A stretch of 64,000 bases of DNA from an uncultured Oscillospiraceae bacterium (GTDB lineage Bacteria > Bacillota > Clostridia > Oscillospirales > Oscillospiraceae), in contig CANQBA010000007.1 in the NCBI GenBank assembly GCA_947589545.1, positions 1 through 64,000 of the forward strand, written 5' to 3'. Every line of letters begins with the position of its first letter. Within the stretch, counting starts at the first letter, position 1. The position numbers and the translations under genes are program-made. The notes under the pieces were generated by a model, which made no database searches, was not told the DNA's origin, and saw only the letters and a list, made by a program, of their open reading frames with translations. Shown piece by piece: positions 1 to 64,000 of this stretch.

Positions 1-5
1 CGGCT

Positions 6-1544
6 ATGGAGGCCGCCCACGCGGCGGCGGAGCGCGTCCGGGCCGAGGCCAACTACTCCGGCGCCATGGACGGAAGCAGCTTTGTGGACATGGGGACATC
101 AAAAACGCCTCCGTCGGAGAGCAAGACCTACACGCCGTCGCCCACGCCCGAGGCCTACACCCCGGCCCCCGCGCCGGAGCGGTACACCCCGGCGCAGCTC
201 CCCAGCTATCAGCCGCAGACCGACGCGGTTAATCAGCTCTATGACGCCCAGCGGGAGGCGGCGCTGGCGGCGCTGAAGGGCGCCTATGAGGCCAATTCCT
301 CCACGCTGGAGGCACAGCGCGCGGAGATCCCAGGCGTTTTCCAGACACAGCGCAACGCCACGGCGGCCCAGTCTGAGCTGGCGGGGCACAATTTCAACGA
401 GTACGCCGCGGCATCCGGTCTCAACTCCGGCGCGGTGGGGCAGGCGGCCCTGGCCCGGTCCAACCAGCTCCAGGGGGATCTGACGGCCCTGGGACAGCAG
501 GAGGCGGCGGAACAGCGCAAGGTGGACGCTCAGCTTGCCCAGCTGAAGATCCAGTATCAGAATGATATCGCCTCCGCCATCGCCCAGGGGGAGTACGAAC
601 GGGCGGCGGCGCTCTATGAGGAGTACAAGCGGGCAGCGGAATCCGCCGTCACCACGGCGCAGGCACAGGCGGACGAGAATTACCGGGGCTGGCAGTCGGG
701 GGTGACGGGGGCGCAGTTTGCCGCCGATGAGAATTACAGGGCGTGGCAGTCCGGCGTGAACAACGCCCAGTTTGCCGCTGACGAAAACTACCGCTCCTGG
801 CAGTCCGGGGTATCCGACAGGGCCAATGAGCTGGAAAATCAGTATGAGGACTACCAGCGCCGGCTCCAGATGGCCGAGCTCCAGGCCCAGTACGGCGACT
901 TCTCCGGCCTCCGGGCGCTGGGGGTGGACACGTCGGCCTATGAGGCACAGCTGGCGGCGGCCCAGGCGGCCAAGATCTCCGGCTCCTCCTCTTCCGGCGG
1001 GAGCAGGACAGGCGGAGGGAGCGGCGCCAAAACGAGTATTCCGGCGCTGGGGACGAACGACTGGATGGACTATGTCATTTCCGAGGCCTCTGCCGCCGGC
1101 CAGACGATAGAGGACTACCTGCGCTCGCACAAAAGTGAATTGAACCTGACGGAGAGCAACGTCAAGCCCTACGCGGAGCGGGTGACGCAGTACCAGGGCG
1201 AAAAACAGACGCCGCAGACGTCCGGGACGCCCGCGCCAGATCCCGCCGCCGTGGCGGATTCGGAGGCCCACTACGCCGCGCGGCAGGCGGCGGCGACGCC
1301 TGTCGATCAGCTGGACGATCTCCAGGTCAACGGCAGTGGCAACGTGGTCGACCCCGGCCCCACGGCGTCCTTCCGGAAGCAGTTCCTCTATGAGTTTACA
1401 CAGAGGGCCAACAGCGGGGCGGAGCTGCAGGAGCTTTACGACCAGCTGGACGTGGCCGTGGAGAACGGGTGGATCACCGAAGCGGAGGCGGAGAGCCTTC
1501 GGCGCAACGCGACGATCGTCTACGCCACGCATTTTGCCAAATAA
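6..1544 (+). CDS. Prophage late protein, helical, with 18-residue repeats (5' end may lie outside the window)
   Basis: I do not recognise a named family. The product is rich in Ala, Gln and Glu and looks almost wholly alpha-helical or coiled coil, as in phage internal-virion or tail-associated proteins. Between about 668 and 815 there are three tandem copies of an 18-residue unit with the core ADENYRxWQSGV. A Gly/Ser-rich hinge at residues about 325-342 separates the helical part from the C-terminal third. The reading frame is still open upstream of the ATG at position 6, so the true start may be off the window. It ends 12 nt before the giant phage gene on the same strand, and the two are probably co-transcribed late genes. 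The prophage assignment rests on this context. Confidence 0.6.
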   Translation: MEAAHAAAERVRAEANYSGAMDGSSFVDMGTSKTPPSESKTYTPSPTPEAYTPAPAPERYTPAQLPSYQPQTDAVNQLYDAQREAALAALKGAYEANSSTLEAQRAEIPGVFQTQRNATAAQSELAGHNFNEYAAASGLNSGAVGQAALARSNQLQGDLTALGQQEAAEQRKVDAQLAQLKIQYQNDIASAIAQGEYERAAALYEEYKRAAESAVTTAQAQADENYRGWQSGVTGAQFAADENYRAWQSGVNNAQFAADENYRSWQSGVSDRANELENQYEDYQRRLQMAELQAQYGDFSGLRALGVDTSAYEAQLAAAQAAKISGSSSSGGSRTGGGSGAKTSIPALGTNDWMDYVISEASAAGQTIEDYLRSHKSELNLTESNVKPYAERVTQYQGEKQTPQTSGTPAPDPAAVADSEAHYAARQAAATPVDQLDDLQVNGSGNVVDPGPTASFRKQFLYEFTQRANSGAELQELYDQLDVAVENGWITEAEAESLRRNATIVYATHFAK

Positions 1545-1556
1545 GGAGGCGCACGT

Positions 1557-4500
1557 ATGAGCATCAACAGCAAGCTGAGGCCTGTCACCATAGTCGGAGG
1601 CGGTTCCGGCACCTCCATCAAGTCCTCCACGTCCACCGCCACAGGGTCGACCATGCAGGAGATCCTGAACGCCGGCATGAAAAAGCGGGGCTATGAGGTG
1701 GAAAACAGCGTATTCATCAAAAGCGGCTCCGCCTCCGAGACGACCATGCAGGGGCTGTTGGAGGCGGGGATGCGCAAGCGCGGGTACAGCGTGGAGAACG
1801 GGGGATTTACCAAACCATCAAGGCCCCTTGAAGAGATCCGGGCGGATATCGACAAGGCCCAGGCGGATCTGGACGTTATCAACAAGACCACCATTCCCTT
1901 TTTTGAGGCCGGATGGCACAAGGAGCGCCGGCAGACAGCCCAGGATCTGGTCGACAAGCTGAAATCCGAGTGGAAGGAGGCCGCCGGATGGGATTATGAC
2001 GCCTACGGCGACAGTACCCCCGGCGTCACCAAGGCAATCAACAAGGCCCTTGACGTGACGGGGGACGCGGCGCTAAGCGGCGTTTCCCAGTTCACTACAG
2101 GCGTTGCCAACACGGCGGATCTGCTGTTGGGCAAGCCCCTGGAGGCCGTGGGATGGAGGGACAATCCCCTCCGGGTAGGCGCGGACATCATGAATCAGTA
2201 TAACGCGGAGCTGGCCCAGCAGGTGCAGAAATCGGCGGGAGACAGCAAGGCCGCCCAAACGGCGGCCCAGGTGCTCTCCGCCACCGTGGCGGCGGCTCCT
2301 ATGGCGGTGATGGCGCTTCTCACCGGCGGCGCGTCGGCGGCGACGACCGCCTCCCTGGAGGCCACGGCGGCGTCCCAGGGGATGAATACCGCCCAGCTGG
2401 TGGGACAGTCCGTCTCACAGATGATGAAGAATCCCAACTACTGGACAAGCTTTGTCCAGGAGGCGGGGAACAATTACCGGGAGGCCCGGGAGTGGGCCGG
2501 GAGCGACGAGAAGGCGGCCATCTACGCCCTCACCGTGGGACTGGTCAACTCCGGCATTGAGGTGGGGCTTGACGGGGCCAGCGGTATCCAGGGCCTGGAG
2601 AGGGCTGTCCGGGAGGGCAATACCGGAGCACTGCGGCAGTTCTTGGATTCCGCCGGCGGCGAGGCGCTGGAGGAGATCGAGCAGGGCGTTGTGTCCCGGG
2701 GCGTGGGACAGCTTTTCGGTTCCGGGGCCAAGACCTTCAGCATGACCGATCCAGATGCTGTGATAAACCCCAAGACTATGCTGGAGGAGGGGGCCATGGG
2801 CGGCGCCGTGGGCGCGCTGCTCACCGGCGGCACCTATGCCGCCAACGCGGCCGCCCGGAGCGCTGCGTTCAATCCCTTTATTGAGGCCTATGAAATGGGA
2901 CTGGCGCGGCAGGAGGCCGCAAACGCCCCTCAGAACGCGCAGGAGGCCCAGGGGACTCAGGGGGTGCAGACGGTCGCTCCCGTGGGCGAAAACGCTGTGA
3001 CGCCCGACGTGGGGGCCGTGGCGGAGGCTGAGGGACAGACGGAGGGGACAGGACAGGGAAACCCGGTGATCGACGCGTATAACCGGGCCGTACAGGGGAG
3101 GAATAACGGGGAAGTTGATACCCCCGCGGAAGGACAAAAAAATACCACCCCGGAGGGCGGCGAAAATATCAGACTGACGGATGCTGACGTTTCCGAATAC
3201 ATGAACACCGGAAAAAGACTGTCTGTTAGAAACGCCAAGCAGGAAATGTTGAACAGCGGAAATTCTCCTGTACTTACAACGATCAAGCAGGTCAAAGAAT
3301 TCATCGTTGATGCAATCAAAGGCAAGAGGTTAGGGGAAACAAAAGCCTACGGGAAAGTGGGGCGCAGGCTTGCCGATGCAGTAAACGCGAAAGCCCCGAG
3401 CATCAGCATTGACGGGTATTATATGGAGCTTGTTACCGACGAGCTGAAACACGCCTATGATAACCACAGCAGCCCCAAACAGAAAGGCGACATAGCCCTC
3501 ACCGATGCGGATTTTGAAAACCTCCCAGATTATATCGATACGTTTGACGATGTGATCAGTGTGGAAAAATACAACGATAAGGTGAAGATTCGTCTTTCAA
3601 AGCAAATTAACGGCAAGGATTACATTATTGTCCTGGAGACTGTATCAAGCGGGAGAAAATCGGTACACCCTCAGGATGTCATCGGCATCTCAAATGAAAA
3701 ATTTGCCGAAAAATATGGCGGAAGGATCGCAGGTTCCCAGAGGGCTGAAACGGAGATTTCCGAACAGCCAAATACCTCTCCGCATACCGATTACGATCCT
3801 TCCACCAATCCAAGTATATCACAGTCTGCGTCCGGTGTCAACACAGAATCCGGCACCTTCAATCCTGTGATAGAAGCGTATGAACAGGCAAAAGGGGCCC
3901 AGGAGGGCGGGTCGAGAAGCATTCCGGCTGCCCACGTAGGGAGCACAGGCATAGACGACGCCGCCATCCAGGGCCGTGGCGCTATTTTATCACCCGGCGC
4001 GGAGCTTGTCAACAGCGTTGTGGAAGACGCCCTGAACAAGGCCAAGAACCGGCGGGCCGACGTGAACGAGATCCTTTCTGTACTTGTGCGGCACGGGGAC
4101 AATCCCGCCATTGCCACGCAGATGGCGGAGGCGTACAGGGGACTTACCGAAAGCGGCGCCTACGCCGTGGACGGGGCCGGGAAGCTCTACGAGACCGGCG
4201 GGGAGAACGATCTGAGCATCAACGAGCGGCAGGACGATTCTGTCCGGCTGGGGAAGCGGAACATAAACGCCTTTCAGTTCGACCATCCGGAGGTACACAG
4301 GTACTACGCGGAGGCCGCCGAGATGCTTTTGTCCGACTTTGGCATGACCACCAGGGGCGAGCGGATTTTCCGCTATGTGCCGGAACAGAGCAATCCCATC
4401 GTGACGGGCGTAAAGAGAAGCACCAGCGCGCCCATCGTTACGATGCTGGACGAGCTTGGCATGACCTATGAACGCGCTCAAGACGTGCTGGAGCGGATCA

Positions 4501-7436
4501 TCAATGACCAGGGACAGGAGAATATCGCCGACGCGAAGCGGGTCGAAATGCTCCTGGACGACATTCTCAAGCATGGATATGAGAGCCTTTCCGGCCCGGT
4601 GGAACCCAACAGGGGCTACATCGAGACCCTTCGTAGGATGGGACAGATCGCGCCCGATGAGCTTACGGACACGGGGAACCGCCGCGGGGGCGGAGAGATC
4701 CGCACCGATGAAAACGGATACGCCGTCGTGGACGACTTTGATGAGGACGGCGGGGATATCCCGTCTATGGATAGGAACCTGAGCGCGGCGGAGAGGGGAT
4801 TTGCGGACAATGCCTATAACCGCTGGGTGGAGAACGCCGAAGGCTTTCACCCGGAGGGGGAGAATGCGGTGCGAAATCCGTCTCTGCCGACGGTGAACCC
4901 CGACGGGCTCAAGACCTCCAAGGTGGGACAGACGGTGATGGAGGCCGCCAACACGCCGGAGGAGCGGGTCGTGGATATCCAGAACCGGTATGTAAAAGGC
5001 GGGTTGACCATCGCCTCCAGAACCAACGAGGGGCTTGTCCGGGAGGCCGTCACGAAGCTGGAGAGCGATCCGGCAGGGGCGCTGAAGGCGTGGCAGGACG
5101 ACGTAAGAAACGGGAAAGTCAGCAATGACCTGGTAGCCATGGGCGCGGCGCTACTGGATTCGGAGCGGATCAAGAGCGACGGGGCCGTTTTTATGGACGT
5201 GCTGACGGACTACGTGAAGCTCTGCTCCACCGCCGGACAGGCGCTCCAGGCACAGCGCATCTATAAAGCACTGACGCCGGAAGGGCGGCTTTACATGGTC
5301 AAGAAGGTGGCCCAGGGGCTTTCTGAGGAGACCGGCACGCAACTGGATTTCAGGGCTGACATGGTGGAGGATCTGCTTCACGCCCAATCGGACGAGGATA
5401 TGGACGACGCCCTGGATCGGATCTATGACCACCTGGCCGCGCAGATCCCCTCCACCTTTAAGGACAAGTGGACGGCGCTGCGGTACATGAACATGCTGGG
5501 GAATTTCAAGACGCAGATTCGGAATCTGGCCGGAAACTCCCTGATGTCCGGCATGAAAGCCGTCAAGAACGAGGTGGCGGCGGCCATCGAGTCGGCCGTC
5601 GCCAGAGTCAATCCCGACATGGAACGGACACAGTCTTTCCACGTGGGGAAAGCCTGGATGGATGCCGCCAAGGCGGATTTTGAGAATGTGCGGGAGGCCG
5701 CCCAGGGAAACGGTCGCTATGACGATTCGTCCCGGTCGGCTATTGAGCAGGAGATCCAGTCGAGACGGCGGATCTTTAAGACCCGCCCGCTGGAGGCGTA
5801 CCGGAAGGTCACCAACTGGGCCACCAACGTGGGTGACGAGATCTTTATCAAGCACCACTACGCCAGGGCGCTGGCGGGATATCTCAAGGCTAACGGCGTT
5901 CGTGTGGAGCAGTTTTTGGAGGGGAATGTGGACCTGCAGCTCCTGAACCGGGCCACCGATTTTGCCATCCGGGAGGCCCAGGAGGCCACCTTCCACGACA
6001 ACAACGCCTTTTCGGATTGGGTGTCCAAGCTGGGGCGGCGCAAGGACACGCCCAAGCTTGCCAAGCTGATAGGGGAGGGCGTTGCCCCCTTCCGCAAAAC
6101 TCCCGCGAACGTGCTGGCGCGGGCCTATGAGTATTCCCCGGCGGGGCTTATAGACACCGCTGTGGAGACGACGAAGGCGGTCAAGGGAGACGCCACGGCC
6201 TCCGATGTGATCAACAGTCTGGCCCGGTCCCTGACGGGAACCGGCATTATGGCGCTGGGCTTTGCCCTGGCGGCCAAAGGATGGATCCGGGGCACCGGCG
6301 ACGAGGATGACCAGGAAGTTGACGAGCTGATGAACCGGCAGGACTATTCCCTGGTTATCCCCGGGGTGGGCAGCTATACCATCGACTGGCTGACGCCGGC
6401 CACCATGCCGTTTTTCATGGGCGCAAACCTGTGGGATATCCTTGACGACGGGGAGATCAGCCTGGCAGATATGGATTCCGTGCTGGCAAAGTTCACCGAG
6501 CCGATCCTGGAGACCTCCATGCTGTCCGGCGTCAATGACGCCATTGCAAACGTGAAGTTTTCTGAGAACCACATGGGGCAGATCGCGGCGACTTACGCCC
6601 TGAGCTATGTCATGCAGGGGCTTACCAACAGCCTTTTGGGACAGATGGAGCGGACTTTCGAGCTAAACAGGATGACGACGTATACCTCTTCCGAGAATCC
6701 CATGCCGGATTGGCTGGAGAGGGCGCTGGGGCAGGCGTCGGCCAAGATCCCTGGCATCGACTTCCAGCAGACGGAGTACAGGGACGAGCTGGGGAAGACG
6801 GAATCCAACGGGAGCCTTGCGGAGCGATTTGTCGAGAACGTTTTAAGCCCCGGCTATTGGATGCCTACCCACGAGGGAGAAGCCCTTTACGACGAGCTGC
6901 AGGACCTCCACGATCAGACGGGGGCCAATCCCTGGCCGGACGCCTACCCGCCCAAGAGCTTTACCGTAAGCGGCGAGAAGCACGAGATGGGGCAGGCGGA
7001 CAAGGAGCAGTATCAGCAGACGCGCGGGAGCATCTACGAGGATCTGGCGGGGCAGTTTTTCCGGGGCAAAAAGAACCTTTTCACCCCGGAAGAGGCCGTG
7101 GAGATCCTGACCGGGGTCGAATCCTACGCCGGGGCGGAGGCCAAAAAGGAGTTTTTCGAGGAGAACGACATTGACGCCAGCGTGAGCGGTAATTACATCG
7201 CGAAGGCGGTACTGGCCGCCAAGGAGGCGAAGATCCCCTTTGTGACGTATCTGGATTACCATCTCAAGACCGGCAATCTGACATACGAGAAGGGCGTCAG
7301 CGGGGCCAAGAAGGCCGCCGTGATGGATCTGATAGATTCCCTTGATCTCTCCAGGGAGCAGAAGGATTGGCTCTACCTGGACGCCGGATATTCCGAGAAT
7401 ACCATGGGCGAAGCCCCGTGGAACAAGAAGGAGTGA
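1557..7436 (+). CDS. Giant prophage virion-type protein (1959 aa) with embedded PBECR-like nuclease module
   Basis: A very large polyvalent phage protein, probably packaged in the virion or delivered with the DNA (inference). The N-terminus has two copies of a motif, TMQEILNAGMKKRGYEVEN and TMQGLLEAGMRKRGYSVEN. Residues about 235-265 and 1560-1575 are hydrophobic. Residues about 575-745 resemble the phage Barnase-EndoU-ColicinE5/D-RelE-like nuclease (PBECR) group: HAYDNH with His632 and His637, then a DFENLPDYIDTFDDV segment and alternating beta strands. That stretch is visibly AT-richer than the rest of the gene. The C-terminal half (about residues 1300-1959) resembles the conserved scaffold of large polyvalent phage proteins, for example the NMLGNFKTQIRNLAGN region. 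A ribosome site (AAGGAGG) lies just before the ATG. The next small gene starts 4 nt after the stop. Confidence 0.65.
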   Translation: MSINSKLRPVTIVGGGSGTSIKSSTSTATGSTMQEILNAGMKKRGYEVENSVFIKSGSASETTMQGLLEAGMRKRGYSVENGGFTKPSRPLEEIRADIDKAQADLDVINKTTIPFFEAGWHKERRQTAQDLVDKLKSEWKEAAGWDYDAYGDSTPGVTKAINKALDVTGDAALSGVSQFTTGVANTADLLLGKPLEAVGWRDNPLRVGADIMNQYNAELAQQVQKSAGDSKAAQTAAQVLSATVAAAPMAVMALLTGGASAATTASLEATAASQGMNTAQLVGQSVSQMMKNPNYWTSFVQEAGNNYREAREWAGSDEKAAIYALTVGLVNSGIEVGLDGASGIQGLERAVREGNTGALRQFLDSAGGEALEEIEQGVVSRGVGQLFGSGAKTFSMTDPDAVINPKTMLEEGAMGGAVGALLTGGTYAANAAARSAAFNPFIEAYEMGLARQEAANAPQNAQEAQGTQGVQTVAPVGENAVTPDVGAVAEAEGQTEGTGQGNPVIDAYNRAVQGRNNGEVDTPAEGQKNTTPEGGENIRLTDADVSEYMNTGKRLSVRNAKQEMLNSGNSPVLTTIKQVKEFIVDAIKGKRLGETKAYGKVGRRLADAVNAKAPSISIDGYYMELVTDELKHAYDNHSSPKQKGDIALTDADFENLPDYIDTFDDVISVEKYNDKVKIRLSKQINGKDYIIVLETVSSGRKSVHPQDVIGISNEKFAEKYGGRIAGSQRAETEISEQPNTSPHTDYDPSTNPSISQSASGVNTESGTFNPVIEAYEQAKGAQEGGSRSIPAAHVGSTGIDDAAIQGRGAILSPGAELVNSVVEDALNKAKNRRADVNEILSVLVRHGDNPAIATQMAEAYRGLTESGAYAVDGAGKLYETGGENDLSINERQDDSVRLGKRNINAFQFDHPEVHRYYAEAAEMLLSDFGMTTRGERIFRYVPEQSNPIVTGVKRSTSAPIVTMLDELGMTYERAQDVLERIINDQGQENIADAKRVEMLLDDILKHGYESLSGPVEPNRGYIETLRRMGQIAPDELTDTGNRRGGGEIRTDENGYAVVDDFDEDGGDIPSMDRNLSAAERGFADNAYNRWVENAEGFHPEGENAVRNPSLPTVNPDGLKTSKVGQTVMEAANTPEERVVDIQNRYVKGGLTIASRTNEGLVREAVTKLESDPAGALKAWQDDVRNGKVSNDLVAMGAALLDSERIKSDGAVFMDVLTDYVKLCSTAGQALQAQRIYKALTPEGRLYMVKKVAQGLSEETGTQLDFRADMVEDLLHAQSDEDMDDALDRIYDHLAAQIPSTFKDKWTALRYMNMLGNFKTQIRNLAGNSLMSGMKAVKNEVAAAIESAVARVNPDMERTQSFHVGKAWMDAAKADFENVREAAQGNGRYDDSSRSAIEQEIQSRRRIFKTRPLEAYRKVTNWATNVGDEIFIKHHYARALAGYLKANGVRVEQFLEGNVDLQLLNRATDFAIREAQEATFHDNNAFSDWVSKLGRRKDTPKLAKLIGEGVAPFRKTPANVLARAYEYSPAGLIDTAVETTKAVKGDATASDVINSLARSLTGTGIMALGFALAAKGWIRGTGDEDDQEVDELMNRQDYSLVIPGVGSYTIDWLTPATMPFFMGANLWDILDDGEISLADMDSVLAKFTEPILETSMLSGVNDAIANVKFSENHMGQIAATYALSYVMQGLTNSLLGQMERTFELNRMTTYTSSENPMPDWLERALGQASAKIPGIDFQQTEYRDELGKTESNGSLAERFVENVLSPGYWMPTHEGEALYDELQDLHDQTGANPWPDAYPPKSFTVSGEKHEMGQADKEQYQQTRGSIYEDLAGQFFRGKKNLFTPEEAVEILTGVESYAGAEAKKEFFEENDIDASVSGNYIAKAVLAAKEAKIPFVTYLDYHLKTGNLTYEKGVSGAKKAAVMDLIDSLDLSREQKDWLYLDAGYSENTMGEAPWNKKE
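3130..3895 (+). other. AT-richer toxin-like module inside the giant phage gene
   Basis: In-frame stretch with clearly lower GC and different codon use from the flanking gene. It encodes the PBECR-like nuclease segment (HAYDNH motif near 3450-3467). It lies between two copies of an NPVI(D/E)AY motif encoded at about 3060-3085 and 3858-3885; a further copy (NPFIEAY) is at about 2868-2895. This is the layout expected of an exchangeable C- or mid-protein toxin cassette. Family placement is by motif only. Confidence 0.5.
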
Positions 7437-7440
7437 TCAC

Positions 7441-7854
7441 ATGAAAACGGTTGAAGATGTATTCAAGGCCGCCATGGGGCTGATGGACGAGCTGAGCGCC
7501 ACCGGCGAGGCAAAGACCAGCGACACGAAGGAGTACGAGTACAGGACGCCGGGGATCGTCAATATGATGATCTCCGAGTACCGCATGCTTGCCGGACAGG
7601 CCGGCGGCTTTGTGGCCGTGGAGAATCTGGAGGATTATATTCTCAAGATCGACGACACCTACGCCATCGGCGTCATGCAGTACGGGCTGGCGGCCAATCT
7701 CCTGGTCGACGAGAACCCCACCGCCGCCAGCTTCTACGAGCAGAGGTACGAGGAAATGCGGAATCTGTATTTCTCCCGGAGGCCCGCCGAGGACGGGGAG
7801 GAGATCGTGGATATGTACGGCGGGATAGAGTTTGGGAGGTTTGGAAGGTGGTGA
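7441..7854 (+). CDS. Small prophage protein, function unknown
   Basis: 137-residue protein starting MKTVEDVFKAAMGLMDEL. The ATG at 7441 is chosen because AAGGAG lies at about 7427-7432, and the preceding phage gene stops at 7436; the longer upstream frame only overlaps that gene. Mixed helix/strand, no signal peptide or membrane segment, acidic. It is the last gene before the tRNA-Pro and belongs to the same late transcript as the two virion genes. No family recognised; by position it may be a tail or head-completion accessory protein, which is a guess. Confidence 0.55.
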   Translation: MKTVEDVFKAAMGLMDELSATGEAKTSDTKEYEYRTPGIVNMMISEYRMLAGQAGGFVAVENLEDYILKIDDTYAIGVMQYGLAANLLVDENPTAASFYEQRYEEMRNLYFSRRPAEDGEEIVDMYGGIEFGRFGRW

Positions 7855-8035
7855 GGTGTCCACTTGTCGAATAAAAAAGCCGGATTTCCGTAGCGGTCAG
7901 GTGTCCTTTTTGGTGTCCAGTTGAACCCCGCAAAAGCCGTTTGAAGCCTGCTGAATCGCTCGGCGGTCAGCCGCCGTAAAATGCGAAAAAACCCTTGAAA
8001 CGCCTGCGTTTGCGGGTATTTCAAGGGTTTTTCGG
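7855..8035. other. Prophage/tRNA junction, no gene seen
   Basis: Non-coding stretch between the last phage gene and tRNA-Pro. The word GGTGTCC occurs three times (about 7855-7925). The right part is a long terminator hairpin. No integrase gene and no verifiable att core can be assigned from this side alone. Confidence 0.4.
7987..8032 (-). terminator. Terminator of tRNA-Pro, possibly bidirectional
   Basis: Long inverted repeat, with ACCCTTGAAA and TTTCAAGGGT arms and an inner CCTGC/GCGGG stem, flanked by an A-run on one side and a T-run on the other. It therefore reads as an intrinsic terminator on either strand: for tRNA-Pro leftward and for the phage genes rightward. Confidence 0.75.
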
Positions 8036-8112
8036 TGGTCGGAGTGGCGGGATTTGAACCCGCGGCCTCTTGGTCCCGAACCAAGCGCGATACCAAGCTT
8101 CGCCACACCCCG
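8036..8112 (-). tRNA. tRNA-Pro (anticodon CGG)
   Basis: 77 nt including encoded CCA. The 7-bp acceptor stem pairs CGGGGTG with CACTCCG, and the anticodon stem CTTGG/CCAAG closes a TTCGGGA loop (anticodon CGG). The T arm carries GGTTCAAATCC. The 3' end faces the prophage, the usual geometry for phage integration at a tRNA. Confidence 0.95.
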
Positions 8113-8122
8113 GTGCCCATCT

Positions 8123-8151
8123 ATTATAGATAGCGCGCGGAAAAATGTCAA
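8123..8151 (-). promoter_or_regulatory. Sigma-A promoter of tRNA-Pro
   Basis: On the minus strand TTGACA (8151-8146), 17 bp, TATAAT (8128-8123), ending 10 nt before the tRNA 5' end. Confidence 0.8.
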
Positions 8152-8197
8152 GCATAAATTTTAAATTGCCGTCTGGTGCGCGGCGGGGAGGGAAGCG

Positions 8198-8226
8198 TTG
8201 ACAAAGCGGGCGGATGATGGTAATAT
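8198..8226 (+). promoter_or_regulatory. Promoter of the hydrolase/aldo-keto reductase operon
   Basis: TTGACA (8198-8203), 17 bp, TAATAT (8221-8226). Its position argues against a start codon at 8198 and supports the ATG at 8252. Confidence 0.65.
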
Positions 8227-8251
8227 TTTTGAAAGAAAAGGGGGCGCGGAT

Positions 8252-9157
8252 ATGAGATCAGGACGCTTTCTTGGCGCCGTCGCGGCTTTCCTGGCCGTGG
8301 CGGGGATCATGAACGCCTGCGGGCGCGGGGAGGGGAGCACGGTGGACAGAAAAATCAGAAACTTGCCCGGCGATTTTACTTATACGATCACCACGGAGAG
8401 CCATACGGCGTCTTACACCGACGGCCAGGGGCGTGAGATCGCCCTTTACGGGCAGATCTGGAGGCCGGAGGCGGAGGGTGTCTACCCCGGGGTGATCCTC
8501 TGCCACGGTTTCAACGGGCACTACACGGACTTCCTTACGGAATGCCGCCGGTTCGCCGCGCGCGGATATGTGTGCTATGCCTTTGATTTCTGCGGGGCGC
8601 AGACGGGCGGCAAAAGCACGGGCCGGAACGCCCGGGAGTATACGCCGTACACCATGGTGGAGGATCTGTCGGCGGCGGTGACGGACATCGGGGTTCTTGC
8701 GTATGTGGACAAGAGCCAGATCTTCCTCCTGGGCGGCAGTCAGGGAGGGCTGGTGGCGGCGCTGGCGGCGGCGGAGCTGAAGGAGAAGATCGCGGCCCTG
8801 GCCATGTACTTCCCGGCTATGAACATCCCCGACGACTGGCGGGCATCTCCGGTGCGGGACACGCCGCTGATGGGGTATTCCATCGGCGCGGAGTATATCG
8901 GCTCCGTGCGGGAGCTGGATCCCTTCGCGGTCATTGGCGGCTACGGCGGGGATGTGTGCATCGTCTGGGGCGACAGGGACGCCCTGGTGGCGAAAAAAAC
9001 TATTGACGCCGCCGTGACCGCCTACGGACAGGAGCGGGTGGAGCTGACGGTGATCCCCGGCGCCGGCCACGGCTTCGGCGGCGCGGCCCTGACGACGGCG
9101 GTGGACAAGGTGCTCTCGTTTTTTGAGAAACATACGTATGAAGGAGGTTTAACATGA
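8252..9157 (+). CDS. Alpha/beta hydrolase, probable exported lipoprotein esterase/peptidase
   Basis: 301 residues. Serine hydrolase fold of the dienelactone hydrolase/acyl-peptidase type. The nucleophile elbow is GGSQGG with Ser163, the acid Asp241 in WGDRDALV, and the base His273 in GAGHGF. The N-terminus has a charged start, a hydrophobic stretch and a weak lipobox ending at Cys20 (IMNAC), so it may be membrane-anchored outside the cell. The ATG at 8252 follows an AAAGGGGG site and lies downstream of the promoter, so the longer frame from 8198 is rejected. The stop overlaps the next start (ATGA), indicating translational coupling to the aldo-keto reductase. The substrate is unknown. Confidence 0.8.
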   Translation: MRSGRFLGAVAAFLAVAGIMNACGRGEGSTVDRKIRNLPGDFTYTITTESHTASYTDGQGREIALYGQIWRPEAEGVYPGVILCHGFNGHYTDFLTECRRFAARGYVCYAFDFCGAQTGGKSTGRNAREYTPYTMVEDLSAAVTDIGVLAYVDKSQIFLLGGSQGGLVAALAAAELKEKIAALAMYFPAMNIPDDWRASPVRDTPLMGYSIGAEYIGSVRELDPFAVIGGYGGDVCIVWGDRDALVAKKTIDAAVTAYGQERVELTVIPGAGHGFGGAALTTAVDKVLSFFEKHTYEGGLT

Positions 9158-10011
9158 CGGAAATCAGATTGAACAACGGTGTGATGATGCCGCTGCTGGG
9201 CTTCGGCACCTATCAAATCACAGACCCGGAGGAGTGCCGGCGGAGCGTCGCCACGGCCATTGAGACGGGCGTCCGGCTCATAGACACCGCCCAGAACTAC
9301 GGCAACGAGCGCGCCGTAGGGGAGGCCGTTCGGAACTGCGGCGTTCCGAGAAGCCAGCTTTTTATCACCTCCAAGGTGTGGTTTCGCAACCACGCCGGCG
9401 GGGAGTGCGCCAAAAGCGTTATGAGATCCTTGGAGCGGATGGGCCTGGACTATCTGGATCTGATGCTCATCCACTGGCCCTTCGGGGACGTGTACGCGGC
9501 GTGGCGGGATCTGGAGGAGCTCTACCAAAAGGGCGTCCTGCGGGCCATCGGCGTGTCCAATTTCTCGCCGGACAGGCTGGTGGATCTGATCAACTGGAGC
9601 CAGGTGGTCCCCGCCGTGGATCAGGTGGAGACGCATCTCTACTGCCAGCAGAAGACCGCCCACCGGTGGATGACCAAATACGGCGTGGTCCATGAGGCCT
9701 ACGCCCCGCTGGGACAGAGCCGCATCAACGACATGTTCGCCCTGCCGGCTGTCCGGGCGGCGGCGGAGGAGCACGGCAAGACCCCGGCCCAGGTGGCGCT
9801 GCGGTTTTTGATCCAGCAGGGGATCGCGGTTATCCCCAAATCCGTCCGCCCGGAGCGGATACGGGAGAATTTCGACGTCTTTGATTTCTCCCTGACGGAG
9901 GCGGAGATGGCGGCGCTGGCCCTTGTGGACAACGACGCTCCCATGATCGGCACGGCCGCCACGCCCGAGCGCGTGGAGTCGTCCAAAAGCTGGACAAGCA
10001 GGGAGCTTTAA
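9154..10011 (+). CDS. Aldo/keto reductase
   Basis: 285 residues, normal length for the family, NAD(P)H-dependent carbonyl reduction in the cytoplasm. The catalytic tetrad is visible: Asp44 and Tyr49 in DTAQNYGNERA, Lys74 in ITSKVW, His107 in LIHWP. The cofactor-binding C-terminal segment IPKSVRPERIRENF is also present. It overlaps the hydrolase by 4 nt (ATGA) behind an AGGAGG site, so the two are one operon. It resembles the 2,5-diketo-gluconate reductase-like group; the substrate cannot be told from sequence. Confidence 0.88.
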   Translation: MTEIRLNNGVMMPLLGFGTYQITDPEECRRSVATAIETGVRLIDTAQNYGNERAVGEAVRNCGVPRSQLFITSKVWFRNHAGGECAKSVMRSLERMGLDYLDLMLIHWPFGDVYAAWRDLEELYQKGVLRAIGVSNFSPDRLVDLINWSQVVPAVDQVETHLYCQQKTAHRWMTKYGVVHEAYAPLGQSRINDMFALPAVRAAAEEHGKTPAQVALRFLIQQGIAVIPKSVRPERIRENFDVFDFSLTEAEMAALALVDNDAPMIGTAATPERVESSKSWTSREL

Positions 10012-10031
10012 GCTTTACAGGGAGGAACACC

Positions 10032-10637
10032 ATGCTGGAGCTTGAAAAATTTGAATGGACGAGAAGCCCCGCCGGCTTTTGCGTCCGGGACGGCGCGCTG
10101 GAGGTGGTCACAAAGCCCAGAACGGATCTGTGGCAGAGGACGTACTACCACTTCCGGAACGACAACGCACCGGTCTTTCAGATGAGCACGGAGGAGAAAT
10201 ACTTCTCCTTCACGGTGAAAACGGTCTTTGACAGCAAGCGGCGCTTCGACCAGTGCGGCGTGGTTGTGTATCTGGACAGCGAGAACTGGCTGAAGGCATC
10301 CGTGGAGTACGAGGATGGGAAGATCTCGCATCTGGGCAGCGTCGTCACCAACAACGGTTGGTCGGACTGGGCCACCACCGTCATCGACGCCTCCGTCAAG
10401 ACCATGTGGTACCGCCTGAGCCGCCGGGAGGACGACTTCCGTCTGGAGTGCTCTCAGGACGGAGTGACCTTCTCCCAGATGCGCGTGTGCCACCTGGCCG
10501 CGGCCACGGGGGCGGTGCGCTTCGGCGTCTACGCCTGCAGTCCGGAGGACTCCTCCTTCCGGGCGGTCTTTACCGATATGGCCCTGACCGCCTGTCAGTG
10601 GCCGGCCCACGACGGCCAGCCGCCGGACAAAGAATGA
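10032..10637 (+). CDS. DUF1349-type concanavalin-like lectin/glucanase-fold protein
   Basis: 201 residues, cytosolic (no signal peptide). It resembles the DUF1349 family: beta-sandwich proteins with the pattern DQCGVVVYLDSENWLKASVEY followed by WSDWATT and FGVYACSP near the C-terminus. Members are thought to bind sugars, but the activity is not established. It lies 20 nt after the aldo-keto reductase with its own GGAGG site, so it is likely the third gene of the operon. Length matches the family. Confidence 0.8.
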   Translation: MLELEKFEWTRSPAGFCVRDGALEVVTKPRTDLWQRTYYHFRNDNAPVFQMSTEEKYFSFTVKTVFDSKRRFDQCGVVVYLDSENWLKASVEYEDGKISHLGSVVTNNGWSDWATTVIDASVKTMWYRLSRREDDFRLECSQDGVTFSQMRVCHLAAATGAVRFGVYACSPEDSSFRAVFTDMALTACQWPAHDGQPPDKE

Positions 10638-10712
10638 CCGGGCCGGCCGGGCACGGAAATTTCCGCTTACTTCCAGCCGCTTTATGGATGTGTTAATTGA
10701 TACGTTAAATGA

Positions 10713-10741
10713 TTGACAATTCGTCCGCGTTGGTCTACAAT
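10713..10741 (+). promoter_or_regulatory. Promoter of the MarR-led lipid cluster
   Basis: TTGACA (10713-10718), 17 bp, TACAAT (10736-10741). Just upstream an imperfect TTAATTGATACGTTAA dyad (about 10693-10708) could be an operator for the MarR protein encoded next. Confidence 0.65.
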
Positions 10742-10788
10742 AGGAGAGTCCTATTTCGGATTCTACTCCGGGGACAGGGGGGACGCGT

Positions 10789-11253
10789 GTGAAGAAGGAC
10801 GCGAGAGCGCCGGAGACGCTCAATCTGGAGATCCAGGACTTCATCGGCATCTACCGCGGCGTCGTAGGGCGGTTCGGCATGTCTGAAAACGAGTTCTGGA
10901 TCTGGTACGCGCTGATCGCCCTGGACGGCGGCTATTCCCAGCAGGACATCTGCGGCATTCTGTCCCTCTCCAAGCAGACGGTGAACACCATCGTGAGCCA
11001 CATGGTGCGCAAGGGCTTTGCCTTTCTCACGGTGATCCCCGGCACCCGCAACAGGAAAAGGATCTGCCTGACGGAGGCGGGGAAGCGGTACGGCGAGGGT
11101 GTCGTGCGGCCTCTTTTCAACGCCGAACGCAGGGCGCTGGAAAAGCTCCCGGAGGAGGAGCGAACCGTCTGCGCGGCTGTCTTTCGGAAGTACATCTCCC
11201 TTTTAAAAGAGGAGATGCGCGCCTTTCAGCACGGCGCGGAGGTGGCGGGATGA
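10789..11253 (+). CDS. MarR-family transcriptional regulator
   Basis: 154 residues with a winged helix-turn-helix. The recognition part is YSQQDICGILSLSKQTVNTIVSHMV and the wing follows (FLTVIPGTRNRKRICLT). GTG start with a GGGGAC-type site upstream. The stop overlaps the start of the next gene by 4 nt (ATGA), so it probably autoregulates the four-gene cluster of membrane-lipid enzymes. The ligand is unknown. The family usually binds small aromatic or lipophilic compounds, which would fit a lipid-modifying operon, but that is inference. Confidence 0.88.
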   Translation: MKKDARAPETLNLEIQDFIGIYRGVVGRFGMSENEFWIWYALIALDGGYSQQDICGILSLSKQTVNTIVSHMVRKGFAFLTVIPGTRNRKRICLTEAGKRYGEGVVRPLFNAERRALEKLPEEERTVCAAVFRKYISLLKEEMRAFQHGAEVAG

Positions 11254-11726
11254 GTCTTGTCAGGTGTCTTGCGTATCTTGCCCTAATCGGGGCGTCCGGC
11301 TTCCTGCTGGGGAGGCTCGTGCCCAAGCGGCTGTTCCGCGCCGACCGGTTCCCCTTCCGCCTGTACGCCTGGGAGCAGGAGGGGAAGATCTACAACCGGA
11401 TAGGCGTGCGCCGGTGGAAGGAAAAGGTGCCGGATATGAGCGCCATCCTCCCCTGGGTGATGCCCTCCAAGAAGCTGCCCAAAAATGCCACGGCGGAGCA
11501 TGTGGAGCGGATGATCCAGGAGACGTGCGTGGCCGAGTGGATCCACGGCCTTTTGTGCATCCTGGGCTTCGGGTGCGTCCTGATCTGGAAGGGGTTCTGG
11601 GGATGGGCCGTCTCCGTTCTCTATCTGCTGGGGAATCTCCCCGACATTATCATCCAGCGCTATAACCGCCCCAAGCTTGTGCGGATCCTTGAGAGAGAGA
11701 AAAGGCAAAAGAGAGCTTATGAATAA
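11250..11726 (+). CDS. CrtO-like glycolipid acyltransferase (glycosyl-diaponeurosporenoate acyltransferase family)
   Basis: 158 residues, about the size of staphylococcal CrtO. One N-terminal membrane segment (about residues 5-22) and a C-terminal hydrophobic pair (about residues 100-135). The family-like stretch RFPFRLYAWEQEGKIYNRIGV, then WKEKVPDMS and LGNLPDIIIQRYNR, match the pattern I associate with this family. No carotenoid synthesis genes are in the window, so the acceptor is more likely a glycolipid made by the next gene. It overlaps the regulator by 4 nt and the glycosyltransferase by 8 nt. Confidence 0.7.
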   Translation: MSLVRCLAYLALIGASGFLLGRLVPKRLFRADRFPFRLYAWEQEGKIYNRIGVRRWKEKVPDMSAILPWVMPSKKLPKNATAEHVERMIQETCVAEWIHGLLCILGFGCVLIWKGFWGWAVSVLYLLGNLPDIIIQRYNRPKLVRILEREKRQKRAYE

Positions 11727-12828
11727 AGTGATCATTTTGAGCTGCCATACAGGACAGGGACATAATTCCTGCGCGGAGGCCATCCAGGAGACCTTTGAGG
11801 AACAGGGCGTGGGGTGCGATATCCGCGACGGCCTGGCGCTCATCTCTCCCGGCGTCTCCCGGTTCGTGTCCTGGGGCCACAGCTTTATGTACAGATATCT
11901 CCCCGGCCTTTTCCGATGGGGCTACCGCGTCAACGAGGAGCACCCCGGCTTTCTGGAGGAGGGCTCGCCCATGATCTGGCTCCTGAAAAGGGGCACGGGG
12001 CGTTTGCGGGAGCTTCTGGAGACGGGCGGATACGACACCGTCATCTGCACCCACATGTTTTCGGCCCTGATGGTGTCGGAGCTGATGAAAAAGACGCCCC
12101 TGCCGGTGAAAACGGCCTTTGTGGCCACGGACTACACCTGCTGTCCGGGGACGGAATTCTGCTTTTTGGATAAGCACTTCCTGCCCTGCGGCTCCCTGGG
12201 GGGCGTATACCGGGACAACGAGCTCTTCCGGCAGCGCGCCGTCGTCACGGGGATACCCGTCCGGAAGCAGTTCTGGACCGGCCAGGGGAAGGAGGAGGCC
12301 AAAGCGGCGCTCCATATCAGCCTCCGGCACAAGCATCTGCTGCTGATGTGCGGCAGCATGGGATGCGGCCCCATCATCGACCTTCTGCAGGAGCTGACGC
12401 GTCAGCTCCCGCCGGATTTGGAGGTGTCCGTCATCTGCGGCACCAATGAGCGCCTCCGGGAGAGGTTGGCGGAGCAGTACAGGGGCAATGAGCTGGTACA
12501 TATCGTGGGGTATGCCGACGACATCTCCCTCTACATGGACTCCGCGGATCTGTACCTGACAAAGCCCGGCGGCATCGGCGTCACGGAGGCGGCCGCCAAG
12601 AGACTGCCCATGGTGTTTGTGGACGCCGTTTCGGGCTGTGAGAAATACAATATGGACTTTTTTACCGGGATGGGTGCGGCCATCACCGACCCGTCCATCC
12701 CGCGTCTGGCCGGGAAATGCCTCCGGCTCCTGGCCTCCGACGAGGAGCTTGAGAAGATGCGGCGGGCCCTGCGCGCCTATGACCAGCCCAACGGCGCCCG
12801 GCGTATATATGAGGAGCTTAGCAAGTGA
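11719..12828 (+). CDS. Diacylglycerol glycosyltransferase (MGDG synthase/UgtP-like)
   Basis: 369 residues, GT28-type. The N-terminal SCHTGQGHNSCAEAI motif is the lipid-acceptor loop of the MGDG-synthase domain. The C-terminal nucleotide-sugar domain carries MCGSMGCGP and the donor-site pattern KPGGIGVTEAAAKRLPMV. It would transfer sugar to diacylglycerol or a similar lipid at the inner membrane face. The ATG at 11719 lies inside the end of the preceding gene (8-nt overlap), consistent with coupling. The next gene starts on its stop (GTGA). Confidence 0.85.
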   Translation: MNKVIILSCHTGQGHNSCAEAIQETFEEQGVGCDIRDGLALISPGVSRFVSWGHSFMYRYLPGLFRWGYRVNEEHPGFLEEGSPMIWLLKRGTGRLRELLETGGYDTVICTHMFSALMVSELMKKTPLPVKTAFVATDYTCCPGTEFCFLDKHFLPCGSLGGVYRDNELFRQRAVVTGIPVRKQFWTGQGKEEAKAALHISLRHKHLLLMCGSMGCGPIIDLLQELTRQLPPDLEVSVICGTNERLRERLAEQYRGNELVHIVGYADDISLYMDSADLYLTKPGGIGVTEAAAKRLPMVFVDAVSGCEKYNMDFFTGMGAAITDPSIPRLAGKCLRLLASDEELEKMRRALRAYDQPNGARRIYEELSK

Positions 12829-13526
12829 ACACCACCATACACGAGGAAAAAAGAAGGCTTGTGGATTACCGGAAGTTCCGGTTCAGCAAGCTGAATACCC
12901 CGGAATTTGAGCACCTGAAATACCTCCTTTTCTGGCCCGTGTACGGCCTGCTGTTTTTGACGGTGGAGCGGCTCTGGATCCGGGACAGCTACACCCCCAT
13001 CCACTGCGCCCTGGACGACGCCATCCCCTTTTGCGAGATTTTTCTGATCCCGTACCTCTTCTGGTTCGTGTTCCTGGTGGGGATGCTCCTCTATACGCTC
13101 CTGCTGGACACCCGGGCCTTCAAGGGGATGATGCGGTTCATCATCGTCTCCTACACGGCGGCCATCCTGATCTACATGCTCTTTCCCAACTGCCAGCAGC
13201 TCCGGCCCTTGGCCTTTGAGCGGGACAACGTCCTCACCCGGTTCATCGCGCGGTTTTATGAATTCGACACCAACACCAACGTCTGCCCCTCCATCCACGT
13301 CATCGGCTCGGCGGCGGTGATGTTCGCGGCCTGGGACAGCAGGGACTTCCGGACCCCCGCCTGGCGGGCGGCCTTCTGCGTCATGGCCGTTCTGATCTCC
13401 GTCTCCACGGTCTTTATCAAACAGCACTCCGTCCTCGATCTGCTGGCGGCCGTGCCCGTCTGCGCCGCGGCGTACCTTTTTGCCTACGGAAAAAAGAGGA
13501 AAATAAGTCTTAGCCGCAAGCGGTGA
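12825..13526 (+). CDS. PAP2-family membrane phosphatase
   Basis: 233 residues, five to six membrane segments. PAP2 motifs are CPSIHVIGS (the PSxH motif) and STVFIKQHSVLDLLAA (the third motif, H...D). A first motif of the K(x6)RP type is not clear, as in the inositol-phosphate-type branch. It probably dephosphorylates or transfers lipid phosphate, for example phosphatidate to diacylglycerol, which would feed the glycosyltransferase upstream. GTG start overlapping the previous stop by 4 nt. Its stop codon lies in the left arm of the terminator. Confidence 0.82.
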   Translation: MNTTIHEEKRRLVDYRKFRFSKLNTPEFEHLKYLLFWPVYGLLFLTVERLWIRDSYTPIHCALDDAIPFCEIFLIPYLFWFVFLVGMLLYTLLLDTRAFKGMMRFIIVSYTAAILIYMLFPNCQQLRPLAFERDNVLTRFIARFYEFDTNTNVCPSIHVIGSAAVMFAAWDSRDFRTPAWRAAFCVMAVLISVSTVFIKQHSVLDLLAAVPVCAAAYLFAYGKKRKISLSRKR

Positions 13527-13551
13527 AAACGCGTGTTCTCACCGCTTTTTT
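13518..13551 (+). terminator. Terminator of the MarR/lipid cluster
   Basis: Arms AAGCGGTGA and TCACCGCTT followed by a T-run; the left arm includes the stop codon of the PAP2 gene. Confidence 0.9.
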
Positions 13552-13596
13552 CATGCGCGGATCCTGACTGAAATATGCGATTTTTCTCATTTCCGG

Positions 13597-13625
13597 TTGT
13601 TTTCTTCCGCCGGATGTGCTATGAT
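13597..13625 (+). promoter_or_regulatory. Promoter of the coiled-coil/fumarase-beta pair
   Basis: TTGTTT (13597-13602), 17 bp, TATGAT (13620-13625). Confidence 0.55.
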
Positions 13626-13670
13626 GCGGTATAAGAGAACGCAATTTACAGAGAGGACGGTGATCGTGCC

Positions 13671-14087
13671 GTGGAGCAGGAGAAGGGCAATTTCCGGGGC
13701 CGGGTATTCGGCGGCTTTGACCGGCAGGACGTGATCGACTACATCGAGTCCCTGGCCATGGAGCGAAACGCCCTGAGCCGGGAAAATCAGGAGCTTCAGG
13801 AGCGCCTCTGGGAGCTGGAGGAGCGGGCTCGCGCGCCAGAGGAGCCGGACGGCGCCGATGAGCGCCGGCGGGAGATCGCCGGGGCGCTGGAGGAGGCGCG
13901 GGAGCTTTTGCGCTCGGTGAAGCGGGAATACGACGCCCTGTGCGCTGACGTGAAGATCAACGCCGCCCAGGCCGAGGGGGAGCTCAAGACCGTCTCCGCC
14001 CGCCTTGCCGGGATCCAGGCCGCCCTGGGCTCGGCGGGGGAGAAGCTGGAGGAGATCGGCGACAGACTGAAGATAAGCGAGGAATGA
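13671..14087 (+). CDS. DivIVA-like coiled-coil protein
   Basis: 138 residues. The N-terminal part GRVFGGFDRQDVIDYIESLA matches the membrane-curvature-sensing start of DivIVA/GpsB proteins. The rest is a charged coiled coil (about residues 30-135) and shorter than classical DivIVA. It would bind the membrane at the septum or poles and recruit partners (inference). GTG start at 13671 behind GAGAGG; spacing is a little long. The next gene follows 3 nt after the stop, so the two are co-translated. Confidence 0.7.
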   Translation: MEQEKGNFRGRVFGGFDRQDVIDYIESLAMERNALSRENQELQERLWELEERARAPEEPDGADERRREIAGALEEARELLRSVKREYDALCADVKINAAQAEGELKTVSARLAGIQAALGSAGEKLEEIGDRLKISEE

Positions 14088-14090
14088 CCG

Positions 14091-14648
14091 TTGCAGAACA
14101 TCTTTGATATCCGGGCGGAGGAGCTCAGAGCTTACGCGCCCCAAATGCGCTTTGGCGACCGGGTTCTGCTCTCCGGGACGATCTACACCTCCCGGGATCA
14201 GGCCCATATGGCCATCTTCCGCCTCCTGGACGCCGGCGAGCCCACGCCCTTTCCCCTCAAGGACGCCGTCATTTATTACGCCGGCCCCACCCCCGGCCAC
14301 GACGGCCTGCCCACCGGGGCCTGCGGCCCCACCACCTCCAGCCGCATGGACGGCTTTACCCCCCGGCTTCTGGATCTGGGCCTGGCCGGGATGATCGGGA
14401 AGGGCCTCCGCTCCGATGCGGTGCGCGATTCTATCGTGAAAAACGGCGCCGTATACCTGTGCGCCGTGGGCGGAGCGGGAGCGCTCATCGCCAAATCCAT
14501 CCGCTCCATGGAGGAGATCGCCTTCCCCGAGCTGGGCTGTGAATCCGTCAAGCGTCTGGAGGTGGAGAAAATGCCCCTCCTGGTGGGCATAGACCCCCAC
14601 GGCGGCGACATCTTCCGGGAGGGCGTCCGGCGGTACAGAACAGCCTGA
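14091..14648 (+). CDS. Fumarate/tartrate hydratase beta subunit (class I, Fe-S type), without alpha partner here
   Basis: 185 residues, full length for the C-terminal (beta) half of class I hydro-lyases. Diagnostic segments are GDRVLLSGTIYTSRDQAH, YYAGPTPGHDGLPTGACGPTTS and GIDPHGGDIF. Beta subunits need the [4Fe-4S]-bearing alpha subunit for fumarate-malate interconversion; no alpha gene is within the window. The likely start is TTG at 14091, 3 nt after the coiled-coil gene. It is odd to find it joined to a division-type coiled-coil gene rather than to its alpha subunit. Confidence 0.85.
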   Translation: MQNIFDIRAEELRAYAPQMRFGDRVLLSGTIYTSRDQAHMAIFRLLDAGEPTPFPLKDAVIYYAGPTPGHDGLPTGACGPTTSSRMDGFTPRLLDLGLAGMIGKGLRSDAVRDSIVKNGAVYLCAVGGAGALIAKSIRSMEEIAFPELGCESVKRLEVEKMPLLVGIDPHGGDIFREGVRRYRTA

Positions 14649-14679
14649 AAATTCAGCGATTTACCATAGCAGGGAATTG

Positions 14680-14721
14680 ATCGTTTTATGTTAACCAACC
14701 TGTTGACATAAAACGATTTTT
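14680..14721 (+). repeat. Hairpin built from TTATGTTAAC/GTTGACATAA repeats, terminator-like
   Basis: 16-bp inverted repeat (14680-14695 with 14702-14717, one G-T pair) followed by a T-run, able to end the fumarase transcript. Its arms contain the same TTATGTnnAC word seen at 21891-22029 and 42972-43060. Confidence 0.7.
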
Positions 14722-14774
14722 TATGTCTGTTTCATTTGAAAAAATGATAAATCTTGCTGAATTACAAAAAAATG

Positions 14775-14803
14775 TTGCAATTTTCGGGAAAAAGGCCCAT
14801 AAT
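14775..14803 (+). promoter_or_regulatory. Promoter of the surface-polysaccharide operon
   Basis: TTGCAA (14775-14780), 17 bp, CATAAT (14798-14803), 57 nt before the GTG start. Confidence 0.5.
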
Positions 14804-14860
14804 AAAGATGAGCGTGCTCTGGCAGGAACGCCAAAAATGCGCCGCGCGAAGGGTGAGATC

Positions 14861-16282
14861 GTGAGCTTTGACTCGGCTTTTTTCCTCTTTTGCTATTTCC
14901 CGGCTGTGTTTGTGATCTATGCCCTTGTGCGAAACGAGCGGGCGCGAAACGGCCTCCTGCTGGCCGCCGGTCTGGCGTTCTACACCCTGGGGAGGCTCTT
15001 CGATCTGCTGCTTGTCCTGCTTCTGGCGGGCATGACCTACGCGCTGGGGCGGCTCATTGCCCGCGGGCGCGGGGCCAGAGCGGCGGCCGTCGCGGCGGTG
15101 CTTCTGAACCTGGGCGTTTTAGTGTTTTTCAAGTCCGTTGAAGCCTTCACGGTGCGTCTGGCGGGGAGCGATTTCTGGATGAAGCTCCTGTTCGCTTCCC
15201 CCGCGCCGGCGGCACTGACCGCCCCGCTGGGGATCTCCTTCTTCACGTTTAAATGCGTCTCCTATACCGTCGATACATACAGAGATCCGAAAAACGCCGC
15301 TGGAGGCTTTGGAAGCTTCCTGCTCTACGTCACCTTCTTCCCGGAGACCGTCTCCGGGCCGCTCTCCCGGTACCGGGAATTCGCCCCTCAGCTGACAGGC
15401 AGGCGCGTCACGGCGGAGCGGGCGGCGGGGGGCCTTTGCCGGTTCATCCGGGGCCTTGCCAAAAAGCTCTTTCTGGCCGGTGCCTCGGGGGCCGTGGCCG
15501 ACGCCGTTTTCGCCTATACGGGCCCGGCGGACATGCGCCTTGCCTGGGCGGGGGCGGTGTGCTTTACCCTGCAGCTCTTCTTCGATTTCTCCGGCTATTC
15601 CGATATGGCCATCGGCCTTGCCGGCGCCTTCGGCTTCACCTCGCCGGAGAACTTCAACTACCCCTACGCCGCCGTGTCCGTCACGGACTTCTGGCGCAGG
15701 TGGCATATGAGCCTGTCAGGCTGGTTCCGGGACTATGTCTATATCCCCCTGGGCGGCAACCGGAGGGGAAAGCTCCGCACGGCGCTGAATAAATTCACTG
15801 TCTTCGCCCTCTGCGGCCTGTGGCACGGCTTCGGCCTCACCTATCTTTTGTGGGGCGTCTGGCACGGCCTGCTGGCGGGACTGGAGAGCCTGAAGGTGCT
15901 GGATGTGCCCCGTTGGCGAAAAAGCCGGGCGGGCGCCGCCGCCGGCCATGTCTATACGCTTCTGGCGGTGTTGTTGGGCTTTGTGATGTTCCGTGCCGGC
16001 AGCGCCGGACAGGGCTTCTCCCTTATCGGCGCGCTGTTTACCGGCTTCTCCTTCACCCCCGCCGGCACGGCTTTGCTCCTGCGGGCCTTTGACGGCAGAA
16101 CGGTATTTCTCCTGATCCTGGGAGCGCTCTTTTGCTTCCCCTGGATGGACAGGCTCCCCTGGCGAAAGGACGCCGGCTGGTTCCGGGCCGTCCAGCTGGG
16201 GGTATACGCCGCCCTCTTTGCCCTGTGTCTCACGGAGCTGGCGGCGGGGGGCTTCACGCCCTTTATCTACGCGCGTTTTTGA
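14861..16282 (+). CDS. MBOAT-family O-acyltransferase (AlgI/DltB-like)
   Basis: 473 residues, polytopic. Membrane-bound O-acyltransferase moving acetyl groups across the membrane to an extracytoplasmic polysaccharide. Family signatures: LGISFFTFKCVSYTVD, FPETVSGPLSRY, FFDFSGYSDMAIGL, FNYPY, FWRRWHMSLSGWFRDYVYIPLGG, and the active-site region CGLWHGFGLTYLLWGVWHG with His322 and His335. The GTG at 14861 (AAGGGTGA site) is chosen because it gives the normal N-terminus SFDSAFFLFCYFPAVF; the upstream in-frame ATG adds 46 non-family residues and precedes the promoter. The next gene, 9 nt downstream, encodes the expected AlgX/AlgJ-like partner. Confidence 0.9.
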   Translation: MSFDSAFFLFCYFPAVFVIYALVRNERARNGLLLAAGLAFYTLGRLFDLLLVLLLAGMTYALGRLIARGRGARAAAVAAVLLNLGVLVFFKSVEAFTVRLAGSDFWMKLLFASPAPAALTAPLGISFFTFKCVSYTVDTYRDPKNAAGGFGSFLLYVTFFPETVSGPLSRYREFAPQLTGRRVTAERAAGGLCRFIRGLAKKLFLAGASGAVADAVFAYTGPADMRLAWAGAVCFTLQLFFDFSGYSDMAIGLAGAFGFTSPENFNYPYAAVSVTDFWRRWHMSLSGWFRDYVYIPLGGNRRGKLRTALNKFTVFALCGLWHGFGLTYLLWGVWHGLLAGLESLKVLDVPRWRKSRAGAAAGHVYTLLAVLLGFVMFRAGSAGQGFSLIGALFTGFSFTPAGTALLLRAFDGRTVFLLILGALFCFPWMDRLPWRKDAGWFRAVQLGVYAALFALCLTELAAGGFTPFIYARF

Positions 16283-16291
16283 GGTGGCGGG

Positions 16292-17623
16292 ATGGAAAAG
16301 AGAGAGAAAATAATTTCCGCCGTATTTGTGGCGGTGATCCTGGCCCTCTGCCTCATTCCCTCTGTAGGCATGGCAATAAGCGGCCCCTCCCAGCCGGGCC
16401 CCAACGAGATCCTGGCCCAAAAGCCGGAGCTTTACGACGGGGACGGCGTCAATCCGGCGGTGCTCCGGGACACGGTGAGCTTTGTGGAGGACAGATTCTT
16501 CGGCCGCAGCCAGTTGATTACCTGGGGACGGGAGCTGTCCGCCGGGATCTTCGGCTCCGTCAACGCCGAAAGCGTCGCTGCCGGCCGGGACGGGTGGCTC
16601 TATTACGCCGAGACGCTGGACGATTACGCCGGCGTCAACGGCCTGACAGACCGCCAGCTTTACGCCGCCGCCAGAAACACGGCGCTGATGGAGGAGTTCT
16701 GCCGGGAGCGGGGGATCTCCTTTGTCTTCACCCTGGCCCCCAATAAAAATTCCCTCTACCCCGGCCATATGCGCCCCGCCCTGAAGGAAGGGGAGCGGGA
16801 CGCGGAGCGGTTTTATAAGCTCCTGGACGAAATGGGAACGGACTATCTTGACCTCTACGCGGTGTTCAACGCCCGGGAGGAGACGCTGTATTTCGCCCAC
16901 GACTCCCACTGGACAAGCCGGGGCGCGGCCCTGGCCGCCGACGCCATCAACGGCGCGCTGGGCCGGGAGAGCCGCTTCTTCGCCGGGGAATTCACCCCGG
17001 AGGCCCACACCGGGGACATCTTCGCCATGGTCTATCCCGCAGCCAGGGACGCAGAGCCGGATATGGTTCCCGCCGAGCCGCCGGCATATACCTTCGGCAA
17101 CGGCGGCACAAGGCCGGACAGCATCACCATCAATACCGAGAGCGCCGGCGACGGGATGCTCCTGTGCTATCGCGACTCCTTTGGCAACGCCCTCTACCCG
17201 TACCTGGCCGCCTCCTTCGGCGCGGCCCGTTTCAGCCGGGCGCCCCGGTATGATCTGCTGGCGGCCTCGGAGCTGGGTGCGGACGCCCTGGTGGTGGAGC
17301 TGGTGGAGCGCAACATCGGCTATCTTATAGAGTATCCGCCGTTGCTGTTGGCCCCCCGGCGGGAGCTTACGCTCCCCGCCCCGACGGCGGGGGAGGTGCG
17401 GGTCTACGCCGACAACGCCGAGATGCCCGGTTACGCCGTGGTGTCGGCGGCTCTGCCGGCTGTGTCCGACGATACCTCCCCGGTATACGTCTCCAACGGC
17501 GAAGGCGTCTATGAGGCGATCCTCACCGGGGACGGCTTCACTGCCCTCCTGCCCGCCGCTAACGGCCCCTGGAGCTTTGCCTTTTATCAAAACGGCGTCC
17601 TCACGGCATATAAAGCCGTTTAA
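16292..17623 (+). CDS. DHHW/AlgX-AlgJ-like SGNH protein, O-acetylation partner of the MBOAT protein
   Basis: 443 residues with one N-terminal signal anchor (about residues 7-27). The SGNH-like motif HDSHW (residues 203-207) and YRDSFGN (Asp295, Ser296) give the Ser-His-Asp set of AlgX/AlgJ-type acetyltransferases. Such proteins work outside the membrane and accept acetyl groups delivered by the MBOAT channel. Gene order and 9-nt spacing support a two-component machine. The C-terminal 110 residues are beta-rich and probably bind carbohydrate (inference). Confidence 0.82.
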   Translation: MEKREKIISAVFVAVILALCLIPSVGMAISGPSQPGPNEILAQKPELYDGDGVNPAVLRDTVSFVEDRFFGRSQLITWGRELSAGIFGSVNAESVAAGRDGWLYYAETLDDYAGVNGLTDRQLYAAARNTALMEEFCRERGISFVFTLAPNKNSLYPGHMRPALKEGERDAERFYKLLDEMGTDYLDLYAVFNAREETLYFAHDSHWTSRGAALAADAINGALGRESRFFAGEFTPEAHTGDIFAMVYPAARDAEPDMVPAEPPAYTFGNGGTRPDSITINTESAGDGMLLCYRDSFGNALYPYLAASFGAARFSRAPRYDLLAASELGADALVVELVERNIGYLIEYPPLLLAPRRELTLPAPTAGEVRVYADNAEMPGYAVVSAALPAVSDDTSPVYVSNGEGVYEAILTGDGFTALLPAANGPWSFAFYQNGVLTAYKAV

Positions 17624-17651
17624 TGCTTTTGATCATTCGGAGGAAAGGTAT

Positions 17652-18233
17652 ATGAAAAAGATAACGACTCTCCTCATGCTGGCGGCCTTGGCGCTGTCGC
17701 TGGTCTCCTGCGCGGGGACGAACGGCGACACGGCGGAGGACACCGCCGACTACGGCGCCGGCCTCTCCGGGATACAGGTTCCCGAGACGGACTCGTCCGC
17801 GCCCGACACCGGCGGCCCGGACGACAGGGTGCCCGCCACCGAGGACACCGCGCCGGATGACACCGCGCCGGACACCACTGCGGAGACGGAGCCCCTCACA
17901 GAACCCCCCACGGAGCCGGATACCACCGCCGAGACGACGCCTCCCACGGAACCTCCCACAGAGCCTCCCACGGAGCCTCCCACGGAACCTCCCACAGAGC
18001 CGCCCACGGAGCCGCCCGCGCAGGAGCTGACCACGGAGGAGAAGATCTCCATCGTCAGATCCCTCATCGACAGCCCTGTGAGCCGGCTCTACGAGGCCAT
18101 CGGCGAGCCAGATTCCTCCAGCTATACCCCCAGCTGCCTGGTGGACGGCGAGGACGGGGAGCTTTACTATGACGGATTTACGGTCTATACATTAAAAACA
18201 GCTGAAGGGGAAACGGTCTATGAGGTGGAATGA
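17652..18233 (+). CDS. Lipoprotein with Thr-Glu-Pro-Pro repeat stalk
   Basis: 193 residues. Signal peptide with lipobox LVSC (Cys about residue 19). Residues about 60-125 form a wall-spanning low-complexity stalk, first Asp/Thr-rich, then about seven TEPP repeats. The C-terminal domain of some 65 residues (TTEEKISIVRSLIDSPVSRL onward) has the look of small SmpA/OmlA-like lipoprotein domains, but I cannot place it firmly. AGGAAAG site before the ATG. It overlaps the SLH-transglutaminase gene by 14 nt and belongs to the same operon. Confidence 0.75.
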   Translation: MKKITTLLMLAALALSLVSCAGTNGDTAEDTADYGAGLSGIQVPETDSSAPDTGGPDDRVPATEDTAPDDTAPDTTAETEPLTEPPTEPDTTAETTPPTEPPTEPPTEPPTEPPTEPPTEPPAQELTTEEKISIVRSLIDSPVSRLYEAIGEPDSSSYTPSCLVDGEDGELYYDGFTVYTLKTAEGETVYEVE

Positions 18234-19659
18234 TTTTTTCAAAAAAGCCACGGCGGCGCTTCTCTGCGCCGTCCTGCTGACGAGCCTTCTTGGCGGCTGT
18301 ATGGCGGCCAGCGGCCTTACGGAGGAGGGCGCGGGGCAGGAGAGCGAGCCGGCGGAAGACACGGCATCCGCCACGGACGGCGAGCTGTCCCCGGGGACGC
18401 CGCCGGACGGCGAGGAACCCGCCGATGAGCCTGCTTTCACCCCTCCCGCGCTGATCGATGGAGGCGGCGTCCATACCGGGTATATCCGGGGCAACGGCGA
18501 CGGCGGCGTTCACCCCGACCAGGAGCTCACCCTGGGCGAGGCGGCGGTGATGCTGTTCAGAATCCTGGCCGCGCCCGGCCCGGAGCGCGCCGCCTTTTCC
18601 GATGTCTCCCCGGACGCCTGGTACGCCGATGCCATCGGGTATCTGGCGGCTGTTGACGTGCTTGACGCCTCCGCCCAAAGCGTCGAGCCGGATCGGGTCA
18701 TCACCCGCAGCGAGTTTTTTGCCATGGTCACCTATCTTCTGGCGGGCCGGGCGTTTGAAGCGCCGGACAGCGCGTTCCCGGACGTGCCGGCGGAGCACCC
18801 GTATGCCCGCGAGATTGCCTACGCCGCCTCCATGGGCTGGATCCGTGGGGACAACGGCGGCAATATCATGCCGGACAAGCCCCTCACCAGGGCTGAGACG
18901 GTGACCGTCATCAACCGGCTCATCGGCGCCCAGCCTGACCGGGCGTATATGAAAAATCTTTTCTTCTCCCCGTTTTCGGATCTGTTCGCCACCCACTGGG
19001 CGTATTATGATATCATGGAAGCCGCCGTGGAGCACACTCACATGGCCGACGGCGGCGGCCCCTGGATCTCCGCCGACGTGGAGAGCCTGAAAAAACCCGA
19101 GGGCTTCTATTTCACCGGCCTTGACTACTATTATATCGGTTCCGACGGGATGCCGCTGAGGAACGCCTCCCAGGGCGGGCTCTATTTCGGCGCCGACGGG
19201 CGCTATACCAGCGGGGACGCCGTCATCGACGGGTATGTGATGGAAGTGCTGGAAAGTATCACCTTGCCCACCATGACTCCCATGGAGAAGCTGCGGGCCG
19301 CCTATAACTACACCCGGGACACCTTCACCTATCTCCGCCGCAACTATTACGAGATGGGCGACACCAGTTGGGCGGTCAAGGAGGCCACCACCATGTTCTC
19401 CACCAAGCGCGGCAACTGCTACTGCTTCTCCGCGGTGTTTTACTTCCTGGCCAAACAGCTGGGCTTTGACGCGGTTCTGATCTCCGGCAAGGTCAACAAC
19501 CGCAACCCCGTGCCCCACGGCTGGGTGGAGATCCCGGAAAACGGCCAGATGATCATGTACGACCCGGAGCTGGAGGCGGCACAGCGGAAATCCGGACATA
19601 TGCAATACGACTTCTTCCATATGGCGTATGACGAGACGCCCTGGAGATACTGGAGATGA
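18220..19659 (+). CDS. SLH-domain lipoprotein with transglutaminase-like cysteine peptidase domain
   Basis: 479 residues. Lipobox LLGGC after a hydrophobic signal. Residues about 90-275 hold S-layer-homology modules (FSDVSPDAWYADAIGYL, FPDVPAEHPYAREIAYA, a third part). The C-terminal transglutaminase-like core has a Cys400-His433-Asp448 triad (RGNCYCFS, HGWVE, YDPE). It likely cuts or crosslinks peptides at the cell surface. The ATG overlaps the previous gene by 14 nt; the next gene starts 9 nt later. A second SLH protein is at 55872. Confidence 0.82.
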   Translation: MRWNDFFKKATAALLCAVLLTSLLGGCMAASGLTEEGAGQESEPAEDTASATDGELSPGTPPDGEEPADEPAFTPPALIDGGGVHTGYIRGNGDGGVHPDQELTLGEAAVMLFRILAAPGPERAAFSDVSPDAWYADAIGYLAAVDVLDASAQSVEPDRVITRSEFFAMVTYLLAGRAFEAPDSAFPDVPAEHPYAREIAYAASMGWIRGDNGGNIMPDKPLTRAETVTVINRLIGAQPDRAYMKNLFFSPFSDLFATHWAYYDIMEAAVEHTHMADGGGPWISADVESLKKPEGFYFTGLDYYYIGSDGMPLRNASQGGLYFGADGRYTSGDAVIDGYVMEVLESITLPTMTPMEKLRAAYNYTRDTFTYLRRNYYEMGDTSWAVKEATTMFSTKRGNCYCFSAVFYFLAKQLGFDAVLISGKVNNRNPVPHGWVEIPENGQMIMYDPELEAAQRKSGHMQYDFFHMAYDETPWRYWR

Positions 19660-19668
19660 CCGAGGTCA

Positions 19669-21882
19669 ATGAAGAAGCGGACGATAGCCATTCTGACGGC
19701 CGCGCTGGCCGTCCTGCTGGCGGCGGGAGCAGGGGGAATCTACGTTTTCTTCCTGCGGCCCTATCGTGACGCGGTCACCGCCATCCCCCAGACGGGCGCG
19801 ATGCTCTCGGAGGACGAGGACGGCGGCCTTACGCTGTCCTGGCCCCGGGCGGAAAACGCCGACGACTACGTGGTGGAGCTGAAAAACGGCAGAACTACTG
19901 TCTGGTCGGGCACTTTTTCAGGAAATTCGTGCGTTCTTCCCGGGCCGGAGGCTCTGCGTGGCGCCACGGCGTTGACCGTCACCCCCAGAAGGGCCTATCC
20001 GACGCCGGCCGGCGACAAAATGCGCTCCTGCGACCGGCCCCTGAGGGCGGCTTTTCCCGCCGCGCTTCCCTCCTTTTCCAATCTTAAGAGCACCCTGGAC
20101 GCCGACGCGGACGTGCTGACCCTGACCTGGACGCCGGTGGAGGGGGCGGTCTATACCGTATCCGCCGCCGACGGGACGGCTCTGCTCACCACCTCCGGCG
20201 GGGAGGCGACTCTGACCTTCGGACAGGATATCCCCATGCCTGCCAAGGACGAAGATGTCTCCTTCACCCTCACCTATGCCCTCCCCGGCGGGGAGGTGGC
20301 TTTTTTCAGCCGCTTCAGCGCCCGCGTGGATGTTTCGGGGGAGGATCTGCGGGGCACGCGGCTCCTTTTGCAGGTGGAGGAGCTGGGAAACAACTATTAC
20401 CGGTTTACCTGGAACGAGACGCGGGGCCGGCGGTACGAGCTTCAGACCCAGGATCCCCTGGGCCAGTGGCAGACCCTGGCTGTCAGAACGGACGCGGAGG
20501 AGCTCTCCTGCACGCTGGGGCCCTTTCCGCCCTTTACGGATCAGTTCTTCCGAGTGATCGCCGTGGGCGGTCACACCCTGCCGGACAGCGATTTCGCGGC
20601 GGAGCCGGCGGAGACGTCTCTTTTCACCGGCCCCACCGTCGTGTACGCCACCGTCTGGGTGGTGAAGGATCTGGACGTCTGGGCCGACACCGCCAAATCC
20701 GCCCGGGTGGGCCGCGCCACAACGGACAAGTCCTACTGCGTCATGGGGGAGGAGGAAGGGTTTTTCCTGATCTATATCGACGGCGCCAAGGGGTATGTGG
20801 ACAGCTCCTGGTGCCTCATCAACCTTCCGGATTACATGGGAGACCTGGCCTCCTACGATATTCGGAACAGCTACGACGCCATCTATATGGTGCATGATTA
20901 CGGCATCCCCGGCATCACCAATACGGTGATCACCGGGTATGAGCAGGTGGGCTCCGACTACTACACCGTGACGGAGGAGCGCACTCTCCGGCCGGAGACG
21001 CCGGAGACGGATATATCGGAAACGGACGTGTCGGAAACAGATACGGCAACGACGGAATATGCCTATGAGGCGTTCCGCCAGCAGTATGTCCCGGGGCCGG
21101 TGGAGCTCCGCAAGCCCTCGCGCTTCCTGGTTCCGCTTTTGTATCCCACCGCGAAAAAGATCTTGGAGGCCGCCTTGGCCGCCCGGGAGGACGGGTACAG
21201 GCTGAAAATATACGACGCGTACAGACCGTATATCGCCACGCGGTTCCTTTTTGACCTGACCGAGAGCCTGCTCCAGACCCAGGTGCCGGAGGAGGTATAC
21301 AGCCGGATGGCCGGCGATATGTGGACGGACTACCTGGACTGGCTGGCAAGACCGGCGGAGACACCGGAGCAGGGGAGCGGCACGGGGACGGAACCGGCCC
21401 CGGAGGAGCTCCGGCCCACCTTCTACACGGTGATGACCGACGGCCGCTACGGCATCGGCTCCTTCCTGGCCAGAACCGGCTCCACCCACAACCAGGGCGT
21501 AGCCGTGGATCTGACGCTGGAGGTGATCTACTCAGGCCGGGAGCTGGAGATGCAGACGGCCATGCACGATCTGAGCTGGAATTCCGTGCTGAAGTACAAC
21601 AACGACAACGCCAACCTCCTGCAAAAATACATGACCTCCGCCGGCCTGGGTACCCTCTCCAGCGAGTGGTGGCACTTCCAGGACAACGAGCTGCGCAAGG
21701 CGCAGAGCATCCCCCTGCGCCAGCAGGGCGTCACCCGCGCCGGATGGACAGCCGACCCCAACGGCTGGCGCTACAGAACCGCGGAGGACACATATTTAAA
21801 GGACGGCGTCTACACAGTGGACGGCAGAAGCTACACCTTCGACGAAAACGGCTACGCCGATTACACCGCCTGGGAAAATTGA
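19669..21882 (+). CDS. VanX/DdpX-like M15 D,D-peptidase with SH3b domain, membrane-anchored
   Basis: 737 residues. N-terminal membrane anchor (about residues 7-27), beta-rich repeats resembling fibronectin type III (about residues 30-320), an SH3b-like domain (about 325-400, VWVVKDLDVWADTAKSARVG), a Ser/Thr/Glu-rich linker, then an M15 peptidase domain (about 480-700). Zinc and catalytic motifs are complete: SxHxxGxAxD (Ser605, His607, Asp614) and EWWH (Glu666, His669), plus YDAYRPYIATRF. It probably trims D-Ala-D-Ala-type ends of peptidoglycan outside the cell. No vanH/vanA/ddl gene is nearby, so a resistance role is not supported. Confidence 0.82.
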   Translation: MKKRTIAILTAALAVLLAAGAGGIYVFFLRPYRDAVTAIPQTGAMLSEDEDGGLTLSWPRAENADDYVVELKNGRTTVWSGTFSGNSCVLPGPEALRGATALTVTPRRAYPTPAGDKMRSCDRPLRAAFPAALPSFSNLKSTLDADADVLTLTWTPVEGAVYTVSAADGTALLTTSGGEATLTFGQDIPMPAKDEDVSFTLTYALPGGEVAFFSRFSARVDVSGEDLRGTRLLLQVEELGNNYYRFTWNETRGRRYELQTQDPLGQWQTLAVRTDAEELSCTLGPFPPFTDQFFRVIAVGGHTLPDSDFAAEPAETSLFTGPTVVYATVWVVKDLDVWADTAKSARVGRATTDKSYCVMGEEEGFFLIYIDGAKGYVDSSWCLINLPDYMGDLASYDIRNSYDAIYMVHDYGIPGITNTVITGYEQVGSDYYTVTEERTLRPETPETDISETDVSETDTATTEYAYEAFRQQYVPGPVELRKPSRFLVPLLYPTAKKILEAALAAREDGYRLKIYDAYRPYIATRFLFDLTESLLQTQVPEEVYSRMAGDMWTDYLDWLARPAETPEQGSGTGTEPAPEELRPTFYTVMTDGRYGIGSFLARTGSTHNQGVAVDLTLEVIYSGRELEMQTAMHDLSWNSVLKYNNDNANLLQKYMTSAGLGTLSSEWWHFQDNELRKAQSIPLRQQGVTRAGWTADPNGWRYRTAEDTYLKDGVYTVDGRSYTFDENGYADYTAWEN

Positions 21883-21890
21883 CCCGGAAG

Positions 21891-22029
21891 TAGACATAAC
21901 ATTTCACCCAAGGTGACATAACACGATCCCGCCGGATTTCCCGGCGGGATCGTGTTGCAAGACGGGTTATGTAAACTAAAAACATTATGTCTACCAATAA
22001 TGTTATGTCAACGAATCAAGTTAACATAA
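21891..22029. repeat. Repeat cluster TTATGTnnAC/GTnnACATAA around a perfect hairpin (possible mobile-element remnant)
   Basis: Left arm: TAGACATAAC (21891) and GTGACATAAC (21913). Centre: perfect 15-bp hairpin 21921-21935/21941-21955, which could also end the peptidase transcript. Right arm: TTATGTAAAC (21967), TTATGTCTAC (21985), TTATGTCAAC (22003), exactly 18 bp apart, then an inverted copy ending at 22029. Left and right sets are inverted relative to each other, as in transposon ends carrying several transposase-binding sites. Confidence 0.65.
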
Positions 22030-22879
22030 CATTATTCTGCCTGGCCGCCGCCTGGACGGTGTGGGCAACGAGCACGGCGGTGGTGACGGAGCCGACGCCG
22101 CCGGGGACGGGGGTGATGGCCCCCACCACAGGCTCCACCGCCTCGAAATCCGCATCGCCTGCCATCTTGCCCTCGGCGTTTGTGTTGATGCCCACGTCGA
22201 TGACGGTTTGGCCAGGGGAGACGTGCTGTTTTTCCAGGGCGTTCAGATGGCCAACGGCGGCCACGATGATGTCCGCCCGCTTTGTCTCCGCGGGCAGATC
22301 GCGCGTGCGCGTGTGGCAGACGGTGACAGTGGCGTTGCGGGCGAGAAGCAGCTGGGAGACGGGCTTGCCGATCACCAGACTGCGCCCCATGACCACGGCC
22401 CTTTTTCCGGCGCAGTCCACGCCGTAGTGATCCAGGATCTCCACGCAGCTCTGGGCGGTGCAGGGGCAAAAGCCGTGCCCGTTTCCGGTGAACACCCCCG
22501 CCAGGGAGCCGTCGGTGATGCCGTCCACGTCCTTTTCAGGTGACAGCGCGGCGCGGATCCTGGCGTCGTCGATGTGCTTCGGCAGCGGCCGGAAGATCAG
22601 AACGCCGTGGACGGAGCCGTCGCGGTTCAGCTCCTCGATGACCTCCAAAAGCGCCTCCTGGGCGATATCCTCCGGCAGGACGACGCTCCTGGCCTCCACG
22701 CCCACCGCGCCGCACCGCTTGACGGCTCCGCGCTCATAGTAGATATCCGCGTCGTTCTCCCCAACGCGCACCAGCGCCAGGGTGGGGACGATGCTTCTTT
22801 CCCGGAGCTGTGATGCCCCAGCCTTTGTTTTTTCGTTCAGCGCCGCCGCCACCGGCGCGCCCTTCAGCAGTTCCGCCAT
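22016..22879 (-). CDS. folD: FolD-type methylene-THF dehydrogenase/cyclohydrolase, atypical active site
   Basis: 287 residues, normal length. It oxidises 5,10-methylene-THF to methenyl-THF and, in standard enzymes, hydrolyses that to 10-formyl-THF. Signatures: VMGRSLVIGKPVSQLLL, VDVGIN-type strand and ITPVPGGVGSVTTAVL. However, the lysine segment reads YYERGAVKRC, with Ala52 at the usual catalytic Lys position (Lys54 two residues on), and Phe96 (LIFRPLP) where Gln of the VQLPLP motif is expected; Asp119 is kept. The ATG at 22879 follows GGAGGG. The last codons (NNVMLT) lie in the repeat cluster, so the 3' end was probably altered by that element. Confidence 0.88.
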   Translation of the reverse strand: MAELLKGAPVAAALNEKTKAGASQLRERSIVPTLALVRVGENDADIYYERGAVKRCGAVGVEARSVVLPEDIAQEALLEVIEELNRDGSVHGVLIFRPLPKHIDDARIRAALSPEKDVDGITDGSLAGVFTGNGHGFCPCTAQSCVEILDHYGVDCAGKRAVVMGRSLVIGKPVSQLLLARNATVTVCHTRTRDLPAETKRADIIVAAVGHLNALEKQHVSPGQTVIDVGINTNAEGKMAGDADFEAVEPVVGAITPVPGGVGSVTTAVLVAHTVQAAARQNNVMLT

Positions 22880-22906
22880 GCAGATACCCTCCGTCCGTTT
22901 TTCCTC

Positions 22907-22935
22907 AGTATATTTCACTTTCCCCCGGCTGTCAA
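22907..22935 (-). promoter_or_regulatory. Promoter of folD
   Basis: On the minus strand TTGACA (22935-22930), 17 bp, TATACT (22912-22907). Confidence 0.75.
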
Positions 22936-23001
22936 CCTCAGACCGTATCCCGAATTTCAAGAAAGCCAGGAACAAAGTCTGTCCCTGGCTTTCTGCTTGT
23001 C

Positions 23002-23024
23002 AAAAAAGCCCGTCAGGGCTTTTT
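23002..23024 (-). terminator. Terminator of the Gly/Asn-rich lipoprotein gene
   Basis: Arms AAAGCCC and GGGCTTT with T-runs on both sides; a second dyad, AGCCAGG/CCTGGCT, lies at 22964-22990. Confidence 0.8.
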
Positions 23025-23032
23025 CAAGATGT

Positions 23033-23458
23033 TTACCGTCCGCCGGTCATGCTCCCGCTGCCGGTGCCGTAGCCGGAGGCGCCGTTGCCGGCCCCGTCGG
23101 AGGTGGCGCCGGTGCTGCCGCCATTGGTCATGCCGCCGCCGTAACCGGTGGTGCCGCTGCCGCCGGAGCCGTAGCTGCCGTTGCCGTTGGCGTTGCCGCC
23201 GGTGGTGCCGTTGCCCACGGCGCCATTTGCTGTCCCGTTGCCGTTGTCGTTTCCGTTCCCGGTGATGTCGTTCACCCCGTCGCGGATGCCGTCGCCCACG
23301 TCGTCCATGGCGTCTCCGATGCCCCGGCCCAGATCGTCCAGGCCGTCGCCGATGACGCCGTCCTTGGTGTTGTCGCTTCTGTCGGCGTCGGACGCGCCGC
23401 AGGAAGCCAGAGAGAGCGCGAAGACCAGCGCCAGAACAATATATATTGTTTTTTTCAT
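23033..23458 (-). CDS. Small Gly/Asn/Asp-rich lipoprotein
   Basis: 141 residues. Signal peptide and lipobox SLASC (Cys19). The mature chain starts with an Asp/Gly-rich helical part containing repeats of the DGLDDLGRGIGDAMDDVG kind, then turns into a Gly/Asn/Ser/Thr-rich low-complexity tail. Such Gly-Asn stretches are expected to be flexible outside the cell. The ATG at 23458 has a perfect AGGAGG site, so the in-frame ATG 15 nt upstream is not used. No domain recognised. It is monocistronic, with its own terminator. Confidence 0.75.
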   Translation of the reverse strand: MKKTIYIVLALVFALSLASCGASDADRSDNTKDGVIGDGLDDLGRGIGDAMDDVGDGIRDGVNDITGNGNDNGNGTANGAVGNGTTGGNANGNGSYGSGGSGTTGYGGGMTNGGSTGATSDGAGNGASGYGTGSGSMTGGR

Positions 23459-23586
23459 GTTTATCCTCCTCATTTGGCTCTTGCTGATAGTCAGAAGGCC
23501 GTGAAATCAAATGCGAGTCTATTATTTGCGCCCGCCGCCCGTTTGATACGCCGCCCTGAATGTACCGGATCTGGCGTTTTTTGCGC

Positions 23587-23618
23587 AAAAAAGCGGAGCC
23601 GCATATACAACTCCGCTT
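23587..23618 (-). terminator. Terminator of the NTF2-like membrane-anchored protein gene
   Basis: Arms AAGCGGAG and CTCCGCTT; on the minus strand a run of T follows. Confidence 0.8.
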
Positions 23619-23649
23619 CTTTTATATCGTTGTTTTTTCGCTTACGCGC

Positions 23650-24294
23650 TTATACCGTCGCCTCGGAGTGGATCACCGCCGCCAGCCGCAGCTCCTCCTC
23701 CCCGTAGGGCTCGAAAACCAGCCGCAGAATCGACCAGTCGCCGTAGGCGGCCTCCGCCGTGCCCGGATAGCACAGATCCACGAAAGACGCGCCGGGGAAG
23801 ATGTCGGTGACGTTCTCCCGGGCGTTGCCCACCCGCAGGGTATAGTTCACCGTCACCACGGGGGCGCAGGTGTAGTCCCGGTTGGTGACGTATCTGGCCA
23901 GATACTCCCCCACGGTCATGCTGATAGGTTCGCCGCTGTCGGGCCTTACGCCCCAGATGAGCTTGGCGGTGTTGGAGCCGAAGCTCTCCACCTGCCGCGC
24001 GGTGAAGGAGAGGTTGGAGGTCAGATTCACCGTGGCGATGGGAGAGAAGACCACCCCGTAGTCCGGGTGCACGGTCTCGGCCAGCGCCTCAAAATCGCCG
24101 TTTTTCAGATACGCCGCCGTGTCCAGAGCGGCTTCGGTCAGCGCCGCGTTGGATACGGGCGCGGCATTCAGCGCCGCTTCGCCGCCTTTCTCGCGGGTCA
24201 TCGCCGGGATCAGGGTATAGAGCGTGAAAAGCGTCAGTAAAACGCCCGCCAGCAGGCCCGCCACAGCGTAGATCAACACGGATGCTTTTTTCAT
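23650..24294 (-). CDS. Membrane-anchored protein of unknown function, possibly NTF2-like
   Basis: 214 residues: one N-terminal membrane anchor (about residues 5-30) and an extracytoplasmic domain. The pattern DTAAYLKNGDFEALAETVHPDYGVVFSP, a YTCAPVVTVNY strand and FVDLCYPGTAEAAYGDWSILRLVFE looks like an NTF2/SnoaL-type cone fold, as in secreted domains of Firmicutes; this is a fold guess. The start at 24294 follows GGGAGGGAG. Monocistronic with a downstream terminator. Divergent from the aminotransferase gene. Confidence 0.65.
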   Translation of the reverse strand: MKKASVLIYAVAGLLAGVLLTLFTLYTLIPAMTREKGGEAALNAAPVSNAALTEAALDTAAYLKNGDFEALAETVHPDYGVVFSPIATVNLTSNLSFTARQVESFGSNTAKLIWGVRPDSGEPISMTVGEYLARYVTNRDYTCAPVVTVNYTLRVGNARENVTDIFPGASFVDLCYPGTAEAAYGDWSILRLVFEPYGEEELRLAAVIHSEATV

Positions 24295-24528
24295 CGGACT
24301 CCCTCCCTTCAAACAGTCGTCGCCGAAAAGTTCTCTATGCTCCTATTTTAATACGAAGATACCCTCTTTACAACAAACAAATGGTTACAATTTACAACGA
24401 AAAAAGAAAAAATTGCGGGTGCGTCCCCGCCGCCCGCCTGAATGGGGATCCGGCCCGGTAAAATGCACAAATTATGAAAGTGACAAAGGCATAAAAATTC
24501 ATATTCATATGAAAATGCCTTTCATCCC
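24295..24528. other. Divergent intergenic region
   Basis: Between the leftward membrane protein and the rightward aminotransferase. It is AT-rich at 24335-24420. At about 24488-24519 an imperfect dyad with GGCAT and ATGCC ends precedes the aminotransferase promoter and could be an operator. No gene seen. Confidence 0.4.
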
Positions 24529-24557
24529 TTGCCAAAATGCAGGATTGCGCATATAAT
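24529..24557 (+). promoter_or_regulatory. Promoter of the aminotransferase gene
   Basis: TTGCCA (24529-24534), 17 bp, TATAAT (24552-24557). Confidence 0.8.
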
Positions 24558-24594
24558 GGCTACAAAATCAATAACAAGACAGGGGACACACACC

Positions 24595-25800
24595 ATGAAA
24601 AGCTTATCAACCGCCGCCTCCGCCATCAAACCCTCCGCCACCCTCGCCATCAACGCCCTCAGCCAGGAGCTGAAGGCCCAGGGCGTGGACGTGGTCAGCT
24701 TCGGGGCCGGCGAGACCGATTTTTACACCCCCGACCACATCAAGGCCGCGGGCATCGCCGCCATCGAGGGCAACAAGTCCTACTACACCGCCTCCTCCGG
24801 CGTTGCCCCGCTGAAAAAGGCCATCTGCGGGTATCTGGACAAGACCTTCAGCGTGAAATACGAGAACAAAAATATCTGCGTCACCTCCGGCGCCAAGCAT
24901 GTGCTCTACGTCGTCATGCGCGTGATGCTGAACCCCGGCGACGAGGTGATCCTGCCCGCCCCCTATTGGGTCACCTACGAGGAGGCTATCCGCATGTGCG
25001 GCGCCGTCCCCGTCATCCTCAAGACCGACGAGTCCACCCGTTTCAAGATCAGCCCCCAACAGCTTCAGGACGCCGTCACGGAGAAGACCAAGGCTGTCAT
25101 CCTGACAAACCCCTCCAACCCCACCGGTATGCTCTACTCCGAGGAGGAGCTTCGCGCTCTCGCCAGGGTCATCGTGGACAACGACCTCTACCTCATCGAC
25201 GACGAGATTTACGCCACCTTAGTCTACAACGGCAAATTCGTCTCCGCCGCCGCCATCGACCCAGAGCTCTATGAGCGCACGGTGATCGTCAACGGCGTCT
25301 CCAAGACCTACGCCATGACCGGCTGGCGCATCGGCTTCGCCGCCGGCCCCGCCCAGATCATCAAGCTGATGGACACCTACCTCAGCCACTCCACCGGCAA
25401 CGCCAGCAACATCGCCCAGTACGCCTCCATCGCCGCCTACGAGGGCAGTCAGGAGTGCGTGGAGAAGATGCACGCCGAGTTTGCCAAGCGCCGCGCGTAC
25501 TTTGTCGAACGCGTGGAGGCCATGGATCTGGTGAGCTGCCTGCCCCCCGACGGAGCGTTCTACATCTTCATGAACGTCAGCCGCACCTTCGGCATGACCC
25601 TGTGCGGAGAGAAAATAAACGACTCCTCCGACTTCGCCCAGGCCCTTTTGAAGCACGGCCTGGTGGCCACCGTCCCCGGCGTGGCCTTCGGCTCCACCGA
25701 TCACATCCGCTGGAGCTACGCCACAAGCCTGGAGAACATCAAAAAGGGCCTCGACCGTCTGGAAAAATTCCTCCATAACGAGCCCGCCGCCCAGAACTGA
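24595..25800 (+). CDS. Class I pyridoxal-phosphate aminotransferase (aspartate aminotransferase-like)
   Basis: 401 residues, full length. Fold-type I aminotransferase of the I-gamma/aspartate group. PLP lysine Lys237 in VSKTYAMTGWRIGF; other signatures are FGAGETDFYTPDHIK near the N-terminus, ILTNPSNPTGMLYSEEEL, DDEIYA and the C-terminal substrate arginine in IRWSYATS. It probably moves amino groups between aspartate and 2-oxoglutarate in the cytoplasm. The ATG at 24595 is chosen over an earlier in-frame ATG because the latter lies upstream of the -10 box. Monocistronic, with promoter and terminator. Confidence 0.9.
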   Translation: MKSLSTAASAIKPSATLAINALSQELKAQGVDVVSFGAGETDFYTPDHIKAAGIAAIEGNKSYYTASSGVAPLKKAICGYLDKTFSVKYENKNICVTSGAKHVLYVVMRVMLNPGDEVILPAPYWVTYEEAIRMCGAVPVILKTDESTRFKISPQQLQDAVTEKTKAVILTNPSNPTGMLYSEEELRALARVIVDNDLYLIDDEIYATLVYNGKFVSAAAIDPELYERTVIVNGVSKTYAMTGWRIGFAAGPAQIIKLMDTYLSHSTGNASNIAQYASIAAYEGSQECVEKMHAEFAKRRAYFVERVEAMDLVSCLPPDGAFYIFMNVSRTFGMTLCGEKINDSSDFAQALLKHGLVATVPGVAFGSTDHIRWSYATSLENIKKGLDRLEKFLHNEPAAQN

Positions 25801-25810
25801 GCCCTCCTCC

Positions 25811-25847
25811 CTCCCGCAAGACGAAGCCTTGCGGGAGAGATTTTTTT
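25811..25847 (+). terminator. Terminator of the aminotransferase gene
   Basis: Perfect arms CTCCCGCAAG and CTTGCGGGAG followed by seven T. Confidence 0.92.
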
Positions 25848-25937
25848 ATCTCCACCCATAATAGAAGCGGGACAAAATACGTCTTGAAGGATGAAAGGGC
25901 CTTTTTACAAATCAAATCGACTTAAGGAGGTGCGCGC

Positions 25938-26495
25938 GTGGAGGATACCGAGCTTGTGGAGCTTTTCTGGGCCAGAGACGAGTCCGCCCTGGCGGGTGTG
26001 TCGGAGAAATACGGCGGCCTGTGCCGGCAGCTGGCCCGGCGGCTTCTGGGGAGCGACCGGGACGCGGAGGAGTGCGTCTCCGACGTACTGCTGCGCCTGT
26101 GGGAGTCCATCCCGCCCCAGCGGCCCCTGTCCCTGAAGGCGTATATGCTGAAGATCACCCGCAATCTGACGGTGGATCGCTGGCGCGGGAATACCGCCGC
26201 CTTCCGGGCGGGGGAGCTGACGGCCCTGACACCGGAGCTTGAGGCGTGCCTGCCCGCGTCCCCCAGCGCCGAGGAGGTGTCCGGGGAGCGGCAGACGGCC
26301 GAGGCTGTGGACAGGTGGCTGAAGACCCTGTCCAAGGACGACCGGACGCTGTTCCTCCGGCGCTATTGGTTCGGGGACACGGTGAAGGAGATCGCCCGGA
26401 GCCGCGGCGTCCCCGCCAACCGGCTGACACAGAAGCTGAACCGTCTGCGCGGCGGCCTCCGGCGCGCCCTGGAAAAGGAGGGGATCGTCTTATGA
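25938..26495 (+). CDS. ECF-type sigma-70 factor
   Basis: 185 residues with sigma region 2 (LARRLLGSDRDAEECVSDVL, then MLKITRNLTVDRWR) and region 4 (LSKDDRTLFLRRYWFGDTVKEIARS, with the helix-turn-helix at about residues 145-175). It directs RNA polymerase to alternative promoters. GTG start behind AAGGAGG. The stop overlaps the next gene (ATGA), whose product has the layout of a membrane anti-sigma factor, so the pair is likely a signal-responsive unit. A paralogous pair is at 44932-46532. Confidence 0.92.
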   Translation: MEDTELVELFWARDESALAGVSEKYGGLCRQLARRLLGSDRDAEECVSDVLLRLWESIPPQRPLSLKAYMLKITRNLTVDRWRGNTAAFRAGELTALTPELEACLPASPSAEEVSGERQTAEAVDRWLKTLSKDDRTLFLRRYWFGDTVKEIARSRGVPANRLTQKLNRLRGGLRRALEKEGIVL

Positions 26496-28021
26496 GTGAA
26501 AGATGCGCGAATTTACTGGCCGCCCTGGGCGGCCTGGAGGAGGAACTGATTCTGGAGGCGGCGGAGGATCGGGCGAAAAAGCGCCGCCGTTGGCCCCGCC
26601 GGCTTGTGAAGACCTTGGCCGCCTGCGCCGCGCTGGCGGTGATCGGCGTAGGCGTACTGTACCTGGTTCCCACCGGCGCCCACTCCGGCGGCAGCAACGT
26701 GGGCGGCAAGGGGGACGATCCCCGGAGCTTCCTTCTTTACGAGGGGCCGGTCCTGCCCCTGACCCTCCGGGACGCGCGGGAGGACGTCAGCGCGGAGCGT
26801 TCCGTCAACCTGGACTTCGCCGGCTGGGACACGGAGGGCACGGAGCTGCTGATTCGGGACAGCTACACCCTGAAAAACACCTCCGGCCAGGATCAGACCC
26901 TGCGGGCGCTCTACCCCTTCATCGAGAGATTCTCCGAGGTGAGCCGCCGCCGTCCCACCCTGACTCTGGACGGCGCGGAGCTGGAGACGACGCTCCTGGC
27001 CGGATATTACGCCGGCGGCTATGAGGGCCCCTGGAAGGGGAGCGTCGGCGGGGACGAGAACGAGGGCAGCGTCAACATGAACTACCCCGACTCCTGGGAG
27101 GATTACCGGGATCTGCTGGCCGGCGGGAGCTATTTTGACGCCGCCTTGAGCCCTTACCCCGACTTCACCGGCGTCACAGCCTGGGTCTACGACCTGACGG
27201 ACCCCTGGTATACCCTGGCGGAGGGTCAGGAGGCGGCGCGGCCCGTCCTCCGCATCACTGTCCCTCTGGACTACGCCAGGACAAGGCTTCTGCACACCGG
27301 CGGCTTTTCCGGCTGGAGCTGGGACGACGGCGAGGGGTGGATGCGCTTTCAGTACGACATCCCCGGCGAGACGAAGGGTTCTTACAAGGACGACGGGCAC
27401 AGGACGGTCGTCGCCGTGGGGGAGGAGCCGGGGGACCTTACCATCGAGGGCTTCACTTCCACCGGGGACAGGGCCCAGCCCCTGGAGGCCGGTGCCACGG
27501 TCACAAAGCGGGCGGTGGATCTGGAGGAATATCTGCGCGCCCTGGCGCTGGAGCGGTACGGGGGCTTTGACGGCCAGGACGGCCGGCCGGACTTCGAGAC
27601 GGTCTACGGCCAGTTCAAGCTGTGGCTCGTCACCGACGGGCCCCTGGCGCAAGAGCCGAAGGAGCGGTACCGCGATGGGGATCTGAACTTTGGCGAGGCG
27701 GCCTCCGTGGACCGGGTGCTGTGGCTGGAGGCGGAGATCACCGTTCCGGCGGGGGCCTCCGTCACCCTGACGGCGGAGCTCACAAAGGAGGGCAGCTCCG
27801 ACCCCTTCCGTTCCCGCGGGAGTACCGGCGGGGCGGAGTACGAGCTGGCCACCCGCCTGGGCTCGAACCTGGCATTCACCCACCAATCCGCCACCCTGGA
27901 GGATCGGGGCAAAATCGAGATCGTCCGCCAGAACTTCGGCTTTGACCTGAAAAAAGGCGTCAAAACCGTCCCCCTCACCGGGGAAATCTACTTCCTGGAG
28001 GTCAAAGCGAAGGCCGACTAA
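26492..28021 (+). CDS. Membrane-anchored sensor/anti-sigma-like protein
   Basis: 509 residues. Short cytoplasmic part (about residues 1-45; acidic helix then KKRRRWPRR), one membrane segment (about 46-66), and a large beta-rich outer domain of some 430 residues with no family I can name. The outer domain alternates strand-rich and acidic parts and ends with LTGEIYFLEVKAK. Position right after an ECF sigma gene with a 4-nt overlap supports an anti-sigma role (inference). The cytoplasmic part lacks a ZAS zinc motif. Confidence 0.7.
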   Translation: MSERCANLLAALGGLEEELILEAAEDRAKKRRRWPRRLVKTLAACAALAVIGVGVLYLVPTGAHSGGSNVGGKGDDPRSFLLYEGPVLPLTLRDAREDVSAERSVNLDFAGWDTEGTELLIRDSYTLKNTSGQDQTLRALYPFIERFSEVSRRRPTLTLDGAELETTLLAGYYAGGYEGPWKGSVGGDENEGSVNMNYPDSWEDYRDLLAGGSYFDAALSPYPDFTGVTAWVYDLTDPWYTLAEGQEAARPVLRITVPLDYARTRLLHTGGFSGWSWDDGEGWMRFQYDIPGETKGSYKDDGHRTVVAVGEEPGDLTIEGFTSTGDRAQPLEAGATVTKRAVDLEEYLRALALERYGGFDGQDGRPDFETVYGQFKLWLVTDGPLAQEPKERYRDGDLNFGEAASVDRVLWLEAEITVPAGASVTLTAELTKEGSSDPFRSRGSTGGAEYELATRLGSNLAFTHQSATLEDRGKIEIVRQNFGFDLKKGVKTVPLTGEIYFLEVKAKAD

Positions 28022-28033
28022 AGCCCCATTACA

Positions 28034-28071
28034 GGCCCGCCGCCCATTTGCGCGGCGGGCCGCGTTTTTTT
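28034..28071 (+). terminator. Terminator of the ECF/anti-sigma operon
   Basis: Perfect arms GGCCCGCCGC and GCGGCGGGCC followed by a T-run. Confidence 0.9.
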
Positions 28072-28083
28072 CGATTTTTAGTC

Positions 28084-28111
28084 TTGAATTGCCGGAACGA
28101 TATGGTATAAT
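28084..28111 (+). promoter_or_regulatory. Promoter of the aldolase gene
   Basis: TTGAAT (28084-28089), 16 bp, TATAAT (28106-28111). Confidence 0.75.
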
Positions 28112-28152
28112 GGGAGACGTAGACCCAAATTCTCTACATAGGAGTGATCATT

Positions 28153-29121
28153 ATGCCTTTCGTTACCACCACCGAGATGTTCAAAAAGGCCTATGACGGC
28201 GGATACGCCGTAGGCGCCTTCAACGTCAACAACATGGAGATCGTCCAGGGCATCACCGAGGCCGCCCGGGAACAGCACGCCCCCCTGATCCTTCAGGTCA
28301 GCAAGGGCGCCCGCGCCTACGCCAACCACACCTACCTTGTGAAGCTGGTGGAGGCCGCCGTCATCGAGTGCCCCGATATCCCCATCGCCCTGCACCTTGA
28401 CCACGGCCCCGACTTTGAGACCTGCAAGTCCTGCATCGACGGCGGCTTCACCTCCGTCATGATCGACGCCAGCTCCAAGCCCTTTGCCGAGAATATCGAG
28501 ATCACCCGCAAGGTGGTGGAGTACGCCCACGACCACGGCGTGGTGGTGGAGGCCGAGCTTGGCTCTCTGGCCGGCGTGGAGGACGAGGTCAACGTCTCCG
28601 CCGAGGATTCCAGCTACACCCGCCCCGAGGAGGTGGAGGAATTCGTCTCCAAGACCGGCTGCGACTCCCTGGCCATCGCCATCGGCACCAGCCACGGTGC
28701 TTACAAGTTCACCGCCGCCCAGTGCACCCGCAACGAGCAGGGCGTCCTGGTGCCCCCTCCGCTGCGGTTCGACATTCTTGAGGAGGTCTCCCGCCGTCTG
28801 CCCGGCTTCCCCATCGTGCTCCACGGCTCCTCCAGCGTGCCCCAGGAATTCGTGAAGATGATCAACGAAAACGGCGGCCGTCTGCCCGACGCCGTGGGTA
28901 TCCCCGAGGAGCAGCTGCGCAAGGCCGCCACCCTCTCCGTGTGCAAGATCAACATCGACTCCGACCTGCGCCTGGCCATGACCGGCTCCATCCGCAAGTA
29001 TTTCGCGGAGCACCCGGATCATTTCGACCCGCGCCAGTATCTGACCCCCGCCCGCGCCAACATCAAGGCCATCGTGACCCACAAGCTCATCGACGTCCTT
29101 GGCTGTGCCGGCAAGGCGTAA
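28153..29121 (+). CDS. fba: Class II fructose-bisphosphate/tagatose-bisphosphate aldolase
   Basis: 322 residues. Zinc-dependent cleavage of fructose 1,6-bisphosphate to dihydroxyacetone phosphate and glyceraldehyde 3-phosphate (or a related ketose bisphosphate). Catalytic Asp83 and zinc ligand His84 are in LHLDHGPDFETC; further landmarks are VEAELGSLAGVEDEV, IGTSHGAYKF, VLHGSSSVPQEF and KINIDSDLRLAMTGSIRK. The ATG at 28153 has GGAGTG at the right distance; the ATG 9 nt upstream does not. Cytoplasmic, glycolysis. The codon bias is the strongest C-ending bias in the window, suggesting high expression. Confidence 0.92.
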   Translation: MPFVTTTEMFKKAYDGGYAVGAFNVNNMEIVQGITEAAREQHAPLILQVSKGARAYANHTYLVKLVEAAVIECPDIPIALHLDHGPDFETCKSCIDGGFTSVMIDASSKPFAENIEITRKVVEYAHDHGVVVEAELGSLAGVEDEVNVSAEDSSYTRPEEVEEFVSKTGCDSLAIAIGTSHGAYKFTAAQCTRNEQGVLVPPPLRFDILEEVSRRLPGFPIVLHGSSSVPQEFVKMINENGGRLPDAVGIPEEQLRKAATLSVCKINIDSDLRLAMTGSIRKYFAEHPDHFDPRQYLTPARANIKAIVTHKLIDVLGCAGKA

Positions 29122-29199
29122 AAAAACCTTTCGCGGCGGCCGCGTCTCCCTTTCCCGGGGGCCGGTCGCCCGCTTCATATTTCCGCAGGTGGTGAGAGA

Positions 29200-31182
29200 G
29201 TGAAAGAGAACGAGCTTGACAGGATCCCGGAGGACGCGGAGGCCTCCCGCCTCACCGTGGACGATATTCTCAAGGAATACCATGCCGAAAACGGGGCTCC
29301 CGCCCCTTCGGAGCCCTTGCCCGCCGCGCCGGAAACGCCGGAGGAACCCCTGGAACCGGAACCCGCCCCGGAGGAACCCGCGCCGTCCCCGGCCGACGAG
29401 AGCAAACGGATTTCCGCCGCCCCGGAGGAATCCACCCCCGAGGAATACGCCCCGGCAGAACCCACCCCGGAGGAGCCTTCCTCCGATTTTCCGGAACCGG
29501 AGACGGAACCGGCGGGGGAGGAGGAACCGGCTTCGGACGAAGACGGCGAGGAGTCCGTACAGGACGATGAAGCGCCGCGCCGGAGCGGCCTCTTCACCGG
29601 CAAGGTCATCCTTACGTTGCTCACAAGCCTGATCGCCGCCGCCCTGGTGGGGATCGCCGTGGCGCCGGACATTCCCGACCCGGCCTGGAGCGTCTTTGTA
29701 CTGGCGGGCCTTGCGGTGGGGTGCGTCCCGCTTCTCGTCTGGACGGCGCTCCATCTGCGGGACAGATCCCGCCACGCCCCGCCCGCGGTCATGCTCCTGG
29801 CGGTGCTGTTGACGGCGGCCGCCCATGAGCTTGTGGCGGCGGCTCTGTGCGCCGTCCTCTTCGACGCCCTTTACGCCGTCGCCCACCGTCTGGCCCACCG
29901 GGAGCTGGAGAAGGTGATGGACAGGCTCTATAAGCGCCTGGACGGCATCGATCCCAGCCGCGAGCGGCGTCTTTCCGCCTGTGTGGACGAGCTGGAAAAC
30001 GGCCGGATCAAGGCGGTGATGGATCTGCGCGGCGTCCGGCCCTTTGTGCTTCTGGCCGCCCTGGTGCTGGCGGCTCTGTGCGTGCTGATCCCGGGCCTTA
30101 TCGACAGCGCCCTCTTTTCCAAATGGCTGGCCCGGGCCGCCGTGATCGTGGCCGCCTGCGCCTGCGGGGGCGAGCTGGCCGCTGTCCTGGCCTACGCCTG
30201 CGCCGTGGACCGGGCCTATGCCGCCGGCGCGTGGCCGGCGGGCCTGGGGACGGTCAGCGCCTGCGCCGACGTCACCAGCGTCATCTTCAACAAGGCCGGC
30301 GCCCTCACCGACGGCGAGTACCGCATCACCAACATCGACCCCGTCCGCATCACCGAGGGACAGCTCCTCTATCTGGCCGTCCAGGCGGGGGCCTACTCCG
30401 AGCACCCCCTGAACCGGGTGATCCGCCGGGAGTCCGGGATCCTGCCTGAGCGTTCCCGCATCGACCGTCAGCGGGTGGAGATCGGCTACGGCAGCTTGGT
30501 GCGCCTGGACGACGGCACCATCGTGGGTATCGGCAACATCGACTTCATGGAAAAATTAGGCGTTCAGGGGAACCTCTTTGTCCCCGGCGGCACCTGTGTT
30601 TTCGTCTGCGTGGACAAGGTCTGCGTGGGCCGGATCGACTTTGCCGACGCCGTCAGGCCCGACGCGGTGAACATCGCCCGGGAGCTGCGCAAGGCGGGGG
30701 TGGACAACGTGGCCATGATGACCGGGGACAACGCCCTGGCCTCCACCAACGTGGCCCGGAGGCTTGATATCTCCGAGGTCTATTCCGACTGCCGGCCCGC
30801 CGACAAGGCGGAGCGGCTCCAGTACATCCAGAATACCCAGGATCGGAAGGACCGGGCCGCTTTCGTCACCCGCGCCGGAAATGAGCGGGAGCTTCTGGAG
30901 CTGGCCAACATCAGCGTCACTCTGGGGGTGGGGGACGACTCCACCGCCAACTACCCCGACATCATCCTCTCCGACGGCCTCCTGACGCCCCTGCCGCGCC
31001 TTTTATGGGACGCGCGGCTGGTGCGGCGGAGCATTACCTCCGGCGTCCTTGTGAGTCTGGCCGTCCAGATCCTGACGGCGCTTTTTGGCGTCCTGGGCGT
31101 GCTCCCCGTGTGGGGCGCCGCCGTCCTCATGCCGGCGCTGTATGCCTACCTGATTTTCCGGGCCAGGAAGATCGCCGGCTAA
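29200..31182 (+). CDS. Degenerate P-type ATPase-like membrane protein (pseudoenzyme)
   Basis: 660 residues. A Pro/Glu-rich acidic N-terminus (about residues 25-128) is followed by membrane segments (about 131-215 and 275-335), a HAD-like cytoplasmic region (about 355-610) and two C-terminal membrane segments (about 617-650). The layout is that of P1-type ATPases, but the phosphorylation motif DKTGT reads NKAGA with Asn364. The GDGxND motif reads RAGNE, the metal CPC motif is ACACGG, and the actuator domain with TGES is missing. Only MTGDN (residues 507-511) is kept. It cannot form the usual phospho-aspartate, so a regulatory or structural role is likely (inference). GTG start. Confidence 0.75.
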   Translation: MKENELDRIPEDAEASRLTVDDILKEYHAENGAPAPSEPLPAAPETPEEPLEPEPAPEEPAPSPADESKRISAAPEESTPEEYAPAEPTPEEPSSDFPEPETEPAGEEEPASDEDGEESVQDDEAPRRSGLFTGKVILTLLTSLIAAALVGIAVAPDIPDPAWSVFVLAGLAVGCVPLLVWTALHLRDRSRHAPPAVMLLAVLLTAAAHELVAAALCAVLFDALYAVAHRLAHRELEKVMDRLYKRLDGIDPSRERRLSACVDELENGRIKAVMDLRGVRPFVLLAALVLAALCVLIPGLIDSALFSKWLARAAVIVAACACGGELAAVLAYACAVDRAYAAGAWPAGLGTVSACADVTSVIFNKAGALTDGEYRITNIDPVRITEGQLLYLAVQAGAYSEHPLNRVIRRESGILPERSRIDRQRVEIGYGSLVRLDDGTIVGIGNIDFMEKLGVQGNLFVPGGTCVFVCVDKVCVGRIDFADAVRPDAVNIARELRKAGVDNVAMMTGDNALASTNVARRLDISEVYSDCRPADKAERLQYIQNTQDRKDRAAFVTRAGNERELLELANISVTLGVGDDSTANYPDIILSDGLLTPLPRLLWDARLVRRSITSGVLVSLAVQILTALFGVLGVLPVWGAAVLMPALYAYLIFRARKIAG

Positions 31183-31198
31183 GCCAAAATTCCATTCG

Positions 31199-31232
31199 AG
31201 CGGGAAACTTTTTCTTGTTTCCCGCTTTTTTC
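31199..31232 (+). terminator. Terminator of the P-type ATPase-like gene
   Basis: Perfect arms AGCGGGAAAC and GTTTCCCGCT followed by six T. Confidence 0.9.
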
Positions 31233-31234
31233 TC

Positions 31235-31288
31235 TTGACAATCTCGATAATCGAGATTATACTGTACCATAGAAACTCGAATATCGAG
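31235..31288 (+). promoter_or_regulatory. Promoter with two PadR-type operators
   Basis: TTGACA (31235-31240), 17 bp, TATACT (31258-31263). Two copies of CTCGA-N3-TCGAG lie at 31243-31255, between the -35 and -10 boxes, and at 31276-31288, just downstream of the start site. Centres are 33 bp apart, about three helical turns, so both dimers would sit on one face of the DNA. The following gene encodes a PadR protein; autorepression is the natural reading. Confidence 0.8.
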
Positions 31289-31306
31289 AATAGGGGAGGC
31301 GAGTAC

Positions 31307-31630
31307 GTGCCGCGGGCGAAATTTCAGACCATGACCGAGCAGATGTTCTATACGCTTCTGTGCCTGAAGTCCGAGTGCTGTGGGATGGATATCCTGGACC
31401 GCGTGCCGGAGATGACCGGCGGGACCGTCAACGTGGGCTCCGGGACGCTCTACACGCTCCTGGAGCAGTTTTGCGCGGTGGGCTGGATCCGGGAGACCCG
31501 GGTGGAGGGCCGCCGCCGCAGCTATATCCTGACGGAGGCCGGCCGGGAGGCCCTGGCGCGGGAATACCGGCGTATCCAAGCCCAGGCGGAGGACTACCGG
31601 CGCATTTTCGGAGAGGAGGATCAGAAATGA
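31307..31630 (+). CDS. PadR-family transcriptional repressor
   Basis: 107 residues. Winged helix typical of the short PadR branch: TEQMFYTLLCLKSECCGMDIL, VGSGTLYTLLEQFCAVGWI, then the wing RVEGRRRSYILTEAG. GTG start at 31307 behind AGGGGAGG. The stop overlaps the start of the DUF2812 gene (ATGA). PadR genes next to DUF2812 genes are a recurrent pair in Firmicutes, where the regulator controls the membrane protein. Confidence 0.92.
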   Translation: MPRAKFQTMTEQMFYTLLCLKSECCGMDILDRVPEMTGGTVNVGSGTLYTLLEQFCAVGWIRETRVEGRRRSYILTEAGREALAREYRRIQAQAEDYRRIFGEEDQK

Positions 31631-32961
31631 GAGACAAAAAACGCCAGATCTTGCCCTATTCCCTTTACGACTACGACGCCTACGCCCGCCATTTCGCCAA
31701 AATGGCCCGGCGCGGCTGGATGGTGGAGGGGACGGCCCCCTTTACCTGGGCCTACCACAGATGCGAACCCAGGGAGCTGACCTTCGCCGTGTCCTACTTC
31801 GCCCGGGCGTCCATGTTCGACACGGAACCGGGGGAGGAGCAGAGCGAGTTTATCGCCTTCTGCCGGCGTACCGGCTGGCAGTTGGCCGCCACCAACGCCC
31901 AGATGCAGGTCTTCTACAACGAGCGCCATGACCCGGTGCCCATCGAGACGGACCCGGCGCTGGAGGTGGAGACGATCCACAGGGCGGCCAAGCGGATGTA
32001 TCTGCCGCTGATCTGGATCATCCTGGGCCTGGGGATCCTGGAGATCCTGACCGACCGGCATCTGGATCCCGCCGCGTTCCCCCTGACGTTCCTCTCCCAC
32101 GGGAGCACGCTTTTCAGTCTCGCGACCAATCTCCTGCTGCTGGTGTATTCCGCCGTGGAGCTGGGAGCCTACTTCCTCTGGCTCCGCCGTGCCCGGAGAG
32201 CGGCGCGGGAGACGGGGACGATGATCCCCTCGGCGGGCCACCGGCGCTTCAACGTGGCGGTGCTGGTGCTGACGGCGGTTTTGCTGGTCTCCTCACTGGT
32301 CACGTCAGTCCTCTACAGGGAGCTGCTGTACGGCTTCGTGGTGTTGCTGATGCTGGCGATGATGGCCGTGGCGATCGCCATCTCCTGGCAGGTTCAAAAG
32401 CTTATGAAGCGCCGCCGTGCCTCCAGAATCGCCACCATGCTGGCCACCTACGGAACCGCCGTGGCCCTTTCCCTGGTGATATTGACCACAGTGGTGTTTA
32501 TCGCCGTGGGCAGCTTTTCGGAGGGCTTTTTGCGGGAGAGAGCGGAGGATCTGCCCCTGACCTTCACGGATCTTTATGAGGGAACCGACTACCAGGAGTC
32601 CGTCCACCGGGACGGAAGCCCGCTTCTCACAAGTCTGTCTGTCGTTCAATTTGAGTGGGCCGGGGACAGCCTCGACTACACCCTCTACGAGGTGCAGATC
32701 CCGTCCCTGGCCGATCCCATCCGGAATCTCATCCTGCGTGACCTGGAAACTGACGGCACAGTAAACGGCGAGCATTACCTGAATGCCGACCCATCCCCCT
32801 GGCACGCCGACCGCGCCTTCCAACAAGATTGGCAGGGCGAGCCTCTGAGCGACTGGCTCCTCTTCTACCCCGGACGGATCCTGTTCTTTGACCTAAACAG
32901 GGAACCCACCCCGGAGCTAATGGATACCGTCGCCGCCAAACTCGGCGGGAAAGGAGACTGA
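31627..32961 (+). CDS. DUF2812 membrane protein
   Basis: 444 residues. The N-terminal DUF2812 domain (about residues 10-125) has the family pattern YDYDAYARHFAKMARRGWMVEG followed by the FAVSYFARASMFD strand. Four membrane segments follow (about 120-260), then a C-terminal outer domain of some 150 residues. The function is not known for the family. Its link with PadR suggests a stress-induced envelope role. Start overlaps the PadR stop; the next gene, a shorter paralogue, begins 2 nt after its stop. Confidence 0.85.
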   Translation: MRDKKRQILPYSLYDYDAYARHFAKMARRGWMVEGTAPFTWAYHRCEPRELTFAVSYFARASMFDTEPGEEQSEFIAFCRRTGWQLAATNAQMQVFYNERHDPVPIETDPALEVETIHRAAKRMYLPLIWIILGLGILEILTDRHLDPAAFPLTFLSHGSTLFSLATNLLLLVYSAVELGAYFLWLRRARRAARETGTMIPSAGHRRFNVAVLVLTAVLLVSSLVTSVLYRELLYGFVVLLMLAMMAVAIAISWQVQKLMKRRRASRIATMLATYGTAVALSLVILTTVVFIAVGSFSEGFLRERAEDLPLTFTDLYEGTDYQESVHRDGSPLLTSLSVVQFEWAGDSLDYTLYEVQIPSLADPIRNLILRDLETDGTVNGEHYLNADPSPWHADRAFQQDWQGEPLSDWLLFYPGRILFFDLNREPTPELMDTVAAKLGGKGD

Positions 32962-32963
32962 CC

Positions 32964-33803
32964 GTGCGCAGACCGGAATACTTTTCCCTCTTTGACTACA
33001 CCGCCATTGAGGCGCACCTGGCAAAAATGGCGGAAAAGGGCTGGCTTTTGGAGAGAATGGGGCCGTTTTTCTGGAGCTACCGGCGGATAGAGCCGCAAAA
33101 GCTCCGGTTTCACGTCTCCTATTTCCCCAACGCCTCCCGGTTCGACCCGGAGCCCACCCCGGCGCTGACGGAATATTCGGAGCTGGCCGCCCACACCGGT
33201 TGGCAAAGGTGCGCGGCCCTGGAATTTGTACAGATATTTTATACGGCGGAGGAAGCGCCTATGCCCATGGAGACAGATCCGGTTCTGAGGCTTGCCTCCG
33301 TCCGGGAGGCCTTTGTCCGAAGCGCCCTGCCGCTGGACGCCTGCGTCCTCCTGGTTTGCGCGCTGATGCTGGATATGTTGGGCGCCCTGTCCGGCCTCAC
33401 GGCGTTCTTTGCGGCCGCCGTGTCCGTGTTGTGTATCGTCTATTACGCCCTGGAGCTGACCGTCTACGGCCTATGGTTCCTCCGGGCATCCCGTCTGGCG
33501 GGAGCGGGGGAGTTCATGCCGTCGCCGTGCCACAGCGGCGTCCTGCGGGTGTTCCAGGGGCCGGCCTTGGCGCTGACAGCCGCCTATGCCGTGGGGTGGG
33601 CCGTGTGCGGCGCGGGCGTCCAGCGGCTCGCGCTTCCTTTGGCGGTGCTTGCGGCGCCGGCGCTTTTCCAGGGGACAGACAGCCTCCGGGAGCGCCTGAA
33701 AAGAAACGCCTTGCCCCGGCGGCAAAACCGCGCCGCCGTCCTCGCCGCCTCAACGATCCTTTTCGCCGCCCTCGGCGCGGTCATGAAGCTGTTCCAAATC
33801 TGA
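32964..33803 (+). CDS. Second DUF2812 membrane protein
   Basis: 279 residues, a paralogue of the previous gene: FDYTAIEAHLAKMAEKGWLLE corresponds to the DUF2812 start, FHVSYFPNASRFDPEPTP to the second block, and QIFYTAEEAPMPMETDP to the third. Four to five membrane segments follow and there is no large C-terminal domain. GTG start behind AAAGGAGA. Third gene of the PadR operon; the tandem pair probably arose by duplication. Confidence 0.83.
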   Translation: MRRPEYFSLFDYTAIEAHLAKMAEKGWLLERMGPFFWSYRRIEPQKLRFHVSYFPNASRFDPEPTPALTEYSELAAHTGWQRCAALEFVQIFYTAEEAPMPMETDPVLRLASVREAFVRSALPLDACVLLVCALMLDMLGALSGLTAFFAAAVSVLCIVYYALELTVYGLWFLRASRLAGAGEFMPSPCHSGVLRVFQGPALALTAAYAVGWAVCGAGVQRLALPLAVLAAPALFQGTDSLRERLKRNALPRRQNRAAVLAASTILFAALGAVMKLFQI

Positions 33804-33869
33804 GCACCCATCGAATTCCTGAAAATTCTTTAATCAGCCTTGTAGGTAGTTTTGCAGGAATTTGAAGGA

Positions 33870-33900
33870 CGGGCCGGCCGGGTGTCCGGCCCGTACGGAA
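33870..33900. repeat. REP-like palindrome, family B copy 1
   Basis: CGGGCCGG (33870-33877) pairs with CCGGCCCG (33886-33893). The surrounding 31 bp are identical to the copy at 46541-46571; related copies occur at 50813-50840 (reverse) and 55808-55837. Confidence 0.8.
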
Positions 33901-34019
33901 GGGAAGTCGTCGTGCGTGGGAAAGCCCATTTCCCGCGGAAGCCTCCCCGCGGGCGCTCCCTGGGGGAGTCCAGATGGGGGAAAAAGCGAAAGCCCCCCTC
34001 TGGTTTCTTTTCCCCTTTT

Positions 34020-34110
34020 GTTTCTTTTCTCCTTTTGGAAATCCAAAAGGAGAAAAAAAGTTCCCGTCCGCCTATAAGGCGGACAACCTTATTCCCCCCC
34101 TGCCGGGGTG
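34020..34110. repeat. Composite hairpin element, copy 1
   Basis: A C/T-rich stem of 15 bp (34025-34039 with 34042-34056), then GTCCGCC-TATAA-GGCGGAC (34066-34084), then AACCTTAT and a C-run. The same order of parts occurs at 46740-46830. Confidence 0.7.
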
Positions 34111-34155
34111 AGGCCCCCGCCGGGGTCAGGTGGACAACCCCTCCTGAGACGCCGT

Positions 34156-34440
34156 TCAGCCCTCCCGCTCCTCCAGAGCGTAGAGCCTGTCGCTGACGAT
34201 GTCGAGGAGCGTCGTGGGCGTCACAAGGCCACGGGCCAGCTCCCGGACAAAGGCCTCCGCCGCGGCGCGTTCCCCAAAAATGTCCGGGTACGCCGCCCGT
34301 TCACCGCCCTCCGTCTCGATGGCCGCGCCGAAGCGGAGATAGATCCCCTCGCCGGTGTCTACCTCGCCCTCCGCCAGATAGTAGGCGACCTTCTCGGAAT
34401 TGACCTGCTCCTCACAAACCTTTGTAAAACGCGCGGACAT
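34156..34440 (-). CDS. Small conserved protein, DUF6514-like
   Basis: 94 residues, acidic, no membrane segment. The pattern YYLAEGEVDTGEGIYLRFG and RLYALEERE near the C-terminus resembles the small clostridial DUF6514 proteins; that link is from memory and tentative. Start ATG at 34440 with AGGAGGCGG upstream. Leftward, separated by 150 nt from the radical SAM gene, which is on the same strand. Confidence 0.6.
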   Translation of the reverse strand: MSARFTKVCEEQVNSEKVAYYLAEGEVDTGEGIYLRFGAAIETEGGERAAYPDIFGERAAAEAFVRELARGLVTPTTLLDIVSDRLYALEEREG

Positions 34441-34591
34441 GGAAAAACCGCCTCCTGAATATGTAAATCAGTGGATCTATGCTCGCCCGGAGAACATCTC
34501 CGTCACCGAGGATATTATCTCACAGTTATTTACAATTTTCCAGAAGAATCGTTCGACAAAGTGCGACAATCGACCCTGCAGATTTCCAGAA

Positions 34592-35194
34592 TTATCCTTC
34601 GTATGGCCGGACTCTCAGCTTCGCGCCAAGACTTTCGGCGATCCGGCGGCTTTTTTCCTGTTCCGCCGGCGACGTGACCACGTCTACTACGGTCATGACC
34701 ACATGGGGGACATAGGGGACGCAGGCTTTTGTAAAGGCCAGCATGGCGTCAAAGGAGCCGATGCCGAACCTGGGCCGGCAGAGCCGGTTGTAATCCTCGG
34801 CGTTGGTGGCGTTGAGGCTCACCGAAACGGTGTCGATAAGCCCTTGAAGGTCCGGGGCCGTCTCCCGCCCGTTGATGAGGTCGGCAAGGCCGTTGGTGTT
34901 GACGCGTATCGGGGCGGTATACCTGGATTTAACGTATCTGGCCACCTCCAGAAGGTCGTCAAGTCTTTCCATGGGTTCGCCGTAGCCGCAAAAGACCAGC
35001 TCATCGTATTTGGGAAGCTCCCAGCCGTCAATGCTGTCGCAGATCTCCCGCACGGTGGGTTCGCGCTCGAGCCACAGGGAGTCGGAGCCGTAGACCCCGT
35101 CGCCGTTCTGCCGGAGGCAGAAGGTGCAGGCGCAGGGACAGCGGTTGGTCATATTGACATAAATTCCGTTTTTGACTTTGTAGGTGATGGTCAT
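34592..35194 (-). CDS. Radical SAM protein (TatD-associated type)
   Basis: 200 residues, short for the superfamily. The [4Fe-4S] motif CxxxCxxC is in TNRCPCACTFCLR near residue 20; the SAM-contact strand ELVFCGYGEPMERLDDL and INTNG-like RVNTNGLAD follow. It matches the compact radical SAM proteins often linked to TatD nucleases and lacks a C-terminal auxiliary-cluster domain. The reaction is unknown. ATG at 35194 behind GGAG; the kinase stop is just upstream on the same strand, so the two are probably one transcript. Confidence 0.82.
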   Translation of the reverse strand: MTITYKVKNGIYVNMTNRCPCACTFCLRQNGDGVYGSDSLWLEREPTVREICDSIDGWELPKYDELVFCGYGEPMERLDDLLEVARYVKSRYTAPIRVNTNGLADLINGRETAPDLQGLIDTVSVSLNATNAEDYNRLCRPRFGIGSFDAMLAFTKACVPYVPHVVMTVVDVVTSPAEQEKSRRIAESLGAKLRVRPYEG

Positions 35195-35195
35195 A

Positions 35196-36020
35196 TCAAA
35201 GCTCCTTCAAAAATTCTTCGAAGCATATCCCGTCGGTGCGGGGGATCCGCAGCTCCTCGGTGCGCCTGATACATTTTGCCACGAAACGCGAGGCGTGGCG
35301 GACGCTCTCGGAAAAATCCACGCCGTTCACAGCGTCGGCGGCGATAATGGAGGCGTAGACGTCCCCCGTGCCGGAGCGGTAGGGCCCCGCGCGGTGCTCC
35401 GTCACCATGCGGGAGGGCTTTCCCCGCTCAAAGACGAAGTTGCCCAGCTCGTCACCCAACTCCAGGCCGGAGATGACGATCTTCCCGGGGCCCATGGCGG
35501 ATATTTTTTCGCAGAGGCCCTGGAGCTCCGTTTCCCTCATGCTCTCACGGTATTCCGTCCCTGTGAGGATACACGCCTCGGTGAGGTTTGGCGTCAGTAT
35601 GTCCGCAAGACCTACAAGGGACGACATGTACTCCGCCAGATGTTCCGAATAGGTGGGGTAGAGACGTCCGTAGTCGCCCATCACCGGGTCAACGGTCACG
35701 GCGGCGCGCTCCGCCCGGAAGCGCCCGATGAAGCTCCGGGCAATGTCCACCTGCTTCCGGGAGCCGAAAAAACCTGTGAGGATGCCGTCGAAGCGAAGAC
35801 CCAGCTTCTCCCACTCGGCGATATACGCTTCAAGATGGGAGGTGAAGTCGGTGTAGTAGAAGCTCTCAAAGCCCGTATGGTTTGAGAAGATCACCGTTGG
35901 AACCGGACAGCACTGGATCTTCATGGCCGATATCACGGGAAGCGAAACGCTCACCGAACACCTCCCAAAGCCGCAAAAGTCGTTGATAACGGCTATCTTT
36001 TTCTGGTTGTTGTGGGACAC
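35196..36020 (-). CDS. Pyridoxamine/pyridoxal kinase
   Basis: 274 residues, ribokinase-like fold. ATP-dependent phosphorylation of pyridoxine-type B6 vitamers. Landmarks: INDFCGFGRCSVSVSLPVI, VDPVMGD, LTPNLTEACILTG and the anion-hole motif GTGD (RSGTGDVYAS). The GTG at 36020 is preferred over the GTG at 36029 because GAGG lies 8 nt before it but only 1 nt before the other. A promoter and dyad lie upstream. Product B6 phosphates feed aminotransferases such as the one at 24595. Confidence 0.88.
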   Translation of the reverse strand: MSHNNQKKIAVINDFCGFGRCSVSVSLPVISAMKIQCCPVPTVIFSNHTGFESFYYTDFTSHLEAYIAEWEKLGLRFDGILTGFFGSRKQVDIARSFIGRFRAERAAVTVDPVMGDYGRLYPTYSEHLAEYMSSLVGLADILTPNLTEACILTGTEYRESMRETELQGLCEKISAMGPGKIVISGLELGDELGNFVFERGKPSRMVTEHRAGPYRSGTGDVYASIIAADAVNGVDFSESVRHASRFVAKCIRRTEELRIPRTDGICFEEFLKEL

Positions 36021-36046
36021 GGGAAACACCTCACAAAACGAACTTG

Positions 36047-36086
36047 CCGCCTATTGTACCACTAAACTGGTAAGGCGGCAAGCGCC
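36047..36086 (-). promoter_or_regulatory. Promoter inside a large dyad, upstream of pyridoxamine kinase
   Basis: Minus-strand TTGCCG (36081-36076), 17 bp, TACAAT (36058-36053). It is enclosed by the inverted repeat CTTGCCGCCT/AGGCGGCAAG (36043-36052 and 36073-36082, limits approximate) with an inner TACCA/TGGTA pair. A repressor on this dyad would cover the whole promoter. Confidence 0.6.
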
Positions 36087-36122
36087 ATATTATAAAATAA
36101 ATCTATGACCAGATCCCGGCCG

Positions 36123-36875
36123 TTACTCCGCGATGAACTCCCCGTCCTCACCGAAGTTCCAGAAGCCCCGCACGCCGGCGTTTTCCGCGCCCACCTGAAA
36201 CTGATACTTGGCGATGCCCAGGTCGTTGTACATCATCTCGTTTTTCTTCTCCTTCCAGAGCCGCATGGTGACAAGGCCCCCCTTATAGACGATGTTCACC
36301 GGCTGCTGGTTCACCGCCGAGGGGCCGGCCTTCACCGCCTCCGCCCCCGCCCGGATCCAGCCGGGGAGGGAGGTATAGGGGTAGTCCGACTCCACAAACG
36401 TCTCGATCTTCCGATCCTTGGCCCGGATCCGGGAACGGACGGTGCGCTGGAGGAGGGGGATCTTCTCCACGGCGTACCCCAGGGGCACCACGCCCCAGAG
36501 CTTTTCTCCCTCATGAAGCTCAGGCGTCACGGACTTGCGGTCGTAGGTGCCCGCCACCCAGCAGGTGCCCAGCCCCAGGGAAACGGCCTTTAAGATCAGC
36601 TTCTCGCTGAAATATCCCACCAGCTCGCCGCCCAGCGCGTCCTCCGGCCCCACCAGCAGGACGCAGATATAGACCTCCCCGGAGAACATGCCGGGGGCCA
36701 GCTTCACCGCCGGCTTTTGGGCGGCGCTTTTGTCTATCAGCTGAAAATGGAGGCCCGACCCGGCGTTGCACGCGTCCACCGCCGCCTGAAGCTCCGCCAC
36801 AAGCTGGGGCGCGGGCGGCCTTTTCTCATACGCCCGCACGGAGATTCTTTTTTCCAGCGCTTCAAATTCTGTCAT
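36123..36875 (-). CDS. Nitroreductase-family flavoprotein
   Basis: 250 residues. FMN-dependent oxidoreductase fold. N-terminal FEALEKRISVRAYEKRPPAP is the FMN phosphate-binding region, GLGTCWVAGTYDR the central motif, and PLGYAVEK the C-terminal turn. The segment SLPGWIRAGAEAVKAGPSAVNQQPVNI resembles the doubled, fused-monomer nitroreductases of clostridia. ATG at 36875 with AGGAG. Leftward, followed by the dyad region before the kinase. Confidence 0.83.
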   Translation of the reverse strand: MTEFEALEKRISVRAYEKRPPAPQLVAELQAAVDACNAGSGLHFQLIDKSAAQKPAVKLAPGMFSGEVYICVLLVGPEDALGGELVGYFSEKLILKAVSLGLGTCWVAGTYDRKSVTPELHEGEKLWGVVPLGYAVEKIPLLQRTVRSRIRAKDRKIETFVESDYPYTSLPGWIRAGAEAVKAGPSAVNQQPVNIVYKGGLVTMRLWKEKKNEMMYNDLGIAKYQFQVGAENAGVRGFWNFGEDGEFIAE

Positions 36876-36961
36876 ACCAACAGCTCCTTTCCTCAGAAAA
36901 CAAATTTTATCACACTTATTGTGCGGATTCAAGAATCTTTTCGAATTTCCCGGAGAATTAT

Positions 36962-36990
36962 TTGACAAAATCCACAAAAGCCGGTATACT
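36962..36990 (+). promoter_or_regulatory. Promoter of the hypB operon
   Basis: TTGACA (36962-36967), 17 bp, TATACT (36985-36990). Confidence 0.8.
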
Positions 36991-37023
36991 GGAATACAGA
37001 AAATGTCGTTTGGGGGTGTTATT

Positions 37024-37692
37024 ATGGGAGATTTTCGTATCCTGGAGGTCAAGCAGAGCGTCTTTGCCGACAATGACCGTCGGGCGGAGGAGCTGCGCGC
37101 CGGCCTCCGGGAGAAAAAGCTGTTTCTCTTGAACCTCATGTCCTCGCCGGGGGCGGGGAAGACCACGCTGCTCACCAGAACCATCGAGCTTCTGGGCGGG
37201 GAGCTGAAGATCGGCGTCATGGAGGCGGATATCGACTCGGATGTGGACGCGGAGCGCATTGCAAAGACCGGCGCCAGGGCCATCCAGCTCCACACCGGCG
37301 GCATGTGCCACCTGGACGCGGACATGACGGCCCAGGGCCTGGAGGGGCTCAGGACGGGCGATCTGGATCTGGCGATTTTGGAGAACGTGGGGAACCTGGT
37401 GTGCCCGGCGGAATTCGACACCGGAGCCAGCAAAAACGCCATGATCCTCTCGGTGCCGGAGGGGGACGACAAGCCCCTGAAATACCCGCTGATGTTCTCC
37501 ATCTGCGACGTGGTGGTCATCAATAAGACAGACGTACTGCCGTATTTCGACTTTGACCTGGAGAAATGCCGGAAAAACATCCTGGCACGCAATCCCGGGG
37601 CCAAAATCATCCCCGTCTGCGCCAAAACGGGAGAGGGCGTGGAGGAGTGGGCCCAATGGCTCCGGGAACAGGTAAACATCTGGAAAGCATAA
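37024..37692 (+). CDS. hypB: Nickel-insertion GTPase HypB
   Basis: 222 residues. SIMIBI-class GTPase for nickel delivery to NiFe centres. Walker A SSPGAGKTT (residues 40-48), EADIDSDVDAERI switch, metal-site pair Cys95-His96 in GGMCHLDADM, ENVGNLVCP and NKTD for guanine. It lacks the N-terminal CxxCGC high-affinity nickel motif and the His-rich stretch of some homologues. ATG at 37024 behind GGGGTG. First gene of an operon with an oxidoreductase and hypA; no hydrogenase or hypCDEF genes are in the window. Confidence 0.93.
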   Translation: MGDFRILEVKQSVFADNDRRAEELRAGLREKKLFLLNLMSSPGAGKTTLLTRTIELLGGELKIGVMEADIDSDVDAERIAKTGARAIQLHTGGMCHLDADMTAQGLEGLRTGDLDLAILENVGNLVCPAEFDTGASKNAMILSVPEGDDKPLKYPLMFSICDVVVINKTDVLPYFDFDLEKCRKNILARNPGAKIIPVCAKTGEGVEEWAQWLREQVNIWKA

Positions 37693-37705
37693 GGGAGGAA
37701 AAACC

Positions 37706-40525
37706 ATGGACATGACAGGCGTATATGAGAATTGGCCCGCCAACCACAAGGGGGAAAAGCCCGGCCGGGAGAAGATCGTCAAGCTGGGGAAGAAGATCAC
37801 CGACGTGGCGGCCCACAAGCTGGGCGGCGTGAAGGTGGAGGATCCGGAATACTGGGGCCTGGCGGAGCTCATCACCGACGAGATGGCCGACGTGGCCCTG
37901 AAGATGAAGCTCCGGGAGCACTACACCGTGGATCAGCTTGTGGAGCTCTGCCAGATCCCGGAGGAGAAGCGGGGAGACTTTGAAAAGCTCCTGGAGGAGA
38001 TGGCCTATGTGGGCCTTCTGGAATACGACTACGGCGACCACTACGATCACGACGGCCGCACCGCGCCGCCCTCGGAGCGCCGGTACATGCTGCCCATCTT
38101 CGTCCCCGGCATCGCCGAGCTTCTCAACATGGAGGAGAAGACCGATGACGGGAAGCACTTTGACAACCCCCGCCTGCGGGATCACCCGGACGTGGCCTCC
38201 TTCTTTGAGCGCATGACCTATATCCCCCTGGCGGGCATCACCCAGATGGTGCCCCCCGGAGGCGGCGGCATCGGGATGCACGTGATCCCGGTGGAGAAGG
38301 CCATTTCCATGGAGAACGAGTCCGTGGATCTGGAGCACATCTCCTATTGGCTGAAAAAATACGAGGGCCACATCGGCGTGGGCCAGTGCTCCTGCCGCGC
38401 CTCCCGGAAGGTGCTGGGGGACGGCTGTGCCGACGACCAGTACGGCTGGTGCATCGGCCTGGGCGATTTCGCCGACTACTGCCGGGAGACGGGCAAGGGC
38501 CGTGACATCACCTACGACGAGGCCATGGCCATCCTGAAACGGGCGGAGGACAACGGCTTCGTCCACCAGGTCACCAACATCGACGGCGAGAACAAGATCT
38601 TCGCCATCTGCAACTGCAACGTCCAGATCTGCAACGCCCTGCGCACCTCACAGCTCTTCAACACGCCCAACCTGTCCCGCTCGGCCTATGTGGCCCATGT
38701 GGAGAAGGAAAACTGCGTGGCCTGCGGCCGATGCGTGGAGAAATGCCCCGCCGGCGCGCTGAAGCTGGGCCAGAAGCTGTGCGATAAAGAGGGCAGGGAG
38801 CTGGAATATCCCCGTCAGGAGCTGCCCGACGAGACAAAGTGGGGCCCGGAAAAATGGGATCCCGAGTACCGGGACCACAACAGGATCAACTGCCACGATA
38901 CCGGCACCGCCCCATGCAAGACCGCTTGTCCGGCCCATATCGCCGTTCAGGGGTACCTCAAGAAGGCCGCCCAGGGCAAGTACCGGGAGGCTTTGGAGCT
39001 TATCAAGCGCCAGAATCCCTTCCCGGCCGTCTGCGGCCGCGTCTGCAACCGCCGGTGCGAGGACGCCTGCACCCGGGGCACCGTGGACGACCCCGTGGCC
39101 ATCGACGCGGTGAAGCGCTTCATCGCCGAGCAGGATCTGAAGGCCGAGACACGATATGTCCCCGAGGTGGTCATCCCCGCCAGCATCCACATGGATCATT
39201 TTGAGGAGAAGATCGCCATCATCGGCGCCGGCCCCGCCGGCCTGTCTGCGGCCTACTATCTGGCAACCATCGGCTACAAGCCCACGGTATTTGAGAAAAA
39301 CCCGCTCCCCGGCGGTATGCTCCGGTACGGCATCCCCTCCTATAAGCTGGAAAAGGAGCTGGTGGACACCGAGATCGACGTCATCCGGGAGCTGGGCGTG
39401 GAGATCAAAACGGGCATAGAGGTGGGCCGGGACGTGACCATCCCGGAGCTGAGAAAGCAGGGCTACAAGGCCTTCTATATCGCCATCGGCTGTTCCGGCG
39501 GCAAGCTCCCCGGCGTGCCCGGCCAGGGCGCGGAGGGGTGCGTCACCGCTATCGACTATCTAAGGGAAGCCAACGGCGGCGACAAGCCCTTCAAGGGTAC
39601 CGTCGTGGTGGTGGGCGGCGGCAACGTGGCCGTGGACGCGGCCCGGGTCAGCGCCCGCTCGGGGGCCAGATCCGTGGCGATGTACTGCCTGGAGGGGCCC
39701 AAGGAGATGCCCTGCTCCAACGAGGAGGCCCAGGAGGCCCTGGACGACGGCGTTTCCATCCACAACGGCTGGGGGCCCAAGGAAATCCTCACCGAGGACG
39801 GCAAGGTCACCGGCATCGTCTTTAAAAAATGCCTGGACGTCTACGAGGGCAAGGGGAAATTCGCCCCCAAGTACGACGAGAACGAGACGGTCACCGTCAA
39901 GTGCGACCGGGTCATCTTCGCCATCGGCCAGTGCGTCCAGTGGGGCGAGCTTTTGAAGGATACGGCGGTCAAGCTGGGACGCGGGGGAACTCCGGAGGCG
40001 GACAGCCTCACCTTCCAGACCGCCCAGCCCGACATCTTTGTGGGCGGCGACGTGTATACCGGCCCCAAATTCGCCATCGACGCCATCGCCCAGGGGCACT
40101 GGGCCGCCGAGTCCCTGCACCGCTATGTCCATAACGCCCACATGACCATCGGCCGCAACCGGTGGGAGTTCATCGAGCTTGACAAGGACAATATCCGCGT
40201 GGAGAGCTATGACAACTCCTCCCGCCAGCGGGAGGGCACGGACAGGAGCAAGGGCCCCTTCCGGGACGCCTCCGTCACCCTCACCGAGGAGCAGGTACGC
40301 ATCGAGACGGCCCGGTGCCTGGGGTGCGGCGCCGTGGTGGTGGATCCCAACAAGTGCATCGGATGCGGCGTCTGCACCACCCGGTGCGGCTTTGACGCCA
40401 TCCACCTCCACCGCGACAGACCCGAGTGCACCCACATGGTGAAGGCCGAGGAGAAATTCAAATATATCCTGCCCTACGCCGCCAAGCGGGCCGCCAAAAT
40501 CGCCGTCAGAAAGGTCAAAAAGTAA
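37706..40525 (+). CDS. Multi-domain NAD(P)/FAD-dependent oxidoreductase with several [4Fe-4S] sites
   Basis: 939 residues. N-terminal domain (1-320) of the anaerobe type with CSCR (Cys228, Cys230), GWCIGLGDFADYCRETGKGR and FAICNCNVQIC. Then a ferredoxin motif CVACGRCVEKCP (Cys337-347), a GltD/DPD-type Fer4_20 domain (about 395-480), FAD site GAGPAG (507-512), NAD(P) site GGGNVA (637-642) and a C-terminal pair of clusters (Cys871, 874, 884, 887, 890, 894). It would move electrons between pyridine nucleotide and a low-potential acceptor. It sits 13 nt after hypB and overlaps hypA by 1 nt, so it is tied to nickel maturation or to a nickel enzyme. The substrate is unknown. Confidence 0.85.
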   Translation: MDMTGVYENWPANHKGEKPGREKIVKLGKKITDVAAHKLGGVKVEDPEYWGLAELITDEMADVALKMKLREHYTVDQLVELCQIPEEKRGDFEKLLEEMAYVGLLEYDYGDHYDHDGRTAPPSERRYMLPIFVPGIAELLNMEEKTDDGKHFDNPRLRDHPDVASFFERMTYIPLAGITQMVPPGGGGIGMHVIPVEKAISMENESVDLEHISYWLKKYEGHIGVGQCSCRASRKVLGDGCADDQYGWCIGLGDFADYCRETGKGRDITYDEAMAILKRAEDNGFVHQVTNIDGENKIFAICNCNVQICNALRTSQLFNTPNLSRSAYVAHVEKENCVACGRCVEKCPAGALKLGQKLCDKEGRELEYPRQELPDETKWGPEKWDPEYRDHNRINCHDTGTAPCKTACPAHIAVQGYLKKAAQGKYREALELIKRQNPFPAVCGRVCNRRCEDACTRGTVDDPVAIDAVKRFIAEQDLKAETRYVPEVVIPASIHMDHFEEKIAIIGAGPAGLSAAYYLATIGYKPTVFEKNPLPGGMLRYGIPSYKLEKELVDTEIDVIRELGVEIKTGIEVGRDVTIPELRKQGYKAFYIAIGCSGGKLPGVPGQGAEGCVTAIDYLREANGGDKPFKGTVVVVGGGNVAVDAARVSARSGARSVAMYCLEGPKEMPCSNEEAQEALDDGVSIHNGWGPKEILTEDGKVTGIVFKKCLDVYEGKGKFAPKYDENETVTVKCDRVIFAIGQCVQWGELLKDTAVKLGRGGTPEADSLTFQTAQPDIFVGGDVYTGPKFAIDAIAQGHWAAESLHRYVHNAHMTIGRNRWEFIELDKDNIRVESYDNSSRQREGTDRSKGPFRDASVTLTEEQVRIETARCLGCGAVVVDPNKCIGCGVCTTRCGFDAIHLHRDRPECTHMVKAEEKFKYILPYAAKRAAKIAVRKVKK

Positions 40526-40869
40526 TGCACGAGCTGGGCGTTGTGTTCTATGTCATCCGCGACGTGAAAAAAGTGGCGGAGGAGAACAGGGCCGAGCACG
40601 TGGAGTCCGTCACCCTGGAGATCGGGGAGGTCACCGGCGTCGTCCACGACCTCCTCCGGGACTGCTGGAAGTGGGCGGCCAAAAAGGAGCCCCTGCTGGA
40701 CGGCGCGGAGCTGGTCATTGAGGAGATCCCCGCCGTCACCCACTGCGAGGCCTGCGGGGAGGACTACGAGACGGTGAAATACGCCAAGCTCTGCCCCCGC
40801 TGCGGCTCCGACCGCACCTACCTTGTCCAGGGACGGGAATTTAACATCAAGGAGATCGGCGTCACCTGA
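40525..40869 (+). CDS. hypA: Nickel metallochaperone HypA
   Basis: 114 residues, family length. N-terminal nickel ligands MHE (His2, Glu3) and the zinc site with CEAC (Cys74, Cys77) and CPRC (Cys90, Cys93). It hands nickel to HypB's target enzyme. The start codon shares one base with the stop of the oxidoreductase (TAATG), so it is translated with it. Its first residues MHELGVVFYVI are standard for HypA. Confidence 0.93.
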   Translation: MHELGVVFYVIRDVKKVAEENRAEHVESVTLEIGEVTGVVHDLLRDCWKWAAKKEPLLDGAELVIEEIPAVTHCEACGEDYETVKYAKLCPRCGSDRTYLVQGREFNIKEIGVT

Positions 40870-41196
40870 TTCAGGGCGCAATTATCACACCGCCGGAAAA
40901 TCCCCTTTCCGCCGAAGCTTTTTTGCCCTCTGTTCGGTTACAGACGCATTATACCATGGGATAAAGTATTTGTCAAGCATTATTTTAAGTATTTTTAATT
41001 TAATTTTTATATAAATCCAAAGAGCCGTAAAAAGGCCGGAGCTTCCGCCGCCTTTTTACGGCTCGGGTTTTATGAAAATAGGGAGAGCTGCTTTTTCTGA
41101 CATTTCAATTCCCGTTTGTGTTCCCGGAGTCATCAGAGCCAGCCTCGTGTAGATATGCGCTGACAAACGGGAATTACTTGTAACGATTCTCGACAC
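40870..41196. other. AT-rich intergenic region
   Basis: Between hypA and the leftward kinase gene. It holds a terminator (41021-41064) and the abrupt drop in GC that marks the left edge of a foreign-looking segment. A repeated word, ACAAACGGGAATT, occurs near 41162 with its inverted form near 41107. No gene seen. Confidence 0.5.
41021..41064. terminator. Terminator, probably bidirectional
   Basis: Arms GAGCCGTAAAAAGGC and GCCTTTTTACGGCTC, flanked by AT-rich sequence; serves hypA rightward and possibly the kinase gene leftward. Confidence 0.75.
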
Positions 41197-41970
41197 CTAT
41201 TTTGCCGTGACAATTTTGTCCAACACAGCCTTGTATCCGTATTTGGTCAAATTCATCATTTGATAGGCCGGAACAGAATGATTCAGAACATAATCGTCGT
41301 ATTCGCGACGCTTTTCCCAAAACGAAACAGCTGTATAATCGGGCGGCGACTGCCTACGGCTTTGATGCGCAAGGCGCAGTTGACCGGAAATATCCTCTGT
41401 GAAAAGATAAAAAACGCTTGTGTGGATGTTTTTCAAACAATTCAACAACATTTTAACGTGCGCGGCGGCCTGTTCCTTTGAGGCGTCGTAGTTTCTGATC
41501 ATATCGTTCAGTGGGTGATGCAAAAGTGAGCCGTCAAAAATATAGTAGTCCACGCAGTTGTCAACCGAGTTTCCGAAATCTTCCCATACTGCCTGATACG
41601 CTTTTGAGTAATCGGCTAAAGGAACAGGGTGTGAAGGGTTATAGCAAAACTCCAATTCGCGGAGTTCACAGAGAAGTTTTTCCGAAAACAATGACGTGTC
41701 ACCGTCAAAATACCTCACAAGGATTGCCGTTCCGGCGGAAATCGAATACCGCTTGATTTGAGCGATCTCTTCAGGGTGATTTTGGCACAGCTTTTGATAG
41801 CGTTCGTTGGGGATATAAGCCGTACAATAGAAATCTATTGGATTAGTGAAGTCAAACTCAATATAGCTTCTTACCGTATATCCGTAAGATTGCCACTGAT
41901 TTTGCAGGGCTTTTACCAATGTGGTTTTTCCCACTCCAGAGACGCCTTCTATAAATACAATCTTAGTCAT
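41197..41970 (-). CDS. P-loop kinase-like protein in an AT-rich segment
   Basis: 257 residues. Walker A GVSGVGKTT near residue 10 and a DYYIFDGSLLHHPLND segment; the overall look is that of P-loop nucleoside or small-molecule kinases (AAA_33/thymidylate-kinase-like). No family can be named safely. The ATG at 41970 follows TTGGAGAATGAT. Base composition and codon use are AT-rich, unlike all neighbours, which suggests recent transfer. It may act on a nucleotide or an antibiotic; both are guesses. Confidence 0.65.
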   Translation of the reverse strand: MTKIVFIEGVSGVGKTTLVKALQNQWQSYGYTVRSYIEFDFTNPIDFYCTAYIPNERYQKLCQNHPEEIAQIKRYSISAGTAILVRYFDGDTSLFSEKLLCELRELEFCYNPSHPVPLADYSKAYQAVWEDFGNSVDNCVDYYIFDGSLLHHPLNDMIRNYDASKEQAAAHVKMLLNCLKNIHTSVFYLFTEDISGQLRLAHQSRRQSPPDYTAVSFWEKRREYDDYVLNHSVPAYQMMNLTKYGYKAVLDKIVTAK

Positions 41971-42071
41971 ATCATTCTCCAAATTCCGTCGTTATCACAT
42001 ATTCACAAAAAATGATCCATGCTTTTGACCTGGAACACTATGCCGAATCGGGCCTTTCTGATGTACCGCTG

Positions 42072-42722
42072 TCAATACTCCGCGTAGTCGCGGATTTTCT
42101 CTATAACGCCCACGTAGTCGTGGGCCGTGCCGCTGAACCGCTCGGGGTCGATGGGGTGGTGGAGGTTGTAGAGGATGCCTGTTTTGCCGGTGCGCCCCAG
42201 ATCCGTTTCGTCCAGGTGGCGCTCGTCCATGTGGACGCTGACGACCTCAAGGCACATCAAAACGGAATCGTCCCCCTCGACGATCTCCTTCTCCCATTTG
42301 AGCTTACATTCAAGATTGATGAAGCACTCCTCAATCATGGGCGCGTCGACCTGACCGGCCCCAACGGCGGTCAGGCCCGCCGCCGCGATCTCGTCGTCGT
42401 CAAACCGGTTGTGCCGTATGGTGGCCATACACCTGTCATAGAGATCGGCAGACATGAAGTTGATGACCGCCACCTTCCGCTCATGGATCGTCTGATATAG
42501 ATGACCGTATTTGCTGACGGAGGAGACAATGGCGTAAAACCCGTTCTTGCCCCCGGTGAAGGTCGTCCAGGACTGCATACAGGCATTTGACAGGCCGTTG
42601 CTCTTGTAAGAGGTGATGATACAGAGCGGGGACGGGATCTGCACTACAAATTCCATCCAGTGGAATCCGTACAGTTCCATATCCTTCATGGATCCTGGTA
42701 AGGCGCTATAGGTTCTTTTCAC
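42072..42722 (-). CDS. Flavin reductase-like FMN-binding split-barrel protein
   Basis: 216 residues. FMN-binding split barrel of the flavin-reductase type: PSPLCIITSYKSNGLSNACMQSW is the FMN phosphate-binding strand pair, then HERKVAVINFMSADLYDRC and the strand ECKLKWEKEIVEGDDSVLMCLEVVSVHMDE. GTG start at 42722 behind a perfect AAGGAGG site. Cytoplasmic; it would reduce flavin or a small substrate. Monocistronic and leftward, 101 nt from the kinase gene. Confidence 0.78.
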   Translation of the reverse strand: MKRTYSALPGSMKDMELYGFHWMEFVVQIPSPLCIITSYKSNGLSNACMQSWTTFTGGKNGFYAIVSSVSKYGHLYQTIHERKVAVINFMSADLYDRCMATIRHNRFDDDEIAAAGLTAVGAGQVDAPMIEECFINLECKLKWEKEIVEGDDSVLMCLEVVSVHMDERHLDETDLGRTGKTGILYNLHHPIDPERFSGTAHDYVGVIEKIRDYAEY

Positions 42723-43130
42723 ATTGAATTCCTCCTTCAGTCCGTACCATCGGGCTTTTCCGCTGACGTGGAAAAAGGATAGCATATCATGGAAACGTTG
42801 TCAACCCGGCTGCCGGTTTATTTTGACGAATCGCCGGGTGATGCGAACAAGATACAAAATATTGTCCGTTTCGATTCCCCGGCGCGGTATCATCGGCTCC
42901 GTAGACGGCAAAAATACGGGGGAAGGGGAGAGGCTTCCAATGACACACGCCGCGCATAAAATGATAAAATTGGTTAACATAACTATTGGAAAAGGTGTTT
43001 CCAAATTGTCATAATTTTGTTTTCGCTTTGTTATTGTAAACAAAAAGACGTTATGTTAACATGAACAGGCGACAGAGAACGGGGCGTTTCGCGTCCCGAG
43101 AGATAGAGATTTCGTGTTCCGGAGGACGGT
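42723..43130. other. Divergent intergenic region with a repeat cluster
   Basis: Contains a GCCGG-rich dyad (about 42822-42840), a TTGGAAA/TTTCCAA hairpin (42986-43003) and the TTATGTnnAC repeats described separately. No gene seen. Confidence 0.5.
42972..43060. repeat. TTATGTnnAC repeat cluster, third locus
   Basis: GGTTAACATAAC (42972-42983) faces TTATTGTAAAC (43031-43041) and TTATGTTAAC (43051-43060). The right pair closely matches the pair at 21967-21994, including the A-rich spacer. Confidence 0.6.
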
Positions 43131-44249
43131 ATGGGCGGAGATATGAGAGAAGAAGAGAGAAGAAAAAGGGCCGTGCGGGCGCGGGCGATGATCGTGTGCG
43201 CCGTGGTCACGCTGGCGGCTGTCTGCGGGGCGCTGGCGGCCTATGGCGGGCTGGCGCTTTTGGACGCCAGGGCGGATCACGACGGCGGAGCGCCGTCGGG
43301 TATCTATACGGGGAGCGACAGCGGACTTGAGACAGCCGGGGACACGGCGACAGAGGACACCTCCGGCACCGTTGACACAGCGGATACTTCCGACACATCA
43401 GATACCTCCGACACGGCGGCGGATACGGCAACGCCGGACACGTCCGAGGACACCGCGGCGCCCGACACGACCCCGCCGGACACCGCTGGGGACACGGCGG
43501 CCCCCGATACGGCCCCGCCGGATACCGCCAAGCCGGTGCATGTGGAGCCCATCGACGTAACCGCGGCGGAGAGCTACGTCTTCGGCACGGCCCTGGGCGA
43601 GGGGGCGGCGGTGGAGGACAGCCGGTTTGACGACGCCGTCTTTTTGGGGGACTCGCGGACCGAGGGACTGATGCTGTACAGCGGCCTCACCCACGGGGAT
43701 TTCCTGTGGCACAGGGGGATGTCCGTTTTCCACGCGGATAACGAGAAATACCGGGTGATCGAGGTGGACGGGGAGAAATACACCCTGACGGAGGCGCTGG
43801 CCCGGAAGAAATACGGCGCGGTGTATCTGATGCTGGGGATCAACGAACTGGGGTACGCCAGCTCCTCCTATGAGAAAACCCTGGCGGCCCTGGTGGACAG
43901 GATCCAGGAGATCCAGCCGGAGGCGGTGATCTATTTGCAGACCCTGATGCCGGTGAACGACGCCAAGGCGCGGGAGAAGGGGCTCTCCGAATATATCACC
44001 AACGAAAACGTGGAGGCCTTCAATCAGGCCATCGTCCGGGTGGCGAAGGAGAAGCGCGCGGTGCTTCTGGACACCGCCAGCCTCTACCGGGGGGAGGACG
44101 GGCAGCTCCCGGCGGACATGACCTCCGACGGGGTGCACTTCACCGTCCGGGGCTATGGGAAATGGGCGGACTACCTGCGCTGTCACGTGATGGACAGGGA
44201 GACATATTTCGCGCTGTGCGCGTCGGACGGAAAGGGGACGGATGAATGA
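43131..44249 (+). CDS. Membrane-anchored SGNH/GDSL hydrolase with Asp/Thr-rich stalk
   Basis: 372 residues. N-terminal signal anchor (about residues 18-45), a long Asp-Thr-Ser/Pro repeat linker (about 60-140), then an SGNH domain: block I FLGDSRTEG with Ser175, LGINELG (block III Asn) and TSDGVHF with Asp333 and His336. It probably removes or moves acetyl or acyl groups on surface glycans. In many Firmicutes this gene type and the DUF4358 gene that overlaps it follow MBOAT/DHHW genes; here those are at 14861-17623. ATG behind GGAGG. Confidence 0.83.
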   Translation: MGGDMREEERRKRAVRARAMIVCAVVTLAAVCGALAAYGGLALLDARADHDGGAPSGIYTGSDSGLETAGDTATEDTSGTVDTADTSDTSDTSDTAADTATPDTSEDTAAPDTTPPDTAGDTAAPDTAPPDTAKPVHVEPIDVTAAESYVFGTALGEGAAVEDSRFDDAVFLGDSRTEGLMLYSGLTHGDFLWHRGMSVFHADNEKYRVIEVDGEKYTLTEALARKKYGAVYLMLGINELGYASSSYEKTLAALVDRIQEIQPEAVIYLQTLMPVNDAKAREKGLSEYITNENVEAFNQAIVRVAKEKRAVLLDTASLYRGEDGQLPADMTSDGVHFTVRGYGKWADYLRCHVMDRETYFALCASDGKGTDE

Positions 44250-44707
44250 AAACCGGAAGGATGACAGCGGCCATACTGCTGTTGGCGCTTTTGATGACCT
44301 CCTGCGGGAAGGAGGCGCGGCGGCCCTACGCCACGGCTGACGCCCAGGCGCTTCTGGACGCCGGGGCCTTCAACGGGGAGATGGAGAGGGTGGAAGGGGC
44401 CTTTGTGACCCTGGTCTACGGCATCGACCAGGAGTCGCTTACGGACTACGTAAGCTACCAGGCCATGGACACCGCCGTCAGCGCCGACGAGGTCACCGTC
44501 CTGATCCTGGCGGACGAGGAAGCGGCCAAGGCCGCCGAGGCCGCCTGCCGGAAGCGGGTGGAGAGCCAGATCGAGAACTGCCGCTCCTACGCGCCCGCCG
44601 CCCTGCCGGATCTGGAGGCCGCCGTCATCGACCGCGTGGGCAATACGGTGCTCCTGGCGGTAGGGGATCCCGAGAGACTGCCGGAGGCGGTCAAGGGGCT
44701 CAAGTAG
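44246..44707 (+). CDS. DUF4358 lipoprotein
   Basis: 153 residues. Lipobox MTSC (Cys20) after a hydrophobic signal. The mature domain YGIDQESLTDYVSYQAMDTAVSADEVTVL and the helical part with RVESQIENCRSY fit the DUF4358 pattern. The function is unknown; the family travels with MBOAT, DHHW and GDSL genes of surface-glycan acetylation. Start overlaps the hydrolase stop (ATGA). Confidence 0.82.
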   Translation: MKTGRMTAAILLLALLMTSCGKEARRPYATADAQALLDAGAFNGEMERVEGAFVTLVYGIDQESLTDYVSYQAMDTAVSADEVTVLILADEEAAKAAEAACRKRVESQIENCRSYAPAALPDLEAAVIDRVGNTVLLAVGDPERLPEAVKGLK

Positions 44708-44753
44708 GGGGCCGGAAATCGGAGGGCCTCCATTGGAAATTTGAAGGTGCGGC

Positions 44754-44790
44754 GTGTGGGCCGATGTGGTCATCGGCCCCTACGGACGCG
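44754..44790. repeat. REP-like palindrome, family A copy 1
   Basis: GGGCCGATG (44758-44766) pairs with CATCGGCCC (44771-44779), followed by CTACGG. Related copies at 50759-50793 and 55498-55530 lie in the opposite orientation. Confidence 0.75.
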
Positions 44791-44817
44791 TTTTATGAAA
44801 TATGCCGGGAATTCGGT

Positions 44818-44850
44818 GGGCCGCTTTTTTTTGGCGGCCCGACTTTTTTT
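44818..44850 (+). terminator. Terminator of the hydrolase/DUF4358 operon
   Basis: Arms GGGCCGC and GCGGCCC with a T-rich loop, then GAC and seven T. Confidence 0.75.
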
Positions 44851-44931
44851 CGCGGAGGTGTAAGAGTTACACGCAAAAGGGGATTTATAGAGTGAGGACG
44901 TTCTCAGGAAACAGAGAAAGGGGGTGGAGAC

Positions 44932-45486
44932 GTGGAGGATGCCGGGATCATAGAGCTGCTGTTTGTCCGCTCCGAACGGGCGATAGCGGAGCTTGCGGGA
45001 AAGTACGGCGCGGGGTGCCGGAGGATCGCCGGAAATATCCTCGGCGACGCGCGCGACGTTGAGGAGTGCGTCAACGACACCTATCTCGGGGTGTGGAACG
45101 CCGTGCCGCCCAGAAGACCGGATCCGCTGCGGGCGTATGTCTACAGGGTGGCGCGGAATTTGGCGGTAAAGCGCTATCACCGCAACACGGCGCAAAAGCG
45201 CGGCGGGTACGATGTGGTTCTGGACGAGCTGGAGGAGTGCCTGGCCGGATCCGGCCTGCCGGAGGAACAGCTGGAGGCGCGGGAGTTGACCGCCTTGCTG
45301 GACGCCTTCCTGGACGGCCTTCCCGCGGACGACAGGGTTCTGTTCGTCCGGCGCTACTGGTACGCGGACAGGATACAGGATTTGGCAGGCCGGATGAACA
45401 CCACGCCCAACAACCTTTACGTCCGTCTCCACCGGATCAGGGAAAAACTGAAAACATATCTCATCAAGGAGGGAATAGAGCTTTGA
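44932..45486 (+). CDS. ECF-type sigma-70 factor (second)
   Basis: 184 residues, paralogous to the sigma at 25938. Region 2: GNILGDARDVEECVNDTYLG and VYRVARNLAVKRYHRN; region 4: LPADDRVLFVRRYWYADRIQDLAGRMNTTPNNLYVRLHRIRE. GTG start behind AAAGGGGG. The stop overlaps a TTG start (TTGA) of the downstream membrane protein, a likely anti-sigma. The two sigma genes share architecture but their partners' outer domains differ. Confidence 0.92.
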   Translation: MEDAGIIELLFVRSERAIAELAGKYGAGCRRIAGNILGDARDVEECVNDTYLGVWNAVPPRRPDPLRAYVYRVARNLAVKRYHRNTAQKRGGYDVVLDELEECLAGSGLPEEQLEARELTALLDAFLDGLPADDRVLFVRRYWYADRIQDLAGRMNTTPNNLYVRLHRIREKLKTYLIKEGIEL

Positions 45487-46532
45487 ACAGAGAGACGATA
45501 TCGGACGCGGTGGGCGGCATCGCCGACAGACATATAGCGGCCGGGTACAAAGCGCGCGCAGGGAGGAGGAGTGTTCTCTGGCGCTCCGTGGCGGCATTGC
45601 TTGCGCTGGCGCTGCTGGCGGGCGGCATGTGGCTGCTTCTGACGCCCAAGGGCGTCACGGTCTATGCCTACGCCGCCGGGACGGATACGGAGCTGACGGA
45701 CGCCGGGCAGAGCTTCACCACGGGCTCCGTCAGCGACGAGGGGGAGCTCACCGGCCACCCGCTGATGTTTTACCTGGTGGGGGAAAACATAGAAAAGGTG
45801 CGGTTTTCCGTGAAGAACCAGCTCATCAACTTTGTGGATCTGACGGAACAGCGCGACGAGTTCGGCTTTGCCCGGAATTTCACCGTGCCCTACGGGGAAC
45901 GGGAGAGCGAGTACAGCTTCCTGGTCATAGACTGGAACCCGGCGAACATCATAAGCGCCCTGAGATCGGGCCGGTACGACGCCGTCCGGGAGATCCCGGC
46001 GGAGGAGCGGAGCGACATCATCGTCATGGAGATCACCATGACGGGCGGAGCGAAGGCGGTCAAGGCCGTGACGGTGGAGCTGAGGGACGACGGCTCCTTC
46101 TTCGCGGTCTTTGATGATTACCGGATAGGGGAGAAGGACGATTTTGTAAACCGCCCCGACGCGGAGCCGATGCCCCGGGAGGACATTTACGCCAACGGGG
46201 AGGTCGCCATACAGGTGCTGGATCGGAACGGCAACGAAATAGTCCCCGAGGCCGGGTGGTACGACGCGGGGAGCATCGGCTCTATCCGCGTCAGCTGGAA
46301 TGGCCGGGAGCCGGAGACGGTGCAGATGTTCACCGCCCCCACCGGCACGGAGATGTCCGAGTATACACAGCTTCTGGCCACCAGGGTGGTGAAAACGGCG
46401 GAAAACGCGGCTGTCTTCGGGCCTGAGTGCGTGGAGGGGCTGAATATGAATCACGTCTGGTTCGTGGTAAACTTCGACAGCACTCACATCCTGACCAGCG
46501 AGATCATCAACATAGGGGATCTGGCAGAGTAG
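45483..46532 (+). CDS. Membrane-anchored anti-sigma-like protein (second)
   Basis: 349 residues from a TTG start at 45483, placed by AAGGAGGG about 9 nt upstream and by the 4-nt overlap with the sigma gene. Short cytoplasmic part (about residues 1-37), one membrane segment (about 38-56), then a beta-rich outer domain of about 290 residues with no family I recognise. No zinc-binding anti-sigma motif. By position it holds or senses for the ECF sigma factor upstream. Confidence 0.7.
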   Translation: MNRETISDAVGGIADRHIAAGYKARAGRRSVLWRSVAALLALALLAGGMWLLLTPKGVTVYAYAAGTDTELTDAGQSFTTGSVSDEGELTGHPLMFYLVGENIEKVRFSVKNQLINFVDLTEQRDEFGFARNFTVPYGERESEYSFLVIDWNPANIISALRSGRYDAVREIPAEERSDIIVMEITMTGGAKAVKAVTVELRDDGSFFAVFDDYRIGEKDDFVNRPDAEPMPREDIYANGEVAIQVLDRNGNEIVPEAGWYDAGSIGSIRVSWNGREPETVQMFTAPTGTEMSEYTQLLATRVVKTAENAAVFGPECVEGLNMNHVWFVVNFDSTHILTSEIINIGDLAE

Positions 46533-46540
46533 GTACGGGA

Positions 46541-46571
46541 ACGGGCCGGCCGGGTGTCCGGCCCGTACGGA
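46541..46571. repeat. REP-like palindrome, family B copy 2
   Basis: CGGGCCGG (46542-46549) pairs with CCGGCCCG (46558-46565); identical over 31 bp to the copy at 33869-33899. Confidence 0.8.
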
Positions 46572-46739
46572 GGACAATCTCAATACGCACCAGCGCGGGT
46601 TATATAGGAACGAAAGCTATAATAACTGAGTTGTGAGCGGCTGAGCGGGTTAGACGCAGAGTCCATTCGTAACAAAGACGCGCGAATATGAATGGGACGG
46701 GGTAACGATTCCCGCCCTATTGTTTTTCTCCTCTTTGTT

Positions 46740-46830
46740 GCTTTCTCCTCTTTTGTCAACACAAAAGAGGAGAAAGCAAATCACTTCTGCCCTATAAGGG
46801 CGGAAACCTTATAAAACCCCCGCCGGGGAG
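46740..46830. repeat. Composite hairpin element, copy 2
   Basis: Perfect 17-bp C/T-rich stem (46740-46756 with 46761-46777), then a CTGCCC-TATAA-GGGCGG hairpin (46787-46803), AACCTTAT, and a CCCCCGCCGGGG run. Same layout as 34020-34110, with compensating changes in the stems. Confidence 0.75.
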
Positions 46831-46861
46831 GGGGTAAATGGCCTTAAAATGAAAAAACTTC

Positions 46862-46890
46862 TTGCATCATCACGGCGCGGGCGGTATAAT
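46862..46890 (+). promoter_or_regulatory. Promoter of the membrane pyrophosphatase gene
   Basis: TTGCAT (46862-46867), 17 bp, TATAAT (46885-46890). Confidence 0.75.
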
Positions 46891-46928
46891 GATACCGTTC
46901 ATATTTTATTCATATGGAGGGATCTCAA

Positions 46929-49073
<2,145 letters not shown>

Positions 49074-49106
49074 GTTCTTCCCCGTGATTTTTGTTCAAAA
49101 TCACCT

Positions 49107-49135
49107 TTGACAGCTTTTTCAAATCAGGCTAAAAT
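49107..49135 (+). promoter_or_regulatory. Promoter of the MATE leader
   Basis: TTGACA (49107-49112), 17 bp, TAAAAT (49130-49135). Transcription would start near 49142, ahead of both leader hairpins. Confidence 0.7.
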
Positions 49136-49145
49136 AAACATACAA

Positions 49146-49192
49146 CGTGTGGCACTCAATGCGTAAATCCGGTTGGGCGCCACGCGTTTTTT
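49146..49192 (+). terminator. Leader hairpin 1 (possible attenuator) before the MATE gene
   Basis: CGTGTGGC (49146-49153) pairs with GCCACGCG (49179-49186, with a G-T pair), followed by six T. It lies between the MATE promoter and the MATE gene; the ATG of the small leader ORF is in its loop. It could also end the pyrophosphatase transcript. Confidence 0.6.
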
Positions 49193-49293
49193 ATTGCTCT
49201 GACAGCGTGCGGCCCGACGGCGCGGATCCAGCGTCGTGCCGCATGCTTTTTTGTGCGCCGGGGGCAGGCCCCCGGGAATTTTGGAAAGGATGA
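49159..49293 (+). CDS. Candidate leader peptide (44 aa) upstream of the MATE exporter
   Basis: ORF starting MRKSGWAPRVFYCSDS and ending in TGA at 49291-49293, directly after the MATE ribosome site (GGAAAGGA) and 5 nt before the MATE ATG. It runs through the right arm of hairpin 1 and all of hairpin 2, so a ribosome on it would change both structures. No clear Shine-Dalgarno is seen before its ATG, which weakens the case. Its Cys/Pro/Arg-rich content is not diagnostic. Confidence 0.4.
   Translation: MRKSGWAPRVFYCSDSVRPDGADPASCRMLFCAPGAGPREFWKG
49203..49252 (+). terminator. Leader hairpin 2 (possible attenuator) before the MATE gene
   Basis: GCGTGCGGC and CGACG (about 49204-49218) pair with CGTCG and GCCGCATGC (about 49231-49245), followed by six T. 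Second terminator-like structure between promoter and gene. Confidence 0.65.
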
Positions 49294-49298
49294 TTTTT

Positions 49299-50723
49299 AT
49301 GGAAAACAACGAATTTCTGCGCACGGAGCGGGTGGGCAGGCTGATGGGAAGATACGCGGTGCCCTGCGTCATATCGCTTCTGGTGGGCGCGCTGTATAAC
49401 ATCGTGGATCAGATCTTCATCGCCAACGCGGCCTATCTGGGTTCCTACGGCAACGCAGCCAACACCGTGGTGTTTCCCCTGACGGTCATCGCCCTGGCTG
49501 TGGCGGTGATGATCGGGGACGGGTGCTGCGCCTTCGTGAGCCTCTGCCTGGGGCGGGAGGAGCCCGCGCCCGCCCGCCGGAGCGTGGGGAACGCCGTGGT
49601 GATGGTGCTGGCCGCCGGGATCGCCCTGGCCGCGCTGTATCTGGGCCTCCAGACGCCCCTCATCACCGTGTTCGGCGGCACCGTCAACCGGGAGACCTTC
49701 GACTGCTCCCGGGAATATTTCTTCTGGATCGCCCTGGGGGTGCCCTTTTACATGTTCGGCCAGGCCATGAACCCCGTCATCCGGGCCGACGGAGCGCCGA
49801 AATTCGCCATGGTATCCACGCTTTCGGGCGCGGCGCTGAATATCGTCCTGGATCCCGTGTTCATCTTCGCCCTGAAGTGGGGGATGATGGGCGCGGCCGT
49901 GGCCACGGTGGCGGGGCAGGCGGTCACGGCGGCGCTGTCCGCGTGGTATCTTTCCCACATGAAGCTGGTGCGGCCCCGGCGGGGCGATTTCCGCCCGGAC
50001 GGGCAGATCTGCCTGAAGACCCTGACGCTGGGCGTCACCAGCTTCCTCTCCCAGATCTCCCTGGTGGCGGCGATGGCGGCCATCAACAACATGATCCGCA
50101 AGTACGGCGCCCTCGATCCCATTTTCGGGCAGGAGGAATATGCCCAGATCCCCATGGCGGTGGTGGGGATCGTCATGAAATTCTTCCAGATCGTCATCTC
50201 CGTGGTGGTGGGGATGGCCGCCGGGTGCATCCCCGTGGCCGGGTACAACATGGGCGCGGGGGAGAAGGGGAGAGTGAAGGAGCTGTTTACGCGCCTTCTC
50301 ACGGCGGAGGCGGCGGTGGGCCTCGCGGCGCTTATCGTGGTGGAGGTTTTTCCCGGGCGGCTGATCGCCCTGTTTGGCGCGGCCAACGAGAGCGTCTACT
50401 ACACCGCCTTCGCCCTCCGGGCCTTCCGAATCTATCTTTGCATGATCGTTTTTGCCTGCGTTAACAAGGCGTGCTTCATCTTCCTGCAGGCCATGGGCAA
50501 GGCGCTGGCCTCCACCGTCCTCTCGCTTATTCGCGAGATCGTCTTTGGCGTGGGGCTGGCCCTGCTCCTGCCCCTCCTGTGGGGCCTGGACGGGGTGCTG
50601 ATCTCCATGCCTATGGCGGATGCCCTGACGTTCCTGGCGGCGGCGTTCCTCATCAGGCGCACATACTGGGAGCTCTCGGAGGAGGATCCCGGCACGCATG
50701 GCGCTAAAATATTGAGCGTTTAA
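49299..50723 (+). CDS. MATE-family multidrug/metabolite exporter
   Basis: 474 residues, 12 predicted membrane segments in two halves (break near residue 230). Sodium- or proton-driven antiporter. MATE features: RYAVPCVISLLVGALYNIVDQIFI at the N-terminus, YFFWIALGVPFYMFGQAMNPVIRADG, GAALNIVLDPVFIF, and the second-half counterpart VVGIVMKFFQIVISVVVGMAAGCIPVAGYNMGAG. The ATG at 49299 is behind AAAGGA. Upstream lie its promoter, a short ORF and two terminator-like hairpins, suggesting induction by antitermination. The export substrate is unknown. Confidence 0.9.
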   Translation: MENNEFLRTERVGRLMGRYAVPCVISLLVGALYNIVDQIFIANAAYLGSYGNAANTVVFPLTVIALAVAVMIGDGCCAFVSLCLGREEPAPARRSVGNAVVMVLAAGIALAALYLGLQTPLITVFGGTVNRETFDCSREYFFWIALGVPFYMFGQAMNPVIRADGAPKFAMVSTLSGAALNIVLDPVFIFALKWGMMGAAVATVAGQAVTAALSAWYLSHMKLVRPRRGDFRPDGQICLKTLTLGVTSFLSQISLVAAMAAINNMIRKYGALDPIFGQEEYAQIPMAVVGIVMKFFQIVISVVVGMAAGCIPVAGYNMGAGEKGRVKELFTRLLTAEAAVGLAALIVVEVFPGRLIALFGAANESVYYTAFALRAFRIYLCMIVFACVNKACFIFLQAMGKALASTVLSLIREIVFGVGLALLLPLLWGLDGVLISMPMADALTFLAAAFLIRRTYWELSEEDPGTHGAKILSV

Positions 50724-50946
50724 GGCGAAAACGCACCGGGAATACGCAGCCGGTTAACTGTAGGGGCCAGAGACCACATCGGCCCGCACGCCGCACCGCC
50801 GATTTCCCTTCTGTACGGGCCGGACACCCGCCGGCCCGTGTGTCGAATTCCCGAAAATCTTTCGTTAGACGCCGTACGGGCCGCCGCCCTCAACGGCCCA
50901 TCGAATTTCCAACACGTTGTACGAAATGCGCGGGGAATTCGGCGGT
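50724..50946. other. Intergenic region with REP-like palindromes
   Basis: Family A copy (50759-50793), family B copy in reverse (50813-50840), a GAATTCCCGAAAAT module, then family C copy (50869-50899) and a GGGGAATTCGGCGG tail. No gene seen. Confidence 0.65.
50759..50899. repeat. Cluster of three REP-like palindromes (families A, B, C)
   Basis: GTAGGGGCC...CGGCCCGCAC (50759-50793), TACGGGCCGG...CCGGCCCG (50813-50840) and GTACGGGCCGCC...ACGGCCC (50869-50899). All share a GTA(C/G)GGGCCG edge and differ in the centre. Confidence 0.75.
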
Positions 50947-50952
50947 TTGACA

Positions 50953-50981
50953 TTGACAGGCGGAGAGAATGGGGATATAAT
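50953..50981 (+). promoter_or_regulatory. Promoter of the ATP-grasp/esterase operon
   Basis: TTGACA (50953-50958, preceded by another TTGACA at 50947), 17 bp, TATAAT (50976-50981). One of the strongest promoters in the window. Confidence 0.85.
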
Positions 50982-51034
50982 ACAGTGCGGTATTATACTA
51001 CAATATTAAAAATCCACAAAAGGTGAGGATACAT

Positions 51035-52228
51035 ATGAACTTTATCTTTATCTCTCCCCAATTCCCGCCCATCTACTGGAGCTTCTGCGACAGGCTCAGG
51101 AGAAACGGCGTCAACGTGCTGGGCATCGGCGACAGTCCCTATGACAGCCTGTCCGACGGCCTCAAGGGCGCGCTGACGGAGTATTACCGGGTGGACAACA
51201 TGGAGGACTACGGCCAGATGTACCGGGCCGTGGCCTTCTTTGCCTTCAAATACGGCAAGATCGACTGGATCGAGTCCAACAACGAGTACTGGCTGGAGCA
51301 GGACGCGCGTCTGCGCACCGACTTCAACGTGACCACCGGCGTCAACACCCAGGAGGTGGCGTGCTTCAAGTCCAAGTGGGGGATGAAGGAGTATTACAAA
51401 AAGGCTGGCGTCCCCACCGCCCGGTGCCACCGGATCGGCGACAAAAAGGCCGCGGCGGACTTTGTGAAGCTGGTGGGCTACCCCGTCATCGTCAAGCCCG
51501 ACAACGGCGTGGGCGCCGAGGCCACCTATAAGCTGGAAAACGACGGCGATTTTGAGAATTTTTTCAACAATCTGCCCGCCGTCCCCTATGTGATGGAGGA
51601 GTTCATCACCGGCGACATCTACTCCTACGACGCCATCACCAACTCCAAATGCGAGCCGCTCTTTGAGTCCATGACCGCCTGGCCGCCCTCCATCATGGAT
51701 ATCGTCAACGACAAGCTGGATCTGGCCTACTATGTGGAGGCCGGGATGCCCGCGTCCCTGCGGAAGCTGGGCCGGGCCACGGCCAAGGCCTTCGGGGCGC
51801 GCAGCCGCTTCATCCACCTGGAGTTCTTCAAGCTGAAGGTGGCCAAGGAGGGCCTGGGCAAGGTGGGGGACTTTGTGGGCCTGGAGGTCAACATGCGCCC
51901 CGCCGGCAGCTACACCCCGGATATGATGAATTTCGCCCACTCCACCGACGTCTACGAGATCTGGGCGGAGATGGTGGCCTACGACGAGCGCCGGCTCCCC
52001 GAGAGCGGCGAGGATCACTTCTGCGTCACCGCCGACAGGCGGGATATGTACGACTATGTCCACACAAACGAGGAGATCTTCCAGAAGTACGGGGACAAGA
52101 TCGTCAAATACGAGCGCCTTCCCGCCATCTGGGAGGATCAGATGGGCAACGAGACGTTCATCGCCCACGCCGCCGACAGGAAGGAAGCCAACGCCTTCAT
52201 CAAATTCGTCAACGCCAAGAAAAAGTAA
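51035..52228 (+). CDS. ATP-grasp ligase of unknown substrate
   Basis: 397 residues. ATP-grasp fold: N-terminal Rossmann-like part starting MNFIFISPQFPPIYWSFCDR, ATP-binding lysine region FVKLVGYPVIVKPDNGVGAE, YVMEEFITGDIYSYDAI, and the metal-binding GLEVNMRPAGSY near residue 295. Such enzymes join a carboxylate to an amine or thiol through an acyl-phosphate. The acceptor is not known. ATG behind AGGTGAGG. It is followed 16 nt later by an esterase-like gene, a pairing suggesting that the two make and release, or make and edit, a small product. Confidence 0.83.
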   Translation: MNFIFISPQFPPIYWSFCDRLRRNGVNVLGIGDSPYDSLSDGLKGALTEYYRVDNMEDYGQMYRAVAFFAFKYGKIDWIESNNEYWLEQDARLRTDFNVTTGVNTQEVACFKSKWGMKEYYKKAGVPTARCHRIGDKKAAADFVKLVGYPVIVKPDNGVGAEATYKLENDGDFENFFNNLPAVPYVMEEFITGDIYSYDAITNSKCEPLFESMTAWPPSIMDIVNDKLDLAYYVEAGMPASLRKLGRATAKAFGARSRFIHLEFFKLKVAKEGLGKVGDFVGLEVNMRPAGSYTPDMMNFAHSTDVYEIWAEMVAYDERRLPESGEDHFCVTADRRDMYDYVHTNEEIFQKYGDKIVKYERLPAIWEDQMGNETFIAHAADRKEANAFIKFVNAKKK

Positions 52229-52244
52229 CGCAGGGGAGAAGAGC

Positions 52245-52985
52245 ATGGAAGTTCGTTATTTTAAAGAGTGGAGCCGGGAGCTGGACCGGGATATGGAATT
52301 CAAGGTCTACGGGAACCGGGGAAAGCTCTGTTTCGCCTTCCCGCCCCAGAACGGGAGATTCTGGGACTTTGAAAACTTCGGCATGGTGGAGTGCATGAGG
52401 CCCTGGATCGAGGAGGGGCGGATCATGCTGGTCTGCGCCGACGGCATCGACAGCGAAAGCTGGTCAGCCAAAAACGACGACCCCCGCCACCGCATCGAGA
52501 TGCAGGAGAAGTGGTTCCGCTACATCACCCTGGAGCTTTATCCCAGGGCCCGGGAGCTGGGGGACGTCCACGGCAAGGGGATGCTCACCGGCTGTTCCAT
52601 GGGGGCGGTGCACTCCGGGATCTTCTTCTTCCGCCGCCCGGATCTGTTCGACACCGTGGTGGCCCTCAGCGGCACCTACAACGCCAACGACTTTATCCCG
52701 GGCTACATGGACGACCTCATTTACGACAATTCCCCGGTGTATTTCCTGCCCAATATGCCCTTCGACCACCCGTATATGGAGCTTTACCGCCAGAGCCAGC
52801 TGATCTTCTGCGTGGGCCAGGGGGCCTGGGAGGACGAGCTTCTGGCCGGGACCCGGGCCCTGGACGCCGTCTGCCGGGAGAAGGCCATCCCCGCCTGGTT
52901 CGACTACTGGGGCTTCGACGTGAACCACGACTGGTGCTGGTGGCAGAAGCAGCTGCCGTATTTCATGGGCAAGCTGGATTTGTAA
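52245..52985 (+). CDS. Esterase-like alpha/beta hydrolase (COG4947 type)
   Basis: 246 residues, cytosolic. Nucleophile elbow TGCSMGAVHSG (Ser in GCSMG), LFDTVVALSGTYN strand, and C-terminal His in GFDVNHDWCWWQKQLPYF. It fits the esterase D/COG4947 branch, in which the substrate is unknown. AGGGGAGA site before the ATG. Second gene of the ATP-grasp operon; an acyl substrate made by the ligase would be a natural target (inference). Confidence 0.78.
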   Translation: MEVRYFKEWSRELDRDMEFKVYGNRGKLCFAFPPQNGRFWDFENFGMVECMRPWIEEGRIMLVCADGIDSESWSAKNDDPRHRIEMQEKWFRYITLELYPRARELGDVHGKGMLTGCSMGAVHSGIFFFRRPDLFDTVVALSGTYNANDFIPGYMDDLIYDNSPVYFLPNMPFDHPYMELYRQSQLIFCVGQGAWEDELLAGTRALDAVCREKAIPAWFDYWGFDVNHDWCWWQKQLPYFMGKLDL

Positions 52986-53072
52986 TTTGATTTGAAAAGA
53001 GCAACGGGCGGGGATGAACCGCCCGTTGCGTTTTGATACCCGTCGCGTTTTATATTTATAGGGGGGAGCTTT

Positions 53073-53498
53073 ATGAAGAAAACGGTTTCGGTTCTGCTTA
53101 TTATTTTCCTTGCCGTAACGTCGGCCCTTTTCTGCGGCCTGTGGCTGCGGGAGAGAGACAATCGGGACGATGCACGCCGTCTGGCCCAGTCCGGGGCCTT
53201 AGAGGCGTATGAGAGCTTTTCGGACTTCGCCGCCTCCGGCGAGGAAAGCGACTACTGGCGGGGCGCGGCGGCTTTCCGCTCCTTTGAGCAGGCCTATCAG
53301 ATGTTGGTGGAGGGGACGAACCGGGAGGATAATGTTATCTTCTGCAACGAGGTCTACGGCGCCCTTCTCCTTTCGCCCGAAAAGAGCCGGGAGCATATGG
53401 CGGAGATCTGCCAGGTGATGGAGCTTTTGGCCAAGGACGTGGAGGACACGGCGGGCTATGCCCGCATGGCGGAGCTGAGAAACGCCCTGGAGGCGTGA
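53073..53498 (+). CDS. Small membrane-anchored protein
   Basis: 141 residues. One N-terminal membrane segment (about residues 5-24) and an extracytoplasmic helical domain with about four helices (SFEQAYQMLVEG, HMAEICQVMELLAKDV). No family recognised; the TPR-like spacing of helices is only suggestive. ATG behind GGGGGGAG. It lies convergent to the FAD-Rieske gene, whose stop is 3 nt away on the other strand. Confidence 0.65.
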   Translation: MKKTVSVLLIIFLAVTSALFCGLWLRERDNRDDARRLAQSGALEAYESFSDFAASGEESDYWRGAAAFRSFEQAYQMLVEGTNREDNVIFCNEVYGALLLSPEKSREHMAEICQVMELLAKDVEDTAGYARMAELRNALEA

Positions 53499-53501
53499 CG
53501 G

Positions 53502-54803
53502 TCAGTTCACATGGGCCTTCTTCACAGCGGGGCCGGTGATCACCGTGCCGTCCTCGGCAAAGCGGGAGCCGTGGCAGGGACAGTCCCAGGTGTGCTCTGT
53601 GTCGTTGTGCTTGAGGGCGCAGCCCATGTGGGTACAGCGGGGGAGCGTAGGCGGGAGAAGGCTGGCGGCGCTGTGGGCCGTGTTCTCCCAGAGAGGGCCG
53701 GCGGGCATGGGCCTGGCCGGATCGAAAACAGGGGCAAGCTTGTTCTCACGGCCCAGAATGGCGTCCCGCAGCAGCGTCGCCGCCGCCATGGACGTGCTCA
53801 TGCCCCAGGCGTTGAAGCCCGTAGCCACGAACAGGTGGGGCGTGGCGGGGGAGCAGCGGCCGATATAGGGCGCCCCGTCCAGTGTGAAGCAGTCCTGGTT
53901 GACCCAGCGGCAGACCTCCCGCGCTTCCGGGACGTGCTCCTTGAGAAAGAGCCGGATCCGGGCGAAATCCTCCTCCTCGCTTCCTAAGTCGTGACAGCCG
54001 CACCCCACGATCAGCTTGTCCCGGTACGACCGGAAGAAGAAGCCCTTTTCCGCATCCTCGGAGAGGGTGCAGTCCAGCTTCGGCGCGTTTTCCACCACCA
54101 TGACGCTCTCCCGCTTTTGCCGGAGCTTCATGAAATACATCCCGCGCAGGCCTGTGAAGGGGAAGTGGGAGGCGATGATGATGTTTTTCGCCGTGACGCT
54201 CCCGGCCTCCGTGCGGGCCGTGTGACTCTCCAGCTTCAGCACCGCCGATTTTTCGTAGATCCGCAGCTTGGCCGCCAGGGCGTACAGGAGCTTCAGCGGG
54301 TGGAATTGGGCCATATCCGGGAACACCACCGCCCCGGCTGAGCGGATCCCCAGTGGGAGCCGGTCGGTGAAGCGGGCGGGAAAGCCCAGATCGATGACGG
54401 CGGCGGCCTCCCGGCGCATTTTATCCGCGTCCTTCCAGGCGTATAGCACCGACGGGCGCATTTCAAAGTCACAGTCGATGCCCCAGGCGACCTCCGAAAG
54501 GCGCTTCACTGCCTGGAGGTTGGCGTCCAGGTACCCCTTGGCCGTCTCCCGCCCGAACCGGCGGATGAGATCGGAATAGAGGACGCTGTGCTGGGCGGAG
54601 ATCACCGCCGTGGTGCCGGAGGTGATGCCCCGGCCCACCCTGTCCGCCTCCAAAAGCACGCAGTCCACCCCGGCGCAGGTAAGCTCGTGGGCACAGAGTA
54701 TGCCCGCCATGCCGCCGCCGATGATCAGCGTGTCGGCGGTCAGATCGTTCATAAGCTTGGGATATACGGCGGGCTTGACATCCCGCGTCCAGATGCTCTC
54801 CAT
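53502..54803 (-). CDS. FAD-dependent oxidoreductase with C-terminal Rieske [2Fe-2S] domain
   Basis: 433 residues. DAO-type domain with the dinucleotide motif IIGGGMAGILCAHEL near residue 27 and EADRVGRGITSGTT; the C-terminal FATGFNAWGMSTSMAAATLL closes the FAD site. The Rieske domain has CTHMGC (Cys390, His392) and CPCHGSRF (Cys408, His411). Known homologues are uncharacterised amine- or proline-oxidase-like proteins of Firmicutes. ATG at 54803. Cytoplasmic; the electron acceptor would be the Rieske cluster (inference). Confidence 0.87.
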   Translation of the reverse strand: MESIWTRDVKPAVYPKLMNDLTADTLIIGGGMAGILCAHELTCAGVDCVLLEADRVGRGITSGTTAVISAQHSVLYSDLIRRFGRETAKGYLDANLQAVKRLSEVAWGIDCDFEMRPSVLYAWKDADKMRREAAAVIDLGFPARFTDRLPLGIRSAGAVVFPDMAQFHPLKLLYALAAKLRIYEKSAVLKLESHTARTEAGSVTAKNIIIASHFPFTGLRGMYFMKLRQKRESVMVVENAPKLDCTLSEDAEKGFFFRSYRDKLIVGCGCHDLGSEEEDFARIRLFLKEHVPEAREVCRWVNQDCFTLDGAPYIGRCSPATPHLFVATGFNAWGMSTSMAAATLLRDAILGRENKLAPVFDPARPMPAGPLWENTAHSAASLLPPTLPRCTHMGCALKHNDTEHTWDCPCHGSRFAEDGTVITGPAVKKAHVN

Positions 54804-54887
54804 GGGTAACGCCCCTTTTTTCGTTTTTCTCTATTCTTTGCGGAAACGGGCGGAATTATTGAAAAAGATTTTGCGGGGTACGGTAGG

Positions 54888-55376
54888 ATGGACAAATTTA
54901 CGGAAACGTTCGGCGGGATCGCGCTCACCTGTACCGTGGAGGATGGAGCGGTCACCGGCCTTGCCTTCGGCGGGGGAGAGACGGGCGGCCGGCAAAACGG
55001 CGCGGCTCTGGCCCTCTGGGAGAGGGTCAGGGGGGAACTGGAGGAATATTTTTCCGGCGCGCGCCGGAGCTTTGATCTGCCTGTACGCTTACGCGGTACG
55101 GAATTTCAGCGCCTGGTGTGGGCGGCGCTGACGGAGATCCCCTACGGGGAGACGCGTTCCTACGGCCAGATCGCCCGCCGGATCGGCCGGCCCGGGGCGG
55201 CCCGGGCCGTGGGGATGGCCTGCCACGCAAATCCCGTCGTCCTGCTGATCCCGTGTCACCGGGTGATCGGCAGCTCCGGCGCTCTCACGGGCTTTGGCGG
55301 CGGGCTGGAGATAAAAAAGCGCCTCCTGGCGCTGGAAGCGGAGCAGGTCAAACGGGGCGGAGAAGAAGGTCTGTGA
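54888..55376 (+). CDS. ogt: Methylated-DNA-protein cysteine methyltransferase
   Basis: 162 residues. Suicide repair of O6-methylguanine. Active-site IPCHRVIGSSGALTGFGGG with Cys123; the helix-turn-helix IPYGETRSYGQIARRIG and the arginine finger AARAVG are present. The N-terminal part is the short type of Ogt, without the Ada domain. Divergent from the FAD-Rieske gene, with an 84-bp gap. Confidence 0.93.
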   Translation: MDKFTETFGGIALTCTVEDGAVTGLAFGGGETGGRQNGAALALWERVRGELEEYFSGARRSFDLPVRLRGTEFQRLVWAALTEIPYGETRSYGQIARRIGRPGAARAVGMACHANPVVLLIPCHRVIGSSGALTGFGGGLEIKKRLLALEAEQVKRGGEEGL

Positions 55377-55871
55377 AGCAGAAGGGGAGAGGTTGGAAAC
55401 CCTGTATCGAATTTCCTAAAATCCACCCCAAAACGCCGTACGGGCCGCCGTCCACGGCGGCCCACACAGAAACCCTTCAACACCATTGAACATAATGTAG
55501 GGGCCGATGACCACATCGGCCCACACGCCGAGCCTCCGAATTTCCCACACGCCTGTCCGAATTCCCAAACATTTTCCCATAAACGCCGTAGGGGCCGCCT
55601 TTCCAGGCGGCCCGTCAATTTCAATGGCGGCGGAGCCGCAACCTTTTTGAGGCGGGCCGTGCGGAAATTCGTCGCGCGTCGGGCCGCCAAGAGAGGCGGC
55701 CCCTACGGAAGCGTATCAATCGGAAATTGTGAAATTCGGTGATGCCATGGGCCGCCGAGGGCGGCGGCCCGTACGTCGTAGAACGTAAAATTTTCGGGAA
55801 TACGATATACGGGCCGGCCGGTGTCCGGCCCGTACGGAAATGCTTCGTGTAAATTGAGGGTGACCACGCGG
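55377..55871. repeat. Dense cluster of REP-like palindromes (families A, B and C)
   Basis: About 500 bp without a gene. Family C: 55438-55464, 55588-55615, 55678-55705 (reverse) and 55746-55775 (reverse). Family A: 55498-55530. Family B: 55808-55837. Several are preceded by a module like CGAATTnCCnAAAAT followed by AACGCCGTA. Every unit can fold into a GC-rich hairpin. Confidence 0.8.
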
Positions 55872-56831
55872 TTATTTCAACCAGCCCAGGAGGGAATCGT
55901 CCTCCCGCTCCTCCAGGACGCGGATGGCCCCCTCCAGCATCCGGGCGGCGTCCGCCCTTGTGAGGGTGGAGGCGGAGACGCCGTCGGCCACGGTGTCAAA
56001 GATCCCGCAGGAGGTGAGATTGGCGCTGGCCTGGATCGCCCAGGCGGGCTCCGCCGCGCCCTCCTCCAGGGCCACGTCAGTGATGCCCAGGGCGTTATTG
56101 ACCATGACGGTGGCCTCGGCGAAGGTGACGGGGGCGTTGGGGGAGAACACGATCCTGCCGTCGGAGCGGGCGTTGCCTCTCACCACGTCGTTTGTCAGGG
56201 CCGTGGTGAGATAGGGCTTCTGCCAGACGGGGATCTCCTCGTCGTCAAAAAAGCCCGTTCTGGCCACGTCCAGGATCTCCGTGCCGGAGAGGGACATGCA
56301 CATCACCAGAAATTCTCCTCTGGTGACGGTTTTCTCCGGGTCAAAGACGTATTTCCCGCCGATCTGTTCCCCCACAAAGACGCCCTTTTCCGCCAACAGC
56401 TGGGCGGCGTAGGCGTCGCCGGAGCCGGTCATATCGGAGTAGGTGACGGCGGTCTTCTGCTTTTTGATGTCGATGGTGACGGTGGCCTCGTTGGACACGT
56501 TGCCTTTGTCGTCGGTGGCGGCGTAGGTGAAGGTGTCCTTGCCCTTCTTGCCCTCCGCCGGGGTGTAGACGAACTCACCCTCCGTGACCTCCACACTGCC
56601 CTTTTTGGGCTTGCGGATCACGCTGAAGGTCACAGGGTCGCCCTCCGGGTCAAGGGCCTTGAAGGAGCCGGAGACGCTGACCTGGCGGTACGTCTCCAGA
56701 GCCAGATTTTCGGCCACGGGCGCGGAGTTGAGCTTCACGTCCGCGGGATAGAAAAGGGCGAAGGCCGGAACGGCGCTGAGGAGCATCGCGGCGGCCAGCG
56801 TCAGGAGCACAAGCGCGGTTAACTTTTTCAT
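55872..56831 (-). CDS. Secreted SLH-domain protein with cadherin/Ig-like domain
   Basis: 319 residues. Cleavable signal peptide (about residues 1-26, ending AFA). Residues about 36-125 form an Ig/cadherin-like domain of the tandem-repeat kind (SGSFKALDPEGDPVTFSV, DTFTYAATDDKGNVS). Residues about 130-310 hold SLH modules (TRGEFLVMCMSLSG, PVTFAEATVMVNNALG, LTRADAARMLEGAI). It probably binds wall polymer and sits on the surface. GGAGG 8 nt before the ATG. Monocistronic, leftward. Confidence 0.85.
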   Translation of the reverse strand: MKKLTALVLLTLAAAMLLSAVPAFALFYPADVKLNSAPVAENLALETYRQVSVSGSFKALDPEGDPVTFSVIRKPKKGSVEVTEGEFVYTPAEGKKGKDTFTYAATDDKGNVSNEATVTIDIKKQKTAVTYSDMTGSGDAYAAQLLAEKGVFVGEQIGGKYVFDPEKTVTRGEFLVMCMSLSGTEILDVARTGFFDDEEIPVWQKPYLTTALTNDVVRGNARSDGRIVFSPNAPVTFAEATVMVNNALGITDVALEEGAAEPAWAIQASANLTSCGIFDTVADGVSASTLTRADAARMLEGAIRVLEEREDDSLLGWLK

Positions 56832-56930
56832 TCATTTGACCTCCATAGCAGGATGAGTTTATTTTGTCATATGGAGGAAGAGATTATGCGCAGAGGCAAA
56901 AAGATAAAATGAAAATTTTTAAAAAAGTTG

Positions 56931-56960
56931 TTGACAAATACCGCCTTCCTTTAGTATAAT
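56931..56960 (+). promoter_or_regulatory. Promoter of the tRNA operon
   Basis: TTGACA (56931-56936), 18 bp, TATAAT (56955-56960), 39 nt before the first tRNA. Confidence 0.85.
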
Positions 56961-56999
56961 AGCTCTTGCCGCTGATGAGGCGGCGGGAACGAGTGACAG

Positions 57000-57076
57000 G
57001 GGAGTATAGCTCAGCTGGTTAGAGCGCCTGCCTTACAAGCAGGAGGTCACAGGTTCGAGCCCTGTTACTCCCACCA
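57000..57076 (+). tRNA. tRNA-Val (anticodon TAC)
   Basis: 77 nt with encoded CCA. Acceptor GGGAGTA/TACTCCC, anticodon loop CTTACAA between CCTGC and GCAGG, T arm GGTTCGAGCC. Confidence 0.97.
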
Positions 57077-57084
57077 CGTTATGT

Positions 57085-57161
<77 letters not shown>

Positions 57162-57166
57162 TTTAT

Positions 57167-57242
<76 letters not shown>

Positions 57243-57245
57243 TCC

Positions 57246-57321
57246 GCGGCCTTAGCTCATCTGGTAGAGCGCCACCTTGCCAAGGTGGAGGTAGCGAGTT
57301 CGAGCCTCGTAGGCCGCTCCA
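57246..57321 (+). tRNA. tRNA-Gly (anticodon GCC)
   Basis: 76 nt with encoded TCCA end. Acceptor GCGGCCT/AGGCCGC, anticodon loop TTGCCAA between CCACC and GGTGG. Confidence 0.97.
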
Positions 57322-57397
57322 CAAGATTGGGGGCGTTAGCGCCCCCAATCGCATATCGGTAACGTTTACGTGTACCGCCGCATATACTGTCCTGTAT

Positions 57398-57472
57398 GGC
57401 GACATAGCCAAGTGGTAAGGCAAGGGTCTGCAAAACCCTGATTCCCCAGTTCAAGTCTGGGTGTCGCCTCCA
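57398..57472 (+). tRNA. tRNA-Cys (anticodon GCA)
   Basis: 75 nt with encoded CCA. Acceptor GGCGACA/TGTCGCC, anticodon loop CTGCAAA between AGGGT and ACCCT. It is 76 nt after tRNA-Gly; the gap holds an ATTGGGGGCG/CGCCCCCAAT hairpin without a T-run, probably a processing structure. Confidence 0.97.
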
Positions 57473-57511
57473 AAAGAAAAAGCCCGCTCTGCGGGCTTTT
57501 TCTTTTGGAGG
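57470..57511 (+). terminator. Terminator of the tRNA operon
   Basis: Perfect 18-bp stem starting at the CCA of tRNA-Cys, with GCCCGC/GCGGGC at its tip and a T-rich right arm. Confidence 0.92.
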
Positions 57512-57584
57512 CGAACGGACTTGCAGAGCAAGTCCGCCCCCGCCGTGCCAGAGCGCGGCGGGGGTTCATTTAAACTGGAAAAAC

Positions 57585-57615
57585 TGGAAGGGGAACCCTG
57601 ATGGTTCCCCTTCCA
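57585..57615 (-). terminator. Terminator of the CarD-type gene
   Basis: Arms TGGAAGGGGAACC and GGTTCCCCTTCCA; on the minus strand a T-rich stretch follows. Confidence 0.8.
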
Positions 57616-57645
57616 AAACCTTCCTTCCGAAAAATGAAGATCAAT

Positions 57646-58173
57646 CTACCCGTTGAATTCGCCGCCGGCCTCCATGGTGGCCAGTGCGTTTTTTACATAG
57701 CCGTCCACCTCGCCCCGGTCGATATCCAGCGCCACGGCCAGCTCCCCGTAGAGCATATCCTCCGCCCGCTTCATGAAGCGCTCGTCGATCTGGCCCAGCT
57801 TCTTGCCGTGCTCGGCGGCATAGCGGCGCTTCTCCACCACGTCCTTGATGAGCTTCACAAGGCCGAGGCACTCATACCGCTGGATGGCCTTCTGGTAGTG
57901 CTCCGTGAGAAAGCGCAGGTTCATGCTCTCGTAGAGCTCCCCGTTGACGCCGGGGATGGCGCGTATAAGGTCGATGGCCTCCTCCCGGGAGATGACCGGG
58001 CGCATGAACACAGGGGTGTCCACCGGCGCGAATACCTTGCCCGTGCGGTACAGCGGGGACAGGGTATAGTACAGCTTGTCCTTGTTGGCCCCGGACACGT
58101 TGGGACAGCCGATGTCCTCGACCACACAGACGCCCTCTCCTCCGTATATGATATAAGCCCCCATATCAAACAT
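57646..58173 (-). CDS. CarD/CdnL-family transcription factor
   Basis: 175 residues. N-terminal RNA-polymerase-binding Tudor-like domain (MFDMGAYIIYGGEGVCVVEDI, then YYTLSPLYRTGKVFAPVDT) and a helical C-terminal DNA-binding domain with LIKDVVEKRRYAAEHGKKLGQIDERFMKRAE. Binds polymerase beta and stabilises open complexes. The ATG at 58173 is preferred (GGAGTG 7 nt upstream). Own promoter and terminator. It lies just after the tRNA operon; CarD proteins influence stable-RNA promoters in other bacteria. Confidence 0.88.
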   Translation of the reverse strand: MFDMGAYIIYGGEGVCVVEDIGCPNVSGANKDKLYYTLSPLYRTGKVFAPVDTPVFMRPVISREEAIDLIRAIPGVNGELYESMNLRFLTEHYQKAIQRYECLGLVKLIKDVVEKRRYAAEHGKKLGQIDERFMKRAEDMLYGELAVALDIDRGEVDGYVKNALATMEAGGEFNG

Positions 58174-58232
58174 AATCGTACACTCCCGCGTTTCCATCCT
58201 CATAATGCGTTCTCACACTTTCCAATAAGATA

Positions 58233-58261
58233 ATTATACCATAGATTTTTCCCGAATGTAA
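58233..58261 (-). promoter_or_regulatory. Promoter of the CarD-type gene
   Basis: Minus strand TTACAT (58261-58256), 17 bp, TATAAT (58238-58233). Confidence 0.7.
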
Positions 58262-58322
58262 GTGGAAATTTTCAAAAAATGCACGAAATTATTGCGTTTT
58301 TTGCGTTTATAGGCTGTTGCGC

Positions 58323-58351
58323 TTGCATTTCTTCCTCAAATTTACTATAAT
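58323..58351 (+). promoter_or_regulatory. Promoter of the Fe-S aldo/keto reductase gene
   Basis: TTGCAT (58323-58328), 17 bp, TATAAT (58346-58351). Confidence 0.75.
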
Positions 58352-58382
58352 AGAGGAAAACACTATCCGAGGAGGCCGGGTT

Positions 58383-59504
58383 ATGAAAAAATTGGGATTT
58401 GGCCTGATGCGTCTGCCCACCTTGGATCCCAAGGATCAAAAGAGCATCGATATGCAGGAGATGTGCCGCATGGTAGATATGTTCCTGGAGCGGGGGTTCA
58501 CCTATTTTGACACCGCCTGGATGTACCACGACCATCAAAGCGAGATCGCCGTCCGGGAAACGCTGGTGAAGCGCCACCCCAGGGACGCCTTTACCCTGAC
58601 CACCAAGCTCCCCACCATGATGCTGAAGGAGGAGGGGGATCAGGAGCGTATTTTTGAGGAACAGCGCAAAAAATGCGGCGTGGCGTATTTTGACTACTAC
58701 CTCCTGCATAACATGAACAGCAGGGTGCTGGAGACGGTGGAGCGGCTGGACTGCTTCGGCTTCCAGCGGAAGCTCCTGAAGGAGGGCAAGATCCGCCACA
58801 TCGGCTTCTCCTTCCACGACAAGGCCGACGTGCTGGATAAGCTTCTGACGGATCACCCGGAGGTGGAGTTCGTCCAGCTGCAGCTCAATTACCTGGATTG
58901 GGATTCCGAGCGCGTCCAGTCGCGCCTGTGCTACGAGACGGCCGTCAGGCACGGCAAGAAGGTCATCGTCATGGAGCCGGTGAAGGGCGGCGCTCTGGCC
59001 AAGCTCCCGGCGGAGGCGGAGGCCCTGCTGAAGGCCGCCGGCCCCGACGCCTCCGTGGCGTCCTGGGCCGTGCGCTTTGCCGCCAGCCTGCCGGAGGTGC
59101 ATGTGGTGCTGTCCGGCATGAGCAATATGGCCCAGATGGAGGACAACACCGGCTTTATGGGCGATTTCAAGCCCCTCACCGAGGACGAGCGGGCCATGCT
59201 CATGAAGTGCGCCGACATCATCAACAACTACACCGCCGTGCCCTGCACCGCCTGCCGCTACTGCGTGGAGGGGTGCCCCATGGGCATCGAGATCCCCGCG
59301 CTCTTTTCCCTCTACAACGCACACATGAAGGCGAAGCTCCTGAGAAGCTGGTCAGACCCCTCTAAGGAGCAGTATCAGGAGTTTACCAAGACCCACGCCA
59401 GGGCGTCCGACTGCGTGGCGTGCCGTCAGTGCGAGGGGGCCTGCCCCCAGCATCTGGAGGTGGTCAGCGCCCTTAAGGACGTGGCGGCGGCCTTTGAAAA
59501 TTGA
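58383..59504 (+). CDS. Aldo/keto reductase with C-terminal double [4Fe-4S] domain
   Basis: 373 residues. AKR barrel (about residues 1-270) with YFDTAWMYHDHQSE (Asp and Tyr), TTKLPT (Lys) and YLLHNMN (His), plus a C-terminal ferredoxin-like domain with CTACRYCVEGCP (Cys288-298) and CVACRQCEGACP (Cys344-354). This fused type is common in anaerobes and may take electrons from ferredoxin rather than NAD(P)H. Strong GGAGG site. Followed 32 nt later by a flavodoxin-like gene, probably in one transcript, making a small redox unit. Confidence 0.9.
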   Translation: MKKLGFGLMRLPTLDPKDQKSIDMQEMCRMVDMFLERGFTYFDTAWMYHDHQSEIAVRETLVKRHPRDAFTLTTKLPTMMLKEEGDQERIFEEQRKKCGVAYFDYYLLHNMNSRVLETVERLDCFGFQRKLLKEGKIRHIGFSFHDKADVLDKLLTDHPEVEFVQLQLNYLDWDSERVQSRLCYETAVRHGKKVIVMEPVKGGALAKLPAEAEALLKAAGPDASVASWAVRFAASLPEVHVVLSGMSNMAQMEDNTGFMGDFKPLTEDERAMLMKCADIINNYTAVPCTACRYCVEGCPMGIEIPALFSLYNAHMKAKLLRSWSDPSKEQYQEFTKTHARASDCVACRQCEGACPQHLEVVSALKDVAAAFEN

Positions 59505-59536
59505 TTTTTTAAGACCTGAATAACGGAGGTAACGGC

Positions 59537-60160
59537 ATGAAGGTTTTACTGGTAAACGGAAGTCCCCACGAGAAGGGCTGTACATACACCGCCTTGAGTG
59601 AGGTGGCCAAGGCGCTCAACGACTGCGGCGTCGATACCGATTTCTTCTGGCTGGGGAACGCGCCCATCGCCGGATGCCGGGGCTGCGGCGGCTGCCGGAA
59701 GGCGGGGAAGTGCGTCTTTGGCGGGGATAAGGTCACGGAATTTACGGAGATTTGCGATGAGTACGACGGCTTCATCTTCGGCTCGCCCGTCCACTACGCG
59801 GCCATGAGCGGCGCGATGACCAGCTTCATGGACAGGGTCTTCTACTCCGCCGGCGGGAAGCTCCGCTCCAAGCCCGGCGCGGGTGTGGTCTCCGCCCGGC
59901 GCGGCGGCACCACGGCGGCCCTGGATCAGCTGCAAAAATACTTCTACATCACCGGGATGCCCATCCCCACCAGCCAGTACTGGCCCATGGTGCACGGTAA
60001 TACCCCCGCGGAGGTGGCCGAGGATCTGGAGGGGCTTCAGACCATGCGCATCCTGGGCGAGAACATGGCCTGGCTTTTGAAGTGCATCGAGGCGGGCCGC
60101 GCCGCCGGCATCTGTCCGCCGGAGCGGCAGACGAAGATCAACACCAATTTTGTGCGGTAA
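59537..60160 (+). CDS. Flavodoxin-family NAD(P)H-dependent FMN reductase
   Basis: 207 residues. FMN phosphate loop VNGSPHEKGCTYTAL, then GNAPIAGCRGCGGCRKAGKCV, a compact Cys motif (Cx2Cx2C then C) as in iron-sulfur flavoproteins, and FGSPVHYAAMSGAMTSFMDR with the flavin ring site. It could be an Isf-like protein that holds a [4Fe-4S] cluster as well as FMN. ATG behind GGAGG. Likely redox partner of the reductase upstream. Confidence 0.85.
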   Translation: MKVLLVNGSPHEKGCTYTALSEVAKALNDCGVDTDFFWLGNAPIAGCRGCGGCRKAGKCVFGGDKVTEFTEICDEYDGFIFGSPVHYAAMSGAMTSFMDRVFYSAGGKLRSKPGAGVVSARRGGTTAALDQLQKYFYITGMPIPTSQYWPMVHGNTPAEVAEDLEGLQTMRILGENMAWLLKCIEAGRAAGICPPERQTKINTNFVR

Positions 60161-60173
60161 GCCTATAACGATC

Positions 60174-60212
60174 GGATCCTCCTCCTGTGCGAGGGGGATC
60201 CTTTCCGTTTTT
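60174..60212 (+). terminator. Terminator after the flavoprotein gene
   Basis: GGATCCTCCT pairs with AGGGGGATCC, followed by TTTCCGTTTTT. Confidence 0.75.
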
Positions 60213-60289
60213 GCTATATTAACGGTTGATTGTTTTTTTGCCGAATTGGCTGTATAATGACCGCAAATCGCTTACAGGAGGAGAGACGG

Positions 60290-60850
60290 ATGCAGCACAA
60301 GGGGACGAGGACGCTGGAGACGGAGCGGCTGCTGCTGCGGCGGTGGCGGATCGAGGACGCCCAGGAGGCGTTTCAAAACTGGATGAACGACCCGGAGGTG
60401 ACGAAATACCTGACCTGGAAGCCCCACGGGGAGATCGCCGTCACCCGCCTGCTCCTGGAGGCCTGGGCGGAGGAGGCGGAGCAGGAGAACTGCTACCACT
60501 GGGCCATCGTCCTCAGGGAGACGGGGGAGCTGATCGGGGACATCAGCGTCATGCACGCCAATGATTTCCAGGAGACGGGATCCGTGGGCTACTGCATGGG
60601 CAGACGCTGGTGGGGACGGGGCTATATGACCGAGGCCTTCCGGGAAGTCCTGCGCTACTGCTTTGAGGAGGTGGGCTTTTACCGCGTCAGCGGGAGCCAC
60701 GCCGCCGGAAATATCGGCTCGTCGCGGGTCATGGAGAAGTGCGGGCTGAAAAAGGAGGGCGTGCGCCGGAGCGCCTTCCGCCTGCTTCTGTCCGGGGAGC
60801 GCGTGGACATCGTGGACAGAGGGATCCTGAGAGAAGAATATCGCGGCTGA
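60290..60850 (+). CDS. GNAT-family N-acetyltransferase (RimJ/RimL-like)
   Basis: 186 residues. LETERLLLRRWRIEDAQEAFQ is the usual start; the acetyl-CoA loop is YCMGRRWWGRGYMTEAFREVL and the C-terminal GNIGSSRVMEKCGLKKEG fits motif B. Acts on an amine, either a protein N-terminus or a small molecule; the substrate cannot be read from sequence. The ATG at 60290 follows AGGAGGAG, so the upstream in-frame ATGs, which lie in the promoter region, are not used. Confidence 0.88.
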   Translation: MQHKGTRTLETERLLLRRWRIEDAQEAFQNWMNDPEVTKYLTWKPHGEIAVTRLLLEAWAEEAEQENCYHWAIVLRETGELIGDISVMHANDFQETGSVGYCMGRRWWGRGYMTEAFREVLRYCFEEVGFYRVSGSHAAGNIGSSRVMEKCGLKKEGVRRSAFRLLLSGERVDIVDRGILREEYRG

Positions 60851-60863
60851 AACCGCAAGAAGG

Positions 60864-60898
60864 CGCCGCCCTCTCCCGAAAAAGGAGGGGGCGATTTT
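60864..60898 (+). terminator. Terminator of the acetyltransferase gene
   Basis: GC-rich stem CGCCGCCCTCTCC with GGAGGGGGCG around CGAAAAA, followed by ATTTTTG. Confidence 0.75.
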
Positions 60899-60966
60899 TG
60901 TGAAACCGTCTTCCAATTTAAGAGATTGTGTGGTATCATGAAAAAAACTTTTCACGGAGGCGCGGC

Positions 60967-61389
60967 ATGAAAACCTATTTGCGCACGGTCAACTATTACG
61001 AGACGGACAAGATGGGGGTGGTGCACCACTCCAACTACATCCGCTATTTTGAGGAAGCTCGCACCTGGTTCATGGAGCAGATGGGCTACCCCTACGAGCG
61101 GCTGGAGCGGGAGGGGATCATGAGCCCCGTGATTGCCATCAGCTGCGAGTACAAAAAGCCGGTACACTACCCGGACACCGTGGCCGTGGATACGCACCTT
61201 GTGAGTATGGGGAAATTCCGGTGCGCCTTCCGCTACGAGGTCAGGGACGCCGCCACCGGTCAGCTTCGGGCCCTGGGCTCCAGCCAGCACTGCTACCTGG
61301 ACGCCAAGGGCGGCATCGTCAATCTGGAGAGAGTGAACCCGGCGTTCCTGGCGGCCTTCGCCCCGGAGTGCGAGGGGGAAGGGAAATAA
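60967..61389 (+). CDS. 4HBT-type acyl-CoA thioesterase (YbgC-like)
   Basis: 140 residues, hot-dog fold. The motif YETDKMGVVHHSNYIRYFEEAR carries the catalytic Asp and the helix start; the rest matches the YbgC/FadM length. Hydrolyses acyl-CoA in the cytoplasm; chain length unknown. ATG at 60967 behind GGAGG. The next gene, a lipoprotein, follows after 21 nt and may be co-transcribed, though the functions are not obviously linked. Confidence 0.88.
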   Translation: MKTYLRTVNYYETDKMGVVHHSNYIRYFEEARTWFMEQMGYPYERLEREGIMSPVIAISCEYKKPVHYPDTVAVDTHLVSMGKFRCAFRYEVRDAATGQLRALGSSQHCYLDAKGGIVNLERVNPAFLAAFAPECEGEGK

Positions 61390-61410
61390 AAAGAAACGGG
61401 GGATGAGAGC

Positions 61411-62562
61411 ATGGGCGGAAAGAGGGCCGCGTTCCTGGCGCTGGCGCTGTCTCTGGCGGTGACGGGATGCTCCGCGGCCATGGAGAAGCGGGCGCTGGAG
61501 AAGTCCGGGATCTATGAGGACGAGGCGTATCAGCGCTATCAGGCGGCGCTGGAGGCCGGGGAGGTGGTGCCGGACGGGGAGTACCGGGGCTATGCCAGCG
61601 ACGCGGCGGAGCTTTTGGAGGAGGCGGACAAGCCGGCGGAGGAGCCGGAGGGCGTGAAGGTCACGCTGGCGGAGAACGCCAGGCTGTCGGTGAGCCTCTA
61701 CGCCGATCAGGAGATGACGAAGCCTGTGGCGGGGGACGGCTCCGTGCTCCCCGGTGGTACGGCGCTTTATGCCCGGGTGACGGTCAAGGGGGAGCAGTCC
61801 GGGGACAAATACGTCTTTGACGGCTTCCGTATCCGCGCTATCCGGGCGGACGGGACGGTGGAGGTCACGGAGCACAGGGCCGCCTCCGACGGCCTGGTGT
61901 GCGTGGTCCCCTCCGACGACACCGCCGCCCTGTCCATCCTGCCCCTGGGCCGGTATGAGGATCGGGTCTTGACGCTCTCCGCCCAGAGGCTCACCGCCTC
62001 CGGGACACGGGAAGCCATGAGCGGCCAATGGCTGGTGAACGGGAAGCGGGTGGACGCGTCCCGGGTGATGATCGGCTCCGCCGCCGGGTATGAGGTGCGC
62101 TTCGATTACAGCACCGTGGCGGAGTCCTACTATCCCGACAGGGCCGCTTCCTCCCCGGAAATCGCGGAGGAAGCGGGAGGCGTCGCCGCTTTTGGCCGCC
62201 AGGAGCCGAAGGGCGGGGCGGAGCGCTTTTCCCTGGTCTTCCGGCCCTATGTCAAGCTGACTTTGACGAATAAGGAGTACATCTGGCTTTTCCGGGACGG
62301 CATCGTCAAGTCCGTCACGGTGAACGGGGAGGCTCTGGAAAAGGTGGACAGGAAGACCGTGGCGCTGGGCGAACGGTTCCGGGTCGGGGACAAGATCGTC
62401 ATCCGGGTCAAAAGCGCCTACCGGGTCGCGGCGGGGGATCTGCAGGTGACGGGGCCGGTAGAGACGGACAACGGCCGGACGGCGGAATACACCGTCACGG
62501 TGCCGGCCTGGTACTACGGCGCGGACACGAAGATCGAAGTCGTCAAGAGCGAAAAGAAGTGA
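61411..62562 (+). CDS. Lipoprotein of unknown function with beta-rich domains
   Basis: 383 residues. Lipobox LAVTGC (Cys20). After an acidic helical segment (about residues 25-80), two or three beta-rich domains follow: about 85-225 (VKVTLAENARLSVSLYADQ onward) and about 270-383 (FRPYVKLTLTNKEYIWLFRDG, ending with PAWYYGADTKIEVV). The latter has an Ig-like strand pattern. No family recognised. It heads a three-gene run with the two DUF4230-like membrane proteins, spacing 10 and 3 nt, so they probably form one envelope complex or pathway. Confidence 0.7.
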   Translation: MGGKRAAFLALALSLAVTGCSAAMEKRALEKSGIYEDEAYQRYQAALEAGEVVPDGEYRGYASDAAELLEEADKPAEEPEGVKVTLAENARLSVSLYADQEMTKPVAGDGSVLPGGTALYARVTVKGEQSGDKYVFDGFRIRAIRADGTVEVTEHRAASDGLVCVVPSDDTAALSILPLGRYEDRVLTLSAQRLTASGTREAMSGQWLVNGKRVDASRVMIGSAAGYEVRFDYSTVAESYYPDRAASSPEIAEEAGGVAAFGRQEPKGGAERFSLVFRPYVKLTLTNKEYIWLFRDGIVKSVTVNGEALEKVDRKTVALGERFRVGDKIVIRVKSAYRVAAGDLQVTGPVETDNGRTAEYTVTVPAWYYGADTKIEVVKSEKK

Positions 62563-62572
62563 GGGGAGCGGC

Positions 62573-63274
62573 ATGAATATCGGGAAAAATCTGAGGGCGC
62601 TGGTGGCCGTCGCCGTCTGCGCGGTTTTGCTCATCGGCGGCATCGTGCTGGTGTGCCTGTCCGTGTCGGGGGCGGAGGAGATGAAGGAGGGCGTGGCCGC
62701 CGCGGCCCAGGGCGCCGGGAGCGCCGCCGGCTTTTTCGCCGGCTCTGTGGAGGGCGTCCCCTACTACCTGGAGCGGTACGACCAGGGGAAGGAGAAGGGC
62801 CTCTCCGCCGAGGACTCCCACGTGACGGGCCTCACGCGGGCCCAGCTGGGGGACGGAAAGCTCCAGGTGCTGGCCGCCACCGTGTCCCTGGCGGTGGATA
62901 ACGAGGTGGGCAAGACCTATGCCGCCCTGGCTCTCCTGCGGGGGAACATCGTCTTTTCCGTGGATCTGAGCCGCGCGGAGATCGGGGACGGCGTTCTGAC
63001 CCTCCCGGATGTGGAGATGAGCTTCGTTATTGACCACCGGCAGACGGAGATCATCGCCGAATACCAGCGGAGCTTTTTCAACGGCAGCACCGAGGACGGG
63101 TACGACGAATTTCTGAACTCCGTCAGAAAGATCGAGAGCGAAGTGGAGAAATATGTGGAGAACTACGACGAGCTTCGCGATGAGGCCCGCCAGGCCGCCG
63201 TGGAGATGGTGAAGACCATCGCGGACAGCGTCAGCGGGAAGAAATACGACGTGATCATGGGAGAGGGGGCGTGA
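62573..63274 (+). CDS. DUF4230-like membrane-anchored protein
   Basis: 233 residues. One N-terminal membrane segment (about residues 9-31) and an outer domain with the pattern RGNIVFSVDLSRAEIGDGVL, TLPDVEMSFVIDHRQTEII and a long C-terminal helix (DEARQAAVEMVKTIADSVSG), as in DUF4230 proteins. Function unknown. GGGGAG site before the ATG. A related gene follows at once. Confidence 0.75.
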   Translation: MNIGKNLRALVAVAVCAVLLIGGIVLVCLSVSGAEEMKEGVAAAAQGAGSAAGFFAGSVEGVPYYLERYDQGKEKGLSAEDSHVTGLTRAQLGDGKLQVLAATVSLAVDNEVGKTYAALALLRGNIVFSVDLSRAEIGDGVLTLPDVEMSFVIDHRQTEIIAEYQRSFFNGSTEDGYDEFLNSVRKIESEVEKYVENYDELRDEARQAAVEMVKTIADSVSGKKYDVIMGEGA

Positions 63275-63277
63275 CCG

Positions 63278-64000
63278 ATGGCGGATAAGGACAGGCGGGC
63301 CCTGGCGGTGACCGGGGAAAGGGCCCCGGTTCAGGAGCCGATCCGGGAGAAACGGCCCTCCAAAAAGAAAGAAATCAAGACAAGGCACGTTTTGTGGGGA
63401 GCTTCCATTCTCTTTGGCGCGGCGGCCGCCGTACTGCTCGCCGTCAGCCTCGTCATTCGGGGCGACGCCATCGCCGAAGCCGCCCGGGACGCCGCCGACT
63501 CCTTCTCGGCGGGCTTTTCGGAAAAATCCGGGGAGATCCGGGAGACCATGGGCGCCAAGGGGTACGACAACGGCTTTGAGGATTACCGCACCGTCAACGA
63601 CGTGACCATCCGGCTGGAGGAGGTGCGGAAGACGGCGAAGCTGGAGGTGATGAAGGTTTCCTCGGTGGTGTACATACACGACACCGGCGCGCTGGAGGGC
63701 AAGGTCGCCGCGTGGCTGAAGGTGTCCGGCACCGGCGTCTACACTGTGGATATGGCGGCCGGGGAATATGTGGTGGACAATGAAAACCGGTACGTCCTTG
63801 TCCGGGTGCCCGAGCCTGAGCTGAGCCAGGTGGAGATCACGGACAAGGAGAAGAAGCTCTACCGGGACAAGCGCTGGTTCACCAACGGCGACCCGGGCCA
63901 GGGCGTGGAGCTGGCCATCGCCCAGCTGGCCCAGGCCCAGACGGAGCTTACGGAGGATATCCGCAATAACCAGTACGCCAACGACTCCCTGGAGAACAAC
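63278..64000 (+). CDS. DUF4230-like membrane-anchored protein, cut by the window end
   Basis: At least 241 residues, open to the last base, so the C-terminus is missing. It begins MADKDRRALAVTGERAP; a basic cytoplasmic stretch, one membrane segment (about residues 38-62), then VRKTAKLEVMKVSSVVYIHD and GAWLKV/YTVDMAAGEYVVD strands, and DKEKKLYRDKRWFTNGD before a helix. It is longer than its upstream neighbour but has the same layout, so it is a probable paralogue. GAGGGGG site, 3 nt after the previous stop. Confidence 0.72.
   Translation, partial: MADKDRRALAVTGERAPVQEPIREKRPSKKKEIKTRHVLWGASILFGAAAAVLLAVSLVIRGDAIAEAARDAADSFSAGFSEKSGEIRETMGAKGYDNGFEDYRTVNDVTIRLEEVRKTAKLEVMKVSSVVYIHDTGALEGKVAAWLKVSGTGVYTVDMAAGEYVVDNENRYVLVRVPEPELSQVEITDKEKKLYRDKRWFTNGDPGQGVELAIAQLAQAQTELTEDIRNNQYANDSLENN

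Follow-up and report, generated by a model that had tools for sequence, protein, structure and literature searches.

A pump-derived protein predicted to lack catalytic activity is encoded directly behind the aldolase gene fba and conserved in a genus of uncultured bacteria

P-type ATPases are defined by the Asp residue that becomes phosphorylated. A review of the enigmas of these pumps calls this Asp invariant and, in the available part of its text, does not mention any family without it (PMC10654040). The available part of a paper on the eukaryotic protein TMEM94/ERMA states that replacement of the Asp by Asn prevents formation of the phosphoenzyme, as in SERCA D351N and Na,K-ATPase D369N (PMC13322241). 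According to the same text, transport by ERMA requires its retained catalytic Asp (PMC13322241). Among the matches listed in our literature search on pseudoenzyme or inactive P-type ATPases, there was no bacterial family that lacks the Asp and in which the nucleotide site and the protein length are under selection. Likewise, an operon of fba with a P-type ATPase was unreported among the matches listed, subscription papers being mostly outside the scope of that search and absence not proven. A loose parallel, seen in part among the matches listed, is that eukaryotic aldolase links glucose sensing to membrane proteins.

We describe here a gene from a 64,000-nt stretch of DNA of a gut bacterium (contig CANQBA010000007.1; the whole stretch is called the window) whose product resembles a heavy-metal pump stripped of its catalytic residues. 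The gene lies directly behind that of a class II fructose-bisphosphate aldolase, and this position, together with a link between the two genes that reaches beyond the genus, is new relative to the preliminary description of the locus. The two-gene unit is laid out as follows.

28084..28111, + strand: sigma-70-like promoter match 5' of fba (consensus match only), candidate promoter of the two-gene unit
28144..29121, + strand: fba, class II fructose-bisphosphate aldolase, 325 aa (PF01116, E 1.7e-100; TIGR01859 above cut-off)
29200..31182, + strand: pseudo-P1B-type ATPase gene, 660 aa, GTG start, TAA stop
31198..31227, + strand: terminator-like hairpin of 11 pairs, 3' of the pseudo-pump gene (consensus match only)

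The pseudo-pump start lies 78 nt past the fba stop, and a consensus scan found no terminator-like site between the two genes on the same strand. The hairpin behind the pseudo-pump agrees with the terminator that had been reported earlier for this gene. Upstream of the aldolase region, the window encodes a sigma-70 family factor of 185 aa (25938-26495; region 2 plus a weak region 4 match). Downstream of the pseudo-pump, at 31235-33803, follow a PadR-type regulator and two DUF2812 genes, which are common to only some relatives.

Within the protein, the following parts can be distinguished by alignment, motif and predicted model.

29200..29589, + strand: acidic, Pro-rich N-terminal tail, residues 1-130, of low model confidence except for a weak helix at residues 20-30 within LTVDDILKEYHAE
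29599..29892, + strand: first four pump helices, residues ~134-231 (helices of the predicted model)
29893..30042, + strand: helical linker of ~50 residues in the actuator-domain position, residues 232-281 (alignment and model)
30151..30171, + strand: TM4 region AACACGG, residues 318-324, with the CPC ion motif changed to CAC
30289..30303, + strand: NKAGA, residues 364-368, with Asn364 instead of the phosphorylated Asp of DKTGT
30397..30411, + strand: SEHPL, residues 400-404, N-domain nucleotide motif
30718..30732, + strand: MTGDN, residues 507-511, P-domain motif

We assign the first four helices of the predicted model to the P1B helices MA, MB, M1 and M2. In the model, pump helices two and three are joined by a helical segment of ~50 residues, and a Pfam search yielded no match to the actuator domain PF00122 in the window protein; the same domain searched against the window genome matched three other genes, the pseudo-pump gene not being among them. 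Of the features of a working pump, the phosphorylated Asp, the actuator/TGES domain, GDGxND (TRAGNE at this position) and CPC are all missing, whereas SxHP is present, as are GxG and GN, and PADK is kept alongside MTGDN. The tail is mostly predicted with pLDDT below 50, rising to 60 in block 21-30, and the first 125 residues contain 42 D/E and 24 P with only 6 K/R. The preliminary description had proposed the replacement of the Asp by Asn364, the loss of GDGxND, of the CPC site and of the actuator/TGES domain, the persistence of MTGDN and of the overall HAD shape, and a long acidic, Pro-rich N-terminus, and each of these proposals holds. From the missing acceptor Asp, actuator domain and Mg-site loop, we infer that the protein has no catalytic activity.

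The kinship of the protein with metal pumps is nevertheless recognizable. The best NCBIfam match is TIGR01525 (E 1.7e-48), with 165.9 bits lying below the family cut-off of 346.25, the P1B pumps of the PDB match with E values down to 8.2e-22, the best matches include Zn/Cd-type pumps, and the P1B overall fold is present in the predicted model. Judged from these matches, the gene family demonstrably descends from a heavy-metal (P1B) pump. PF00702 (HAD) passes the Pfam cut-off, with 39.5 versus 26.4 bits; a working hydrolase, the reading that this match would suggest, is rejected by the absence of the nucleophile Asp. The window genome also encodes three pumps with both an actuator domain and DKTGT. 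As to mobile elements, a phage origin was dismissed, with no relative found among viral contigs (36 stretches fit a pattern, none of them confirmed), and so was a plasmid origin, with no plasmid place covering 80% of the protein; the ten best of 4918 plasmid records are annotated metal pumps with coverage up to 47%.

We then asked how far the family extends within the genus. A profile search found a member in 29 of 34 genomes with scores above 630 bits, well separated from the next class of matches, which begins at 276 bits. All 21 genomes that are at least 90% complete carry a member, and the five genomes without one (G008, G012, G015, G023, G028) are 76-87% complete. The named relatives are uncultured bacteria, mostly recorded as Oscillospiraceae, with isolate names that include 'Lapin', goat and dairy cattle. 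At residue 364, 24 members have Asn, four have Ser and one has Asp; this last member, L027, reads DKRGT and has neither the actuator domain nor GDGxND. Close relatives with an intact DKTGT, which were sought as counter-evidence to the earlier account, were thus not found among the 29 members: 28 have no Asp, and L027 is otherwise degenerate. The first Asp of GDGxND is gone in 28/28, with Asp at the last position in 18/28, and CPC is kept by L030 alone of the 29 (genome G020), which reads NKTGG and lacks an actuator domain. The nucleotide-site residues, on the other hand, are strikingly constant: Ser400 and His402 of SxHP are invariant (29/29; Pro in 26/29), as are GxG, GN and TGD (29/29), and the P-domain Lys is found in 28/28.

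Within residues 131-655, conservation is highest in the P and N domains, with a mean entropy of 1.26-1.37 versus 1.97-2.26 bits elsewhere. A simple pairwise NG86 count over 12 close pairs of our own choosing gave dN/dS values of 0.02-0.22 for the P/N domains and of 0.21-0.60 for the N-terminal tail in the 10 pairs for which it was computable, saturation removing two of 12 tail values and one of 12 C-terminal values. Within the genus, identity over the pump part falls to as low as 25%, and 28 of the 29 copies contain no stop inside the profile match. The exception, L029 (genome G002, contig 111), has an in-frame stop and lies near a contig end; the stop may be a genuine nonsense mutation or an artefact of assembly. 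Loss of the catalytic residues and purifying selection, two marks of a pseudoenzyme, are both seen in the family. At the level of sequence, then, the data show a family kept by selection that has lost the acceptor (28/29), the actuator domain, the Mg-site loop and mostly the ion site. The earlier claim of selection is accordingly upheld by the dN/dS values, the presence in 29/34 genomes and the invariant nucleotide-site residues.

The tail carries a motif, [DE]DI[LI]xE, in 11 of the 29 family N-termini. In the window genome, a search for LTVDDILKEY-like motifs gave one match besides the pseudo-pump itself, which speaks against a set of motif-bearing partners. A degenerate pump elsewhere, L045 (genome G136, contig 374; also L114), with GKTGV and with MGED in its actuator domain, has an acidic, Pro-rich C-terminal tail that ends FTLEDILKEFRDQ, resembling the LTVDDILKEY of the window protein's N-terminus.

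The link to aldolase is the strongest functional clue. Directly upstream of the pseudo-pump and on the same strand, fba is found in 26 of 28 named relatives, or 27/29 with the window; in L066 and L083, the contig stops short of the fba position. In the 26 relatives, the first candidate pseudo-pump start with a Shine-Dalgarno-like site lies 15-106 nt past the fba stop. The remaining flanking genes are common to only part of the relatives.

To follow the link outside the genus, we took the stretch behind fba at 80 loci from other genera of the family and at 40 from other families, leaving out those with less than 1500 nt behind fba (5/80 and 2/40), and measured the distance from where the fba match ends to the beginning of the open frame after the preceding stop rather than to a start codon. 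A pump-like frame opening within 120 nt behind fba on the same strand was present at 10/75 loci in other genera of the family and at 0/38 in other families. All ten fba-adjacent frames are degenerate, with neither DKTGT nor TGES, whereas the four pumps with both motifs in those stretches open at least 280 nt away. Searches that started from a pump match, and that stand outside the 10/75 count, added three more fba-adjacent degenerate pumps (L116, L117, L118) and an intact one, L121, 498 nt away. With 65/75 family loci lacking such a neighbour, the pair of fba and pump is far from universal, and these loci together with the 38/38 of other families indicate that aldolase does not need a pump-like protein in general. 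An order-wide search with an alignment of the fba-linked degenerate pumps did not discriminate, the top listed rows looking like ordinary full-length pumps; it therefore says nothing on spread outside the family, and the fba-neighbourhood test was used instead. In the stretches examined, no fba was found near the degenerate pumps L038, L045 and L110. The last of these (L110 / L119; genome G202, contig 126) is a pump-like protein without an actuator domain that reads DKSDS and keeps CPC. In genome G083 (L145, L117), fba is present twice, and behind each copy lies a separate degenerate pump that has no actuator domain.

Next, we compared the motifs of 28 window-family rows (L029 dropped) with those of the 13 fba-adjacent degenerate pumps of other genera. 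The window family keeps the SxHP His and TGD in 28/28 but the TM5 Lys and the TM6 Asp in only 5/28 each. In sharp contrast, the lineage of other genera keeps the TM5 Lys in 13/13 and an Asp or Glu in TM6 in 13/13, with the SxHP His in only 3/13; an Asp occupies the acceptor site in 8/13, the DKTGT motif not being kept, and Asn occurs there too, in L128 and L191. What the two lineages share is the position beside aldolase and a membrane protein that has P and N domains. The low count of the SxHP His in the other genera makes nucleotide binding unlikely as a shared function, and the opposite retained halves favour a role of the scaffold itself, over ATP sensing, as what the two lineages have in common. 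On these motif counts, the comparison argues for each lineage having kept one pump property on the scaffold.

The tree was built from the region before TM3 to the end (73 rows), leaving out L029, shortened by its stop, and L126, cut by the stretch end, and dropping L040 as a duplicate of L121; the outgroup, L001, we take to be of the CopA type. The window family forms one clade (100/100) and the 13 degenerate pumps of other genera a second (97/81), which the intact L162 (100/100) and L121 (96/83) join. The window family groups with L110, L038 and L045, the degenerate pumps not beside fba (96/92), and the tree places it among other pumps of the same bacterial family, with moderate branch support and several long branches nearby that make exact placements unsure. 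Taking L121 (498 nt) and L162 (464 nt) as linked and L148 (280 nt) as not, though it is nearer, the fba linkage needs two changes on the tree. With the same labels, forcing one fba-linked group (43 rows) costs 16 log units at a p-AU of 0.064; a single origin of the linkage for both lineages is thus not rejected by the AU test, nor is it shown. At least five changes are required for the presence of the actuator domain and at least six for Asp versus not-Asp, counts that cannot separate gain from loss, and on this basis the decay of pump features was probably repeated. The tree and the motif counts also bear out the view of a pump-derived protein without catalytic residues.

Asn364, the missing actuator domain, the missing Mg loop and the conserved nucleotide site are best explained by a protein that binds a nucleotide without hydrolysing it, and Asp-to-Asn pump mutants can bind ATP more tightly. 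As a tentative first choice, we propose a non-pumping, nucleotide-binding membrane protein that partners with the aldolase in a regulatory or docking role. The pseudo-pump would no longer pump and would remain in the membrane; ATP or a related nucleotide would be bound and not split, the change from Asp to Asn having removed the acceptor; the aldolase from the same two-gene unit would be regulated or docked at the membrane, a partnership that may couple glycolysis to the energy state or to the membrane; and the acidic tail might provide a binding arm or a flexible tether. A similar role could be filled in the lineage of other genera by the opposite pump half, with the ion-site residues kept and the ATP site mostly lost. 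A wider version, which we regard as rather doubtful, has a Zn/Cd-type pump beside fba repeatedly turned into a non-pumping membrane partner of glycolysis, with the ATP half kept in one lineage and the ion half in the other and the actuator discarded several times, giving an aldolase-coupled sensor. Against the partnership it must be said that neighbourhood alone would be no proof of interaction.

In an unlikely alternative, the protein is a membrane scaffold or regulator unrelated to aldolase that rides on the expression of fba. Aldolase is glycolytic and its gene likely well expressed, any contact with it is putative, and no fba lies in the stretches examined around three degenerate relatives; yet the pair is kept in 27/27 readable copies of the genus despite the drift of the pump, other flanking genes are not shared in this way, and the linkage needs two changes on the tree under the labels given above, with a single origin not rejected. 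It seems improbable that the former Zn/Cd pump serves the aldolase by passively carrying, buffering or gating its metal, which it would deliver or sense. Class II aldolases are metal enzymes, Zn/Cd-type pumps are among the best matches, and the ion-site residues persist in all 13 pumps of the lineage of other genera and CPC in L030, but the window family has largely lost both residues and keeps CPC in 1/29.

An inhibitory or assembly subunit of metal pumps in the same cell would find candidate partners in the three complete pumps of the window genome; we consider it quite improbable, since the linkage is to fba and not to pump genes, and bacterial P1B pumps are generally regarded as working without partners. 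Transport by an unusual mechanism, as claimed for TMEM94/ERMA, appears very improbable to us. In the available text, ERMA is reported to move Mg2+ without TGES and GDGVND, but it keeps the Asp, and D427N abolished uptake (PMC13322241), whereas Asn is the natural state of the window family and its actuator domain is gone. A decaying relic or recent pseudogene, finally, is hardly credible: one in-frame stop among 29 copies and a fast-evolving tail could be cited for it, while 28/29 copies have no stop in the match, dN/dS over the P/N domains is low and 21/21 near-complete genomes carry the gene. A recent pseudogene in particular is rejected by the genus-wide presence and the dN/dS values.

Returning to the preferred reading of a non-pumping partner of aldolase, the data suggest a former pump that was given a new, non-pumping job. 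The overall interpretation of the preliminary description stands insofar as the protein is pump-derived, catalytically stripped and selected; the aldolase link, the nucleotide motifs and the genus-wide conservation had been missed, and the sensor or scaffold role that it proposed is plausible. The fba link points to a partner that can be tested directly, and two lineages that kept opposite halves offer a natural experiment on reusable pump parts.

Set against the P1B heavy-metal ATPases (ZntA, CadA, CopA; TIGR01525), the window protein lacks the Asp, the actuator domain and GDGxND and has a changed CPC. Its P domain has the fold of the HAD hydrolases (PF00702) but not their nucleophile Asp, which makes the customary name 'hydrolase' misleading. 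An automatic pipeline would probably annotate the protein as a metal ATPase or HAD hydrolase. The replacement of Asp by Asn also occurs in SERCA D351N and Na,K-ATPase D369N, but, in the part of the source available, as a single change in otherwise intact pumps, whereas the Asn of the window family is natural, fixed in the lineage and accompanied by other motif losses. As far as the available text of its description goes, TMEM94/ERMA is the nearest described parallel: like the window protein, it is a degenerate P-type ATPase in which TGES and GDGVND are missing, but it has kept the Asp (DKQGI) and an A domain, has a closed nucleotide pocket and is claimed to transport (PMC13322241). The window protein, in contrast, combines Asn and the loss of the actuator domain with conserved nucleotide-site residues.
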